Of a stretch of DNA of 64,000 bases, positions 1 through 64,000 are shown piece after piece (within the stretch, counting starts at the first letter, position 1; each line of letters starts with the position of its first letter). Source of the stretch: Sycon ciliatum (taxonomy: Eukaryota > Porifera > Calcarea > Leucosolenida > Sycettidae); the NCBI RefSeq assembly GCF_964019385.1, contig NC_088643.1, positions 815,855 through 879,854 of the forward strand. The letters are read 5' to 3'. The position numbers were made by a program, and so were the translations under genes. Under the pieces are notes generated by a model. That model made no database searches, had not been told where the DNA came from, and was given only the letters and a program-made list of their open reading frames with translations.

Positions 1-94
1 AATTTAAAAAAAAGGAATTCAGTTTTCTAATTAGTGCTAGTAGCAGGGCAAACATGTTCACATAATAGAGCACTGGGCGGGGGGGGGGGGGGGG

Positions 95-287
95 CCTGCA
101 GCACCTTGTGGAGTGGCTGCTTGCTGCCACTGCATCACCTGCATGGCCAAGCCGACTGGCATCTGCTGCACCATCTGTTGAAAGGCTTCAGCAGACTGGA
201 GAACTGGTGGAGTTGCAACTGCTGCTGCTGCTGCTGGTGCTGCTGTTGCTGGTGGCGCTGTTGCTGTTGTATTAAGTCCGGTGCAGA
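95..287 (-). CDS. Ala/Gln-rich second exon joined to the zinc-finger exon
   Basis: A 3' splice site (ATTATTTTAG) sits at 288 and an open frame follows. The frame needs one base from the previous exon, exactly what the donor at 373 supplies, so the intron is 85 bp. The translation is Thr/Ala/Pro-rich and then contains QQMVQQMPVGLAMQVMQW, a Met/Gln-rich segment common in transcription regulators. The trinucleotide tract is read as alanine in this frame. A run of 16 G at 79-94 follows, so the 3' limit is uncertain. Phase matching is the main support; the function is unknown. Confidence 0.4.
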
Positions 288-372
288 CTAAAATAATGAT
301 TACCTGAGCGTATGTCGAAAGCTAGGATGGAGCCGAGCAGCGTGCCGATAATTCGAAGCAGTGAGTTCTTAC

Positions 373-628
373 CTTTCAACCACGCATCGCGACCAAATCC
401 ACCGCCGCTCGTCTTCCTTTGGAAATGCGTCTTGCACAAAGCGCATGACATGGATAGACTGGCATGGTCGTAGTCCAGCCAGGGTCGACCTTTCTTCCAA
501 GAGTCTTGGAAAGAGTGATTTCTTTTTCTCTTCGCTGCGGACTCCATCACCAAATCACCAGTCGGCTGAAAACTTGCAACTGTGTTAAAAGCTATAGCCA
601 AAGTTACGCTTTTGACTGCCTGCCCCAT
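373..628 (-). CDS. TTF/BED-like zinc-finger exon of a host or domesticated-transposon gene
   Basis: This is an open minus-strand reading frame that starts at an ATG at 628 and reaches a consensus donor (AAAG then GTAAGA) at 373/372. The translation has a basic patch (AKRKRNH), then the W-x6-PWLDYD and M-x-CALCK pattern. That pattern is typical of the TTF-type zinc fingers seen in ZNF862-like proteins and hAT transposase relatives, which bind DNA. Only the first half of the finger (CALC) is in this exon. It ends in phase 1, which fits the next exon at 287. Because this finger type is common in hAT-derived genes, the locus could be a domesticated transposase fragment. No promoter was seen. Confidence 0.5.
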
Positions 629-954
629 CGACTTTGAATGTCCTGACTTCCTGCTCGCCGCTGGCCAGATCGCGCTCGAACCAGTTGACCCCAGTTGACC
701 CTAGCCGAGTTTGTCGCGTGTAAGTTGTAGCTAGACTGTAATGTGTACGGTTGCGCTAGATTTGCTACAGATGGGGTCCGCGAGTCGTAAAATACCGGTA
801 TTTTAGGAATCCATTGTCAGTTTGAGAAATTTTTCAGCCGGGTCAGACTGGACCCGGTGATATCTGTTCAGCCAGGTCGAGCAGTTCCCCAGCCGGGCGC
901 GTGACCCGGCTGACCCGGCTCTCCAGCAGGCCCTGGATAGACCATTGCAATTAT

Positions 955-985
<31 letters not shown>

Positions 986-1018
986 AAGTCATCAGCTTGC
1001 GTTGATTACGTCCCTGCC
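629..1018. other. Intergenic, nothing recognised
   Basis: No coding frame or RNA gene can be supported. Short repetitions of a TGACCCGGCT-like motif occur around 840-920. Confidence 0.5.
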
Positions 1019-1026
1019 CTTTGTAC

Positions 1027-1440
1027 TAGGGGTGAAACGAGTGCCAAAATCGAGGACTCGAGTACTCTTTGAAAAAACGAGCGAGTATTCGAGCGAGTAC
1101 GAGTATTTTACTGACAACATAAAACAATGTACTGCACACATTTTTGTAACACTGAACGTAGTACACCTGATGCACATGTAGTCTTGCATGCAGCCAAGTG
1201 CAGGAAATAGTCTGAACTACTGTCTTTTGCTGGTTAGTACTTGAAGTAGGGACAAGCAAAAATTTCGCGCTTGCATGGGCTATGAGTACTGGTACATGGT
1301 CAGAGTAACAGAAATGCTTGATGTATATGCATACTGTACACTGTACATAGGATACTTCGAGTATTTTGCGAAACGAGTACTCGCTCGTTTCAAATTTTCG
1401 AGCGAGCGCTCGAGGATTCAATATACTCGTTTCACCCCTA
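1027..1440. mobile_element. hAT-type MITE, 414 bp
   Basis: Terminal inverted repeats begin TAGGGGTGAAACGAGT at both ends and continue, with mismatches, through GAGCGAGTACTCG-rich sequence for about 100 bp. The element is flanked by a nearly perfect 8-bp duplication: CTTTGTAC at 1019-1026 and CTTTGTGC at 1441-1448. Eight-base duplications and TAGGGGTG-like ends are characteristic of hAT transposons. No transposase is present, so it is non-autonomous. Confidence 0.8.
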
Positions 1441-1448
1441 CTTTGTGC

Positions 1449-2411
1449 ACACCGCCCGTCGTGCACAAAGTCAAAGACCGAAAAAAATCCCATTCACTGC
1501 ATCCATGTTTTCCTCGTGCCAGGCCACGAGTTCCCAATTAACTGTGGGTCGCAGCACGGCTGGAAAAAATTCTTCCACTTCCAAGCAGGACTTGCACTTG
1601 GTACCCTCCGTTTCTCAATCATGGTCTAGACCATCCCACTATGCGGAGCGAGTGAGGCGAGAAATGATTTCTCTTGCGAATATGGCATCCGATGTTTTCT
1701 CTTTTTGTTGCTGTTCTTTTTGCCTGACTTCTTCAGTCACTTTTTTTGTGTCTCACCAGTGTTCCTACCCTCCCACCCTTCATATCTGCCCATCTTCTTC
1801 CCTTTCTTTCTTGGCTGTAGATATTATGTTGTGCCTGTTTTTATGCTGCTATGTTGCCACTTGGGGGTGTACAACCGGTTTTTTCCCTCATTCATGCGTC
1901 CGTCGGCGGGAGGGATTTTTCCCGGCTGGCTCGGTCCAGAGAAATTAATCTGACGGTCCCAAGTATAGACATCGGCTCGAAAATCACATGGATTATGCTT
2001 TTCAGTATGCTGGAAATATGCTCTGAAAATTACTAAATTATGCTCAAATTATGCTTAATGACACTGTGCTCTTTCATGTTTATAAATGCCACTAAAATGT
2101 ATAGAATGTGTACTCGGGATCAAATGTGGACTTCCGGAGAGAACTGCATGGAAGAAGATCTACAATTATAGTCTCAGCTATGGAGAAGGAACCAGGATAC
2201 AGCAATAGGCACTGCAACATCAATACAAGCATACAAGTAATTATGTACAGAAATAATAGAATAGAATGCAGTAACTTATGCATGACACTGCACTGCATTG
2301 ACAACATGACTTCAGATATGCATTTGGGAAAAGTATGTGCAAGAAATTTGAAAGGGCCTGATGTAGGTCTATTTATAGGAGGATTCCCCTGCCTTTGTAA
2401 CAAACAAAGCG
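1449..2411. other. Non-coding stretch, pyrimidine-rich then AT-rich
   Basis: The region holds a C/T-rich stretch (about 1690-1830) and AT-rich DNA with a few ATTATGC-like words near 2000-2060. These words resemble the hAT-type MITEs elsewhere in the window, but no terminal repeats could be placed. No credible exon was seen. Confidence 0.4.
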
Positions 2412-2415
2412 TTAA

Positions 2416-3247
2416 AGGGGAAGTATACCCTAAAATCAAATTTTCACCAGTTGTAGTCTTCTGGGTGCTGAGTTGAATGGTCTTGGTCCGAGGAAGCTGA
2501 GACGCTCCCTTCCTACTTGAATCCCAATCGAACTCGCGCACTTCCACCGAAACTGGGTGACTGCGCCCTACTAGATGGGGATTTGTATGCAAAATGTCAC
2601 TAAAAGCGCCATTTCGTTCTTATATAAGCACGGATGACCGCGATTGGCCAATATGTTGTAGTCTTTTGGACGCTGAGTCGACTGGTTTTGGTCTGAAAAA
2701 GCTGCGATGCAGCGTTCCTCCTTTATTCCCAATCGAACATGGTTGAAGAAGCGGTCACGTGCTCCTGGGTGCCCAAATCACCTGGTCACCGCGCCAGCAG
2801 GCGACAACTTTCACACCAAGGTTCAACTCGAGTGACAGGACTGCACCCAATAAAGGTCAAACAGGCTAGTAAGTTGTACCCTGCAGGCACGGTGACCAGG
2901 TGACTGGTGTACGCAGGAGCACGTGACCGCTTGTTCAACCATGTTAGATTGGGAATAAAGGAGGAACGCTGCATCGCAGCCTTTTCGGACCAAAACCAGT
3001 CGACTACAACATATGGGCCAATCGCGGTCATCCGTGCTTATAAAGAACGAAATGGCGCTTTTAGTGACATTTTGCATACAAATCCCCATCTAGTAGGGCG
3101 CAGTCACCCAGTTACGGTGGAAGTGCGCGAGTTCGATTGGGAATAAAGGAGGAAGGGAGCGTCTCAGCTTCCTCGGACCAAGACCATTCAACTCAGCACC
3201 CCGAAGACTACAACTGGTGAAATTTGATTTCAGGGTATACTTCCCCT
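2416..3247. mobile_element. Long-arm foldback transposon, 832 bp, TTAA flanks
   Basis: The sequence is a giant imperfect palindrome. The left arm (2416-~2800) is the reverse complement of the right arm (~2870-3247), with only a short unpaired centre. The ends are AGGGGAAGTATACCCT and its complement, flanked on both sides by TTAA (2412-2415 and 3248-3251). TTAA duplication is the signature of piggyBac-type transposition. There is no transposase. The pairing would extrude a hairpin with a stem of nearly 400 bp. Confidence 0.8.
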
Positions 3248-3502
3248 TTAACGAACTCTGGACGGTGAACTTTTGGCCTTTGACGCCCTAAACATTACAC
3301 ATCTGTTACATTTACAGATCAGGCCCTTTCACGGAGCAGTGTCAAATATAATACCGTGGTATGGTACGGGTGGCGGTCTGAAGTCCCGTCATGACAGCTC
3401 TCGCCTCGCCAAGGGTTTTCTTGTTCCATGGGTGGAAGAGACTGGAAATGAGAATACAGTTAGACAGAGTAGGGAAAGCAGCACTTAGCTGCTTCAGTTT
3501 TT

Positions 3503-4203
3503 GTGAGCCGAGGCCAAACAGCACCTTCGTGTAGAGCGGGAACGTACAATGTTCGTTCGCTCCGAAGTCAAATAAAAAAAGTCAATATTATCCAGGATTT
3601 TGAACGGTATCGTCTCGACGTGCTTGGCCTTACCGAGACATGGCTGAGTGGTGATGGAGTCGACGTTCTAGACAACGGCCATACCCTGATCGCGCAGGGG
3701 GGGGGGGGCGTCGTCTCGGGCTGGTGTCGGAATTCTGGTAAAATTTATATAATAAGAGTTGCCTCGTATCAGTGCCACTCGGAGCGAGTCGTGTCAATCA
3801 GAATCAAGCTCTGCTCGCGCCGTGACAGCAGGTCCATCACAGTGATATGCTGCTAATCGCCGACTCTGCGGAGTTCCACGTCAAACCCCGCAGAGGCAGA
3901 GAACTTCTATTCACTATTGAGTAGTATTGTCAAAGACGTACCCAAGCAGCGAGATGAAGTTTGGGTGTTGGGAGATATGAATGCAAAAATTGGCAGTTCA
4001 AGAAACGGGACCCAGGGCCCCGTTGGTAGCTATGCCATGCCAAGCACTTAGTATCAAATTCAAATGGAGAGCGGCTTCTTGAGATTTGCGAGGACTACCA
4101 ACTAGTGCTGTGCAACACCCTATTCAAACACCGCCTCCATCACAGAGCTACTTGATTCGCGGATGGACTGACCAGATCCAACGGAGAACCAGTGAGGAAC
4201 ATG
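3503..4203 (+). pseudogene. Plus-strand LINE, endonuclease domain, 5' part
   Basis: The translation contains AGTYNVRSLRSQ and LDVLGLTETWLSGDG, the first two motifs of the APE-type endonuclease of non-LTR retrotransposons. A later frame around 3930-4010 gives the DMNAKIGSSRNGT motif, so the enzyme continues after at least one frameshift near 3840. A poly-G run near 3700 is another weak point. The copy is then split by the minus-strand LINE at 4205-5275 and resumes at 5290. The open reading frame is not functional. Confidence 0.75.
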
Positions 4204-4204
4204 A

Positions 4205-5275
4205 TAGATTATTTATTTTTTATTTATTTATTGCAACATCTCAAGACTCGGCGGAAACACCGGCCAATATTACGAGAGTGGGTGATTGCCAACCACGGCG
4301 ATAAATAGAAATAAGGGGAGGGAAAAAGAAAGAGTAGCAAAACGAACAGCAACAACAACTCCGTAAAGAAAGATAATGTCAAATAAAAACAGTGAAAAAC
4401 ACAGAGACGCAAAGGACATGTGGATAATGAGCTATGCATGTCGTAGTAAATAAGGGGCGGCACGGATCTTAAACAGGCGGAGTGAGGTCAGGTCCTTAAC
4501 TTCTCTGGGTAGAGTGAGCCAAACAGAATAAGCAATAAAGAGAGGGGAGCGCAAAAGAGTGGATGAGTTACACTTAGGGAGTAAGAGTGAGTTTCTAGTT
4601 CTTAGAGAAGAGAACCAATTAAAACACATGAGATGAGGTGGGCACAACTCAAGCTTAATAGAATGGACAAGAGAAGCCAGGTGTGCACTGCGTCCATGTG
4701 ATAACGGGGTTGTGTGAGCGATTTTATAAAGGGCGGATGATGAGAGCATGCGGGGTTGACGGAGGAGAATTTTAAGGATTTTCTTGTGATGTATTTCAAG
4801 CTTTGCAGCAGCGGAAGAGGATAACCCAACCCAAGACGTATCTGCATAATGAAATATTGGGCGAAGGTAGGCGAAATAAAAAAGAAGCTTGCAAGAAAGT
4901 GGGAGGTAGGAGCAGTGGGGGGAGAGAATTCCTAAGGATTTACTTGATTTTTTACAGATATATTCGATGTGAGGTACCCAAGAGAGTGCAGAGTCAATCA
5001 CAATGCCAAGGTGTTTGTGAGAAGACACTATGTCAATTGGATTTGGAAAGTTGGCATGGATGAGGGTTGTGAACTCCGGCTGGGGCGGGAAGAGCATGAT
5101 CTTTGTTTTTGATAGATTTGGGGACAACCTCCAGGACGACATCCAGGAAAGAACTTCCTGAATTCCAGCACGCAAGTTGTTTTTCAGGCCAGTGAGGGAA
5201 GCTGATGAGGTGAGAAGGGTCGTGTCATTATGTAATCATCAGGAAAAGAAGCATTTGCTCAATAACAAATGCAAG
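4205..5275 (-). mobile_element. 5'-truncated minus-strand LINE nested in the plus-strand LINE
   Basis: The insertion separates the endonuclease motifs of the plus-strand LINE. Its 3' end is marked by an (AAAT)n-type tail, read on the plus strand as ATTTATTT repeats at 4205-4236. It contains the reverse transcriptase C-terminal frame at 4432-5175 and lacks everything upstream, as expected of incomplete target-primed reverse transcription. The exact target duplication is not clear. Confidence 0.7.
4432..5175 (-). pseudogene. LINE reverse transcriptase C-terminal part
   Basis: A 247-codon open frame without the catalytic centre. It has the post-catalytic signature of CR1/Jockey-group elements: SWRLSPNLSKTKIMLF, then HKHLGIVIDSALSW, then the thumb-like YLRPIFHYADTSW segment and the WLTLPREVKDLTSLRLFK ending. 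The frame is intact, suggesting a fairly young insertion, but the protein cannot act alone because the palm motifs are missing. Confidence 0.8.
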
Positions 5276-5289
5276 ATCATATGGTGGGT

Positions 5290-6099
5290 TTGTGACGCGC
5301 TCGGATCACCGGCCAGTGATTGTCGATTTCCAGCTCTCCTTTCATACGGTTCGTGCAGGGAAGAAATCATCCGAGCCTTGTTTCATCAAGTACAATTCAC
5401 CATCAACAGAAACTGCTGGGAGGTTTCGGGAACTGCTGCTGGACAATGTACCAGAATTCAAAGCCGCTGACATGACATGCTCGAAAGCAGATGCAACATG
5501 GGGAGAGTTTGTGTCAACAGTCCACTCAGCAGCCAAACAGTCTTTGGAATAAGACCATCTGGACAGAAAGCAGTTAGAAGTACCAACCCTATTGTGGCCA
5601 AGCTTTCCAAGCAGCAGAAGGAATTGCACATAAAAAATCAAGCTACAACAAACATCGATAAGCGGTCGGCTTTGCAAACACAAAGATCGAAACTTCTCCA
5701 TGAAATGCGCTCCATCCTGCGGAAGGAAGGCGACTTCCTTTGGCAAAAGCGGGCACAGGACGCCGATGCGCTTAGGCCTCACCCAAGATCTTACTTCCAG
5801 GCAATTAACAACCTACGCAAACTGAGAGCGGGTGACAATACACCACCCATCCAACTGGCTGATGCTGATGGAAGGATCATCCCGGACATTGGTTGGAACG
5901 TCCAGAAATTTGGTGAATATTATTCATAAATATTCTACGATTCCGGCATGCCGTGCAAACCGGTTCATCAGCCGGCGACTGGTGTCGGGGATGATGAGCC
6001 TTTCTCAACAGAAGACGTTCGTGCAGCGATACAGAAGCAAAAAGTAGGCGGAGCAGTCGGTCAGGATGGAATTAGCAGTGAGGTGCTGCGTGCAGACAC

Positions 6100-6100
<1 letters not shown>
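5290..6100 (+). pseudogene. Plus-strand LINE, endonuclease end to start of reverse transcriptase
   Basis: This resumes the element begun at 3503. It opens with TRSDHRPVIVDFQLSF, the terminal SDH motif of APE-type endonucleases, and continues through a linker (5477-5929) rich in basic residues. It then reaches EDVRAAIQKQKVGGAVGQDG, the start of the reverse transcriptase fingers. Several frameshifts are needed to follow it. The frame ends in the (GA)n tract at 6100, so the palm domain is absent here. Confidence 0.75.
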
Positions 6101-6183
<83 letters not shown>

Positions 6184-6190
6184 GAGAGAG

Positions 6191-6231
<41 letters not shown>

Positions 6232-6275
6232 GAGAGAAAGAGAGAAAGAGAGAGAGAGAGAGAGACAGAGAGAGA
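6100..6275. repeat. (GA)n microsatellite with interruptions
   Basis: About 175 bp of almost pure GA repeat. It lies exactly between the broken reverse transcriptase frame of the plus-strand LINE and an unrelated Ty3-type integrase fragment. Confidence 0.95.
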
Positions 6276-6294
6276 GGGCCAAAGAATGGGTATT

Positions 6295-6450
6295 TACGTG
6301 AAACATTATGTGAAGTATTGTGGTACTTGTCAACGAGTAAAGGGTGGTTAGCCTCCAGTAGGTTTGTCGCAGCCTCTACCGGTTACAAAGGAACCATGGA
6401 CTCACATTTCCATGGATTTCATAGTGGTTCTTCCCCGCACCCCCCCCCCC
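6295..6450 (+). pseudogene. Ty3-type integrase zinc-finger and core scrap
   Basis: Translated from the plus strand, the segment reads KHYVKYCGTCQRVKGG, a stop, then GLSQPLPV and PWTHISMDFIVVLP. This is the second half of the HHCC zinc finger followed by the first catalytic-core strand with its Asp, as in Ty3-group retrotransposon integrases. It is about 50 codons with an in-frame TAG, begins at the GA microsatellite and runs into a C-rich tract. No LTR was recognised. Confidence 0.7.
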
Positions 6451-6506
6451 CCCCACACACACACCCAGCAACATGATGCAATTTACGCTTTTCTTGATCC
6501 TCTTTA

Positions 6507-7497
6507 GGGGGCAGCCTGGTCGTAAAATCCCTGAAAAATCGAATTTGTAAATTTATATCGAGTGCTACATCAGCTGCAAAATCTCTGACCATTAATTTTT
6601 ATCTCGATCTGACCAGCCGCTCAAGCGTTATGGCCGAAAATGTGCCCTTGCAAGGAAAGATTTTTTTGTTGCACGATGAAATTTTTTGTCAGCATTGTAT
6701 TTGAATCTGGGCAGACTGTATGCAACTTGTCGTATCATGGAAACAAGCGAAAGTGTGCAGAAGTTTCGTCCAAGTCCAAAAAATCACGTTTTTTAGCCAT
6801 GTATTGGGCTGCACGACTTTTTCCAGCACCCTCGTGACGTTGCAGATACATGGCTTGATTATCGTAGTTAACGTTGATTTAGTGACTTTGGCAAGTTTGA
6901 GTGATGTCAAGAAGTCAGGTAGGATTCAGTACTAGGCAGTAGTGGAACGTGAGTGGTAGTCTTTGCCGATTTTTGAGGGTATCCTGGATTTGGTGTGCAG
7001 CGCTGTGGAAATGGCTTGCTGTGGAGGTCGCAGCAGTGGATGTTGTGTCAAAGGTACGACCTCGTAGCACACCCTAACCCTAAAAAAAATCAAAAATTGA
7101 CTTGGGTCTGTGGGAGTCTGTGAGAGAAAGCCCACTCGTGCCGTTTTGACAGATTCCAGGGCCACGTTGAGGGTCCCTATCCCACCACCCATGGCTGCTT
7201 CTGGACCTTTTTTCGGTTTGGTTCCCGCGCACGGCCAGAATGGGTAACAAAATGTGAAAAAATTGTAAATGCATTTTTTTGGCTCCTGTGTGGCTCGCAC
7301 ACAGCGGCACTATGTCGGAATTTTGCGTTTTCCCGGCCTGGAAAGCCTGTCAGTGAGGCGCAAGAACTTTTAAATCATGTCCAGAGGGCCAGCATAGTGG
7401 CAGGAGTGTGTGGTGAAAATGTCACTCCAATCCATTGAGAGACACCAAAGTTACGGTCAATTGAATGCCATATGAAATTTATGGGTAGGCTGCTACC
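6507..7497. mobile_element. TIR transposon family 'R1', diverged copy
   Basis: This region is the inverted, diverged relative of the elements at 21521-22625 and 61656-62743. The right end, GGGTAGGCTGCTACC, matches the other copies, while the left end (GGGGGCAGCCTGG) has drifted. It lacks the small LINE insertion that the other two copies carry, so it shows the ancestral arrangement. Flanks are TTTA and TAAA, not a clean duplication. A 122-codon frame is partly conserved between copies but I recognise no domain. Confidence 0.65.
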
Positions 7498-7500
7498 TAA

Positions 7501-7658
7501 ACTAACTGTGTTCATTTAGCACCCAACCTTTCTCCTTTTTTTAATTTCGGCCAGTCGGCTACTATCATTTATTCGTGGGGGTTAGACAAGGGGAAGTAGC
7601 CATGTAGGGGCGTAAGCCCGCCTTTCGGCACTGGGAGTTGCAGCTCGCTCGACTTTTT

Positions 7659-7691
<33 letters not shown>

Positions 7692-7736
7692 AGAAAGGGC
7701 TTGCTCCCCACACCGGAGCTCGCGCTATTCCGCCGA
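7501..7736. other. Non-coding, (GTT)n microsatellite
   Basis: No gene was seen. A GTT-repeat tract occupies about 7659-7691 just before the Penelope-like terminal sequence. Confidence 0.6.
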
Positions 7737-8045
7737 CTTTACTTGACACTTGACTGACGCACGACTGCCATCCAGAGCACACGAGAAGTCCATCGAACCT
7801 TCGACTCGGCAAACCTGCAAGAAAGCACCACTCCCTGCTCAATACACAGTGTTTCGGGGAATTCACCCCTTATCAGTTGAGCTTGAGTAGGCTGAGGAAG
7901 ATTGTGGCTGAAGAGCACCACTTATATAGTGCTCTCCAGGCACAAACATCACCAGGGATACAAAATTACAGAGACGCTCCGTTTCCAGCGCGACAAACAC
8001 CTCGTGAACACCAGATAGCAGCGTGTGTCAGTGTCGCTCCTGGAC
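7737..8045. mobile_element. Penelope-like terminal region, solo copy
   Basis: About 300 bp closely match the sequence that follows the GIY-YIG remnant at 20060-20360 and 60200-60500, including the hammerhead. No coding part accompanies this copy. It is therefore a solo terminal repeat or a strongly 5'-truncated insertion of the same Penelope-like family. Confidence 0.65.
7837..7882 (-). ncRNA. Hammerhead ribozyme, core-mutated copy
   Basis: The layout equals the copy at 20154-20199: helix I GCTCAA/TTGAGC, helix II with GGGG/CCCC arms, then GAAA, a short ACA/TGT helix III and an A at the cleavage position. The conserved CTGATGA has become CTGATAA, which alters an invariant core G. It should be inactive or very weak. 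Confidence 0.65.
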
Positions 8046-8463
8046 GGTGAGACAGAGCAAACCCTTTCTTACAAATCGTCGCCGAAGTCGCAACCACTAC
8101 TTCGTGTTGTTGTTGTTGTTGAATTTTATAGTCGCAACACAAACAGGCGATGGCGCCTTCTTTTATACATGCGAGCGACATGACAAATTTAACAATAATA
8201 GTAATGGGGAGGTAAGGAGAAAAAAATCACAAGTGGAAGAAGTCACCGAAGGTAACTGAATATGTTACAGATCGATCTGCGGGAAAAAGAACCCTGTTGA
8301 AAAACCGAAAACACTGAGTGTAACTGACCGATTTGATGTCGAGAAGATCATAATACTAACATCCTTACAGACCATTAGGTACCAATTGGATGGGATTTGA
8401 TCAGATAAAATCTTACACAAAAATAGAAAGGATTGACCATCGATGACCAGATAAAAAGGTGAC

Positions 8464-9433
8464 CTATTTTGAATACTTGGACGCTTTCGAGAGAGCACAG
8501 AAATGGGCGTGACAAGGTTCAAAGCGAATCATGGGCGGTGTTTTGTTCCAGAGAATTGCACCAATGAACTGGATCGTACCTCGACCAGAAGGACCGAGCC
8601 AGAAGGGTACCTGCAATAGGTTTTGGTCAGCTCCGCGGGTGCGATCACTCTGTGTTCTGGCGTAATAATTCCTAAACAGGACACTTGAACGGTCATGAAT
8701 GCAGCGGCGAACGAATAATAGGATTTTCGCTGCCAGGGCGTCCTTGAGGGTAGGAAGACAGAGTCTCTCGAAGAGCCCTGCAGTGGAAGTCCACGGCGGA
8801 AAGCCAAAGAAGGCACGGATTGCAGCTTCCGTCATCCGAGTGAGGGCGTCCATGTTTCTGGCCATCAGAGACGGATAGATTGCATTGGACGCGTATGTTA
8901 GTCTGGACATGATCATTGCATTTAATAAGTTATTCGAGGAGACTGTCGAGCTTTGACGTGAACGCCATAGCACACCAATGGAGCGTCGAACTTGACGAAT
9001 GGTGTGGTCGACGTGGCCATCCCAGGAGAGCTCATTATCAACAATAACTCCAAGGTAGCGAGCCCGTGACACAATTGTTAGCAGTTTCCCTTCGCAACGG
9101 ATCTGGAGCGGTTCTGCATTCTGCTGCCCACCACGAGGTGTTATATGCTAGACGTGAGTCTTCGTCTGGTTCAGCTTAAGGCCACGGTCCTCAAGCCAAG
9201 TTGCCAGATTGGTGACGGCGATGCTTAGGGAGGTGCATACCACTGCTCGACTCCCAGAGGCCTCGAGAACGATATCGTCCGCAAACACTTGATGAACGAC
9301 GGGACGTGGAATGCAATTTGACTGGACTAAGCGCAGAGGACCCACACCTTGATCTACTGAGATGCGTCGTGGGGATTTTGCAGTCAGCTGTGAGACTGCG
9401 GAGGGTTTCTACTATCGATGCAAAGGGTAGCAC
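8464..9433 (-). pseudogene. Minus-strand LINE reverse transcriptase fragment
   Basis: Two adjoining frames. 9148-9345 contains VHQVFADDIVLEA, the FADD form of the catalytic box, and GLKLNQTKTHV. After a frameshift or stop near 9130, 8464-9072 continues with ARYLGVIVDNELSWDGHVD and the C-terminal region ending LWNKTPPMIRFEP. This is the palm-to-thumb part of a Jockey/CR1-group element. The endonuclease and N-terminal RT are missing. The sequence down to about 8265 has GATCAGATAAAA-like repeats that may be its 3' tail region. Confidence 0.75.
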
Positions 9434-9575
9434 TCATCTATACCCGGAGAATGTTTTCCGTTTGCATGGCCTCAGGTCTAGTATTGTGTGCTAAGAGGCT
9501 AAGGCCGATTCATACTTCATTTCACGTACGGGAAACGCGTCGCGTCGCGAAAAAGTTGATCTGAGCTCAACTATT

Positions 9576-9630
9576 TCGCGTACGGGAAAGCCGTCGCGCG
9601 GCGGCCCCGCGATGGCTTTCCCGTACGCGA
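9576..9630. repeat. GC-rich hairpin with 17-bp perfect arms
   Basis: TCGCGTACGGGAAAGCC at 9576-9592 is the exact reverse complement of 9614-9630. The 21 bases between them are themselves CG-rich. A related half-site (CACGTACGGGAAACGCG) lies at 9523-9540. Parent element not identified. Confidence 0.7.
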
Positions 9631-9859
9631 CATTTTTTACTACAAAGCACTGGCCAGCAACATAAAAAGGGGAGGTGAACAAAATTGGACAAGCGAACAT
9701 TGACAACACAGAGGAGCCTGGCATGCGTGTTGAGGAGGTAGGTCAACCTCCCCCGACCAAGTGGTCTCGGGTTCATCAGTTGGTCTACGCGTCAGGAAGG
9801 GGAAATGGACAGAGAAAGGGAGAATGAGCATGAGGAGCTTCCCAGGAGAGGAAGAGTGA

Positions 9860-9895
<36 letters not shown>

Positions 9896-9932
9896 AACAG
9901 AAAATGATAATAATAGAGACAAGCGGTTATTT

Positions 9933-12839
9933 TCAGTGCTGGTGGACGTCAGTGGCCCATAGGCAATTGGTCTGGCGGAGGTACCATGTCTTGAATGTCG
10001 GCAATTTCTTGAGAGTTGGGCGATCGGCGAGGATTGGGGCAGGCAGTGTGTTCCAGCTCTCCAGGACAAAGTATGGGAAGGAGCGGCGGATGAACTCTGG
10101 ACTGGAAGCTGGCAGAGGAGTTGTGAGTTGGAAAGGGTGGCCACCGAGGGACTGGCGTTGCCGGCGCGTCCGGAGTGCAGCGTTAACTCTTGCTGGGGGA
10201 GGTACCATGTTGGTAAGCAGAGCTGGACCTGGTATGCATTGCAGCTTTTACAGGTAGCACAGCCCGTAAACATGCCTTCGGATTGCCAGGCTGGGGAGCA
10301 ATGAGGGGCCAATAACCTTCATGGCTCGACGCTGGACCAGGTCCAGCTGATGGAAGTGACAATGTGCCGCACTTGCCCAGACGAGAGGGGCGTACTCCAT
10401 TATAGGCCGTACCAATTCTTTGTACACAGTTAGGCGCCCTGCAGTGTCCAGGATCCGAGACGCCTTTCGGAGCAGGCCGAGTCGCTGGTTGGCTCTAACG
10501 GCAAGGGAACGGATGTGGGCCCGGAAGGAGAGAGTACTGTCAAGTAACACTCCTAGCAGCTCAAGCTGAGGGCTCTCAGGCACCTGCATGCCATCAAATG
10601 TGAGCTGTGGGACATCCAGGGATGGTCTGTGGCGGTCAAGGAGTATTGCCTGAGATTTTGATGGCTCGAACTTTATCTTCCATTGGGCACTCCAAGTCTG
10701 TAGGCGGTCAATAATAGATGCTTGGGGGCTATTGCAAGCAGCAGCGATGGTATCTGGGTTTCTGATAAGGGCATAGAGTGTTGTATCGTCCGCATAGACA
10801 GCTAGATTGGAGCCTGGGGCCAAACACTGTTCTGCATCATTTATATATTACAGGAAAAGAGTGGGACCTAGGAAGCTACTCTGGGGCACTCCAGCCTTGA
10901 TCAGGAACAGTGAGGAGGACTGACAGCCAACAACTACAGTCAGTTTTCGGCCATGGAGATACGACCTTAGCCAAGCCTGGAGTTGGCGTGGATGCCACAT
11001 TGCTGTGCCTTCGCAAGGACACATGCGTGGGAAACCTTGTCGAATGCCCCGGCAATATCAACTGCCAGCGCATGCACAAGACCACCGCCAGCCAGGGTAG
11101 TGGCCCAGGAATGCTGGAGAGCCGTCAGTAGGTCCCTTGTGCCCAGTCCACGTGGGAAGCCAAACTGGGACAAGGAGAAGAGTTGATGGGTTTCCAGGTG
11201 ATTCACAAGCTGCCGATTGATGATACCTTCCATGATCTTAGAGAGGATCGTCAGAAGAGATATAGGCCGGTAGTTCTTCCTCATGGATTTGGGCCTTTTC
11301 TTGTGCACTGGAACGACACGGGCAATTTTCCATGATTGGGGCTGAACTCCATTTGCAAAACACAGGCGAAACAATCTAGCCAGCGGATGTGCTAGTTTAG
11401 CTGCACACTCCTTGAGTACTCGTCCTGGGATCTCATCTGGACCAGTGGATTTTGATGTATTGAGACGCTTCAGGCACTGTTGGACTTCGGAGACGCGGAA
11501 GCGGATGCGCTGCAGGCCCGGTGTGGTAGTGCGGGGTGTTGCTGGTAACTCAGCATTGTCGATGTCATTATCCCCAAGCCAAGGCTACATTTTTCAGCAA
11601 AGAATCTAGCAAGGCACTCGCTCTTGTCACTCTTGCCAGTCTTAGCTTTCGATGTACTGTGCTCGTGCCCGTCAGCATCAGTGAGTGTTGGCACGTCTGT
11701 AGTCCTACCCAGACCGGCGGCGCGCTTGACATTCCTCCACCAGTCCTTGTCTCTCATGGAACCACGTGTGAGACGCTCTCGGACTCTGTGCTCTTCAGCT
11801 TGTTGTGCACGATGTTGGGTTGCAATAGATTGAGTGACAGCTGTCATGAACGACTGCTTCAGGCATTCGCTGGGCCCCTGGTGACGCCAGGCCTTCCACG
11901 CTTTCTCTTTCGCACGTTGAGCCTCAGTGCATTCTGGTGTCCACCAGCTCGGATCGGACGGCCTTGTTTCCAGCATCTTGTGGGGAATAAACTGCAGCAT
12001 CCCGGACACGACGTGTCTAGTGACAAGGCTGCATGCTTCCTCTGGGGCCTCTGAAAACTCAGCTGTCCAGGCAATGCGACGGTAGTGGGCACGCAGTCTG
12101 TTCCAGTCGGCTTGGCCATATCGCCACACACGCCTCCGTGTGCTGGGCTCATTTTCTAGTGAGGCTTGAGCGAGCTTAGTGTGGACAACACAATGGTCTA
12201 ACCTTCCTATCGGCGGCGAGATACCGGTGGTCACAGTACCAGTGAAGTCAGAGAGCACTAAGTCCAGGGTTTTGAGACCTCGGGTTGGTTCTTGGACATG
12301 CTGCATGAGGCTGTGGGCAGCGCTTAGTTCCTCCATGTACCCCCCCCCCTCTCCCCTGCACGGGTGGTGTTAGAGCTGCCGAGCCAAGCCGTGTTGTGGA
12401 CATTGAAGTCTCCGACCAGCACGGTGTGGGTACCGTGTTTTCTGACGCTATCCAGGATGCCATCGAGGTGCTCAAGTGTTGAGATATCAGTGTCTGAGGC
12501 GGATCCTGGCCTGTATACAGCACCCAGCACTATCTTACCATGATGGGCAGACTGCATTGTGAGCCAAGTTACTTCGTGAAGAGATGAGTCGTACTGATCT
12601 AGATGATGGTACGCCAATGGGCTGCGTATCCAGATTGCTATTCCACCACCATGTTCAGTCCTGTCACGCCGAAGTGGGCCGGAGTACCCTGGGATGGCTG
12701 ACTCGTGAAGGGAGAACTTCTCTGAGGTGATCTTGGTTTCAGTAACAACATCGATATCAGCTTTGGAGGATACAAGCGCGTGGTGAAACTCTCCAAATTT
12801 GGACATGATTCCACCAGCATTTGTAAGGAGGATTTTCAT
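9933..12839 (-). pseudogene. LINE family A copy 1, ORF2 (endonuclease-reverse transcriptase)
   Basis: Reading from 12839 downward, the frame opens MKILLTNAGGIMSKF and carries the endonuclease motifs VTETKITSE, VGDFNVHNTAWLGS and RLDHCVV. After a frameshift near 12340, where a C-run lies, the linker continues to 11470. The RT fingers appear at 10967-11374 (VVPVHKKRPKSMRKNYRPIS, SQFGFPRG, VDIAGAFDKV). The palm YADDTTLY lies in 10248-10823, and the C-terminus (ESWNTLPAPIL) in 9933-10208. At least three frame breaks separate the parts. It belongs to the CR1/Jockey group and is the sister of the copy at 43.8-46.8 kb. Confidence 0.85.
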
Positions 12840-13104
12840 TGTTGTTTGCTTGCAGTATCTGCGCTGCTGCTTTTGTTGCTACCTGCGCTTTGCAGTGGAT
12901 TGGGTAGGGATGGGGATGTGTCTGGCTTGTCAGGTGGTGGGCAGCCAGGCTGAGCTGACCCTGGTGCCGTCTTGTGAATGTCGGATGTGTGGAAGGTCCA
13001 CCTCCTGCAGTAAAGTGGCCTTGTCCAGAAGTTGGCAGCCAGCAGGATATGCAGGGAGCTGACATCCACAAACGCTCTTGCAGACATGCAGCCGCTAGCA
13101 TTGA
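12836..13104 (-). pseudogene. LINE family A copy 1, ORF1 C-terminal part
   Basis: The frame includes LLAANFWTRPLYCRRWTFHT, matching SANFWPRPLYCRPWRFHT in copy 2 at about 47.2 kb. This is the end of the RRM-like RNA-binding domain found in ORF1 of CR1/Jockey elements. It ends in TGA overlapping the ATG of ORF2 (AATGA), a stop-start arrangement suited to re-initiation. The upstream part is cut at 13104, exactly where the segmental duplication begins. Confidence 0.7.
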
Positions 13105-14074
13105 CATGCAGGCTACAGGTGTGAAGCACTACTGGTGTGTCGGAGTTGACGGCCCTGCTACGCCAATCAACAAATTCGCGTAACCGGTCTTCAGTTGTCT
13201 CCCTGCTGAGGCTACCAACATGAAGTATGAATCGGCTTTAACCGTGACCCTAGATTCACAGTCGTTCTTAACACTAATGTTACCCCTTGTTTAAAAACAG
13301 TTCTGTTTAAGATAACAAAGGCAATGGGGATGGTGTAACAGTTTCCACTACAACTGCCAAGTAAGTTGTCACCTTGTCATTGCTCTCACCTTTGATGCTG
13401 TCACACATGCACAGTGTGTTCCCACCACATGCACCGTCTGTTCACACCTTGACACTGCTGGCTCATTTCTCTTGCACCTTCTGATTGGTTCTTAGTTGTG
13501 TTCTTCACTTTATAACCTGATGCATGGCATGTTTTGATTGTTTTTTTTCCACTTAAAACTATCTTAAAACTACATGTACATTTGTAAGTTGGCACCGTTA
13601 CAGTACCATGTCAATCAGCGATTACATGATTTTTCTACCTACTGTCGTTCTCGTTGTTTTTGATGATGTGGTTGGTGGCGTTTCATAAACTCTGTCAAAA
13701 TGGTAGCGTCAACGATGGATGGCAAAAATGTTCGTTATACTCCATCTACTAATAATCAAGTGGCGTGCTCCACTGTCCGAAGAGTGCTCATTACTCATAG
13801 AGGGCAGAGCCTTGTACACAAGAGCTAAGAGAGAGATTTGAAGCTGTGTGGCAACTCAGAGTTTCATGTTAAAATTAGGATCGTCAGGCAAATGATGGCT
13901 CCAAAACAAAGAGCCTGAACATAAGGGGGGGGGGGCGAGGTGAGAAAATAATGCTGAGGGGAATAATAGTGCCCGAGTCAGCTGCAGGCGAGAAGTAAGT
14001 TGCTAAGTCTTCAGACTTGAGCTATGCAGCAGCAGTTCTGGTATGAATTTAATTGATTAGAGCCGGGGACGGAA

Positions 14075-14330
14075 GTGCCAAATCCACACATACTCATACC
14101 ATTACACACATAATATTCTCTCACTCTTGCACACACACTCTCACGCACCCACACTCTCTCCTTCTCTCACATACACATACAGGCACACCAACACTCACGC
14201 GCGCACCCACACACACACAATCATTCTCTAAATCTCTCTCTCCCATACACATACACGTGCGCACACACACATGCAAGCACACACACACGTCCTCTCTCAC
14301 TCACACACTCACACGCACACCCATAACAAA
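14075..14330. repeat. (CA)n/(TC)n microsatellite
   Basis: A degenerate CACA/CTCT tract of about 250 bp. It encodes meaningless Thr/His-rich frames. Confidence 0.9.
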
Positions 14331-14409
14331 AAATCCTGACACCAAGAAAAGGACAAGGTAGCGATAAACATATTGGGCTATTAACAAAAACATTGTTTCT
14401 CTGAATGAA

Positions 14410-14537
14410 CTATTGAGCTGAAGCTGCTGGTGAACAAGCTGGCAGTGATATTGTTGTTGCTGCTGCTGCACTGCAGCAATATGCTGCGCCATCATTTGTT
14501 GCTGCCGCTGCTGCTGCAATGTCCATTTTGGGGTTAG
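14410..14537 (-). CDS. PolyQ exon candidate, copy A
   Basis: A strong polypyrimidine acceptor (TATTCTTTTCTTCAG) ends at 14538. The following open frame reads PKWTLQQQRQQQMMAQHIAA followed by a glutamine run, then YHCQLVHQQLQ. This type of sequence is common in transcriptional co-activators. The 3' border is not defined, since no clean GT donor was found. It is conserved in copy B (around 54339-54466). Confidence 0.4.
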
Positions 14538-14696
14538 CTGAAGAAAAGAATAAAAAGGGGTAGAATCAGGAGGATCAGTATCGTACAACTTTATCTTTGC
14601 ACAGGATCCTCCAAAACACTTAGCTGACATTGCAACACTGACCTACAGCATGCATTCTACACACAGTAGAGAATAACAGTGCCATCGTAAATATAC

Positions 14697-14805
14697 CTCC
14701 ATCTGCTTTTTCCTGCTACCGTTCTTCTCGGTCTTGCTGCTGCTGCTGTTGTTGTTCTCGTTGTTGCTGCTGCTGCTGCTGGTGGTGGTGGAGTTTCATA
14801 CACTC
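14697..14805 (-). CDS. CAG-repeat exon candidate, copy A
   Basis: A CAG/CAA-rich block ends at a donor-like GGAG then GTATAT at 14697/14696. The Gln frame is closed by a TAG before the donor, while the Ser/Asn-rich frame stays open, so the reading frame is uncertain. It could be untranslated or simple repeat DNA. Copy B keeps the same structure at +39929. Confidence 0.25.
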
Positions 14806-14869
14806 CACCAATAGGTAAGCATCAAACATGGCTGGAAACATCATCATATACTCCTCCTACATAATAATT

Positions 14870-15715
14870 TAGACAAAGAGAAAGACCAAGGAACTACAAG
14901 TTACGCTATACTGTCCACTAACACCACCAGTTACTAAACAATCAGCTCATGCGATAACACTGCATGACACTGACCGACGGTACTAATGTTCTACAACTAA
15001 CTGGCTAATACCTCTAGCACATCTTGGATGCGCACTCCCACAGCCTTCCAACTTGGAAGGTTCTAAGTTATAGAAATAACATAAGGAGAGGAAGGTGAGC
15101 GCAACCAAGATAAGCACGAGCTGAAAGTCTCAGCTGTGAGGGACGTTGGCGGATGTTCATGCAGGTCGATGACGATACTGGCAATATCATTGGACAATAC
15201 GGTCAAACCACGATTCAGGAGCGCAAAGCCACATTCCACACAACTTGTGTGGCTCAAAAGATGCGAAGATCAATAAAAGGGAAGCTATGCGAACAAGAAT
15301 CATGAAAAAACCGAACGCCTCAGTAAAACAGCACGGTACTTCGACTATGACAATTTAGATGGACAATAAGCAGCAGTTTCACACGAAGATCGTTTCGCCG
15401 TATAGATAAAGACGGCTCATCAGGTGTGCAGGAATGGACTCAGATGGAGAGCCAAGGTGTAATTTATACAAAGAGAAAGACCAAGGAACTACAAGTTACG
15501 CTATACTGTCCACTAACACCACAAGTTACAAGATGTGCTAGAGCTGTAAGTAGGTTAGTTGTAGAACGTCGGTACCGTCGGTCAGTGTCGTGCAATGTTA
15601 TCGCATGAGCTGATTGTTTAGTAACTGGTGGTGTTAGTGGACAGTATAGCGTAACTTGTAGTTCATTGGTCTTTCTCTTTGTATAAATTAAACGTTGGCT
15701 CTCCATCTGAATCCA
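14870..15715 (-). mobile_element. Retrozyme-like element, subfamily 2, inverted dimer (copy A)
   Basis: A unit of about 595 bp is diverged from, but alignable to, the 591-bp units at 28-33 kb. It is followed head-to-head by a partial inverted unit (~15545-15715). The AATTT-A-ACAAAGAGAAAGACC start recurs at 14866 and 15461, giving the unit length. A perfect 12-bp duplication, TACATAATAATT, flanks the locus at 14858-14869 and 15716-15727, the mark of a retroposition event. No protein is encoded. It contains one hammerhead (15380-15428) and the hairpins with the AAGTT loop. Confidence 0.75.
15380..15428 (-). ncRNA. Hammerhead ribozyme, subfamily 2, defective helix III
   Basis: On the minus strand: CACAC, CTGATGA, a GCCGT/ACGGC helix II with an 8- to 10-base loop, GAAA, then CGATCTTC and GTGTG. 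Helices I and II and the core are intact. Helix III, ACG-TA-CGT in the 591-bp family, has lost pairing here, so cleavage should be poor. The copy-B homologue at 55309-55357 has the same change. Confidence 0.7.
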
Positions 15716-16514
15716 TACATAATAATTATTATGTATAAAAATATTTTAAGAGAGGACCACAATTTTTTAATTTTATATCTTGGCTCTCCATCCGAGTTGA
15801 ATTTACAAATGTATAAATCAAAAAAATCAAATCAATCAAATTTCAAAACATTGTCATTGCTAGTGTCATTGCTACAGCATATTTTAGTGCTAGGAAATAC
15901 TTTTGTGAAGTGTTCTGAGAGATTATTTCAAATGGTGAACGGTACTATTCGGCCAATAGAATCTAAGGAGGAATTTCAGTATCTACCTGCAACCCTTCCT
16001 TGGTTGGTGTGTGTAATGGCTACCGAGGGTAGCAGTGAGTCGGCTGTGAGAGCGCATGGAGGAGAGGAAGAGTTCTTGTTCTGAGAGAGATCGTTTAAAT
16101 TCATACATAATAATAATAATTATATTTCCTGAACATCTAGAACGTTTCCACCTTTCTCCGTCTTCGAGTCCCAGGAGACCCAGCAAACTGAGCATTATCT
16201 ATCACGATGTACGTTTTTCATCTTTGTTTTTCCACAAAGCCAGCAAACTATGTATATAGATGGGAACAACCACGGTCAGTTACTGTTACGTACTGGCAGA
16301 TGTGAAAGAAAATGATTAATTGAAAGAGGAATGGGGTAATTTCAAATTTGGAAAGAGCAGTACGTGGCATGTGGCCTCTAATTTCCTAAAAACTTAGGAA
16401 TGGGGTACTTAACTTGGTTCAGTACGTTGAAGCGAACTATCAGAAAACGAAAATACTGACAACCCCACGAGAACTGGTATCCGGTCAGCTAGGAGCATGC
16501 CATTTCGTCACCAG

Positions 16515-17042
16515 TAGCCATTGGCGGACTATGCTCGGCCAATCGTCAAATTATGCTTTTGATTATGCCACAATTATGCCAACAAATATGCTGAATTATG
16601 CTCGGTTCCACTATGTATTCACGCTGTACATAGAGGATTGAGAAACCACGCATACACACACGCGGCCCCAGGGCTTTCTGACAAGGCTGTATTATGCCCT
16701 AAGCATAATTATTTTTGTCTAAACCGAAAGATTATGCCGACCTTACACGTTCGAATCCGTATAATTATTATGCCGGAGCATAATTTTTTGACAAAGCTGT
16801 ATTATGCCCTAAGCGTAATTTTTGTCTAAACCTAAAGATTATGCCGACATTACACGTTGGAATCCATATAATTATTATGCCGGAGGACAAAGCTGTAGTA
16901 TGCCCGAAGCATAATTTTTGTCTAAACCGAAAGATTATGCCGACCTTACACGTTGGAATCCATATATTATGCCGGAGCATAATTTTTTGACGAAATCCCA
17001 AGATTATGCCAAATATTAGCCGGCATAATCCGCCAAGGGCTA
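16515..17042. mobile_element. hAT-type MITE with internal tandem repeats, copy A
   Basis: The ends are inverted: TAGCCATTGGCGGACTATGC on the left and the complement of TAGCCCTTGGCGGATTATGC on the right. Flanks GTCACCAG (16507-16514) and GTCACGTG (17043-17050) agree at 6 of 8 positions. Inside, about 16675-16985 consists of three to four imperfect copies of a unit of roughly 100-110 bp rich in ATTATGCC. There is no transposase. It is related by its ends to the elements at 51165-52072 and 27295-27509. Confidence 0.75.
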
Positions 17043-17449
17043 GTCACGTGACGTTTCGAGGTGGTCAATTGATCCAGTGACAATTCGCGACTGTGACCAA
17101 GCCCGAAATGCAATGTTCCGCCAGCTAACTTGGCCGCACAAGAAGCCTGGCATCGTTGTTTTCTCCAGCCCAGTGAATTGTCGCTATACTAGCATTTGCA
17201 GGATCATCACAAGCGGAAGAAACACTTGACCGCGCGTCATGCACCTCCAACCTGAAAAAGGGGTTTGTCGATATTAGTGCATTTTAAACCATTGTGTTAA
17301 TTATTGCATTTTAAACCATTGTGTTAATTTGCCGGTAAAAGAGGTTTGTGGATCGTGCCTGGAAACTGCTTTGCCTAGTCCAAAGATATGATGACGAGCA
17401 ACCACTCGTTGTCTTCCTGAGGGGCATCGCACATAATCTTGCTTACAAC

Positions 17450-17704
17450 CTAGAGGAGTAAATTCTGATGAAGGACTGACCGCACATTTTGTAACACTTT
17501 TGAGTCATGTTCGGAATTGCATAAACGTTTCACTGTGCATGTTGGCACTAGCTGGTAAGAAGACAAGAATTCGGCGAACTCCTCTGTAGTGTAGAGGAGA
17601 AAAAACCCTCTCCTAGTTGGTAATCGCCTAAATAGTAATTCGCCCAAGTGTGTCTGTCGAGAATTGTCCAAGCCTCGACGTAGTTTTCGACCAGTCGAAG
17701 GCAA
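17450..17704 (-). pseudogene. Unrecognised exon-like frame, frameshifted in copy A
   Basis: The copy-B counterpart (57409-57684) reads through with VENYVEAWTILDRHTWGELL before FRRLPTRRGFFLLYTTEEFA. Copy A lacks one C in the run near 17642 and loses the frame upstream of GELLFRRLPTRRG. The peptide looks coding rather than repeat-derived and lies next to an exon with good splice sites, but no domain is recognised. Confidence 0.35.
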
Positions 17705-17852
17705 TGAAATTTGATGCTACTCACAGAATGATTTTCAGCGTACTGACCTAGAACCCATGCAGTTTTCGCTTTTCTGGCAGCTCGCTTCCCCTAACTACAT
17801 GTATTTGAATTAAATAATAGTTGAATTTGAGAAAGAACGTGTCGCAACTCAC

Positions 17853-17955
17853 CTCACTGGTAGCATAAGAGAAGTATGTGCATTCCATGTCCTTGAAAAT
17901 CTGGCCAATGGGGTAGCTCGCATGATCTAAGTTAGGCATGGCGAACATTTGGGAC
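17853..17955 (-). CDS. Exon of unrecognised minus-strand gene, copy A
   Basis: A 103-bp block lies between an acceptor (GCTTCAG) and a perfect donor (GTGAGT). The open frame, needing two bases from upstream, reads SQMFAMPNLDHASYPIGQIF and continues KDMECTYFSYATSE. Copy B (57813-57915) preserves both splice sites and the frame, with a Ser-to-Cys change. No family is recognised. Confidence 0.55.
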
Positions 17956-18149
17956 CTGAAGCGACAATATTTCAAAAAATGACAGGAGTTTGTGGTTACT
18001 TTTACAGAATATGACATTGGGTAGGCATGAAAAGTTGAAAACATATGCCTAAAGAAGCCTCTTTAGCTAAGAACCCCTTCTGCAGTTGACAAGTGCCCCT
18101 GGTATTCAGTGTTGACGCACCCCATGACGGCGTGTGCTGCTTGATAGAC

Positions 18150-18532
18150 CAGTACAACGGGGCAATGTAACTAGTATAAACACGGATGTGGTGGCTCCGC
18201 CAAGCACACTCAAACCTGGCAATGAAAACAGAACTCACACTCTTTGGATGATATCCCAACGGTTACCCTTGGGATAACATTAATGCCAAGGTTGATTCGC
18301 CACAGGTGGACAAACGCAAACGTCCAATAGAATGAGCCCGATACCAGACCAGTATAACAAGGCGATGCAACTAGTATTACACTACATGTGGATGCTTTGC
18401 CAAACAGACTCAAAACCTGTCAATGACAACAGAACTAACACTATGCGAATGGTATCCTGGCGACGAGCAACGGAAGAATACTGATGCCAAGGTTGATTCG
18501 CCACAGGTGGAGAAACTTGCCAAAAACTGTCC
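18150..18532. repeat. Tandem duplication (~198 bp) containing exon-like sequence
   Basis: The block from about 18150 to 18345 is repeated at about 18348-18540 with roughly 80 percent identity by eye. Shared landmarks are GACCAGTA-AAC, the CAACTAGTAT box, and TGCCAAGGTTGATTCGCCACAGGTGG. One repeat contains a good exon (18417-18532). The other keeps the donor-like CCAG-GTTTGAG at 18216 but its equivalent frame is closed by stops. Confidence 0.7.
18417..18532 (-). CDS. Second exon of unrecognised gene, copy A
   Basis: The acceptor TTCTTTTTAG ends at 18533 and the donor ACAG-GTTTTG begins at 18416. The preceding exon (18900-19302) ends with two bases of a codon and this exon supplies the third. 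The frame then reads DSFWQVSPPVANQPWHQYSS and on to the donor without a stop. This is a phase-consistent splice. Copy B is at 58377-58492. The product is unknown; the composition resembles low-complexity regions of regulatory proteins. Confidence 0.5.
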
Positions 18533-18899
18533 CTAAAAAGAACCGAAAGCATCATTATCAGAGGAAACATTACATTGTCCAAAGCTGTTAGTAAGTAAGA
18601 CTTGGCCAGGGACATGTCACTCCAAATTCAAACACAAAAGGTGTTCATGATGGAAGTATGAGGTGGAAAAAAACCCCAGAATACTACTATGCTTCTCACA
18701 CGAAATTGGTAAACCAGCAATGCTCAAAGTAAGAGGATGAGTTTGGCACAAAACAGGATAACACTGGTGTTAAGTGCTTCCTCTGCAAATAGCAATGAGG
18801 CACAATTCTGAAGGATCAGAAAGAAACGAAATTCAGTTCATTTGAGAAGTAGAGACAGGTGCACACGCCCAGTCCCATAGCTAAGAATGGAAAACTTAC

Positions 18900-19302
18900 A
18901 TTTGATGCGTGCTGCCTTGGTTAGCCATGGGGTGAGAAATTGGCTGTTGCATATTGCCAGCACCAACTTGACCCACAGGCAGCGCAGCATTGGGTAGCAG
19001 GCCAGGATTACCACAATTTATACCCGAACCACGAGGAGCTGAACCGATGTGGTTACCACCAGGAGGAAGCATGCCACAGTCCGGCAAACTTGTGTACATG
19101 TCTGAAAAATCCTGCAGACCGAGATTAGTGCTAGGCGTTGCACCAGCAGAAGCAGCACCAGAACCAGCACCAACAACATTCCCTGGCGGCGGCAGCATTT
19201 CCGTGCTCGGTTCCACTTTGATCATGGAGAGAGCAGCAGCTGTCGCTGGGTTAGCTCCATTCATCGTGCCGCCCTGTGTTGAGTTCCTGGCCTTCGGATG
19301 AT
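18900..19302 (-). CDS. Exon of transcription-regulator-like gene, copy A
   Basis: A 403-bp exon lies between acceptor TTTTGTACAG and donor GTAAGT. It encodes a Gly/Pro/Asn-rich peptide containing MIKVEPS, which fits the SUMOylation consensus, and LGLQDFSDMYTSLPDC, an acidic-hydrophobic stretch like a short activation motif. It is followed by a Gly/Asn/Pro-rich tail and MQQPISHPMANQGST. This composition is typical of metazoan co-activators, but no named domain is present. Copy B (58846-59248) keeps frame and splice sites with several amino-acid changes. A link to the TAZ exon at 38.5 kb, on the same strand, is only a possibility. Confidence 0.6.
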
Positions 19303-19585
19303 CTGTACAAAACCCATATAGCTCGGTGTTGAGGTCACGGCATTGGGAAAGGGAAGTCCTTGCTAAAGGTCCTATACTTACTGCTACCCAGGGTAAGATG
19401 ACAGCCATGGAGTGAAAGAAACTGGAAACCAACATGGAATCAATGATTTTCGGGTTGCGGAGGGTAATGGGTCCACTGTACTGTTACTAACTCGGGAGCT
19501 AGCCAAAAAGATATGTTAAAAGACCCTAAGATAACCGATTCGTCCGCTTGTCTACAAGGGTAAGCGTCAGTACAAGACAGACGAT

Positions 19586-19762
19586 TTGTCCGTGGAACAG
19601 GAGGCAGGATTAGCAAGGCTAAAGCAAGATATTATGGCCTTGTATAAGACCTATCGCCCTCCACATGTCCCCAATCTGACAGAAGATGAAAAGGCCCCGA
19701 TTGCATTGCTACAGGATAGAACAAAGGAAGGCGAAAGAGAGAGAGAAAGAGAGAGAGAGAGG

Positions 19763-19794
<32 letters not shown>

Positions 19795-20078
19795 AAGGGG
19801 GGGGGAGAGCGAGAGGGGGGAGAGATAGAGAGAGAGAGAAGGAGGGAGAGAGATAGCGAGTGTGTGTGATTCCCCCGGCATTGTCTATAATGAAGTGTGC
19901 ACTGTGTCCGAAGCGGTATGTCGGTGAGACATTCAGGGAGACATTCAGTGTCGCAAGAGACCCTTTCGAGGAACACTACTACGAAGCACGTCACAGGATG
20001 ATCACCAGCAGCACGGAACCACCAAGAGCACAGATGTGTTTTTTGGCCCAACTATTGAATTCTCACTTGACTGACTAA
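19586..20078 (+). pseudogene. Penelope-like element remnant: RT N-terminus and GIY-YIG end, copy A
   Basis: 19586-19735 reads QDIMALYKTYRPPHVPNLTE followed by DEKAPIALLQDR. This resembles the region just before the reverse transcriptase fingers of Penelope-like elements, where an N-L-T-x-x-E motif is usual. After a GA microsatellite, 19890-20078 reads MKCALCPKRYVGETFRE, the CX2C plus Y-V-G-E-T start of the GIY-YIG endonuclease, then EEHYYEARHRM. Nearly the whole RT is missing between the two. The hammerhead at 20154-20199 lies about 80 bp downstream, as expected of the terminal repeat. Confidence 0.65.
19736..19858. repeat. (GA)n microsatellite inside Penelope-like remnant, copy A
   Basis: About 120 bp of GA/GGGA repeat takes the place of the reverse transcriptase core. 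The same site in copy B is about 310 bp long, so it has been unstable since the duplication. Confidence 0.9.
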
Positions 20079-20153
20079 CGACTGCCATCCAGAGCACACG
20101 AGACGTCCATCGAACCGTCCATTCGGCAAACCTGCAAGAAAGCACCACTCCCT

Positions 20154-20199
20154 GCTCAATACACAGTGTTTCGGGGAATTCACCCCTCATCAGTTGAGC
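20154..20199 (-). ncRNA. Hammerhead ribozyme of Penelope-like element, copy A
   Basis: Minus-strand order: GCTCAA (helix I), CTGATGA, GGGG-TGAATT-CCCC (helix II), GAAA, CAC-TG-TGT region (helix III, ACA/TGT), A at the cleavage position, TTGAGC (helix I). All invariant core residues are present and helix I is a perfect 6 bp. The cleavage triplet would be GUA, less usual than GUC but permitted by the NUH rule. Confidence 0.8.
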
Positions 20200-20703
20200 T
20201 TGAGTAGTTTGACGAAGATTGTGCCTGAAGAACACTACTTATCTAGTGCTGTCCAGGCACAAACATCACCAGGGATACAAACTTACAGATACGCTCCGTT
20301 TCCGGCACGACAAACACCTCGTGAACACCAGATAGCAGCGTGAGTCAGTGTCGCTCATGGAGGTGCTGAACAAGCGCTGAGGACCGTTGGTCATTCATAA
20401 CGTTGTTGCCTCCAAAAACCATCTAATTGGCAAGCCCGCGCTGGGGACAACAATGTAAAGAAGAGGTTGGTGCGACTGTGGCGATACTTGGGGAATTGTG
20501 TGTTGCTCCCGACATGGGAACCTACATAGGAGCTGCTGAGCTGCTGCACACCCTCTCTTTCAGCGCACTTCTCCTTGTCTGTTGTACATGCAAATTCATC
20601 CACTCATCCGCGGCTATTGTGTGTTTCGTTTGTTTTGTTCTTGGTGTACATACGCTCTCGCTTGTTTTCGTTAAAAAAGGCCAGGTTCCCCCTTTGTAAA
20701 TTG

Positions 20704-20735
20704 TTTCGACGATGGGTGACTGACCCGAAACGATA
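20704..20735 (+). ncRNA. Decayed hammerhead-like motif, copy A
   Basis: The plus strand has GACGA, GGGT-GACTG-ACCC and then GAAAC, matching the CTGANGA / helix II / GAAA order except that the leading CT reads TC. In copy B the helix II arm reads GCCC, which still pairs with GGGT. The T-rich sequence after it disrupts helix III. Probably an old Penelope-like terminal repeat. Confidence 0.4.
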
Positions 20736-21520
20736 TTTTTTATTTATTTTTATTTTTTCGACATCACTAATAAAAGAATTTGCATCCAGCCCATGCGCCA
20801 AGAGTGAATAGCAACTAAATAGAGCGGTCGTAAGTTGACAAAACCCCTTTTATTCAGAATACAGTTCATCTATCTAAATCAGACAAGATCATCTACCCTT
20901 TCAAACATGATAGTAACACAAGAACGACTTACATAGTCGATAGAGTGGCCGCATTGCAATACAGACATTGCAGTCCGGATATCCACAGTTTAGCCAGTGT
21001 TTGAGCAGCGGGCGCGATGATGAGCAGTGTGCGACTGAAAGGGGTAACGAGAAGGGCAGGATAGACCATTACATCTGACGTAAAATACTGTGAATCCTAA
21101 GCACGCACACAACGGAGACGAACGGCCATGTAGCTGTAACCTCATGTTTCACGCATTTGCGCGATCATCAAACAGCAGCATTTGGCATTCGCACATTTCA
21201 CATTTGGCATGCCGCTGTCTGTTGGTCGCTGAAAAGCGTAAAGCTTGAGGCAACCTACTTGAAGTAGTTGAAGTTGCAACTACAAAGCCGAACGCCTCGA
21301 GTGTACAGGACAATCATGTACATGTATGATTGTGAATACTGCAGAATCTGCCACCTTTTCGAGCAGAATCCGCCGGTCCCTAACTACAGTTAAAGTGATA
21401 ACACAAGCTATCTATCAGCGTCCGTATAAGCCTAATTTGTGTGTTCAGAAAGATAGTATAATTGGGTTGAAATTGATCAAGTAACGTGTCGTGTATGGTG
21501 CGGCCAAGCTTGGCCGTTAA

Positions 21521-22625
21521 GGTAGCAGCCTACCCATAAATTTCATATGCCATTCAATTGAGTGAAATTTTGACCACACACTCCTGCCACTATGCTGGCC
21601 CTCTGATTGATTGATTGATTGATTTTTATTTCACGGATCCTTCAGAGGCAAATAGATGCCTATCGAAGGGATTCTCCTAAATAAGTATGGAAAATGAGAA
21701 AGTATGTTCATACTGGACATGATTTAAAAGTTCTTGCACCTCACTGACAGGCTTTCCAGGCCGGAAAAACTCAAAATTCCGGCAACGTGCCACAGTGTGC
21801 GAGCCACACAGGCGCCAGACAAATGCATTTACAATTTTTTCACATTTTCGTGCCCATTCTGTCCGTCCGCGGGATTCAAACCTAAAACAAGTCCAGAAGC
21901 AGCCATGGGTGGTGGGGTAGGGCTCCTCAACGTGGCCCTGCAATCTGTCACAACGGAACGAGTGGGCGTTCTCTCACCGACTCCCACAGACCCAAGTCAA
22001 TTTTTGATATTTGTTAGGTTTAGGGTGTGCTACGCGGTCGTACCTTTGATTCAACATCCAGTGCTGGGACCTCCACAGCAAGCCATTTCCACAGCGCTGC
22101 ACACCAAATCCAGGAGACCCTCAAAATTCGGCAAAGACTACCACTCACGTTCCGCTACCGCCTAGTACTGAATCCTACCTAGCTTCTTGACACGACTCAA
22201 ACTTGCCAAAGTTACTAAATCAACGTCAACTACAATAATCAAGCCACATATCTGCACCGTCACGAGGATGCTGGCAAAAGTCCTGCTGCACCGCGGCGGG
22301 CTTCGCTCTCCGACCAATACGTGATTTTTTGGACTTTTTTGGACTTGGAGCAAACTTCTCCACACTTTCGCGTGTTTCCATAATACGACAAGTTGCGCAC
22401 GGTCTGCTCACATTCAAATACAGTGCTGCCAACAAATGACAGCGTGCAACAAGAATATCTTTCCTTGCAGTGACACATTTTCGGCCGTAACTCTTGAACG
22501 GCTGGTCAGATCGGGATACAATTTTCAGAGAATTTGCAGCTATTTTATGCTCTTTCAACTGACGTAGCACTCAATATGAATTTAAAAATTCGATTTTTCA
22601 GCGAATTTTCGGGTAGTCTGCCACC
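21521..22625. mobile_element. TIR transposon 'R1' with TTAA flanks, copy A
   Basis: The ends are GGTAGCAGCCTACCC and the complement of GGTGGCAGACTACCC (13 of 15 identical), flanked by TTAA at 21517-21520 and 22626-22629. TTAA duplication suggests piggyBac-type mobilisation. The interior aligns in inverse orientation with 6507-7497. A 110-bp LINE 3' end is inserted at 21606-21715. No recognisable transposase was seen, so it is probably non-autonomous. Confidence 0.75.
21606..21715 (-). mobile_element. Extremely 5'-truncated LINE 3' end with (AATC)n tail
   Basis: ATTGATTGATTGATT followed by TTTTATTTCAC is, on the minus strand, an (AATC)n tail after a GTGAAATAAAA 3' terminus. This is the same layout as the (AACC)n-tailed LINE ends at 24.2 and 27.5 kb. 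The related element at 6507-7497 lacks it, which defines the insertion borders to within a few bases. Confidence 0.75.
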
Positions 22626-22728
22626 TTAATGTTCTAGGTGAAATGTACAGCTGTTATGTGGTGTCCCTTTGTCCTTCCTTCTTTATTCTCTTGTTTGTTC
22701 ATTTTTCCATTTGCAAGTCTATTGTTAG

Positions 22729-23633
22729 CCCCACAAGGAGACGGACTTTCACCTGTACTGTTTACGGTATACCTCGAAGCTGCACTGCGTGATCTTCGAT
22801 CAGCACTACCACCAAGACCGACTGCAGATGCGCAGATACCACCGGAAACAGCATATGCCGACGATGCTGACTTCATATCAACGTCCCACACATACCTCCG
22901 TCAGCTTCTGGCACTTGCAGAGGACATCTTCGACAAGTGGGACCTGAAAGTCAATGTTTCTAAAACGGAATGGGTCAGGATGTACCTTCAACCAGTTTCA
23001 GAAACAACAGTGCACCGTGGTCAAGAGCAATGGAGAAGCATCAGGACTCTGGGCTCTCTGTTTGGCACTGCACAAGATGTGACACGCAGGATTGGTCTTT
23101 CTGCTGTGGCATTTGGTCGAATGAAGGCGATCTGGTTTCGGCGGCAACATCTACAAACTAACACCATGGTACGACTCTACAACGCATACGTTCTTCCTAT
23201 CCTCACGTACAATATTGGCTGCGCAGGCCTCTCTAAGGCACTGGAAGACTCCCTGGATAAGATCCATCGCAAGCAACTTCGGCATATGCTTGGTATCTTC
23301 TACCCTCGTGTCGTGTCGAATGATGACCTGTATGAGCTTGCTCACACTGAGCCAATATCCGCTATGGCAAAGCGAGCGAGATGGCGTCTGCTTGGACACA
23401 TCCTACGCCAGCCATCATCGACACCAGGCAATCAAGCAATGATTGCATACGCATCAATGGAGTACGCTGTGAGGCACAGGAGGGGAGCTCCAAGGTCCTG
23501 TTTAGTCACCACCCTCCAGCAAGACGTCAAGTTCACCGCCGTCGCATTGAAGACGAGCCGGCACCTCGAAACCCTAAGAAGTTGTGCAGTTGACCGGCAG
23601 AAGTGGAGTAACATTTGCTCTGCGGTGGTGTGA
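22729..23633 (+). pseudogene. LINE reverse transcriptase palm and C-terminus, frame intact
   Basis: The open frame runs for about 300 codons: PQGDGLSPVLFTVYLEAALR (RT motif B), ETAYADDADFIS (catalytic YADD box), FDKWDLKVNVSKTEW, then the C-terminal HRKQLRHMLGIFYPR and WRLLGHILRQPSSTPG. The fingers and endonuclease are missing because of 5' truncation, so it is not functional although no stop interrupts it. The ATG at 22638 belongs to flanking DNA. It resembles the fragment inside the BEL element at 35.2-35.9 kb. Confidence 0.85.
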
Positions 23634-23916
23634 ACACACATGACCGGCTGTGATTTTGGTGTGGACGCACATGACTAACTGTGATGACCAATGATTTCAT
23701 TTCATTTATCTTATTTTTTTATTTTTCTAAGAATGAGCTTTGCTGATGTGGTGTATTGGAACTCATGTGAAATCTACACCGTGATTGTTTTCGTCAAATA
23801 TCATATCTTCTCTTTTCTCTCTCTTTTTGCCGCGGTGCTTTTTGTTGCCGCGGTGCTTTTTGTCACTCCATTGTCGTGAGTTCCCTTTGGAACGTAGACG
23901 AGAATTATTATTATTA
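22729..23916 (+). mobile_element. LINE insertion unique to copy A
   Basis: Copy B has the uninterrupted site around 62847 (TTGTTAGCACACGC). In copy A a LINE fragment sits between TGTTAG at 22723-22728 and TGTTAG at 23917-23922. It ends in a (TTA)n tail at 23905-23916. It is 5'-truncated inside the reverse transcriptase. Confidence 0.9.
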
Positions 23917-23988
23917 TGTTAGCACACGCATTCGTTATTGCTCTCGCTTTGATTGTTAAATTTCACACTTGTAAATTTTACTGCTGTT

Positions 23989-24541
23989 TTTGTGCACGCG
24001 CACATGTTGTCCAGGCGTCAGGGGCCCAGCCTCCCTGCCCATCCGACCCGCCACACACAACAACGAAACTGAACTAAGAGTTCTACATAATTTCTTGACA
24101 AGACGGAGACGGACAGACAAGAAGACCGGACACGACGAGGTAAACTGATAACTGAAGAAAAAGACTAACATTTATCGTTGGTTGGTTGGTTGGTTTTTAT
24201 TTCACTTCGCACATTCAAACGGGATGACGACCCAATAAAATGACGGCGAAGGCTTAGCCTAGAAGTGGCTATGGAAGAACATAGTAAAAGCTATGGAAGC
24301 ACAAAGTAAGAGAATAGGATACTAATAACTGCGGGTAAACGGGGGGATGGCAGCATACGAGCATGCGCGCAACAAAACACAACGTATGACAATGACGTAA
24401 CCGTTACTTGGATCATGTACAAACTATACATGCAACCAAACCAGTCAAATACGAGTCAAAGCAGAACGCAAAACAATCCAAAATAAACGAAAGGACCACA
24501 ACAAAAAGAGCCATGAAAAGTCTTTCTACCGATACACAACA
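23989..24541 (-). mobile_element. Second insertion unique to copy A: LINE 3' end with (AACC)n tail plus extra segment
   Basis: Copy B reads straight across (CACTGCTGTTGTTCTTAG). Copy A has 553 bp between two GCTGTT sites (23983-23988 and 24542-24547). From 24177 on it matches the LINE end at 27534-27700, with GGTT repeats as the minus-strand tail. The 23989-24176 part is unrelated to that end and may be a rearranged portion of the same element, as in twin priming. Confidence 0.75.
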
Positions 24542-24623
24542 GCTGTTGTTCTTAGTGTTATTTCTCTAACTTAGATTTTCTATAATAGTTCAATTTTGTT
24601 TCAGTGTCCTTTAGTACAACGAC

Positions 24624-24661
24624 GATTCCTGATGAGTGTTGTTTGAAAGCTTGTTTGAATC
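24624..24661 (+). ncRNA. Hammerhead-like motif, weak (copy A)
   Basis: GATTC, CTGATGA, a 9-base segment, GAAA, GCTTGTTT, GAATC: helix I pairs perfectly over 5 bp and the core is exact. Helix II is very weak. In copy B (62990-63027) helix III is ACTTGTT and pairs well. It may be a decayed ribozyme or a coincidence. Confidence 0.3.
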
Positions 24662-24766
24662 CATATTTTTTCTCTACACCATTTCTTCATATTATAATTG
24701 TTCTATTACACATCGTCTCCACCGTTTTTTACATTGCATGAATAAAGTACACAAATGTCGGTTCAG

Positions 24767-25241
24767 GTTGATAAATATGGTGGTAAAGACACACCTGGCA
24801 ATATGGCGGTAAACACACGCCTGCTCACACACGCTCTCTAAGCTGCAAAGTTCTAGCACAGAGCTCTCCTTCTCACCACCACCACCATCAGTTCGCGCCT
24901 GGCGCCTAGTCGATGCATGGTTGGCGGTATCCGACATAGCAGGCTGGTACATCAAGTAGCGCAGGGCACATAGAAGATGACACAGCAACGACATAGCTCG
25001 ATTGCGACGTACGTTTCGTCCCCGCTGGACTCATCAGGCAATCTTCTTCTTGGATGTCTTCATACGGAGCTTGACTCGGGAGAATGAAGTGGTGAGAAGG
25101 AGAGCTCTGTGCTAGAACTTTGCAGCTTGGAGAGCGTGTGTGGGCAGGCGTGTGTTTATCGCCATATTGCCAAGTGTGTCTTTACCACCATATTTATCAA
25201 CCATAAGTGCAGTTGCAGTGGTGTCTTCAACTTCATTCTCT
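24767..25241 (-). mobile_element. 475-bp hammerhead-bearing retroelement, insertion unique to copy A
   Basis: A perfect 14-bp duplication, AAATGTCGGTTCAG, lies at 24753-24766 and 25242-25255. Copy B has this sequence once (around 63119), so the empty site is present. The element has inverted repeats of about 110 bp at its ends (GTTGATAAATATGG and complement; GAGAAGGAGAGCTCTGTG inside) and a central hammerhead. It has no coding capacity. A decayed relative lies at 52270-52530. Confidence 0.85.
25000..25043 (-). ncRNA. Hammerhead ribozyme, complete
   Basis: Minus strand: GATTGC, CTGATGA, GTCC-AGCGG-GGAC, GAAA, CGTACGTC, GCAATC. Helix I is a perfect 6 bp, helix II a perfect 4 bp, and helix III is the minimal ACG-TA-CGT type. 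Cleavage is expected after GTC, between 25006 and 25005. Core bases match the consensus throughout. Confidence 0.85.
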
Positions 25242-25322
25242 AAATGTCGGTTCAGCTAATTTTATTGATTGCGGTTATCAAATTATTGTCTCCTCGCCGT
25301 TTGTTTAAATAATACTTGTAAT

Positions 25323-25362
25323 TTGAAACTCGGGTATTGAGCCAATAATAAAAGTAGAAAGG
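25323..25362 (-). mobile_element. 40-bp retrozyme scrap with 12-bp target duplication
   Basis: TTGAAACTCGGGTATTGAGC and the following bases resemble the segment just upstream of the hammerhead in the 591-bp units. The scrap is flanked on both sides by AATACTTGTAAT (25311-25322 and 25363-25374), a word found once in copy B. It is a very short retroposed copy. Confidence 0.65.
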
Positions 25363-25461
25363 AATACTTGTAATAATAATATTTTTTGAAAGGATTGGGA
25401 GAACTTCAAATTTAAAGGATCAATTGGGGAAGTGAACTGCCTGAAAAGAGAAAAAAACCGC

Positions 25462-25533
25462 CAGACCCACCAGGACTCGAACCCAGGACCTTGCTTGTCA
25501 TGAGCAATGCTCTAACCACTGAGCTATGGGACC
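25462..25533 (-). tRNA. tRNA-like sequence (SINE head or tRNA pseudogene)
   Basis: The minus strand folds as a cloverleaf: acceptor GGTCCCA/TGGGTCT with one mismatch, D arm GCTC/GAGC, anticodon stem TTGCT/AGCAA and T stem CTGGG/CCTGG. The box A (TAGCTCAGTGG) and box B (GTTCGAGTC) of the pol III promoter are intact. The anticodon loop is CATGACA: base 33 is A rather than the universal U and the triplet TGA would be serine, yet there is no long variable arm. It is therefore unlikely to be a working tRNA. Downstream lies a possible SINE body ending in ATTATTATTA near 25376. Confidence 0.6.
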
Positions 25534-25542
25534 GGGCTGAAC

Positions 25543-26175
25543 CTAGAAGGCGCTGACCAGTTTTTCACTCCAAAGGCAGCTCACAACACGTGCCACACAT
25601 ACTGATGGCACTTGGGTCTTTCTCCCTCCCAGTACAGTTGATGCTGATGGGGCATCGGATAAAGTGCTGGCGTCAGTAATTTTCTGGTATACCTGGAATC
25701 TACATCTACAGCTGGTTTTGACTTCCAGCCATCCTTCATTAGCTATGCTTGTGACTATCATGCCAGCAAGTTGATCGGCAGCATCACCTCGCATCTTTGA
25801 TGGTGAGGCCTGCAAAACGTCACCGACCAGTGACGATGCTCGAAAAGGGCACCCTACCAGAGCTGGCGCAGTGTATGGTGCAGTCTTCCATGAATCCATA
25901 AACTATGCTGTTTGGCTGCTGTAGCTCTGACGCTTGCGTGTGTGCCTTACACTAAGGGCAGCGGGCCGTCTGCTCTAGCCATTTGCTAATGCATGCACGG
26001 CTGAACGTCTACCAGCAAGCTGCAAACACTTCTCTCCCTACCACACGGTGACAAAGTGGACATTGTGCGTGTGTTATTGTATTCCTATCTGAACTGTTGT
26101 GGATGCAGAGATTTACCCACTAAGCCCTAGAGAAATATGAATAAATACAATACTACTACTACTACTACTGTATTA
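25543..26175 (+). mobile_element. Retroelement 3' region with (TAC)n tail
   Basis: The plus strand ends in AATAAATACAATACTACTACT, a polyadenylation-like signal followed by a trinucleotide tail, typical of a LINE or SINE 3' end. The portion 25686-25890 recurs at 63413-63614. No convincing protein was identified. A minus-strand frame is open in both copies but accumulates mostly replacement changes. Confidence 0.4.
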
Positions 26176-26353
26176 CTAAGCTTAGTATAGGGGTGTGACG
26201 TGCTGCTGCTCATCAGATTCGGTCCATGCGACTCTCGTGTTTTTAGTTTTATTATTTTGTCTGCCTTTTTTGAATTCGTAAACCAAACGGACTTAACTAT
26301 CCAGTGATCAGATACTGGTGTGGTGGGGCGAGGTTTTGTTGGTGATGCTGCTG

Positions 26354-26806
26354 TTAGTGGTGGCGGCGTGCATGTGCTCGTGCTTGCGGGCGATGGCCCG
26401 CGTTTTCTCCCATGCCGCAAGTTTGTCTTGCGTTTGTGTTTTGCATTTGGACTTCCTGCCAGGCTTGGAAGGCTTGCATTTCAAACAGTGTGTCCCACTG
26501 TGTGCTTTCCAGTCTTTGAGCGGTGTACATCCACCTCTGGAGCTCCAGAGAATTATTTTGGGCCCCTGGCAGTAGAAGTGCATTCCATGGCCAATTTGCA
26601 AGTGTGGCAAAAATGTTCAGGGTGTATTTGGTTTCATCCATATTGAGATGAAACACTGCCAAAATGGATTCAGTATGATCTGCCACACGATACTTCGTCC
26701 GTCCACTCCTTGACGCGTATTTATCTCCTCCAATACGACAACACGACGACAGGATGCTAACATGAGCCTCCATTTCTAAACAAAATAACGTCTCTAAAAT
26801 GTCCAC
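26354..26806 (-). other. Unrecognised open frames
   Basis: Two overlapping minus-strand frames of 100 and 150 codons are present. One contains a Cys/His/Lys-rich stretch (WKAHSGTHCLKCKPSKPGRK) that looks protein-like. No splice sites or family could be assigned. Confidence 0.2.
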
Positions 26807-26817
26807 GAAAAGCTACA

Positions 26818-27072
26818 GTGATGCACGTCAAGCTTAGGAATACACGAAATCGAAAGGCTAGGACATCGATGGATACTAGAAAATTGCCTGCGAGGCGGAG
26901 AAAATTCGCTGACGAGGTTGGTGAGCCCTTGAAATCGAGCGACGATCCAAAAATAATTGCACCCACGTCGAGAAAGAAACCATACGTAGCGCATGGGCAA
27001 CCCAAGAAGATCGCTCGAGCGGCGGCACAGTCGAAGGCAAGGCCAGTCCAAGCTCTAAACTCTATCGAATGA
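26818..27072 (+). CDS. Hypothetical small basic protein
   Basis: An 84-codon frame with an upstream ATG and a TGA stop. It is very rich in Lys, Arg, Ala and Pro (for example RKLPARRRKFADEVGEPL and QPKKIARAAAQSKARPVQA). It has no low-complexity repeat and no similarity to the transposons in the window. It could be a small nuclear or ribosome-associated protein, a terminal exon, or chance. No family is recognised. Confidence 0.3.
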   Translation: MMHVKLRNTRNRKARTSMDTRKLPARRRKFADEVGEPLKSSDDPKIIAPTSRKKPYVAHGQPKKIARAAAQSKARPVQALNSIE

Positions 27073-27294
27073 CCTGGCAAACACCCGTGGTTTAGGTTGA
27101 CCTTGCCCGTTTGAGATGGAAGTCGAGCGAAATTGCAAACATACGACTAGGCCAGGTCGCGTAAAAAATGAAAAAGATTAAAATTTGGCCGCCATATTGA
27201 ATGAACGCGCGTCGCATGCATGGACAGCCGGAGCTGCTCTTGGCGTGTCACGTTGAGTTGAAACAGGAACTGGTCACTGTTCTGGTCCCACCGT

Positions 27295-27509
27295 TAGGGA
27301 CCGGCGGATTCTGCTCGAAAAGGTGGCAGATTCTGCTCGAAAAGCAGTGAAATCGGCAGAACCATACAAACCTTATGGCGGGCAATTCCTCGAATTCTGC
27401 TCGATAATTCTGCTCCATTTTTTATCCACATACCAAACATGCATGAAACTTACCAGAAAAAGTACCGAATTCTGCCAATTTTTCTGCCGGCAGAATCCGC
27501 CGGACCCTA
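27295..27509. mobile_element. hAT-type MITE, 215 bp, perfect target duplication
   Basis: Ends are TAGGGACCGGCGGATTCTGC and the complement of TAGGGTCCGGCGGATTCTGC. The 8-bp duplication CCCACCGT is perfect at 27287-27294 and 27510-27517. A single related end occurs around 21343-21378. The GGCGGATT-TGC core links it to the elements at 16515 and 51165. Confidence 0.85.
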
Positions 27510-27533
27510 CCCACCGTACCGAAGACCCAGCAT

Positions 27534-28100
27534 GGTTGGTTGGTTGGTTGGTTTTTATTTCACTTCGCACATTCAAACGGGATGACGACCCAATAAAATG
27601 ACGGCGAAGGCTTAGCCTAGAAGTGGCTATGGAAGAACATAGTAAAGGCTATGGAAGCACATAGTAAGAGAATAGGATACTAATAACTGCGGGTAAACGG
27701 GGGGAGAGAGAGAATACGATGTATCTGTGATACTACGTGCGGGTTACTGAACTGCACGGGGAGGGAGAGCAGAGCAATCAGCAGCAACTCGAACTACTCC
27801 CTACAGGCGTATGGTACACATGCATGCTTAAACTCAGGTAGCCGGGTAATTGTGCGGACCTCACCAGGGAGAGCGTTCCAAAGCAGAGCACCATCAACAG
27901 AAAATCTCCGCTGACCGCGGCGGCTACGGTTTGCCTGGCTTAGTAGGCCATTTGACTGCTGATGGCGGGTAGGGGTGCCTTGTGCCGGGGTCAGAAGCTG
28001 GGCGAGCACAGGGCTGGTGCGGGCGTTGATGCACCGCCAGATGGTGATCAATATTTTCTGCCTGTAGCATGCGCTCCACAGGAAGTCGTGAGCTGAGGTC
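27534..28100 (-). mobile_element. 5'-truncated LINE with (AACC)n tail
   Basis: GGTTGGTTGG at 27534-27551 is the tail read on the opposite strand, followed by the same 3' UTR as at 24177-24541. The frame at 27794-28051 reads GALLWNALPGEVRTITRLPE, the conserved C-terminus of CR1/Jockey-group polymerases. Everything upstream is missing. Confidence 0.75.
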
Positions 28101-28715
28101 GACGACTCCAGCTAGCTGCTCTCATATCAGCTTTTTCATTTATATATTATTATTTTATTATTTTATTTATTTTTTATTTGAAACTCGGATGTTGAGCCAT
28201 AAATAAATGTAAAAGAGAAAAGGACATATGGATACGAGTTTAGAGTAACTCTCCATCACTGTAACATGATACTATATACAGTCAGAACGTGCAATAACTA
28301 GGCACAAAACTGACAGAGTACTGAGACATTCGACGTCCTGACACCTAACTTTAACACATCTCCGTAGCGCTAACCGACAGCCTTCCAACTTGGAAGGTTC
28401 AAGGTTATGGAAAGACCAAAGAGGGGAAGGCAAGCGCAACGAAAACGAGCAAAAGCTACAGTCCCAACGGAACAAAGAATGTCGATTGTTACTGGACGAT
28501 GACGAGACCAGTACGATATTTGACAAAGCGGTCTAACTACAATTCGAAGCAGCAAAGCAGCACACCACCCAACTTGGGTGGGTCATAAATATCAAAGATA
28601 AGTAAAGAAAGGGAAGCTTTGCGAAAACGAATTGTACAAGCCGAAAGCCAAACTCCTACAGTACTCCTCATGCATGACATTGTGATGGACTAGTTGACTA
28701 CAAAACAAGTTGTTT

Positions 28716-28764
28716 CACACGACGTACGTTTCGCCGTATGGTTCGTGACGGCTCATCAGGTGTG
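28716..28764 (-). ncRNA. Hammerhead ribozyme, array unit 1
   Basis: Minus strand: CACAC, CTGATGA, GCCGT with a 10-base loop and ACGGC, GAAA, CGTACGTC, GTGTG. All invariant core residues are present. Helix III is the minimal ACG/CGT with a 2-base loop. Cleavage is expected after GTC. Confidence 0.9.
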
Positions 28765-29306
28765 CAATTTGAAACTCGGATGTTGAGCCATAAATAAATG
28801 TAAAAGAGAAAAGGACATATGGATACGAGTTTAGAGTAACTCTCCATCACTGTAACATGATACTATATACAGTCAGAACGTGCAATAACTAGGCACAAAA
28901 CTGACAGAGTACTGAGACATTCGACGTCCTGACACCTAACTTTAACACATCTCCGTAGCGCTAACCGACAGCCTTCCAACTTGGAAGGTTCAAGGTTATG
29001 GAAAGACCAAAGAGGGGAAGGCAAGCGCAACGAAAACGAGCAAAAGCTACAGTCCCAACGGAACAAAGAATGTCGATTGTTACTGGACGATGACGAGACC
29101 AGTACGATATTTGACAAAGCGGTCTAACTACAATTCGAAGCAGCAAAGCAGCACACCACCCAACTTGGGTGGGTCATAAATATCAAAGATAAGTAAAGAA
29201 AGGGAAGCTTTGCGAAAACGAATTGTACAAGCCGAAAGCCAAACTCCTACAGTACTCCTCATGCATGACATTGTGATGGACTAGTTGACTACAAAACAAG
29301 TTGTTT

Positions 29307-29355
29307 CACACGACGTACGTTTCGCCGTATGGTTCGTGACGGCTCATCAGGTGTG
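29307..29355 (-). ncRNA. Hammerhead ribozyme, array unit 2
   Basis: Identical to the unit 1 ribozyme, 591 bp further on. Confidence 0.9.
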
Positions 29356-29897
29356 CAATTTGAAACTCGGATGTTGAGCCATAAATAAATGTAAAAGAGA
29401 AAAGGACATATGGATACGAGTTTAGAGTAACTCTCCATCACTGTAACATGATACTATATACAGTCAGAACGTGCAATAACTAGGCACAAAACTGACAGAG
29501 TACTGAGACATTCGACGTCCTGACACCTAACTTTAACACATCTCCGTAGCGCTAACCGACAGCCTTCCAACTTGGAAGGTTCAAGGTTATGGAAAGACCA
29601 AAGAGGGGAAGGCAAGCGCAACGAAAACGAGCAAAAGCTACAGTCCCAACGGAACAAAGAATGTCGATTGTTACTGGACGATGACGAGACCAGTACGATA
29701 TTTGACAAAGCGGTCTAACTACAATTCGAAGCAGCAAAGCAGCACACCACCCAACTTGGGTGGGTCATAAATATCAAAGATAAGTAAAGAAAGGGAAGCT
29801 TTGCGAAAACGAATTGTACAAGCCGAAAGCCAAACTCCTACAGTACTCCTCATGCATGACATTGTGATGGACTAGTTGACTACAAAACAAGTTGTTT

Positions 29898-29946
29898 CAC
29901 ACGACGTACGTTTCGCCGTATGGTTCGTGACGGCTCATCAGGTGTG
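29898..29946 (-). ncRNA. Hammerhead ribozyme, array unit 3
   Basis: Identical to the unit 1 ribozyme. Consecutive ribozymes would release a 591-nt monomer. Confidence 0.9.
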
Positions 29947-30488
29947 CAATTTGAAACTCGGATGTTGAGCCATAAATAAATGTAAAAGAGAAAAGGACAT
30001 ATGGATACGAGTTTAGAGTAACTCTCCATCACTGTAACATGATACTATATACAGTCAGAACGTGCAATAACTAGGCACAAAACTGACAGAGTACTGAGAC
30101 ATTCGACGTCCTGACACCTAACTTTAACACATCTCCGTAGCGCTAACCGACAGCCTTCCAACTTGGAAGGTTCAAGGTTATGGAAAGACCAAAGAGGGGA
30201 AGGCAAGCGCAACGAAAACGAGCAAAAGCTACAGTCCCAACGGAACAAAGAATGTCGATTGTTACTGGACGATGACGAGACCAGTACGATATTTGACAAA
30301 GCGGTCTAACTACAATTCGAAGCAGCAAAGCAGCACACCACCCAACTTGGGTGGGTCATAAATATCAAAGATAAGTAAAGAAAGGGAAGCTTTGCGAAAA
30401 CGAATTGTACAAGCCGAAAGCCAAACTCCTACAGTACTCCTCATGCATGACATTGTGATGGACTAGTTGACTACAAAACAAGTTGTTT

Positions 30489-30537
30489 CACACGACGTAC
30501 GTTTCGCCGTATGGTTCGTGACGGCTCATCAGGTGTG
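30489..30537 (-). ncRNA. Hammerhead ribozyme, array unit 4
   Basis: Identical to the unit 1 ribozyme; the last one before the inversion. Confidence 0.9.
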
Positions 30538-30945
30538 CAATTTGAAACTCGGATGTTGAGCCATAAATAAATGTAAAAGAGAAAAGGACATATGGATACG
30601 AGTTTAGAGTAACTCTCCATCACTGTAACATGATACTATATACAGTCAGAACGTGCAATAACTAGGCACAAAACTGACAGAGTACTGAGACATTCGACGT
30701 CCTGACACCTAACTTTAACACATCTCCGTAGCGCTAACCGACAGCCTTCCAACTTGGAAGGTTCAAGGTTATGGAAAGACCAAAGAGGGGAAGGCAAGCG
30801 CAACGAAAACGAGCAAAAGCTACAGTCCCAACGGAACAAAGAATGTCGATTGTTACTGGACGATGACGAGACCAGTACGATATTTGACAAAGCGGTCTAA
30901 CTACAATTCGAAGCAGCAAAGCAGCACACCACCCAACTTGGGTGG

Positions 30946-31160
30946 TCACAATGTCATGCATGAGGAGTACTGTAGGAGTTTGGCTTTCGGCTTGTACAAT
31001 TCGTTTTCGCAAAGCTTCCCTTTCTTTACTTATCTTTGATATTTATGACCCACCCAAGTTGGGTGGTGTGCTGCTTTGCTGCTTCGAATTGTAGTTAGAC
31101 CGCTTTGTCAAATATCGTACTGGTCTCGTCATCGTCCAGTAACAATCGACATTCTTTGTT
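30946..31160 (+). repeat. Retrozyme array, inverted partial unit at the palindrome centre
   Basis: A 215-bp piece of the unit in the opposite orientation, beginning TCACAATGTCATGC and stopping at TTCTTTGTT. Five G's then precede a second copy that starts at exactly the same base (31166). The reuse of one breakpoint is notable. Confidence 0.9.
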
Positions 31161-31677
31161 GGGGGTCACAATGTCATGCATGAGGAGTACTGTAGGAGTT
31201 TGGCTTTCGGCTTGTACAATTCGTTTTCGCAAAGCTTCCCTTTCTTTACTTATCTTTGATATTTATGACCCACCCAAGTTGGGTGGTGTGCTGCTTTGCT
31301 GCTTCGAATTGTAGTTAGACCGCTTTGTCAAATATCGTACTGGTCTCGTCATCGTCCAGTAACAATCGACATTCTTTGTTCCGTTGGGACTGTAGCTTTT
31401 GCTCGTTTTCGTTGCGCTTGCCTTCCCCTCTTTGGTCTTTCCATAACCTTGAACCTTCCAAGTTGGAAGGCTGTCGGTTAGCGCTACGGAGATGTGTTAA
31501 AGTTAGGTGTCAGGACGTCGAATGTCTCAGTACTCTGTCAGTTTTGTGCCTAGTTATTGCACGTTCTGACTGTATATAGTATCATGTTACAGTGATGGAG
31601 AGTTACTCTAAACTCGTATCCATATGTCCTTTTCTCTTTTACATTTATTTATGGCTCAACATCCGAGTTTCAAATTG

Positions 31678-31726
31678 CACACCTGATGAGCCGTCACGAA
31701 CCATACGGCGAAACGTACGTCGTGTG
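31678..31726 (+). ncRNA. Hammerhead ribozyme, right arm unit 1
   Basis: Same sequence on the plus strand: helix I 31678-31682 with 31722-31726, CTGATGA 31683-31689, helix II 31690-31694 with 31705-31709, GAAA 31710-31713, cleavage after C31721. Helix I may continue past an asymmetric 7-base bulge (GTTT with AAAC), a place where loop-loop contacts normally form. Confidence 0.9.
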
Positions 31727-32268
31727 AAACAACTTGTTTTGTAGTCAACTAGTCCATCACAATGTCATGCATGAGGAGTACTGTAGGAGTTTGGCTTTCG
31801 GCTTGTACAATTCGTTTTCGCAAAGCTTCCCTTTCTTTACTTATCTTTGATATTTATGACCCACCCAAGTTGGGTGGTGTGCTGCTTTGCTGCTTCGAAT
31901 TGTAGTTAGACCGCTTTGTCAAATATCGTACTGGTCTCGTCATCGTCCAGTAACAATCGACATTCTTTGTTCCGTTGGGACTGTAGCTTTTGCTCGTTTT
32001 CGTTGCGCTTGCCTTCCCCTCTTTGGTCTTTCCATAACCTTGAACCTTCCAAGTTGGAAGGCTGTCGGTTAGCGCTACGGAGATGTGTTAAAGTTAGGTG
32101 TCAGGACGTCGAATGTCTCAGTACTCTGTCAGTTTTGTGCCTAGTTATTGCACGTTCTGACTGTATATAGTATCATGTTACAGTGATGGAGAGTTACTCT
32201 AAACTCGTATCCATATGTCCTTTTCTCTTTTACATTTATTTATGGCTCAACATCCGAGTTTCAAATTG

Positions 32269-32317
32269 CACACCTGATGAGCCGTCACGAACCATACGGC
32301 GAAACGTACGTCGTGTG
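32269..32317 (+). ncRNA. Hammerhead ribozyme, right arm unit 2
   Basis: Identical to 31678-31726, 591 bp downstream. Confidence 0.9.
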
Positions 32318-32822
32318 AAACAACTTGTTTTGTAGTCAACTAGTCCATCACAATGTCATGCATGAGGAGTACTGTAGGAGTTTGGCTTTCGGCTTGTACA
32401 ATTCGTTTTCGCAAAGCTTCCCTTTCTTTACTTATCTTTGATATTTATGACCCACCCAAGTTGGGTGGTGTGCTGCTTTGCTGCTTCGAATTGTAGTTAG
32501 ACCGCTTTGTCAAATATCGTACTGGTCTCGTCATCGTCCAGTAACAATCGACATTCTTTGTTCCGTTGGGACTGTAGCTTTTGCTCGTTTTCGTTGCGCT
32601 TGCCTTCCCCTCTTTGGTCTTTCCATAACCTTGAACCTTCCAAGTTGGAAGGCTGTCGGTTAGCGCTACGGAGATGTGTTAAAGTTAGGTGTCAGGACGT
32701 CGAATGTCTCAGTACTCTGTCAGTTTTGTGCCTAGTTATTGCACGTTCTGACTGTATATAGTATCATGTTACAGTGATGGAGAGTTACTCTAAACTCGTA
32801 TCCATATGTCCTTTTCTCTTTT

Positions 32823-32985
32823 ATATTTTTTATTTTCTTATTATTATTTTTTTCTTCCTCTTTCACATGTATCATCTTTCCGTTTTTCCTTCCTCTATAT
32901 AAATGTACCCCCCCCCCCCTCCCCTCCCCCTGTGCCTACTCCTCCCCAGTTTTTGGTACTCTGAAGTGTCGCTGAAGCCGAGACC
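32823..32985. other. AT-rich and C-rich spacer
   Basis: A T-rich stretch followed by poly-C interrupted by T. No feature is supported. Confidence 0.6.
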
Positions 32986-33099
32986 TCAGGTCGGCGGAGA
33001 TGCTCCAGTTTCACCACCACAGTTGCGTCTGCAACCACCTCTACCATGCAGTATTCTGTTCTCGAGGTTCGTGGTTTCTCGAAAAAAAAAAAAAGAGAA

Positions 33100-33213
33100 A
33101 AAGCTGGCACACTCATCATCACTTCGCTGCTGGATCTCAATTGTATCGGCTACACGCTGTACCGCCTGGTCGGTAGTGTCAACACTGTCCAGGTAGTCGT
33201 CCATGTAGTACCG
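33100..33213 (-). pseudogene. BEL/Pao reverse transcriptase, YMDD part
   Basis: The minus strand reads RYYMDDYLDSVDTTDQAVQR, the catalytic box of BEL/Pao reverse transcriptases. It is separated from the preceding RT segment by the MITE at 33216-33553 and decays into an A-rich tract near 33090. RNase H and integrase were not found downstream. Confidence 0.8.
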
Positions 33214-33215
33214 TA

Positions 33216-33553
33216 CTGGCAATATAATATGGTCGCAGTGAGGCCATGTTGGCATGAAGCGTTACTTTGGCACATGTTTACCGCACGCAGGGCGTTACAT
33301 GCAATGTCGCACAGGAGCCGTTACACAGGTTTCTATATTGCCGCAGTCCTTTTTTTGCTATTGCCGCATCACTTTTTTGCTATTGCCGCATCATTTTTTT
33401 TGCTATTTCCGCATCATTTTTTGCAAACTGCAATGAAAAGATCGCCGCAACCCGCCGGACGCGCGTTACGAACGCAACGAAAATTTGTCGCACTAGCCTG
33501 GTCGCGCGTTACGCCGCACCCCCCTGCGTTACGCGGCAACATAATATTGCCAG
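33216..33553. mobile_element. 338-bp MITE with TA target duplication inside the BEL reverse transcriptase
   Basis: Inverted ends CTGGCAATAT and complement are preceded and followed by TA (33214-33215 and 33554-33555). The inverted similarity continues for about 30 bp. The interior has T-tracts alternating with TTGCCGCATCA-like words. A TA duplication fits the Tc1/mariner superfamily. Removing the element and one TA would leave the flanking RT frame in register, which fixes the borders. Confidence 0.8.
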
Positions 33554-33990
33554 TATACGGTAGTTCTCCTCACATGCTGCAGCTACAGCAGCGAATTCCT
33601 CGCGGTTCTCCTCAGCATTGCGCCGCATCGTGAACTGCGCGGAGCGTGGCGATGACACTGCGCCAAAGATCATGACTTCCATGATGTACGTGTCAGGCGG
33701 GCCAGTCTCACCAGGTTGTCGCCACAGGAAGCGCTCAGCTGGCTGGTCTTCTAGGCGTATCCGATCTTGATGAAACATCTCTTTGATGTCAGCCGCAAAG
33801 GCAATAGCATGTTGGCGGAACTTCATCAGGACACCCACGAGCCGGTTCAGCAAATCTGGGCCTGGGGGCAGTGCGTCATTTAGCTTGGGGTGATCTGACT
33901 TCCAGAGGAGGCCTGTATCATACCGGTCACCAACGTGAACCGTGATGTCCTCGGTTGTACTGCTGGTTATGACGCCACTCTGGAGTCATC
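33554..33990 (-). pseudogene. BEL/Pao reverse transcriptase, palm part
   Basis: Minus-strand translation gives FAADIKEMFHQDRI (the first catalytic Asp motif), RFLWRQPGETGPPDTY, and MIFGAVSSPRSAQF, all characteristic of the BEL/Pao lineage. It ends at the MITE insertion. Confidence 0.8.
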
Positions 33991-34158
33991 TAAATGAGGC
34001 CATCGACTCGCCAGCCCTCTGCCGTCCATTGACTGCGAATGCAACTTGAGGTCCTTGGCTGTTCTCACATCATCTATTTGATGCTGGGTGCCATCGCTGC
34101 CATTGACCAATACAGAGACTCTGCATGACGAGTTGTCCGTGTGCGTCGTCGAATTCGT

Positions 34159-35177
34159 TCATGCCATATGCAGGGGATCCGACTGTCCAACAGCACCTAT
34201 ATTATCATCTAATGCCTTGTTCGTTAGCTTGACAGTTGAGGCTTTGTCCAGCAGAGCAAGTGTCTCCACACAGCCCTTTGGGCCACTAACCGTCACTGGC
34301 AACACTCTCAGCAACACTAGGGTTGTACCAGGAATACTGGTGGGCCCACAGGTGTCGACTGGCTTCTCTGCGGCCTTGCCTTTGTGCAGGAGCTCATGAT
34401 GGTGGTACTTGCAGTCAGGCTCACTGCACTGCTTTCTGCTGCCACACTCCCTGGTAGCTTGTCCACTGGCCAGGCAAGAAAAACAAAGACGGTGACGTTT
34501 GACCAGCTCAAAACGGGCTTTCTGGCCAACCTTCTTGAATGCTGAACACTCGCTGAGGGAATGCTGCACTTGTTTGCAGCAAAGGCAGGCTGACTGAGTT
34601 TTACTGGTTGCACTTGCTGGTGCTGTCGCTGCTGCTGTGCTGTATTGTCGAAACTTCCTGGTGACTGTACACCCGCTGCGTCTTGTCGGTTGGGGTACGG
34701 GGCAGATCCACGACGCGCACAGCTGCTTCAGCCTTGTCCGCCAGCCACATAGAATACACTCCCAAGCTGATGTCATGGCTACCCTGACGCACAAGTACCT
34801 CTCCCCACTGCAGTTGCAGGGATGTTGGCAACCTACCAACAAGCTCTTGACGTAGCTGAGGGTTGTACATGTGACCTTCACTTCGAAGGTGCTCCATGAT
34901 AGTTACTAGAGTCGTCACAGCAGTGGACAGGTTGATAAGACTATCAAAGTCTCCTGGCTTGACCTGTCCAATGGCCTTGGCTTTCCCGATCATGGCAGCA
35001 ATCACAGCATCCGGTCGACCAAACCGGCTTTCCAGGACCTGGAGTACAGTCGGCAGGTTCTCCCGCACGGTGAGCATCGCTCCAACGGCAGCCTTGGCTG
35101 GGCCTTTTAGGCAACGTCGCAGACGAGTTACGTTTTCCGATGGCGAAAACCCACACTCGTCTGACGTCCTCTGGTAG
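34159..35177 (-). pseudogene. BEL/Pao gag second half, zinc knuckles and protease remnant
   Basis: 35177 downward reads FSPSENVTRLRRCLKGPAKA and LPTVLQVLESRFGRPDAVI, the gag-like DUF1759 domain. After a frame change near 34640, Cys/His clusters CLCCKQVQHSLSEC and LCFSCLASGQATREC appear, the usual BEL/Pao knuckles. The protease-like region reads LLRVLPVTVSGPKG and ALLDKAST: the Asp is present but the usual D-x-G-S/T context is lost. Confidence 0.8.
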
Positions 35178-35885
35178 TAGTAGTATTGGCATATCCGCGG
35201 CAAGCCGCTTATGTACAACGGCATGGGAGAGGATAACAAAAAATGAAAATATATTGTTGGGGAAATCCCCGCTATTATCGAATATTCAACAATGATGGGT
35301 GTGGGGTTATACCAAATTCTCATAATGTGGAAGTACGTTATTACTGTTGAAAGCACTAGGTGATCTGCACTCCAAAATGTGACCTGTGCGATTATATTGT
35401 TAAATGATTGCCTGTTCCGAGCCACCAAACGCAGTGTCTCCAGGTCCTTCAGACTCTGGAGACGCATGGACATTGCCTTGGCTAATTCGTTGTCTATCAC
35501 CACTGGTAGGGTGATGCGCGGGCGTCCTAGCCAGCCCTGATTCTGTTGCTGGAAATACGCTGTCATGCTCACTTGCCCTGGAGTTGCTTCAGGGAGGCGT
35601 AGAATATGACCAAACAGTTTCCACTGTGCTCTTCTGCTTAGTACGGATATTGGCTCAGCATTGCAGTAGGTATATAGGTCTGTGTTGGAGATAATATCCT
35701 GGTAAGATATCCCTAATAGATGGCGGAGCTGCTTTCTGTGGAACGCATCCATCGCTGTAGCATCCCGGGATGAAAGCACCCACACGCCACAGTTGTTGGT
35801 CAAAATAGATAGCACAAATGCATCAAACAACCTCAGGCGGGTTGCTTCAGAGATAACTTGTCTCCGCATCCACAGGTTGACAAGT
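35178..35885 (-). mobile_element. LINE C-terminal fragment inserted in BEL gag
   Basis: The frame reads LFDAFVLSILTNNCGVWVLS, AFHRKQLRHLLGISYQD, KLFGHILRLPEATPG and ARNRQSFNNIIAQV, closely parallel to the LINE at 22729-23633. The minus-strand 3' end carries a (TAC)n tail at about 35178-35188. The insertion splits gag, yet its frame happens to be continuous with the downstream gag frame. Confidence 0.75.
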
Positions 35886-36599
35886 GTGTTGAAAGCAGCT
35901 GGTAGGTAGAGGCGAATATGGGCCACTCCTTGGAGTTGCCAGAGAATGCCAGCAAGTCACGACCAACTGTCTGTTGGATTAGAAACTTCTGCATGCCGTT
36001 TGCTGTTTGCGCTTGGTGCAGGCCTCCAGCCTCAGGACTCTTCTGAGCTGGCTTTGTTGCTGTTGTCCCTGCCGCAAGTGTGGCGTGTGCAGTGCCAGGT
36101 TTCTGGGTCTCTACCCAATGCCTAGTAGCTGTCGAGGCGGACTTTCCTGGAAGTTTACACACTGTTTCTAATCGTGGCTGAGATGAGCTTACTTCTACTT
36201 TATTCTCCTGGCCAGAGCTGATCAACGACGCTGCTGATCGGGTAGTCGACGGTGCCAACAACGGCCTCAAATGCTGAGTCGGCGCACTGGATGCAGGACG
36301 AGACGATCGTCGCGAACGAGAGGACGAGGTGTTTTCGATTTGGGCATGGCGCGCCTCCAACTCCAATTGAAGCAACACCTCTGCCTATACAGTCGATGTT
36401 GCGCATCCGCCTCCTCAATTGCCATCAAACGCCGTGCTATCTCCAAATTGGCCTCCGCTTTTTGCCGTTTTACGGAGGAGGACGATCTCATCGATGGGGC
36501 GAGTGAGGCAGGGGATGCTGGCAACTCCAGCTCAGCAGCCTGCTTGGCGACATCGGCCATATCCGTTTCTCTCTTCCCCCTACGATTTCGCAGCAACAT
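35886..36599 (-). pseudogene. BEL/Pao gag N-terminal half
   Basis: The frame at 36267-36599 starts MLLRNRRGKRETDMADVA and has an acidic-basic, probably helical stretch. After a frameshift near 36300, 35886-36378 continues with a Ser/Thr-rich linker and the DUF1759 entry DLLAFSGNSKEWPIFASTYQ. The start lies about 50 bases after the primer-binding site. Confidence 0.75.
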
Positions 36600-36649
36600 T
36601 GCTGTGTTTCTGTGATCTGAAGACTGTATATTTCTTTAGAACTGCTCAT

Positions 36650-36665
36650 CCGGCTCGAAGAACCA
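36650..36665 (-). promoter_or_regulatory. Primer-binding site of the BEL/Pao element (tRNA-Tyr-like)
   Basis: The minus strand reads TGGTTCTTCGAGCCGG just upstream of gag. This is complementary, with one difference, to the 3' end of animal tRNA-Tyr including CCA. The 5' LTR should end at 36666, but its far border was not located. Confidence 0.65.
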
Positions 36666-36969
36666 TGTTGCGGCCCTGTGGCCATGGCAGACAAGATTTC
36701 CTTCGAACCATTACTTGTTCTTTACAAAGTGGAATAAAACTGAAACTCAAAAAAGAGTTCTGAAAAGCAAAGAGCGACACGCGTACATGTAGCATCAAAC
36801 AGAAAAGCTGGCAACGCAAAAGGAAACATGCAGCCAAAAAAGATGCCTAGCGCTGGCGTACATCGTAGAGGTCACTGCGCATCCGGTGATGCCTCGCCGA
36901 ATGTCGTTATAAGCGAAGCTGACTGTATATTGGAATGTTTTGCTAGTATACCTTAGTGCCGTATCATCA

Positions 36970-38275
36970 GGTGATATACAGGTAACATCAAAATGAACAT
37001 AAACAATGGATTTAAAACTACATCAGAGAGGTGATAGAAACAGCGCAAGGGAGGTGGGAGGTGAGCCAAAACAACAGCGCAAGGGAGGTGGGAGGTGAGC
37101 CAAAACAACAGCGCAAGGGAGGTGGGAGGTGAGCCAAAACAACAGCGCAAGGGAGGTGGGAGGTGAGCCAAAACAACAGCGCAAGGGAGGTGGGAGGTGA
37201 GCCAAAACAACAGCGCAAGGGAGGTGGGAGGTGAGCCAAAACAACAGCGCAAGGGAGGTGGGAGGTGAGCCAAAACAACAGCCCAAGGGAGGTGGGAGGT
37301 GAGCCAAAACAACAGCGCAAGGGAGGTGGGAGGTGAGCCAATACAACAGCGCAAGGGAGGTGGGAGGTGAGCCAAAACAACAGCGCAAGGGAGGTGGGAG
37401 GTGAGCCAAAACAACAGCGCAAGGGAGGTGGGAGGTGAGCCAAAACAACAGCGCAAGGGAGGTGGGAGGTGAGCCAAAACAACAGCGCAAGGGAGGTGGG
37501 AGGTGAGCCAAAAAAACAGCGCAAGGGAGGTGGGAGGTGAGCCAAAACAACAGCGCAAGGGAGGTGGGAGGTGAGCCAAAACAACAGCGCAAGGGAGGTG
37601 GGAGGTGAGCCAAAACAACAGCGCAAGGGAGGTGGGAGGTGAGCCAAAACAACAGCGCAAGGGAGGTGGGAGGTGAGCCAAAACAACAGCGCAAGGGAGG
37701 TGGGAGGTGAGCCAAAACAGCAGCGCAAGGGAGGTGGGAGGTGAGCCAAAACAACAGCGCAAGGGAGGTGGGAGATGAGCCAAAACAACAGCGCAAGGGA
37801 GGTGGGAGGTGAGCCAAAACAACAGCGCAAGGGAGGTGGGAGGTGAGCCAAAACAACAGCGCAAGGGAGGTGGGAGGTGAGCCAAAACAACAGCGCAAGG
37901 GAGGTGGGAGGTGAGCCAAAACAACAGCGCAAGGGAGGTGGGAGGTGAGCCAAAACAACAGCGCAAGGGAGGTGGGAGGTGAGCCAAAACAACAGCGCAA
38001 GGGAGGTGGGAGGTGAGCCAAAACAACAGCGCAAGGGAGGTGGGAGGTGAGCCAAAACAACAGCGCAAGGGAGGTGGGAGGTGAGCCAAAACAACAGCGC
38101 AAGGGAGGTGGGAGGTGAGCCAAAACAACAGCGCAAGGGAGGTGGGAGGTGAGCCAAAACAACAGCGCAAGGGAGGTGGGAGGTGAGCCAAAACAACAGC
38201 GCAAGGGAGGTGGGAGGTGAGCCAAAACAACAGCGCAAGGGTTCATGTTCATTGTGATGTTACCTGTATATCACC
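36970..38275. mobile_element. Inverted-repeat element with minisatellite core
   Basis: GGTGATATACAGGTAACATC begins a 30-bp repeat at 36970-36999 whose inverted partner is at 38246-38275 (29 of 30 identical). Between them lies little but the 34-bp tandem array. Such an arrangement, inverted ends enclosing a tandem core, is known from non-autonomous transposons of marine invertebrates. No target duplication was recognised. Confidence 0.6.
37041..38240. repeat. 34-bp minisatellite, about 35 copies
   Basis: The unit contains GCGCAAGGGAGGTGGGAGGT followed by GAGCCAAAACAACA. Only about seven isolated single-base variants were seen over 1.2 kb. Since 34 is not a multiple of three and the unit has no stop on the minus strand, all three minus frames stay open for over 400 codons with a 34-residue peptide repeat. 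These frames are not evidence of a gene. Confidence 0.97.
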
Positions 38276-38403
38276 ATGCACGATTAGGTTGTTAGGTTGG
38301 CCGTCAACAACACGTTAGTTTTGTCCATTTGTTGTCTGTTTTTCTCTTGCACTGTACTTCATGCATGCTCGGCTTACTCACGTGACTTGCACCTTGCACT
38401 TAC

Positions 38404-38615
38404 CTTCACAAGCTAGACCAGCCTGGCAGACACGCAGATGGGTAAGGACGTCTTTCATCATCTTGCAGTTCGGTATCCCGCAGATGGGCCGGTTGCCAGC
38501 AGTCTCACGAAGCTGGCACGTCTTTGCGTGCACAATGAGGAGGAGATGTTCCCTAATTTGGATCATTTTCTCCAGAGAAATTGAAGAAGACATTTTGAAC
38601 GGAGTGCTGCGTTTG
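38404..38615 (-). CDS. TAZ-type zinc-finger exon (CBP/p300-like)
   Basis: Acceptor ATTCTACAG and donor AAG-GTAAGT bound a 212-bp exon. The translation has IREHLLLIVHAKTCQLRE, CGIPNCKMMKDVLTHLRVC and QAGLACEG. This matches the TAZ1 domain of CREB-binding protein/p300, a scaffold that binds transcription-factor activation domains. The first zinc site (H-x3-C-x11-C-x4-C) is complete. The second (H-x3-C-x5-C) lacks its last Cys, which should be in the next exon. No HAT or bromodomain exon was found, so it could be a small TAZ-only protein or part of a large co-activator gene. An in-frame ATG at 38593 exists, but the frame is open to the acceptor. Confidence 0.8.
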
Positions 38616-39649
38616 CTGTAGAATGAAATTGAAAGTCAATCCAGTGTAATTCCAACAGAAGAGAAATGCAAATTGAAAAGAGGGGGAAGAAAGAGACTAT
38701 ACACATTCAAAATTATATTCTATGTGTATAGTTAGCACCTTTGAGAACAGGAAACTGCAGACGGGCAAATTTCAGCGCAAGGAAGGAGGGAGAGAAAACT
38801 GCATTCCTTCCATCGCGTTTCTAAACGAATATCAATCGCATACTATTAGAATATTCGTTGCAGCCCTAAGTTACAGTAGTTCATGGGATGAATGCACTGG
38901 AAATACTACAAACGTGTGATCTTACCTGTACACCACTGCGTCTGACCTAAGATCAATGCACAAGAGAATACAACAGAGCAGGAAAACGCGACCAGCAAAT
39001 GCGACCTGAACACAGCAAAGTGACAGCACCGACCCAGAGTCGCGTGTTATACTACGTGTAATAGCAGGGATTCGCGGAGGAAAGTGGCAGGCGGAATATA
39101 GCTAGCGCGGAGATTCCGCGCAATCACGGGCCAAGGCTCAACGGGACACCCTAGCCTCCACGACAGCCAGGGAGGCACAGTCATCCATTGGAGGCTGCCA
39201 AACTCGGCGAGCCCCACGCAGACACATGACACTGGAACGAAGCAGGGCAAAAGACAGCCTGCAGGGGAGGTGAGCAATTAGCACAGAATACGCATCCCTC
39301 CCACGTAGCGACTGTAGGTGTGCAATCAGGCTCACCAGTGCAGCCTACACCTAGTACATGTACCCGGTGGTGACAACACAAAACAGGGTGGAGGATCAGC
39401 TGTTGAAAACAGTGCTCCACCTTTGGACTTTAGAGTGTAGTAGTATAATGACTACAAGACAGTCAAGTGTGTACCACGCGTCCCAGACAATCAAAGTCTT
39501 TTAGAGGATCGGTCATCACAGCCACATGGTATGGACAGTCTACACTATAGCACGTGGCAAGTAATCGGCAGTATAGTACACGTCAGGTCATTATATCCTC
39601 ACAAGTAATCGGCAGGACACGTCAGGTCTTTATATCGTCACAAGTACTA
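38616..39649. other. No gene recognised
   Basis: Unique-looking DNA with a few open frames of 65-79 codons and no splice or domain support. From about 39535 a block containing AGCACGTGGCAAGTAATCG is repeated two to three times and leads into the foldback hairpins. Confidence 0.4.
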
Positions 39650-39788
39650 CATCAGTTTGAAACCCTTTAGAAAGGCAGCGACAATCGACGAAACTAATCG
39701 ACAATCGACGAAACTAATCGACAATCGACGAAACTAATGATTAGTTTCGTCGATTTTCGCTGCCTTTCTAAAGGGTTTCAAACTGATG
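39650..39788. mobile_element. Foldback hairpin 1
   Basis: CATCAGTTTGAAACCC on the left is complementary to GGGTTTCAAACTGATG on the right, with an arm of about 50 bp. Near the loop, GACAATCGACGAAACTAAT is repeated three times on one side. It is a short MITE or the terminus of one. Confidence 0.75.
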
Positions 39789-39857
39789 TGAGGACCTATA
39801 GCACGTGGCAAGTAATCGTCAGTACACGTCAGGTCATTATATGCTCACAAGTACTAC

Positions 39858-39955
39858 ATCAGTTTGAAACCCTTTAGAAAGGCAAGGACAATCGACGAAA
39901 CTAATTATTAGTTTCGTCGATTGTCGCTGCCTTTCTAAAGGGTTTCAAACTGATG
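39858..39955. mobile_element. Foldback hairpin 2
   Basis: The same palindrome as 39650-39788 with only one internal repeat, so the two arms meet almost directly. The flanking AGCACGTGGCAAGTAATCG block is duplicated too, so this is a local duplication rather than a second insertion. Confidence 0.75.
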
Positions 39956-41544
39956 TGAGGACCTAGCAAAAGATTGTAGCGGAATTATTGTCAGAAGAGA
40001 AAAAGGTTCTGGTGGCCATTAGTGAGGTTTCGCTCTACGGAATTACGTATGAAAATGACGTAGGAACTGTACGGAATTTTCATACGTAAAAATCAGAGCT
40101 GCTGGGTTTCGTTCTACGTGATTTCTCCACGACTGCTAAACATGCGTTGTTGCTTTGGACACGCGTTGGCTGCATGCGTCCACCGCATGCACCATGAACC
40201 GAAACCGCGTTTTCCATTTTATTTTTGCACGTCACTGGTGTACGGTGTGTGTACCTTGTGTTTCGCGCGGCTTGAACGTTGCCATGGACAAATGGGGAAA
40301 ATGCGAAAAAATATTTCAAAAAGTCCTACGGAGGACCCAACGTAGGAAAGAGTTTTCCTTCGAAAATCCGTAGAGAGATTTACATAATTGTTAGATTGAC
40401 AGCATAAAACAAGGAGGAGGACACTGTGTTCGAAAACAGTGACCTTACTACAACCTTCCGCGGTTGGCAGAGTCCCGGTCCCTGCGGACCATTTGAACCA
40501 TATGGGTATCGCACTCGGTTCTGACCCTCGTTATGCTAGGGGGTTAGGAGACTACTCCTGATGTCGTCTTCGCTCTTTTTTTACTTGTATAAAACTTCTC
40601 TTTCTTCTTCTTTTTCTTTCCAACTTCTGCCCATGGCGTCCTTGTCTCAGCTCGTCAGCTGTAAACAGTTTTTGTCATCACCATGACACTGCCGCGAGAA
40701 GGTGCTCTCTGTAGACGGGGTTGGTGATGTCCCGACGTGGCCGTGGGTAGGCCTTCACCACGTCGGAACACCCCGGCTACACGTTGGTCACGTCAACTAC
40801 TTATGTTTGTAAATCACTTCGTTGTTGATCTTATTGTTTCCTAAAAACACTTGAGGGAATTGAGAGTTTTTCTTTTTACACGTTTGGGTACACACGTTGG
40901 ATGCATTGACGGAAGAGCTAGATACTAACATGTATGTTCAATATTTTGTCGCTGAATTCTTTATGAACCTGGAAACTACATTTTAAGCAATGTAATTTTT
41001 TATGTGTATATCATAAGAATTTAAAGGTGAGGAAGAAAGCTCTTCTTACGTCTTACCCCTGTTATTAAGTCATGGCGAATGAAGGAGACGCTGAGGTTGT
41101 CAGTTGAGGTAGCGATCCATCGTCAATACATTTCTTAACTTTTTTTCAAGAAAACTACCTGGAAGGACTGCACTCAATGCATTCAGCTACTACTAGTACT
41201 AGTAGTTTCAGAAGAGCTACCTGGAAGGACTGCACCCAATGCATCCAGTGCAGCTACTAATAATTTTTAATTTTAAATTATTATGTGTGTTGTGCAACTG
41301 CGTGCGTTTGGTCTTTACAAGCAAGCGTGGTTAGCTTATCAAGATTGGGAAAGGTGAGTGACGCAGAGTTTAAACTGGATATATACGTACATAGTGAGTA
41401 ACTGGTCTTAAATGTAGATCACATAGTAATGTTGTGCGGTACATGACACTCAAGGCTGCTAGCTTCACTCTCATAATTATTATGTGCAACATCACTGTAT
41501 GCTCAAGTAATCTAGTCAATGGACTGTAACGATGTCATCTGGGT
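39956..41544. other. No gene recognised; local tandem duplication
   Basis: Around 41155-41260 the words AACTACCTGGAAGGACTGCA and AATGCATYCAG are repeated at about 65 bp spacing. The rest shows AT-rich and T-rich DNA without supported coding regions. Confidence 0.4.
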
Positions 41545-42640
41545 TGGCGTGTAGGTAGGTAGGTACATTTTTATTTGAATTCGCAGAACCAAACGGGCGG
41601 TGTCGCCCAATTACATGGAAGCGAATGGAAACAGTAAAATATTGTAGGAAATAGCCTAACATGATAGCAGGGTGTAGTACAAAGCAAAGAACGCTCAGTC
41701 AATGAATAACGTTAACGTTAGAATACAACAACGGGGAGGCGGTAAACAGCACATGACTGGTACTGTGGAGTACCGCAAACGTTCAAAGGTTCCTGTAGTG
41801 TTCAGTAGTGGGTGCTACTGCTAGCAAGACAGAACGAGAGGCAGGCTTGTTTGAACTGGTGGTACTGGGTAATACCACGCACGTCGGATGGCAGGGTGTT
41901 CCATAAAATGGACCCGCGAGCCGTTGGACGGTCGTGGCCGGCTTTGGAGGCAGATTTGGGCACTCAAAGGCCCAATCTGCGTTGCGCGCGCGTTGTTCGA
42001 GTACTGGGGCGCTCCAGAACTGCAGAAGGGCTTGCAGTGCATTGTTTGCCCGACCATTCGAGCAACGCCTGATCATAATACGGGTCTTTTGCTTGTGAAG
42101 CTCTTCGATGCCATACAGCTGCAGACGAGCAAGCAGAGGTTGGGCGCTTCTGCGAGGTGGCAGGCCGAACACGGCGCGTGCCGCACGGTTTTGCTGAACC
42201 TGAAGGCGGGACCGCTGGTCTTGTTGAAGGCACCCAGAGAACGCCACGGACCCGTAGAGCAAATCTGGCATCACAACGGATTTCACGTACTGCTCTCTGG
42301 ACTTTCTTGTAACTAATGTAAGACAAGGGCGGGCTCTCCAGAGTGCTCCCACCTTCTGCGAGGCCTTCTTCACAGCATTGTTAATGTGTTCGTCAAATCG
42401 AACGTGCTCGTCTATCGTGATGCCCAGGTACTTCGCATGGGGAACTGCTGGTAGCGAGTTTCCACGCCATTTGACAGTAATGTCTTGGCCGGAAATTCGA
42501 AGGACATGGCTTTTGCTAGTGTTCAGGATTAGATTCCGTTCCTGGAGGTGGTTAGCAATCTCGGTTGTAGACGTTGTGAGAACTCGCGATACTTCATGGC
42601 AATCAGGGTGGCTGAATGTGAGAGCAAAATCGTATGTATG
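41545..42640 (-). mobile_element. 5'-truncated LINE with (TACC)n tail
   Basis: GTAGGTAGGTAGGTAC at 41551-41566 is the tail on the opposite strand. On the minus strand the sequence from about 42600 gives NHLQERNLILNTSKSHVLR and AKYLGITIDEHVRFDEHINN. It then joins the 196-codon frame at 41783-42373 (VKSVVMPDLLYGSVAFSG, QNRAARAVFGLPPR). This is the region after the catalytic box of a CR1/Jockey-group reverse transcriptase. Confidence 0.75.
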
Positions 42641-42779
42641 TAGTTACTTGGCCAAGTGGTGACAAACAAAAGTCGCGTCACCTGCACATGTGTTTCCAGT
42701 GGCAGCAGCATGCATGCAGTGAACACAGTTGCAGCATCATTTTGACTGAGGAGCGCGTGAGCGACACTACTAAAATATT

Positions 42780-42975
42780 TATTTCAAATAAACTGCTACT
42801 TGTCGCCGCGCCGAGTTTGTAATTTTCGCTTTGTAGAGAAGATGATGTTGCTGTTTTTTTTGTTTTTTTTGTTTTTTTGGTTTCCCGTTCTCGGGGCCTT
42901 CTATTCGGTACTCTTTGTAGTTGTACTTCTGTACTGTTGAGCTATCCGAATTCAAATAAACATTAAAAAAAAAGG
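42780..42975 (+). mobile_element. Possible retroelement 3' end with poly(A)
   Basis: GAATTCAAATAAACATTAAAAAAAAA at 42949-42974 has the form of a polyadenylated 3' end. The preceding T-rich tract and short unique region give no coding evidence. Confidence 0.3.
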
Positions 42976-43264
42976 AGAAGCCGTAGCTTATTTTTTGCTT
43001 GGCCACTGCTGTCCCTGTACTGTCGTTTGTCTTTACATGTAGTCGCCGGCCAAGAAGTAATGATGGGTGTCTCTGTTATTTCTATCGCCGCGATCGCTGA
43101 TTTCTTTTAGTTCTGAGACGAACCAACTCTGGGCTGGTTTCCTTGTCCAGCGGCAAGCGAGAATCCAACTCCTATTTCTCAGGTGCTGGTGGACACTCAG
43201 CAGGAAAACACTGCACGATGGCTTGAGAGCGAAGGAAAACCTTCTTGAAGTAAAACAAAATTAG

Positions 43265-43400
43265 GGGGCGTTCGAATGGTCTTCATCAACTGTTCAAACA
43301 AAATTTATAAAGAGATTAATTGAAGTGCCCCATTAGAACGGTTTCTAACGAACGGTTTCTATCATTTTTAGAGTTTTTCAGTGGAATTGTCATGGCGGTG
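43265..43400. repeat. Paralogous empty site for the hAT-type element at 51.2 kb
   Basis: The segment from GGGGGCGTTCGAATGG to GTCATGGCGG aligns with 51098-51164 plus 52081-52135, with a single CCCATTAG where that locus has two copies around an insertion. Confidence 0.75.
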
Positions 43401-43781
43401 ATTTTTTATTTTATTTTTATTTTTACTGAATACCACAGTACCATCAGATGCTGCACAGCGGGGGCGGTGGCATATTGGATGGAAGTGGGGGCGGGGCAAA
43501 AGTAACTCCTCCGACCAAAGGTCTCGGAATCATCGTTACTCCTGTGCGCCGATACATAGGAGAAAAGAAACATGTGCATCCAAGAGGGGAGCACCGGCTT
43601 TGCAAACGATAATGGGGAGAATTCGAGATTGGGATAGGACAAAACAATAGTAAAAGCAGTGCACCGTAGGAAGATGGAGTGAACTGATAATCGGATTTTA
43701 AGGCTGAGCGAAGGGGATCAAAGAGGGGTAGAAGGGAGCTGGAGTGCGGTCAGTATAATTAGGCTGGTGTGTTGGCAGAGG

Positions 43782-46700
43782 TCATAGCCTGTCTGTGGCC
43801 CACTCCCACTTGCTGCGCCGCAAGTGGTCGTAGACGTTTTTCTTGAACGTGTGCATGCCTCTGCGAGAAGGGGGAGACTGCAGAAGGGTAGGTGGGAGCT
43901 GATTCCACGTTGCGATGAGGGAGTGGGGAAATGAGCGGAGCGTGTTGTTTCGTGCCTGAGGAGGAAGGATACTGGTGAGTTGCGATGGATGATGTGTTGC
44001 AGATCTGGTTGTCTCACGAGTAGGCATGCGGTGTTGCGGTGCGGCTGCTGATGGTGGCAGAATGGCTTTCACCATTTCCGGACCCTCGACAAAGTGCAGC
44101 TTGTACAGAAAGCAGAGCCCTGCTACGGTACGGCGAATGTCGAGGCTCGGGAGGTATGATCCATCTCCAATTATGTGCAGGGCACGGCGCTGGATGGCAG
44201 CGAGGCGGGCCAAGGTGGTGGGGGCTGCGCTCATCCACACCAGCATGCCATACTCTAGCACAGGGCGGACAAAGCCACGGTACACGATTGCCCGGTGCTT
44301 TGGGTCTAGCACAGCCGATGCCTTACGGAGGAAGCCGAGCCGCTGGGCTCCGCGTACTGCAAGCTGTCGGATACGGCTGCGGAATGCCAGCTGCCTGTCG
44401 AAGGTGACGCCAAGAAGCTTGAGCTCCTCTACTTCTGGCACGACTGCTCCTTGGAAGCGTATTGCGTTCGGGGGGGGGGGGGGGGGGGGTTGGCGAGCGG
44501 TGGTGGCTGATGGTCAATGCCTGCGACTTTGTGGGCTCGAACTTGATCCTCCACCTGCTTCCCCATGCTGCCAGTGAGTCTACTGCCTGCTGCAGGATTG
44601 CTGTCTCTTCTGGCAGTCTGAGTCGGACGGTGATGCACTTGTAGAGAGTTGTGTCGTCGGCGTATACAGCCAGCTTCGCCCCATCAGGCAGGTGGTCTTC
44701 TGCGTCGTTGACGTACAGAAGGAAGAGTGTGGGGCCGAGGATGCTGCCCTGTGGCACGCAAGATTGGATTCGGTGGGTCGGTGAAGACTGGCCACCTATG
44801 ACGACACGGATATAGCGGTCTGTCAGTTAACTCCGGAGCCAGGCAAGGAGGAGGCCACTTATGCCGCACCGCTAAGTTGTGGAGAACGCCGTTGTGCGAG
44901 ACCTTGTCGAAGGCCCCGGCAATATCTACTGCGAGTACCCTGACGAGGCCTCCACTGGCAGCTGCAAGGCTCCACTCATGCTAAAGAGCAATCAGCAGAT
45001 CAGAGGTTCCCAGTCAAGTGCGAAAGCCAAACTGCCTGTGAGAAAGGATGTCATTCTTCTTCAGGAAGTTGGACAGGCTGCGGTTCACGATGGACTCCAT
45101 ACACTTAGACATTATGGGCAGTAGTGATATCGGTCGGTAGTTTCTGGGGTTCGACTTGGGGCCTTTCTTGTGTACCGGTACGACGTTGGGCAACTTTCCA
45201 CATGGCAGGTTGATGACCACTGCAGAAGCACAGGGTAAACAGCTTGGATAGGGGCAGGGCCAGAGAGTCGGCACATTTTCTCAGCACTCTAGCAGTTACT
45301 GCATCAGGCCCTGTGGCTTTACTTGGGTTCAGGGCTCGGAGTGTCCGGCGTACGGTGGCTTGGCGGAAGTGGACTGTTGCAAGCGTATTTGCGGTGCGCT
45401 GGCGGACATGCGGGAACGGCCCCGACTGTTCCGCGAAGTCATCGTCTAGGCTGCACTTCTGGGCAAAGTACTTCCCGATGACGTTAGCCTTGTCGTGGCT
45501 TTTGGTGCATTCCATGCCATCGGGGTCAACCAGGACTGGGATGGAGCTGTCCCGGCCATGCCCTCCAACTCGTTTAATCACGCTCCACCACTCTCTGTCC
45601 TGCAGGTTGCCCGTCCGGAGCCGTTGCTTGACATGGTCGAGAGGTCTGGCTTTGGCTCTTGCTAGACATCTTGTTGAGTCAAGGGATGCTAGCTTGTACG
45701 TACACTGGAGCGCTCCATTTCTGGGGTCATCGCGGAATTTCCGCCAGGCATTGCGCTTTCTGTCAACTGCTGCAGAGCATTCTGGCGTCCACCAGATTGG
45801 GTCCTGCGGTCTGGTCTTGAAGACCTTGGATGGTATAAAGCGTTGCATTCCCTCAGTGATTCGCATGGTCAGAAGCTCACATGATATGTTAGGGTCGTCG
45901 CCGATTATTGTGTCCCAGTCAGTAGTCCGGAGGAAGGCAGAGAGGCGGGGCCAGTCAGCCGGCTGGTATCGCCATACTGTACGAGTGGTGGGTTGGTCTA
46001 CAGATGCAGTAAGCTGGAAGTCGGCTATGACAATAGCATGGTCTGATCTGCCAAGAGGTGGTTGGGTGGTGGTAGACACAGTTCCAGGCACATCTGACAT
46101 GACGAGGTCAAGGATGTTTTCTCCACGAGTGGCTGAGGTGACGTGTTGTCGGAGACCATGTACACAGCACATGTCTTCTGCAGCTTCTCCAGCAGCCGAG
46201 GTGCGTGGACTTCCAAGCCATTCCCGGTTGTGGGCATTGAAGTCCCCTGCCACAATAATGTGTGAGCAGGACTGCCGGGCTTTGTCGATGTCAGATTCCA
46301 GCTGGGTGAAGATACTGCAGTCGCTGTCTGCACTCGTCCCAGGTCTGTAGGCAGCACAGATGCCAAATTTCATGCCTGACGGTGCAGCAACACTAATCCA
46401 AAGAGTTTCACACTCAGAGTTGATGTCCAGTTGTTTGTACGCCATCCCTTCTTTCAGCCATATGGCGACTCCGCCGCCTTGCGCTGTCCGGGCTCGACGT
46501 ATTGGGGGGTAATAGCCAGGGATTGAGACTTCCGCAACTGAAGCCTTGTCAGGCGATAGTTTGGTCTCGGTGACGACAGCGATGTCTACATGCAGGCTTT
46601 TCAGAGTATGCTGAAGCTCATCCATTTTGTTGTAAATGCTGAATGCATTCGTGAGCAGAAGACGGAGTGAGGGGGCCTTAGTTTTCATTGTGACCGTTGG

Positions 46701-46802
46701 CGTTGTTTGGGTTGGTGCATGGCCTACGTTGGGTGGTGGGCTCGTGGGTCTGTGTATCCTGCTGGGGTGGCTGCGCACTATGCTGGTCAGCTCGCTTTGC
46801 AT
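43782..46802 (-). pseudogene. LINE family A copy 2, ORF2 (endonuclease-reverse transcriptase)
   Basis: The natural start is probably MKTKAPSLRLLLTNAFSIYN at about 46689; the frame stays open further upstream. Endonuclease motifs: VVTETKLSPDKAS, VAGDFNAHNREWLGSP, PPLGRSDHAIVIAD. RT: VHKKGPKSNPRNYRPISLLP, LSHRQFGFR, LAVYADDTTLYK, then EELKLLGVTFDRQLAFRSRI and the C-terminal segment to 43782. Frame breaks occur near 45200, 44880 and at the poly-G at 44470-44489. This is the most complete LINE here: CR1/Jockey group, about 1000 codons, with no RNase H seen. Confidence 0.88.
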
Positions 46803-47828
46803 CCTGCGGCAGCGAATCTGGTGACCGTTCTGCAGAGGAACGTTTGTGGCTGTGAAGGGGGGTTACAGGTGTGCCGGCAGCGGCAGCGGACAGGCCACGA
46901 CTCGCGCTCAGGAAGTCATTAATTGTGGCGCCAATCCCAAGTTGCTGTTGCTCTTGATCATGCTGCTGTGCTTCCAACTGGTTGGTGCTACTGTCGCTAT
47001 TGCTGCTGCGGCGACTGCTGGTGCTGCTGCGGTGACCACTGGTGCTGCTGCGGCGACTGCTGGTGCTGCTGCGGCGACTGCTGGTGCTGCTGCTGCTGGT
47101 GTTGTTGTTGGCGTTGTTGTTGCTGCTGCTGTTGTTGTGCTTGTTGTGGCTGCTGCTCTTGCTGCTGCTGATGCTTTTGGCCGCATTTGCATTTGTGGAG
47201 GTGTGGAATCTCCACGGCCTGCAGTAGAGCGGCCTTGGCCAGAAATTGGCTGACATCACTGTCAGCTTGCAGGTGGCATCAACTGATATCCTGGCGGACA
47301 CTTTCCCGTTTCCGGCTGTGTGTAGGCTGCATTGGTGGGATTTGACAGGCGTCCCCACGCTTTCGACCTACGGTGTACAAACTCAGTGAGGCTGTCTACC
47401 GTACAGTCGGGGCTCAAGTTGCCCACAAAGAACACAGATCGCTTCTTTCTTGGCGGGCCCGCCGCAACTAATTTCCAACTGTCATCCTTGATGACGGCCA
47501 TGATAGGGTGGCTCTTCTCGCAGTCTGATTGCACAGGTTCAGGATCGACAAAGCCGGGGTCGTCCGTACGGGTACGGGTTTCGTGCTGTGCAGAGCCAGA
47601 GGCCACGTCCATCTGCCCTGACTGTTGTCCAGCATCTGCATCGGCTGGGTCGAGCTGGTTTGCTGCTGTAGCTGGGTCAGGCTGGCCCTGCTGGGGAGGA
47701 CGGTTACGAGGTTTCGTACGGGTACGAGATTTGTCGCCTTGGACTTGGTGCTGAGCAGGGAGTCGTAAAATACCGGGAGGCGACACGCCACACATTTCAC
47801 GATCCGAGGATCCATAGGATTGCTGCAC
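46678..47828 (-). pseudogene. LINE family A copy 2, ORF1 (RRM-like RNA-binding protein)
   Basis: From 47828 the frame has a Gln/Asp/Pro-rich N-terminus, then KKRSVFFVGNLSPDCTVDSL, which fits the RNP2 strand of an RRM. A frameshift near 47300 moves to the frame ending at 46678. That frame carries ARISVDATCKLTVMSANFWP and RPLYCRPWRFHTS, the end of the fold, and a Ser/Asn/Arg-rich tail encoded by 21-bp GCT-rich repeats. The C-terminus overlaps the ORF2 start by 11 bases (ATGAAAACTAA). It would coat the LINE RNA. Confidence 0.75.
46950..47185. repeat. GCT/GTT trinucleotide and 21-bp tandem repeats in ORF1
   Basis: Four 21-bp units (GCGACTGCTGGTGCTGCTGC type) and flanking GTT/GCT triplets encode the Ser/Arg and Ser/Asn-rich tail. 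Length polymorphism is likely. Confidence 0.8.
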
Positions 47829-48359
47829 TCGACCCGCGAAATTTGATGCGTGATTGAAACGTCGTCGTCATCTTCTTTTTCTCAATTGTTTTTGCTATGC
47901 TTCGAGGCCTATTCTGGATCTCCAGAGCGAAAGCTGGTTGTTTCTGATACGTATCACGCATTACCTTAGGTTGAGCCGTGGCTTTTAATTTTTTTTTGGA
48001 AGTTCACTGCTTTGGAGACGACGGAATGTCAAGGTAAGTTATTCACGAAATGTACTCAAATTTGAATTGAGTAAGTGCGAATGACACCCTGTTTTCGGAA
48101 TAGTTCTCCACTGAACACACCATGCCCATGGCCCCTTCATGTTGTCCAAGTTCCATTCTAGGTTTGTGTGAAGTTTCGAGATGAAGTTCGAGGATGTACT
48201 CACCTTTCCATGGAAGGGAAAAAAGTAGCATATCAAACAGAATCCATGCAGCATTTGATGCCACTGTCCTCATTCTTCTGCATTCAAAGTGTTTCACATT
48301 ATTGTCCATGAACTACACACAATATTTGTCATTTCTTAACTGTTCATAGCTGTTCATAC

Positions 48360-48482
48360 TTGAAGTAACTGTGTTCTGAACACATTGCCTTCAGGAAACG
48401 TAAGGCCGAGTCGCCTGACCGACTGAGCAAAGTTCTCTGCGACGAAAGTCACACTATCGGCAAATGCACTCAAGGCGAATAC
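48360..48482 (-). CDS. Exon of unrecognised host gene
   Basis: Acceptor TATTCACAG and donor CAA-GTATGA border a 123-bp, 41-codon exon in phase 0 at both ends. It reads VFALSAFADSVTFVAENFAQ, SVRRLGLTFPEG and NVFRTQLLQ. The amphipathic helical pattern looks like part of a helical-repeat protein, but no family is recognised. It follows in phase from the exon at 48951-49273 on the same strand. Confidence 0.5.
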
Positions 48483-48879
48483 CTGTGAATACCCTGTATA
48501 CTGCTTGATCCACTTATCACAGAAGCATACACACGCACGCACACACATACCATGCATACGCCCGTCGCAAGAGAAGAACGCACGTCTGCAAATGCACTGG
48601 ATGTGCAACCACAGATTTTCTCTTATAGCAACGATAGCGAACAAGATCTGGATGAGACAGATCAAGACCTGCACCAGATAACTGTATAATCCACACAACT
48701 GGCAAAGCCATGTGAATCGACCACCAATGCACAACGCACATACACCTTTGGACCTTTGGATGCCCATTGCTCCGTGCAATGATAGCATCAGGAGTTGCAG
48801 TATTTCCTGTGGCGAGTTAGATCATTGGGCCGACGCTGAAGTCCCTGCCACAGCCGCAAATGAACACTCTAGGCTTTGG

Positions 48880-48925
48880 CACAGCCGCACACATATACAC
48901 ACACACACACACATACACACACGCA
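48880..48925. repeat. (CA)n microsatellite
   Basis: A short CACA/TACA tract next to the exon border. Confidence 0.85.
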
Positions 48926-48950
48926 TGCTCGTGCAACATTCACATGTCAC

Positions 48951-49273
48951 TGCTTCAGTTGTTTTTAGCTGTGTCATATTGTGTCTTATACAGAGCTTCA
49001 CTTTGGGAAAAGCTGTTGAGATGCTGGAGAGCACTTGTTGCCATGCTTGCGAAATGCCAGCACCGTTGCATGCCTTCAGCTGGCACACTTCCTGGCGTAG
49101 CAGATTTCCAAAACCTGATGCCTTGTGTAACTGTGTCCTGATAACATGCAGGAATGACGCCATCGCCTGAGTAACACTCGCCTGTCTCATTGTCAGCAGT
49201 TCGCAAATTCCATGGATTATTTCACCTTCCATAGGCCTGTACACCATGGTGGCACTGCCACTCTTACATGGAT
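48951..49273 (-). CDS. Exon of unrecognised host gene
   Basis: Acceptor ATGTGCAG ends at 49274. The open frame (two bases from upstream) reads DPCKSGSATMVYRPMEGEII, HGICELLTMRQASVTQAMAS, FLHVIRTQLHKASGFGNLLR and on to TQLKTTEA. It ends in phase 0 at a GTGACA donor, matching the next exon. Codon use and amphipathic pattern look genuine. The donor is weak and no family is recognised. A further exon near 48207-48285 before a GTGAGTAC donor is possible, but its phase does not fit. Confidence 0.5.
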
Positions 49274-49798
49274 CTGCACATAGGCAAAGCAAGGGTTGAG
49301 GGCGGAGGTTTATGTCAACAATTTACGTACTAGGTAAACACGTAATTTTCAGGACACGAATAAAATAATATCCTGTCACAGGTTCAACACTGTCACATGT
49401 CATAGTGAACAGACAATGCACCGTGGGCAGACTTCCATTTTTCGGGTGAGTTTGGGGCGCTTAGTATGCTACAGATTATACATTCGTGTTCACAAGGACA
49501 AGACGAGACCAAAAAATGCAGACGAGAGAATCTCACCAGTAGTCCACAGCTGAACATCTCCACAACTCAGGTCACCAAGTGGATACGTGGCGTCATCTAC
49601 ATCTTCCACGGTGGACTCATCACTTTGGCAGGCATCTCTGTCAAGCTCCATCATCCTTTACCCCGTCAAGGCACAAACTTAGAATCACCAAATCAACTGC
49701 TGACACTCGGACGATTCCTTGGGGGCAGGATTATTTTTTTGGTTTTTGGGACCAAACAGCGAACGCGTCCTTTGTGCATGACCTGCGCCGCTTTGACC

Positions 49799-50152
49799 TC
49801 ATGGGGATTCTATATTTTCCCTCAGCACTCGTGCCCGAGCTGAGTCAATCATCCGACGCGGTTGTGCATCTCGTGTCGCCTCCCGGTATTTTACGACTCC
49901 CTGGTGCTGAGTAGATCGTGAAGGGGCCTTGTCGGGAACAACAATGGCGGATTTCTGCAGTGAACAAAATTCCTCACGTAGGGCTAGGAGCTGCGTGGAG
50001 AGATCGTCTACACGCTGATGGAGACGACCCTCACGATCCCTCGACTCGCTGATATGAGACGCCAGGGTCTGCAGCACGCTGAGCAGAGTCTGCTCTATGC
50101 CCGGGAGGGAGCAGAGCAGTTTCATCGCAGGCTCTCCTGCGAGCTCGCCCAT
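49799..50152 (-). pseudogene. Possible LINE ORF1 N-terminal fragment with coiled coil
   Basis: A 117-codon frame begins MGELAGEPAMKLLCSLPGIE and has heptad-like spacing (LLSVLQTLASHISESRDREG and onward), as in ORF1 proteins that trimerise. It shares a ~35-bp block containing GAGTCGTAAAATACCGGGAG, in opposite orientation, with the ORF1 start of LINE family A at 47.76 kb. Confidence 0.3.
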
Positions 50153-50430
50153 GGCGCAGAGGTTCTCCCTGATTTTGACTGCTTACCCCTACACTACGCT
50201 ACCCTACTACCCTACACTGCCACTAATACTACTGTCCTACTTCCAGACCGGCCTGTTGCCGGCTGGCCTGTCAAACACTACGGAGCTGAAAAAGTCACAA
50301 CTGTCCACAGTCAGTGCAGTGCCAGTAGTCATCATAATGATGACGATCATCTCCACGTACTACGTGACGTAGCTTTACCAAACCCTTCGGAACTAATCCA
50401 CCTCTGCCATCGGCTGAGGTTGTGGAGTTC

Positions 50431-50494
50431 CGAGGAGTTTCGTTTTTCTGAAGAGACCAATAAGGCCACCTCTTCAGAAAAACGAAACTCCTCG
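50431..50494. repeat. Perfect 25-bp inverted repeat with 14-base loop
   Basis: 50431-50455 (CGAGGAGTTTCGTTTTTCTG and next five bases) is the exact complement of 50470-50494. The flanking sequence recurs in diverged form at about 52150-52265, where the hairpin is absent. Confidence 0.85.
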
Positions 50495-51164
50495 AAAAGT
50501 CAAAGCGCGCCCTGAGTGACTGAACCCATCTGAAGCCGATCAGTGTTCCGCACAAGAGATTGCGTTTTTGTCCCGCCACAGACCATTATGGCTTCGCTAC
50601 GTCACGGTGGTCACACCATCCGTTCATGTAACGATTGTTGAGCAGCACCACCATTCGCGTGAGTGTGACGAAGAACTGCTTCGAAAACGAAACACGACCC
50701 GGTCTCTACCCCATGGCGACAGTATTGCGCAGGTCTTGGAAGAGGAGAATGCCTCGCGCGATAAGAACAGAGACAACAGCGGGTTTTCGGCAACCTGGAG
50801 GCGGAAATCGTCAAGCTTCTCTGCCTCCGAGATCCAGTGCATGTAGACCTACTGTTGTGGACATGGAAATCCGGTCGCACATCTAGCGGACCCAGGGCGC
50901 TGGCCATGCAGCCGTGGATTTGTTTAAAGCAGTACACACATGCACTTATGCGCTGCCGCGCGCTGTCGCATCGGATCAACATGCAATGTATGTACATGAC
51001 TATGCACTGCACGCAGCGTTCTGTACGCGCTGAGGGCGCCGGCCCCGGTCAATCGACTGGATTTCCATGTGCACTACAGTACATAGGATGTTGTTAGAGC
51101 GCGTTCGAATTGTCTTCATCAACTGTTCAAACAAATTTAGAGATTAGTTGAAGTGTCCCATTAG

Positions 51165-52072
51165 TAGGCACCGGCGGATTATGCCGGCATAATTATTGGC
51201 ATAATTTGGAGGTAGGAGCATAACTGCATGATTGGATCACAGTTCTAGTATGTAGGCAACACAATTGTGTACAATGCACCTGATCAGTGCTGGTGGTCTG
51301 CATGGTAAAGGGTTCGGGGGTCATGCAGATAGTGTTTTCAATGAAAAGCAGGGTAGAAATCATGGGAAACATTTTGTGTGCTCGAACTCGTCTTCTCAAA
51401 GTTCTTTCTCACCCTGATACAGTACATGTGGCAGAAGATGCGAGTGAATCAGCCTTTATTATAATTATCAGGTATCCCGGAACGGACGAGATAGTGATGG
51501 GTAGTCCGCAAAACTCCGCGTACATGTACACTAAGGTTGTTACGAAGTCATGACGTCTGGATCTTAGCAGCTATGACTGTGCAGGCTTTGGGTACTGCTC
51601 TAATAACTAAACAAATTGAGGTATAGTTGATGTTTGGTAATGATGGAAGGAGAGCTGGAGCTACGGGAGAGATGAGCTGATGAGAATTCGCAGGGTTAGG
51701 GTGACATCGGTTGGACAAGTATGACGATTACGAAGAAAGTTGAACATGGCAGTTTTCAAAGGTAAGGAAAAAATCTTTCAAAGCAAAAGAAGTCAACTTA
51801 TGAATAGAAGAAGTAATGTTCTCTCTTTTCCGGGTAGATCTCTAGTATGCATGGACACCTTGGTATGGGGACACTCATGTATTTTGTTGTACTTATGGCC
51901 ACTTGCAAGTACGAAAAGGCACAATTTTCCAAACTTTGAGGCTCCATAAGCACAACAAAGTGAATATGTATCCCCGCGTGCCAAAGCATAATATGAGGAT
52001 TTTGGGAGCATAATGCGAGAATCCATGAAAGCATAATTCCATGATTTCGCGGGCATAATCCGCGGGTGCCTA
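51165..52072. mobile_element. hAT-type element, 908 bp, perfect target duplication
   Basis: Ends are TAGGCACCGGCGGATTATGC and the complement of TAGGCACCCGCGGATTATGC. CCCATTAG is duplicated perfectly at 51157-51164 and 52073-52080, and an empty paralogous site lies at about 43336. The interior has open frames of 69-127 codons without a recognisable transposase, so it is probably non-autonomous. Confidence 0.88.
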
Positions 52073-52269
52073 CCCATTAGAACGGTTTCTACCATTTTAG
52101 AGTTTTTCAGTGGAAACGTCATGGCGATGATGACGTCATGGCGATGATGACGTCCGATCAGATCGACCATCTCCACGTTCTACGTGACGTAGCTATTCCA
52201 AACTCTTCGAAATTAATCCACCGGTCCCATCGGATGAGGTTGTGGAGTTTCGAGGCGCTTCACCCGGGA

Positions 52270-52530
52270 GAATGAAGTTGAAAACACCACTGCAGCTGTA
52301 CTTATGGCTGATTAATAATTATGGTGATAAAACACACACCTGGCAATATGACGGGCACGAAGCGTGCTAACAATCAAGCTATGGCGTTGCTGTGTCATCT
52401 TTCATGTCACATGCGCTATGCCTGATGTACCAGCCTGCTATGTTGGATACCGTCACCATGCATCGACTAGGCGCCAGGTGAGAACTGATGGTCGTGGTGG
52501 TAAGAAGGAGAGCGCTGTGCCAGAATATTA
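52270..52530 (+). mobile_element. Decayed relative of the 475-bp hammerhead element
   Basis: GGGAGAATGAAGTTGAAAAC, the CACACCTGGCAATATG word, CGTTGCTGTGTCATC, ACCAGCCTGCTATGTTGGAT and CATGCATCGACTAGGCGCCAGG follow the order of the element at 24767-25241. The hammerhead core is missing; similarity resumes at CAATC-AGC, the 3' strand of helix I. Confidence 0.6.
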
Positions 52531-52560
52531 GGCTGTTCACAATACTAAATTAAACAGCAC

Positions 52561-52684
52561 CTTGAAATCCGCTTTGCTGCTGCTGCTGCTGCTGCTCTTT
52601 CAAATCTATACTCCGTTGCTGTTGCTGCCGCTGTAGTTGTTGCCGTGCAAGCAGCAAGGCAGGTTGCCTGAGTAGTGACAACAA
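52561..52684 (-). CDS. PolyQ exon candidate
   Basis: Acceptor ATATATTCAG and donor CAAG-GTGCTG flank a 124-bp open exon reading LLSLLRQPALLLARQQLQRQ, then glutamines, RSIDLKE and a second glutamine run. The first part is amphipathic and could be an LxxLL-like co-regulator helix (LLSLL). It may belong with the other minus-strand CAG-rich exons, but no junction could be tested. Confidence 0.45.
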
Positions 52685-54798
52685 CTGAATATATGCAGCA
52701 TACAAATGATCAAATCACAAGACACAAAAATCTCATTGTTAGTGTTCTCTATGAGATTCGTAGAGCGTATTTATTTTAGTATCATTGCAGTTTGATCAGG
52801 AAAACGGGTCAGAGTTGCCGCACTGCAAAACACGTTTATGAAGGCATTGCCGCCCCGCTTCTATCAAGAGCCACATTGAAGGCTCTCGCATTTCTGCCAC
52901 CACGGTGGCCCGAACAGTGTGCAATGGTAAAAGCAGCGCCAAGCGATCGCAGTCTTTCTGATAAGGACACGATCAAGGCAGATCTGGTAAGCGAATTTTC
53001 AGATTTGTTTTTTTATCCCTCGAGCCTTTTTGGCATGCAGGCTACAGGTGTGAAGCACTACTGGGGTGTCGGAGTTGACGGCCCTGCTACGCAAATCAAC
53101 AAATTCGCGTAACCGGTCTTCAGTTGTCTCCCTGCTGAGGTTACCAACATGAAGTATGAATCGGCTTTAACCGTGACCCTAGATTCACAGTCGTTCTTAA
53201 CACTAATGTTACCACTTGTTTAAAAACAGTTCTGTTTAAGATAACAAGGGGAATGGGGATGGTGTAACAGTTTCCACTACAACTGCCAAGTAAGTTGTCA
53301 CCTTCTCATTGCTCTCACCTTTGATACTGTCACACATGCACAGTGTGTTCCCACCACATGCACCGTCTGTTCACACCTTGACACTGCTGGCTCATTTCTC
53401 TTGCACCTTCTGATTGGTTCTTAGTTGTGTTCTTCACTTTATAACCTGATGCATGGCATGTTTTGATTGTTTTTTTTTCAGTTAAAACTATCTTAAAACT
53501 ACATGTACATTTGTAAGTTGGCACTGTTACAGTACCATGTCAATCAGCGATTACCGGTACATGATTTTTCTACCTACTGTCGTTCTCGTTGTTTTTGATG
53601 ATGTTGTTGGTGGCGTTTCATAAACTCTGTCAAAATGGTAGCGTCAACGATGGATGGCAAAAATGTTCGTTATACTCCATCTACTTATAATCAAGTGGCG
53701 TGCTCCACTGTCCGAAGAGTGCTCATTACTCATAGAGGGCAGAGCCTTGTACACAAGAGCTAAGAGAGAGATTTGAAGCTGTGTGGCAACTCAGAGTTTC
53801 ATGTTAAAATTAGGATCGTCAGGCAAATGATGGCTCCAAAACAAGGAGCCTGAACATAAGGGGGGGGGGGCGAGGTGAGAAAATAATGCTGAGGGGAATA
53901 ATAGTGCCCGAGTCAGCTGCAGGCGAGAAGTAAGTTGCTAAGTCTTCAGACTTGAGCTATGCAGCAGCAGTTCTGGTATGAATTTAATTGATTAGAGCCG
54001 GGGACGGAAGTGCCAAATCCACACATACTCATACACACATAATATTCTCTCACTCTTGCACACACACTCTCACGCACCCACACTCTCTCCTTCTCTCACA
54101 TACACATACAGGCACACCAACACTCACGCGCGCACCCACACACACACAATCATTCTCTAAATCTCTCTCTCCCATACACATACACGTGCGCACACACACA
54201 TGCAAGCACACACACACGTCCTCTCTCACTCACACACTCACACGCACACCCATAACAAAAAATCCTGACACCAAGAAAAGGACAAGGTAGCGATAAACAT
54301 ATTGGGCTATTAACAAAAACATTGTTTCTCTGAATGAACTATAGAGCTGAAGCTGCTGGTGAACAAGCTGGCAGTGATATTGTTGTTGCTGCTGCTGCAC
54401 TGCAGCAATATGCTGCGCCATCATTTGTTGCTGCCGCTGCTGCTGCAATGTCCATTTTGGGGTTAGCTGAAGAAAAGAATAAAAAGGGGTAGAATCAGGA
54501 GGATCAGTATCGTACAACTTTATCTTTGCACAGGATCCTCCAAAACACTTAGCTGACATTGCAACACTGACCTACAGCATGCATTCTACACACAGTAGAG
54601 AATAACAGTGCCATCGTAAATATACCTCCATCTGCTTTTTCCTGCTACCGTTGTTCTCGGTCTTGCTGCTGCTGCTGTTGTTGTTCTCGTTGTTGCTGCT
54701 GCTGCTGCTGGTGGTGGTGGAGTTTCATACACTCCACCAATAGGTAAGCATCAAACATGGCTGGAAACATCATCATATACTCCTCCTACATAATAATT

Positions 54799-55644
54799 TA
54801 GACAAAGAGAAAGACCAAGGAACTACAAGTTACGCTATACTGTCCACTAACACCACCAGTTACTAAACAATCAGCTCATGCGATAACACTGCATGACACT
54901 GACCGACGGTACTAACGTTCTACAACTAACTGGCTAATACCTCTAGCACATCTTGGATGCGCACTCCAACAGCCTTCCAACTTGGAAGGTTCTAAGTTAT
55001 AGAAATAACATAAGGAGAGGAAGGTGAGCGCAACCAAGATAAGCACGAGCTGAAAGTCTCAGCTGTGAGGGACGTTGGCGGATGTTCATGCATGTCGATG
55101 ACGATACTGGCAATATCATTGGACAATACGGTCAAACCACGATTCAGGAGCGCAAAGCCACATTCCACACAACTTGTGTGGCTCAAAAGATGCGAAGATC
55201 AATAAAAGGGAAGCTATGCGAACAAGAATCATGAAAAAACCGAACGCCTCAGTAAAACAGCACGGTACTTCGACTATGACAATTTAGATGGACAATAAGC
55301 AGCAGTTTCACACGAAGATCGTTTCGCCGTATAGATAAAGACGGCTCATCAGGTGTGCAGGAATGGACTCAGATGGAGAGCCAAGGTGTAATTTATACAA
55401 AGAGAAAGACCAAGGAACTACAAGTTACGCTATACTGTCCACTAACACCACAAGTTACAAGATGTGCTAGAGCTGTAAGTAGGTTAGTTGTAGAACGTCA
55501 GTACCGTCGGTCAGTGTCGTGCAATGTTATCGCATGAGCTGATTGTTTAGTAACTGGTGGTGTTAGTGGACAGTATAGCGTAACTTGTAGTTCATTGGTC
55601 TTTCTCTTTGTATAAATTAAACATTGGCTCTCCATCTGAATCCA
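54799..55644 (-). mobile_element. Retrozyme-like element, subfamily 2 (copy B)
   Basis: Same structure as 14870-15715, shifted by 39929. It was duplicated with the segment, so the insertion predates the duplication. Confidence 0.75.
55309..55357 (-). ncRNA. Hammerhead ribozyme, subfamily 2, copy B
   Basis: Identical to 15380-15428, including the defective helix III. Confidence 0.7.
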
Positions 55645-56443
55645 TACATAATAATTATTATGTATAAAAATTTTATAAGAGAGGACCACAATTTTTTAAT
55701 TTTATATTTTGGCTCTCCATCCGAGTTGAATTTACAAATGTATAAATCAGAAAAATCAAATCAATCAAATTTCACAACATTGTCATTGCTAGTGTCATTG
55801 CTACAGCATATTTTAGTGCTAGGAAATACTTTTGTGAAGTGTTCTGAGAGATTATTTCAAATGGTGAACGGTACTATTCGGCCAATAAAATCTAAGGAGG
55901 AATTTCAGTATCTACCTGCAACCCTTCCTTGGTTGGTGTGTGTAATGGCTACCGAGGGTAGCAGTGAGTCGGCTGTGAGAGCGCATGGAGGAGAGGAAGA
56001 GTTCTTGTTCTGAGAGAGATCGTTTAAATTCATACATAATAATAATAATAATATTTCCTGAACATCTAGAACGTTTCCACCTTTCTCCGTCTTCGAGTCC
56101 CAGGAGACCCAGCAAACTGAGCATTATCTATCACGATGTACGTTTTTCATCTTTGTTTTTCCACAAAGCCAGCAAACTATGTGTATAGATGGGAACAACC
56201 ACGGTCAGTTACTGTTACGTACTGGCAGATGTGAAAGAAAATGATTAATTGAAAGAGGAATGGGGTAATTTCAAATTTGGAAAGAGCAGTACGTGGCATG
56301 TGACCTCTAATTTCCTAAAAACTTAGGAATGGGGTACTTAACTTGGTTCAGTACGTTGAAGCGAACTATCAGAAAACGAAAATACTGACAACCCCACGAG
56401 AACTGGTATCCGGTCAGCTAGGAGCATGCCATTTCGTCACCAG

Positions 56444-56971
56444 TAGCCATTGGCGGACTATGCTCGGCCAATCGTCAAATTATGCTTTTGATTATGCCAC
56501 AATTATGCCAACAAATATGCTGAAATATGCTCGGTTCCACTATGTATTCACGCTGTACATAGAGGATTGAGAAACCACGCATACACACACGCGGCCCCAG
56601 GGCTTTCTGACAAGGCTGTATTATGCCCTAAGCATAATAATTTTTGTCTAAACCGAAAGATTATGCCGACCTTACACGTTCGAATCCGTATAATTATTAT
56701 GCCGGAGCATAATTTTTTGACAAAGCTGTATTATGCCCTAAGCGTAATTTTTGTCTAAACCTAAAGATTATGCCGACATTACACGTTGGAATCCATATAA
56801 TTATTATGCCGGAGGACAAAGCTGTAGTATGCCCGAAGCATAATTTTTGTCTAAACCGAAAGATTATGCCGACCTTACACGTTGGAATCCATATATTATG
56901 CCGGAGCATAATTTTTTGACGAAATCCCAAGATTATGCCAAATATTAGCCGGCATAATCCGCCAAGGGCTA
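56444..56971. mobile_element. hAT-type MITE, copy B
   Basis: Homologue of 16515-17042 with the same ends, flanks and internal ATTATGCC repeats. Confidence 0.75.
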
Positions 56972-57408
56972 GTCACGTGACGTTTCGAGGTGGTCAATTG
57001 ATCCAGTGACAATTCGCGACTGTGACCAAGCCCGAAATGCAATGTTCCGCCAGCTAACTTGGCCGCACAAGAAGCCTGGCATCGTTGTTTTCTCCAGCCC
57101 AGTGAATTGTCGCTATACTAGCATTTGCAGGATCATCACAAGCGGAAGACTTGAGAGCGCAGCGCATCACAGCGTCAGAAACACTTGACCGCGCGTCATG
57201 CACCTCCAACCTGAAAAAGGGGTTTGTCGATATTAGTGCATTTTAAACCATTGTGTAAATTATTGCATTTTAAACCATTGTGTTAATTTACCGGTAAAAG
57301 AGGTTTGTGGATCGTGCCTGGAAACTGCTTTGCCTAGTCCAAAGATATGATGACGAGCAACCACTCGTTGTCTTCCTGAGGGGCATCGCACATAATCTTG
57401 CTTACAAC

Positions 57409-57684
57409 CTAGAGGAGTAAATTCTGATGAAGGCCTGACCGCACATTTTGTAACACTTTTGAGTCATGTTCGGAATTGCATAAACGTTTCACTGTGCATG
57501 TTGGCACTAGCTGGTAAGAAGACAAGAATTCGGCGAACTCCTCTGTAGTGTAGAGGAGAAAAAACCCTCTCCTAGTTGGTAATCGCCTAAATAGTAATTC
57601 GCCCCAAGTGTGTCTGTCGAGAATTGTCCAAGCCTCGACGTAGTTTTCGACCAGTCGAAGGCAATGAAATTTGATGCTACTCAC
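57409..57684 (-). CDS. Unrecognised exon-like frame, intact in copy B
   Basis: 91 codons, reading FHCLRLVENYVEAWTILDRH and TWGELLFRRLPTRRGFFLLY, ending SGLHQNLLL. Copy A carries a 1-base deletion in the C-run at 57602-57605. Possibly an exon of the same gene as 57813-57915. Confidence 0.35.
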   Translation of the reverse strand: MSSIKFHCLRLVENYVEAWTILDRHTWGELLFRRLPTRRGFFLLYTTEEFAEFLSSYQLVPTCTVKRLCNSEHDSKVLQNVRSGLHQNLLL

Positions 57685-57812
57685 AGAATGGTTTTCAGCG
57701 TACTGACCTAGAACCCATGCAGTTTTCGCTTTTCTGGCAGCTCGCTTCCCCTAACTACATGTATTTGAATTAAATAATAGTTGAATTTGAGAAAGAACGT
57801 GTCGCAACTCAC

Positions 57813-57915
57813 CTCACAGGTAGCATAAGAGAAGTATGTGCATTCCATGTCCTTGAAAATCTGGCCAATGGGGTAGCTCGCATGATCTAAGTTAGGCATG
57901 GCGAACATTTGGGAC
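57813..57915 (-). CDS. Exon of unrecognised gene, copy B
   Basis: Homologue of 17853-17955, with acceptor, donor GTGAGT and frame preserved. The terminal codons read YATCE instead of YATSE. Confidence 0.5.
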
Positions 57916-58376
57916 CTGAAGCGACAATATTTCAAAAAATGACAGGAGTTTGTGGTTACTTTTACAGAATATGACATTGGGTAGGCATGAAAAGTTGAAA
58001 ACATATGCCTAAAGAAGCCTCTTTAGCTAAGAACCCCTTCTGCAGTTGACAAGTGCCCCTGGTATTCAGTGTTGACGCACCCCATGACGGCGTGTGCTGC
58101 TTGATAGACCAGTATAACGGGGCAATGTAACTAGTATAAACACGGATGTGGTGGCTCCGCCAAGCACACTCAAACCTGGCAATGAAAACAGAACTCACAC
58201 TCTTTGGATGATATCCCAACGGTTACCCTTGGGATAACATTCATGCCAAGGTTGATTCGCCACAGGTGGACAAACGCAAACGTCCAATAGAATGAGCCCG
58301 ATACCAGACCAGTATAACAAGGCAATGCAACTAGTATTACACTACATGTGGATGCTTTGCCAAAAAGACTCAAAAC

Positions 58377-58492
58377 CTGTCAATGACAACAGAACTAACA
58401 CTATGCGAATGGTATCCTGGCGACGAGCAACGGAAGAATACTGATGCCAAGGTTGATTCGCCACAGGTGGAGAAACTTGCCAACAACTGTCC
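58377..58492 (-). CDS. Second exon of unrecognised gene, copy B
   Basis: Homologue of 18417-18532 with both splice sites kept (DSCWQVSPPVANQPWHQYSS). It is phase-compatible with the exon at 58846-59248. Confidence 0.45.
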
Positions 58493-58845
58493 CTAAAAAG
58501 AACCGAAAGCATCATTATCAGAGGAAACATTACATTGTCCGAAGCTGTTAGTAAGTACGACTTCGCCAGGGACATGTCACTAAAAGGTGTTCATGATAGA
58601 AGTATGAGGTGGAAAAAAACCCCAGAATACTACTATGCTTCTCACACGGAATTGGTAAACCAGCGATGCTCAAAGTAAGAGGATGAGTTTGGCACAAAAC
58701 AGGATAACACTGGTGTTAAGTGCTTCCTCTGCAAATAGCAATGAGGCACAATTCTGAAGGATCAGAAAGAAACGAAATTCAGTTCACTTGAGAAGTAGAG
58801 ACAGGTGCACACGCACAGTCCCATAGCTAAGAATGGAAAACTTAC

Positions 58846-59248
58846 ATTTGATGCGTGCTGCCTTGGTTAGCCATGGGGTGAGAAATTGGCTGTTGCATAT
58901 TGCCAGCACCAACTTGACCCACAGGCAGCGCAGCATTGGGTAGCAGGCCAGGATTACCACCATGTATACCCGAACCACGAGGAGCTGAACCGATGTGGTT
59001 ACCACCAGAAGGAAGCATGCCACAGTCCGGCAAACTTTTGTACATGTCTGAAAAATCCTGCAGACCGAGATTAGTGCTAGGCGTTGCACCAGAAGAAGCA
59101 GCACCAGAACCAGCACCAACAACATTTCCTGGCGGCGGCAGCATTTCCGTGCTCGGTTCCACTTTGATCATGGAGAGAGCAGCAGCTGTCGCTGGGTTAG
59201 CTCCATTCATCGTGCCGCCCTGTGTTGAGTTCCTGGCCTTCTGATGAT
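58846..59248 (-). CDS. Exon of transcription-regulator-like gene, copy B
   Basis: Homologue of 18900-19302 with the same splice sites and length. It keeps MIKVEPS and LGLQDFSDMY. Replacements include T-to-K after DMY, P-to-S in LPPGG, A-to-S in GAASAG and N/C-to-H/G in SGINCGN. Frame conservation shows coding sequence; the replacements suggest relaxed constraint on at least one copy. Confidence 0.55.
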
Positions 59249-59531
59249 CTGTACAAAACCCATATAGCTCGGTGTTGAGGTCACGGCATTGGGAAAGGGA
59301 AGTCCTTGCTAAAGGTCCTATACTTACTGCTACCCAGGGTAAGATGACAGCCATGGAGTGAAAGAAACTGGAAACCAACATGGAATCAATGATGTTCGGG
59401 TTGCGGAGGGTAATGGGTCCACTGTACTGTTACTAACTCGGGAGCTAGCCAAAAAGATATGTTAAAAGACCCTAAGATAACCGATTCGTCCGCTTGTCTA
59501 CAAGGGTAAGCGTCAGTACAAGACAGACGAT

Positions 59532-60217
<686 letters not shown>

Positions 60218-60292
60218 CGACTGCCATCCAGAGCACACGAGACGTCAATCGAACCGTTCACTCGGCAAACCTGCAAGAAAGCACCACTCCCT

Positions 60293-60338
60293 GCTCAATA
60301 CACAGTGTTTCGGGGAATTCACCCCTCATCAGTTGAGC
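60293..60338 (-). ncRNA. Hammerhead ribozyme of Penelope-like element, copy B
   Basis: Identical in all paired and core positions to 20154-20199. Confidence 0.8.
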
Positions 60339-60842
60339 TTGAGTAGTTTGACGAAGATTGTGCCTGAAGAACACCACTCATATAGTGCTGTCCAGGCACA
60401 AACATCACCAGGGATACAAACTTACAGATACGCTCCGTTTCCGGCACGACAAACACCTCGTGAACACCAGATAGCAGCGTGAGTCAGTGTCGCTCATGGA
60501 GGTGCTGAACAAGCGCTGAGGACCGTTGGTCATTCATAACGTTGTTGCCTCCAAAAACCATCTAATTGGCAAGCCCGCGCTGGGGACAACAATGTAAAGA
60601 AGAGGTTGGTGCGACTGTGGCGATACTTGGAGAATTCTGTGTTGCTCCCTACATGGGAACCTACATAGGAGCTGCTGAGCTGCTGCATACCCTCTCTTTC
60701 AGCGCACTTCTCCTTGTCTGTTGTACATGCAAATTCATCCACTCATCCGCGGCTATTGTGTGTTTCGTTTGTTTTGTTCTTGGTGTACATACGCTCTCGC
60801 TTGTTTTCGTTAAAAAAGGCCAGGTTCCCCCTTTGTAAATTG

Positions 60843-60874
60843 TTTCGACGATGGGTGACTGGCCCGAAACGATA
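60843..60874 (+). ncRNA. Decayed hammerhead-like motif, copy B
   Basis: Homologue of 20704-20735. The helix II arm reads GCCC instead of ACCC and still pairs with GGGT (U-A replaced by U-G). Confidence 0.4.
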
Positions 60875-61655
60875 TTTTTATTTTTTTATTTTTTCGACAT
60901 CACTAATAAAAGAATTTGCATCCAGCCCATGCGCCAAGAGTGAATAGAAACTAAATAGAGCGGTCGTAAGTTGACAAAACCCCTTTTATTCAGAATACAG
61001 TTCATCTATCAAAATCAGACGAGATCATCTACCCATGAACATGATAGTAACACAAGAACGACTTACATAGTCGATAGAGTGGCCGCATTGCACTACAGAC
61101 ATTGCAGTCCGGATATCCACAGATTAACCAGTGTTTGAGCAGCGGGCGCGATGATGAGCAGTGTGCGACTGAAAGGGGTAACGAGAAGGGCAGGATAGAC
61201 CATTACATCTGACGTAAAATACTGTGAATCCTAAGCACGCACACAACGGAGACGAACGGCCATGTAGCTGTAACCTCATGTGTCACGCATTTGCGCGATC
61301 ATCAAACAGCAGCATTTGGCATTCGCACATTTCACATTTGGCATGCCGCTGTCTGATGGTCGCTGAAAAGCGTGAAGCTTGAGGCAACCTACTTGAAGTA
61401 GTTGCAAGTTGCAACTACAAAGCCAATCGCCTCGAGTGTACAGGACAATCATGTACATGTATGATTGTGTGTACTGCAGAATCTGCCACCTTTTCGAGCA
61501 GAATCCGCCGGTCCCTAACTACAGTTAAAGTGATAACACAAGCTATCTATCAGCGTCCGTATAAGCCTAATTTGTGTGCACAGAAAGATAGTATAATTGG
61601 GTTGAAATTGATCAAGTAACGTGTCGTGTATGGTGCGGCCAAGCTTGTCCGTTAA

Positions 61656-62743
61656 GGTAGCAGCCTACCCATAAATTTCATATGGCATTCAATTGAGTGA
61701 AATTTTGACCACACACTCCTGCCACTATGCTGGCCCTCTGATTGATTGATTGATTGATTTTTATTTCACGAATCCTCCAGAGGCAAATAGATGCCTATCG
61801 AAGGGAGTCTCCTAAGTAAGTATGGAAAATGAGAAAGTATGTTCATACTGGACATGACTTAAAAGTTCTTGCGCCGCACTGACAGGCTTTCCAGGCCGGA
61901 AAAACTCAAAATTCCGGCAAAGTGCCACGGTGTGCGAGCCACACAGGAGCCAGACAAATGCATTTACAATTTGTTCACATTTTCGTGCCTATTCTGTCCG
62001 TCCGCGGGATCCAAACCTAAAACAAGTCCAGAAGCAGCCATGGGTGGTGGGGTAGGGCCCCTCAACGTGGCCCTGCAATCTGTCACAACGGTACGAGTGG
62101 GCGTTCTCTCACCGACTCCCACAGACCCAAGTCAATTTTTTGATTTTTTTTAGGTTTAGGGTGTGCTACGCGGTCGCACCTTTGATACAACATCCAGTGC
62201 TGGGACCTCCACAGCAAGCCATTTCCACAGCGCTGCACACCAAACCCAGGAGACCCTCAAAAATCAGCAAAGACTGCCACTCACGTTCCGCTACCGCCTA
62301 GTACTGAATCCTACCTAGCTTCTTGACACGACTCAAACTTGCCAAAGTTACTAAATCAACGTCAACTACAATAATCAAGCCGCATATCTGCAACGTCACG
62401 AGGGTGCTGGCAAAAGTCCTGCTGCACGGCGGCAGGCTTTGCTCTCCGACCAATGCGTGATTTTTTGGACTTTTTGGACTTGGAGCAAAATTCTGCACAC
62501 TTTCGCGTGTTTCCATAATACGACAAGTTGCGCACGGTCTGCTCACATTCAAATACAGTGCTGCCAACAAATGACAGCGTGCAACAAAAATATACTTTCC
62601 TTGCAAGGGCACATTTTCGGCCATAACTCTTGAACGGCTGGTCAGATCGGGATACAATTTTCAGAGAATTTGCAGCTATTTATGCTCTTTCAACTGACGT
62701 AGCACTCAATATGAATTTTTGGGTAGTCTACTAGTCTGCCACC
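61656..62743. mobile_element. TIR transposon 'R1', copy B
   Basis: Homologue of 21521-22625 with the same ends and TTAA flanks and the same internal LINE end ((ATTG)n at about 61740). Confidence 0.75.
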
Positions 62744-62989
62744 TTAATGTTCTAGGTGAAATGTACAGCTGTTATGTGGTGTCCCTTTGTCCTTCCTTCT
62801 TTCTTTCTCTTGTTTGTTCATTTTTCCATTTGCAAGTCTATTGTTAGCACACGCATTCGTAATTGCTCTCGCTTTGATTGTTAAATTTCACACTTGTAAA
62901 TTTCACTGCTGTTGTTCTTAGTGTTATTTCTCTAACTTAGATTTTCTATAATAGTTCAATTTTGTTTCAGTGTCCTTTAGTACAACGAC

Positions 62990-63027
62990 GATTCCTGATG
63001 AGTGTTGTATGAAAACTTGTTTGAATC
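62990..63027 (+). ncRNA. Hammerhead-like motif, weak (copy B)
   Basis: GATTC, CTGATGA, GTGTTGTAT, GAAA, ACTTGTTT, GAATC. Helix I (5 bp) and helix III (AAC/GTT, 2-base loop) pair. Helix II is only G-U, U-A, G-U. Confidence 0.35.
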
Positions 63028-63412
63028 CATATTTTTCTCTACACCATTTCTTCATATTTTAATCGTTTTATTACACATCGTCTCCACCGTTTTTTACATT
63101 GCATGAATAAAGTACACAAATGTCGGTTCAGCTAATTTTATTGATTGCGGTTATCAAATTATTGTCTCCTCGCCGTTTGTTTAAATAATACTTGTAATTA
63201 ATCGACGCGGAGACAACAATTTTATAATAGCTATAAAGAGAACAAATTCTGCTGTCATCGCCACACTACAACAAAGTCATGAAGGTTTACCAAAATCTCT
63301 CAGCAAGCTCTCTTGCTCAGCTGGTGACGAACACTATAATACCCGCTGCTTTGGGCTTGCAGCCCCGTCTCCCCACCTTAGACTGATCGAAAGGCTGTCA
63401 CGGTCCTGTGAC

Positions 63413-63614
63413 CATACCTGGAATCTACATCTACAGCTGGTTTTGACTTCCAGCCATCCTTCATTAGTCATGCTTGTGACTATCATGCCAGCAAGTCGAT
63501 CAGCAGCATCACCTAGCATCTTTGATGGTGAGGCCTGCAAAATGTCACGGACCAGTGACGATGCTGGAAAAGGGCACCCTACCAGAGCTGGCGCAGTGAA
63601 TGGTGCAGTCTCCA
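63413..63614. repeat. Repeat shared with 25686-25890
   Basis: Diverged copy of the same ~200-bp segment. It is broken after TCCA by the element starting at 63615. Confidence 0.7.
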
Positions 63615-64000
63615 TCTATACTTATAAAGAAGAGGCACCTGTGACGTGTGTTTGTCTGTGTGTTACGCAGAAGCGCTGCGGAGCAGCTAGCGCTGCCCTG
63701 AGCACGCGAAGCGTGCGAACAGTGTAGCTAGCGGCCGCAGAAGCACTGAGCACGCGAAGCGTGCGAATCGTGTAGCCACCACTACGTGCTGAGCACGCGA
63801 AGCGTGCGAACATGTAAACAGTGTATCTAGCAGACACGATCAGTACGAGTAGCAGTAGCAGCCGCGAAGCGTGCGAATCGTGTAGCCACCTACCCTAGGC
63901 CATAGGTAGCACTAGCAGCCGCACAAGCGCTGCGGACCACGTGAACCGTTCTCTGCAAATAGAAACATCTGCAAAAAAAGGATACAAAAGATCTGCACTG
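63615..64000 (+). mobile_element. Probable Helitron 5' end
   Basis: The homologous segment in copy A reads TTCCA-TGAATCC. Here, directly after that A, comes TCTATACTTATAAAGAAGAG followed by a GTGTGTTTGTCTGTGTG stretch. Helitrons start with TC, insert between A and T, and in animals often begin with such a TATA/TCTGT-rich leader. Downstream, a hairpin with GCACGC/GCGTGC arms is repeated about four times (63703-63880). The 3' end lies outside the window. Confidence 0.5.

Follow-up and report, generated by a model that had tools for sequence, protein, structure and literature searches.

The window analysed here, a stretch of 64,000 nucleotides, contains at 28180-32823 an array of 591-bp units bearing hammerhead ribozymes, and the question it raises is how a short repeat came to be tandem, palindromic and nearly free of divergence at a single locus. 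The array is probably a non-autonomous retrozyme of the metazoan type, with a 591-nt monomer, that was inserted once by the machinery of a Penelope-type element (PLE) acting in trans. Such an insertion would be one explanation for all of these properties.

A repeat finder and BLAST place 4.68 units in one direction and 2.81 in the opposite one, head to head, in agreement with the original prediction of about 4.7 tandem units, a switch and about 2.8 further units. The copies comprise five antisense copies spaced at 591, followed by sense copies at 220, 591 and 591. The left arm, at 28180-30945, holds 4.68 of the 591-bp units with the RNA on the minus strand; it starts at RNA position 541 (541-545 given microhomology) and ends at RNA 140. 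The right arm (31166-32823; 2.81 units, RNA on the plus strand) has its outer end at RNA 511 and carries no tail. The predicted palindrome is correct as to its arms and had overlooked an extra piece at the centre (30946-31165, plus strand), which consists of 215 nt of sense RNA 36-250 (30946-31160) and a GGGGG (31161-31165) that does not continue the unit. This sense piece and the right arm have a common start at RNA 36. Units match one another at 100%, with lower values only where the compared stretches overrun the centre or the flanks, and the repetition exceeds what chance would give. The near-zero divergence thus stands, and homogenisation need not be invoked for it, because a single reverse-transcription event copying one RNA species would suffice. 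The unit (G+C 0.433) is non-coding as predicted, with at least 5 stops in each of six circular frames and a longest stretch of 86 aa; it contains no long ORF and no RT or GIY-YIG ORF. Its length was also rightly singled out as great for an animal monomer (591 nt, where the abstract of PMC7229834 gives 170-400 nt). The array can no longer be called autonomous-looking, since it encodes no enzyme and its ends resemble those that Penelope-type enzymes leave behind.

A type I hammerhead is present at six of the six unit junctions, and ribozymes occur on both strands according to arm, as had been proposed: four on the minus strand in the left arm (28715-28765, 29306-29356, 29897-29947 and 30488-30538) and two on the plus strand in the right arm (31677-31727 and 32268-32318). 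By reading, the core (CTGATGA / GAAA / GTC) and helix II (GCCGT/ACGGC) are intact, again as claimed. Helix III consists of two pairs under a palindromic GUAC; it had been described as minimal, and this form is the one reported for invertebrate retrozymes in PMC7229834. A covariance search, suggested as a check for the whole genome, recovered all six in the window with Rfam Hammerhead_1 (RF00163; 26.8 bits each, E 0.025), at scores under the Rfam cut-off of 34, so that 0/6 are listed at the cut-off. Exact matches to the hammerhead numbered 0 in a viral contig collection and 0 in a contig collection of bacteria and archaea, and exact matches to the tail module described below numbered 0 in the viral collection; these zeros carry little weight because the collections are viral, bacterial and archaeal.

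The 12-mer TATTTTTTATTT borders the array on the left (28168-28179) and again on the right (32824-32835), giving a target-site duplication (TSD) that measures at most 12 bp, or 8 bp if the shared ATTT, four bases that also fit the 591-bp unit, is assigned to the element. A tail of 30 nt (28180-28209, minus strand; RNA 512-541) with the stem-loop GGCTC-AACATCC-GAGTT is present at one outer end only, that of the left arm. Judged from these sequence features, the array appears to be one retro-insertion whose arms face each other head to head between copies of a target site of up to 12 bp.

A diverged relative, e15 (14870-15715, minus strand, 846 bp), lies in the same window. It is composed of an antisense arm of ~162 nt, whose outer end bears the tail, and a tail-less sense arm of ~1.15 units of 595 nt, the unit being 64% identical to that of the array over 579 aligned columns. 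It shows the architecture of the array, with inverted arms and ~30 extra nt including a stem-loop on one arm, and the predicted head-to-head switch therefore recurs at 15 kb. The TSD of e15, AATTATTATGTA in RNA sense, is found at 15716-15727 and 14858-14869 and measures up to 12 bp, or 6 if the microhomology goes to the element. A hammerhead relic (15380-15428, minus strand) keeps the core and helix II, has the triplet TTC instead of GTC and an altered helix III, and is unlisted by Rfam at E<=5. The hammerheads of the array and e15 have in common an AAA adjoining helix I, a likeness of sequence only that touches the question of a loop 1-loop 2 contact. A segmental-duplication copy of e15, e55 (54799-55644, minus strand), has the same layout and TSDs and a 99.5% identical unit, and head-to-head inverted ends are accordingly found in the array, in e15 and in its duplicate. 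The arms of e15 and e55 are 92-95% alike, so these palindromes are old. The full layout is carried by just two independent insertions, the array and e15, which speaks against the main reading.

On the RNA, the tail-bearing and tail-less ends of e15 are homologous to those of the array, with 0-5 nt of play due to microhomology. Under a uniform null the probability of this double coincidence is 3.5e-4 within 5 nt and 2.9e-6 if exact; the former figure is preferred because the edges carry microhomology and are not exact. The tail measures 30 nt in both insertions at 12-bp TSDs, and 30-34 and 25-31 nt with microhomology. The array has T-runs, and a Pol III terminator was considered as the cause of the end at RNA 511; the absence of TTTT from the homologous place in e15 led to its rejection. 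The loop of the e15 tail, UCCAUCU, is not AC-rich, which speaks against the PLE reading.

The tail region also occurs alone. A solo 40-nt insert (25323-25362, minus strand; 3' end GAGTTTCAA) terminates at the same stem-loop as the array and e15 tails and is flanked by AATACTTGTAAT at 25311-25322 and 25363-25374, a TSD of up to 12 bp. A further solo copy (15751-15800, plus strand; duplicate at 55680-55729) is not counted among the TSD cases. Matching 12-mers flank 3/3 family insertions with both edges fixed (the array, e15 and the solo insert at 25.3 kb), a count that omits the solo tail at 15.75-15.80 kb and e55, which duplicates e15. In the same order, the TSDs measure 8, 6 and ~9 bp when microhomology is assigned to the element, and their A+T content is 12/12, 11/12 and 10/12, with ATT present in each. 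Shuffled 30-bp flanks give a 12-base match in 1.0% of cases for the array, 0.001% for e15 and 0/100,000 for the solo insert. The TSD of the array sits in a T-rich tract, where a match of 12 or more arises from 2/1681 breakpoint pairs; this, like the shorter TSDs left once microhomology goes to the element, counts against the main reading.

Precedents for such ends exist among PLEs. According to excerpts of PMC11167929, both target strands are cut and extended at AT-rich ATT sites, synthesis begins internally, at a pair of neighbouring sites by an AC-rich stem-loop, the interval between them forming a 30-40-bp genomic tail, and insertion in vitro is independent of hammerhead cleavage. The anole PLE begins its synthesis where the RNA has no homology to the cut DNA. 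Excerpts of PMC3846280 describe head-to-head inverted pLTRs, a 31-bp one-sided tail and TSDs of 8-10 bp for Penelope, and a host gene moved by it in trans. The four junctions of the array and e15 show 0-1 nt of microhomology at 2/4 and 4-5 nt at 2/4 (in the array, play of 4 nt at one end and 0 nt at the other; in e15, of 1 and 5 nt), and such microhomology is unlike the start of the anole PLE. No PLE was detected in the window by a pattern search of six frames for GIY-YIG or by Pfam in the 19 scanned of 40 frames of at least 150 aa.

If a PLE was responsible, transcripts of an older array would have self-cleaved at the hammerhead and the monomer would have been circularised, by analogy with published retrozymes. 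The PLE protein, probably as a dimer, would bind the stem-loop of the tail, which lies immediately upstream of the hammerhead, and both strands of an AT-rich target would be cut ~12 bp apart, leaving the duplication seen at the edges. Both 3' ends would then prime, near RNA 541 and RNA 511, the positions at which the arms start. The template for this double-ended priming was probably circular RNA, and the cDNAs would have lapped it repeatedly, for 4.68 and ~3.2 units; the predicted cleavage site is crossed six times without a break in the array DNA. An uncleaved multimeric transcript would likewise produce the laps, a point against a circular template. The make-up of the centre suggests that one cDNA halted at RNA 36, gained additional bases, switched to RNA 250 and halted at 36 again. 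Joining of the cDNAs would yield a head-to-head palindrome with the tail at a single outer end.

Predicted folding counts partly for and partly against the main reading. The sense circle folds with z -4.8 (60 shuffles), the antisense circle at -148.3 versus a shuffle mean of -142.4, and the consensus fold of the array and e15 units, in which the tail stem is retained, gives z -9.1 against 20 column shuffles. The local fold of the hammerhead, in which the ribozyme does not form, is unremarkable (z -0.65); like the Rfam scores under the cut-off, this counts against the main reading. In the nearest-neighbour fold of the array circle, the tail pairs with a hammerhead strand (0.99) and no hammerhead helix is left; this pairing is missing from the minimum-energy fold of e15. 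A switch between tail and hammerhead is kept as speculation, because the pairing is strong in the array circle and missing in the e15 fold. It is conceivable, and we propose it tentatively, that a Penelope protein double-primes rolling-circle reverse transcription on hammerhead circles from the two ends of one staggered break and so makes a head-to-head palindromic satellite in one event, the tail being its landing site and, in the array, also the switch that keeps the hammerhead closed until the protein binds (compare the anole PLE, whose hammerhead is assisted by protein). If this were the case, double-primed events would seed hammerhead satellites in animal genomes.

Ordinary LINE twin priming, in which a LINE takes the stem-loop for its 3' end while microhomology helps the other DNA end to prime internally on the RNA, is a rather unlikely alternative. 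Pfam, applied to 19 of the window's 40 frames that reach 150 aa, detects DUF1759, a BEL/Pao domain, and LINE-like domains, which bear on an animal host; the LINE-like fragments, with their RVT_1 and Exo_endo domains, would favour this alternative. The length of the TSDs would suit a LINE, as would the longer microhomology (4-5 nt) seen at two of the four junctions, and the solo insert stops at the stem-loop much like a 5'-truncated LINE or a SINE tail; hammerhead repeats of Nematostella have 15-bp LINE-like TSDs (excerpts of PMC4918200). However, the second priming site, which LINE twin priming would let vary between insertions, is homologous in 2/2 independent insertions, an outcome that chance internal priming would rarely give (the 3.5e-4 above for both sites within 5 nt), and by reading there is no A-rich or microsatellite tail. 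The 17-nt palindrome CCACCCAAGTTGGGTGG at the stop of the left arm (RNA 140-156) invites another explanation, cDNA self-priming on an antisense template as suggested for head-to-head Penelope structures (excerpts of PMC3846280). Self-priming should have continued symmetrically from RNA 140, whereas the next base is RNA 36, which would exclude this route for the array if the sequence of its centre is correct, and no such palindrome is seen by reading at the centre of e15; we regard this route as exceedingly improbable.

The perfect identity of the units, and a 220-bp central duplication that could have arisen at the DNA level, would fit satellite-type amplification and inversion by unequal exchange or fork switching, with the hammerhead as a passenger. 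The 12-mers around the whole block, the agreement of the ends with those of e15, 64% identical and at another place, and the small number of units argue otherwise, and such an origin is very improbable. Perfect inverted arms are typical fold-back substrates, and those of the array are perfect over 1.6 kb, so that a palindrome made by the assembly or library from a fold-back read was also considered. A fold-back should mirror the flanks, but those of the array differ; moreover, the RNA positions at which the two arms end are not the same, and e15 and e55 repeat the layout. Because the flanks are unmirrored and the layout recurs, an artefact is scarcely credible. A separate hammerhead element at 25 kb (475 bp; rod-like fold, z -22.9, 40 shuffles) has a TSD of 14 bp, and its paralogous site at 63118-63131 is empty. 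It was rejected as a second Penelope case and lends that reading no support, since it has no tail of the array type and its inverted arms, by reading, face the opposite way.

Insertion by a PLE, our preferred reading, bears on how animal retrozymes move. PLEs are strong candidates for this role from co-occurrence (PMC7229834), and retrozyme repeats are said to show no conserved motif that would reveal their partner (excerpts of the review PMC7761336). The two-site tail of the array and e15 is the kind of motif that could do so, and, if the reading is true, its Penelope-type end marks indicate which enzyme, hitherto unknown, spreads animal retrozymes. With this motif the question can be tested by end-mapping in whatever animal genome is chosen, and the anole PLE offers an assay in vitro.

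Among known systems, the plant LTR retrozymes would resemble the array in their hammerhead-delimited circles of 600-800 nt (excerpts of PMC4918200; sizes per PMC7229834) but have a type III hammerhead, LTRs, PBS/PPT, a 4-bp TSD and Gypsy-driven movement (same excerpts; TSD per PMC7229834). With its type I hammerhead and a TSD longer than 4 bp, the array is not of this type. The metazoan non-LTR retrozymes described by Cervera and de la Pena 2020 (PMC7229834) share with it a type I hammerhead whose helix III has two pairs and a palindromic tetraloop, tandem organization, lack of coding capacity and of LTRs, G+C of 43% and a structured RNA. Their monomers measure 170-400 nt versus 591-595 nt here, a usual range and not a limit, as circles of 150 to >1000 nt are allowed in the discussion of that paper. 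Head-to-head arms, defined ends and a one-sided stem-loop tail are undescribed for them in the excerpts of PMC7229834 available to us. In excerpts of PMC11167929 and PMC3846280, PLEs share exactly such features with the array, namely head-to-head inverted ends, a one-sided ~30-nt tail, a TSD near 10 bp, AT-rich targets, a hammerhead and partial tandems. The array differs from the PLEs of these excerpts in having no RT/GIY-YIG ORF, a hammerhead other than the minimal form found in PLEs, a short unit lapped several times and some junction microhomology. In the case of the Penelope-mobilised NRPS gene of Adineta vaga (excerpts of PMC3846280), a host gene lies between pLTRs and no hammerhead circle is involved, unlike what is proposed for the array, yet there too an enzyme-less sequence was moved in trans and bears PLE ends and a TSD.

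The array at 28180–32823 consists of 591-bp units that show no differences wherever they overlap (repeat finding and BLAST), in line with the near-zero divergence of the original prediction. With RNA position 1 placed at the predicted hammerhead cut, the left arm holds 4.68 units (RNA strand minus) and the right arm 2.81 units (RNA strand plus). The head-to-head layout of 4.7 and 2.8 units was thus correctly described, but a 215-nt sense piece (RNA 36–250) and a run of G at the centre had been missed. No long open frame was found in the unit, consistent with the claim that no protein is encoded, and its G+C content is 0.433 vs 0.475 for the window. The Rfam Hammerhead_1 model matches all six unit junctions, four on the minus and two on the plus strand. 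Each match scores 26.8 bits (E 0.025), short of the curated cut-off of 34, and none is listed at that threshold. Judged by reading, the core CUGAUGA...GAAA...GUC is complete; helix I is CACAC/GUGUG, helix II is GCCGU/ACGGC, and helix III has two pairs below GUAC. The six hammerheads with intact cores and helix II are upheld to this extent.

The array is a single insertion. The 12-mer TATTTTTTATTT lies at both borders with zero bases left over. Of the 1681 breakpoint pairs that the two 60-bp flanks allow, 2 give matches of 12 or more, and shuffled flanks reach 12 in 0.02% (60-bp flanks) to 1% (30-bp flanks) of cases; because the flanks are T-rich, the match on its own is modest. The target-site duplication (TSD) is 8–12 bp, since four of the 12 bases fit the unit as well. 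A fold-back artefact could also leave a palindrome, but is unlikely here because the flanks are not mirrored.

A BLAST search of the window with the unit as query finds a diverged copy at 15.0–15.5 kb and a segmental duplicate of it at 54.9–55.4 kb. This relative, e15 (14870–15715), has a unit of 595 nt; aligned with that of the array over 579 columns, it is 64% identical (69% over 466 columns in the BLAST core). Its arms also lie head to head, about 162 nt antisense and then about 1.15 units sense, between copies of the 12-mer AATTATTATGTA; shuffled 30-bp flanks reach 12 in 0.001% of trials. The arms of e15 are 92–95% alike, as are those of its duplicate, and the insertion is therefore old. 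Its hammerhead retains the core and helix II, with TTC at the cleavage triplet. The large segmental duplication (~13.4–20 kb/53.3–60 kb) holds both copies and corresponding minor repeats.

The outer ends of the array lie at RNA 541, where the antisense arm starts, and RNA 511, where the sense arm finishes; the 30 nt between (RNA 512–541), here called the tail, contain the stem-loop GGCTC-N7-GAGT(T). With its TSD set at 12 bp, e15 has both arm ends at homologous positions, separated by 30 nt as in the array, and its stem-loop has a different loop sequence. Microhomology allows a play of 4 nt at the 541 end and 0 at the 511 end in the array, and of 1 and 5 nt in e15. Assuming uniform priming on a circle, the chance that both ends coincide to within 5 nt is 3.5e-4 (2.9e-6 if exact). 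A solo 40-nt insert (25323–25362), comprising the tail region only between two copies of AATACTTGTAAT, ends at the equivalent of RNA 543. The tail is thus a preferred initiation site; a further tail-only copy at 15751–15800, which shows no clear TSD, was left out of the count. A tRNA-like sequence at 25462–25533 (−), 46.2 bits, lies near the solo insert and is a candidate SINE head.

The cDNAs run uninterrupted through the hammerhead cut six times. A cleaved linear monomer is therefore ruled out as template, and an RNA circle or uncleaved multimer is possible. The left arm halts at RNA 140, where a 17-nt palindrome has its edge. In the DNA, the two sense pieces share the start point RNA 36, with five G between RNA 250 of the first and RNA 36 of the second. 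One reverse transcriptase probably paused at RNA 36, added bases, jumped and paused at 36 again, with end joining presumably following; alternatively, a DNA-level duplication may have produced the centre.

Folded as a circle, the sense unit reaches −175.2 kcal/mol (z −4.8, 60 shuffles); the antisense value of −148.3 is close to the mean of the shuffles (−142.4). A circular consensus fold of two sequences, the array unit and e15, gives z −9.1 against 20 column shuffles. Its 118 predicted pairs divide into 86 without change, 18 altered on one side and 14 altered on both; none is broken, which is partly by construction because the fold itself selected the pairs. The array circle pairs tail strand GGCUC with hammerhead strand GAGCC at a predicted probability of 0.99, a pairing absent from the e15 minimum-energy fold; in the array circle no hammerhead helix is predicted, and such folds ignore loop-loop contacts. 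The local 121-nt fold of tail plus hammerhead is unremarkable (z −0.65).

A second hammerhead element, unrelated to the array, occupies 24767–25241 (−; 475 nt). Its hammerhead (25000–25043) scores 35.4 bits, above the Rfam cut-off, and its fold is rod-like (circular MFE −271.7, z −22.9). It has a 14-bp TSD, AAATGTCGGTTCAG, and was inserted, because the paralogous site at 63118–63131 is empty. A relative at 52268–52525 (−) is 84–86% identical over two pieces and lacks much of the hammerhead region. Elsewhere, 37039–38241 carries 35 copies of a 34-bp tandem repeat (99% matches; three minus-strand frames open), and 24174–24347 and 27532–27705 are 98% identical copies of a dispersed repeat starting with (TTGG)n. 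The long hairpin at 39849–39961, matched on both strands by miRNA models below cut-off and adjoined by three copies of a 20-bp repeat, is perhaps a foldback element.

We read the array as a retrozyme, a non-coding hammerhead retroelement, that was probably inserted by Penelope machinery. Penelope-like elements (PLEs) have been named likely retrozyme partners from co-occurrence (PMC7229834, PMC7761336, PMC11722881), and no motif betrays the partner according to PMC7761336. No report of a Penelope-type end signature on a retrozyme was found in searches of an open-licence library. Among the 40 frames that reach 150 aa, Pfam covered 19 and matched DUF1759 and LINE-like domains, which do no more than hint at an animal host; searches of the 64-kb window yielded no PLE ORF. 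PAc, the Penelope-like protein of the anole, acts on AT-rich DNA at ATT, where it cleaves both strands and extends them (PMC11167929). It begins reverse transcription internally at two neighbouring sites in an AC-rich stem-loop; the stretch between these sites is the 30–40-bp tail on some genomic PLE ends. In Adineta vaga, according to PMC3846280, Penelope inserts have head-to-head inverted pLTRs, one bearing a 31-bp tail, with TSDs of 8–10 bp, and pLTRs have moved a host gene in trans. Microhomology at some junctions sets the present insertions apart from Penelope. Like Penelope, the array and e15 have head-to-head arms and a one-sided tail of ~30 nt at a stem-loop, whose loop is AC-rich in the array (AACAUCC) and less so in e15 (UCCAUCU); the target sites of the insertions are AT-rich, contain ATT and are duplicated over up to 12 bp.
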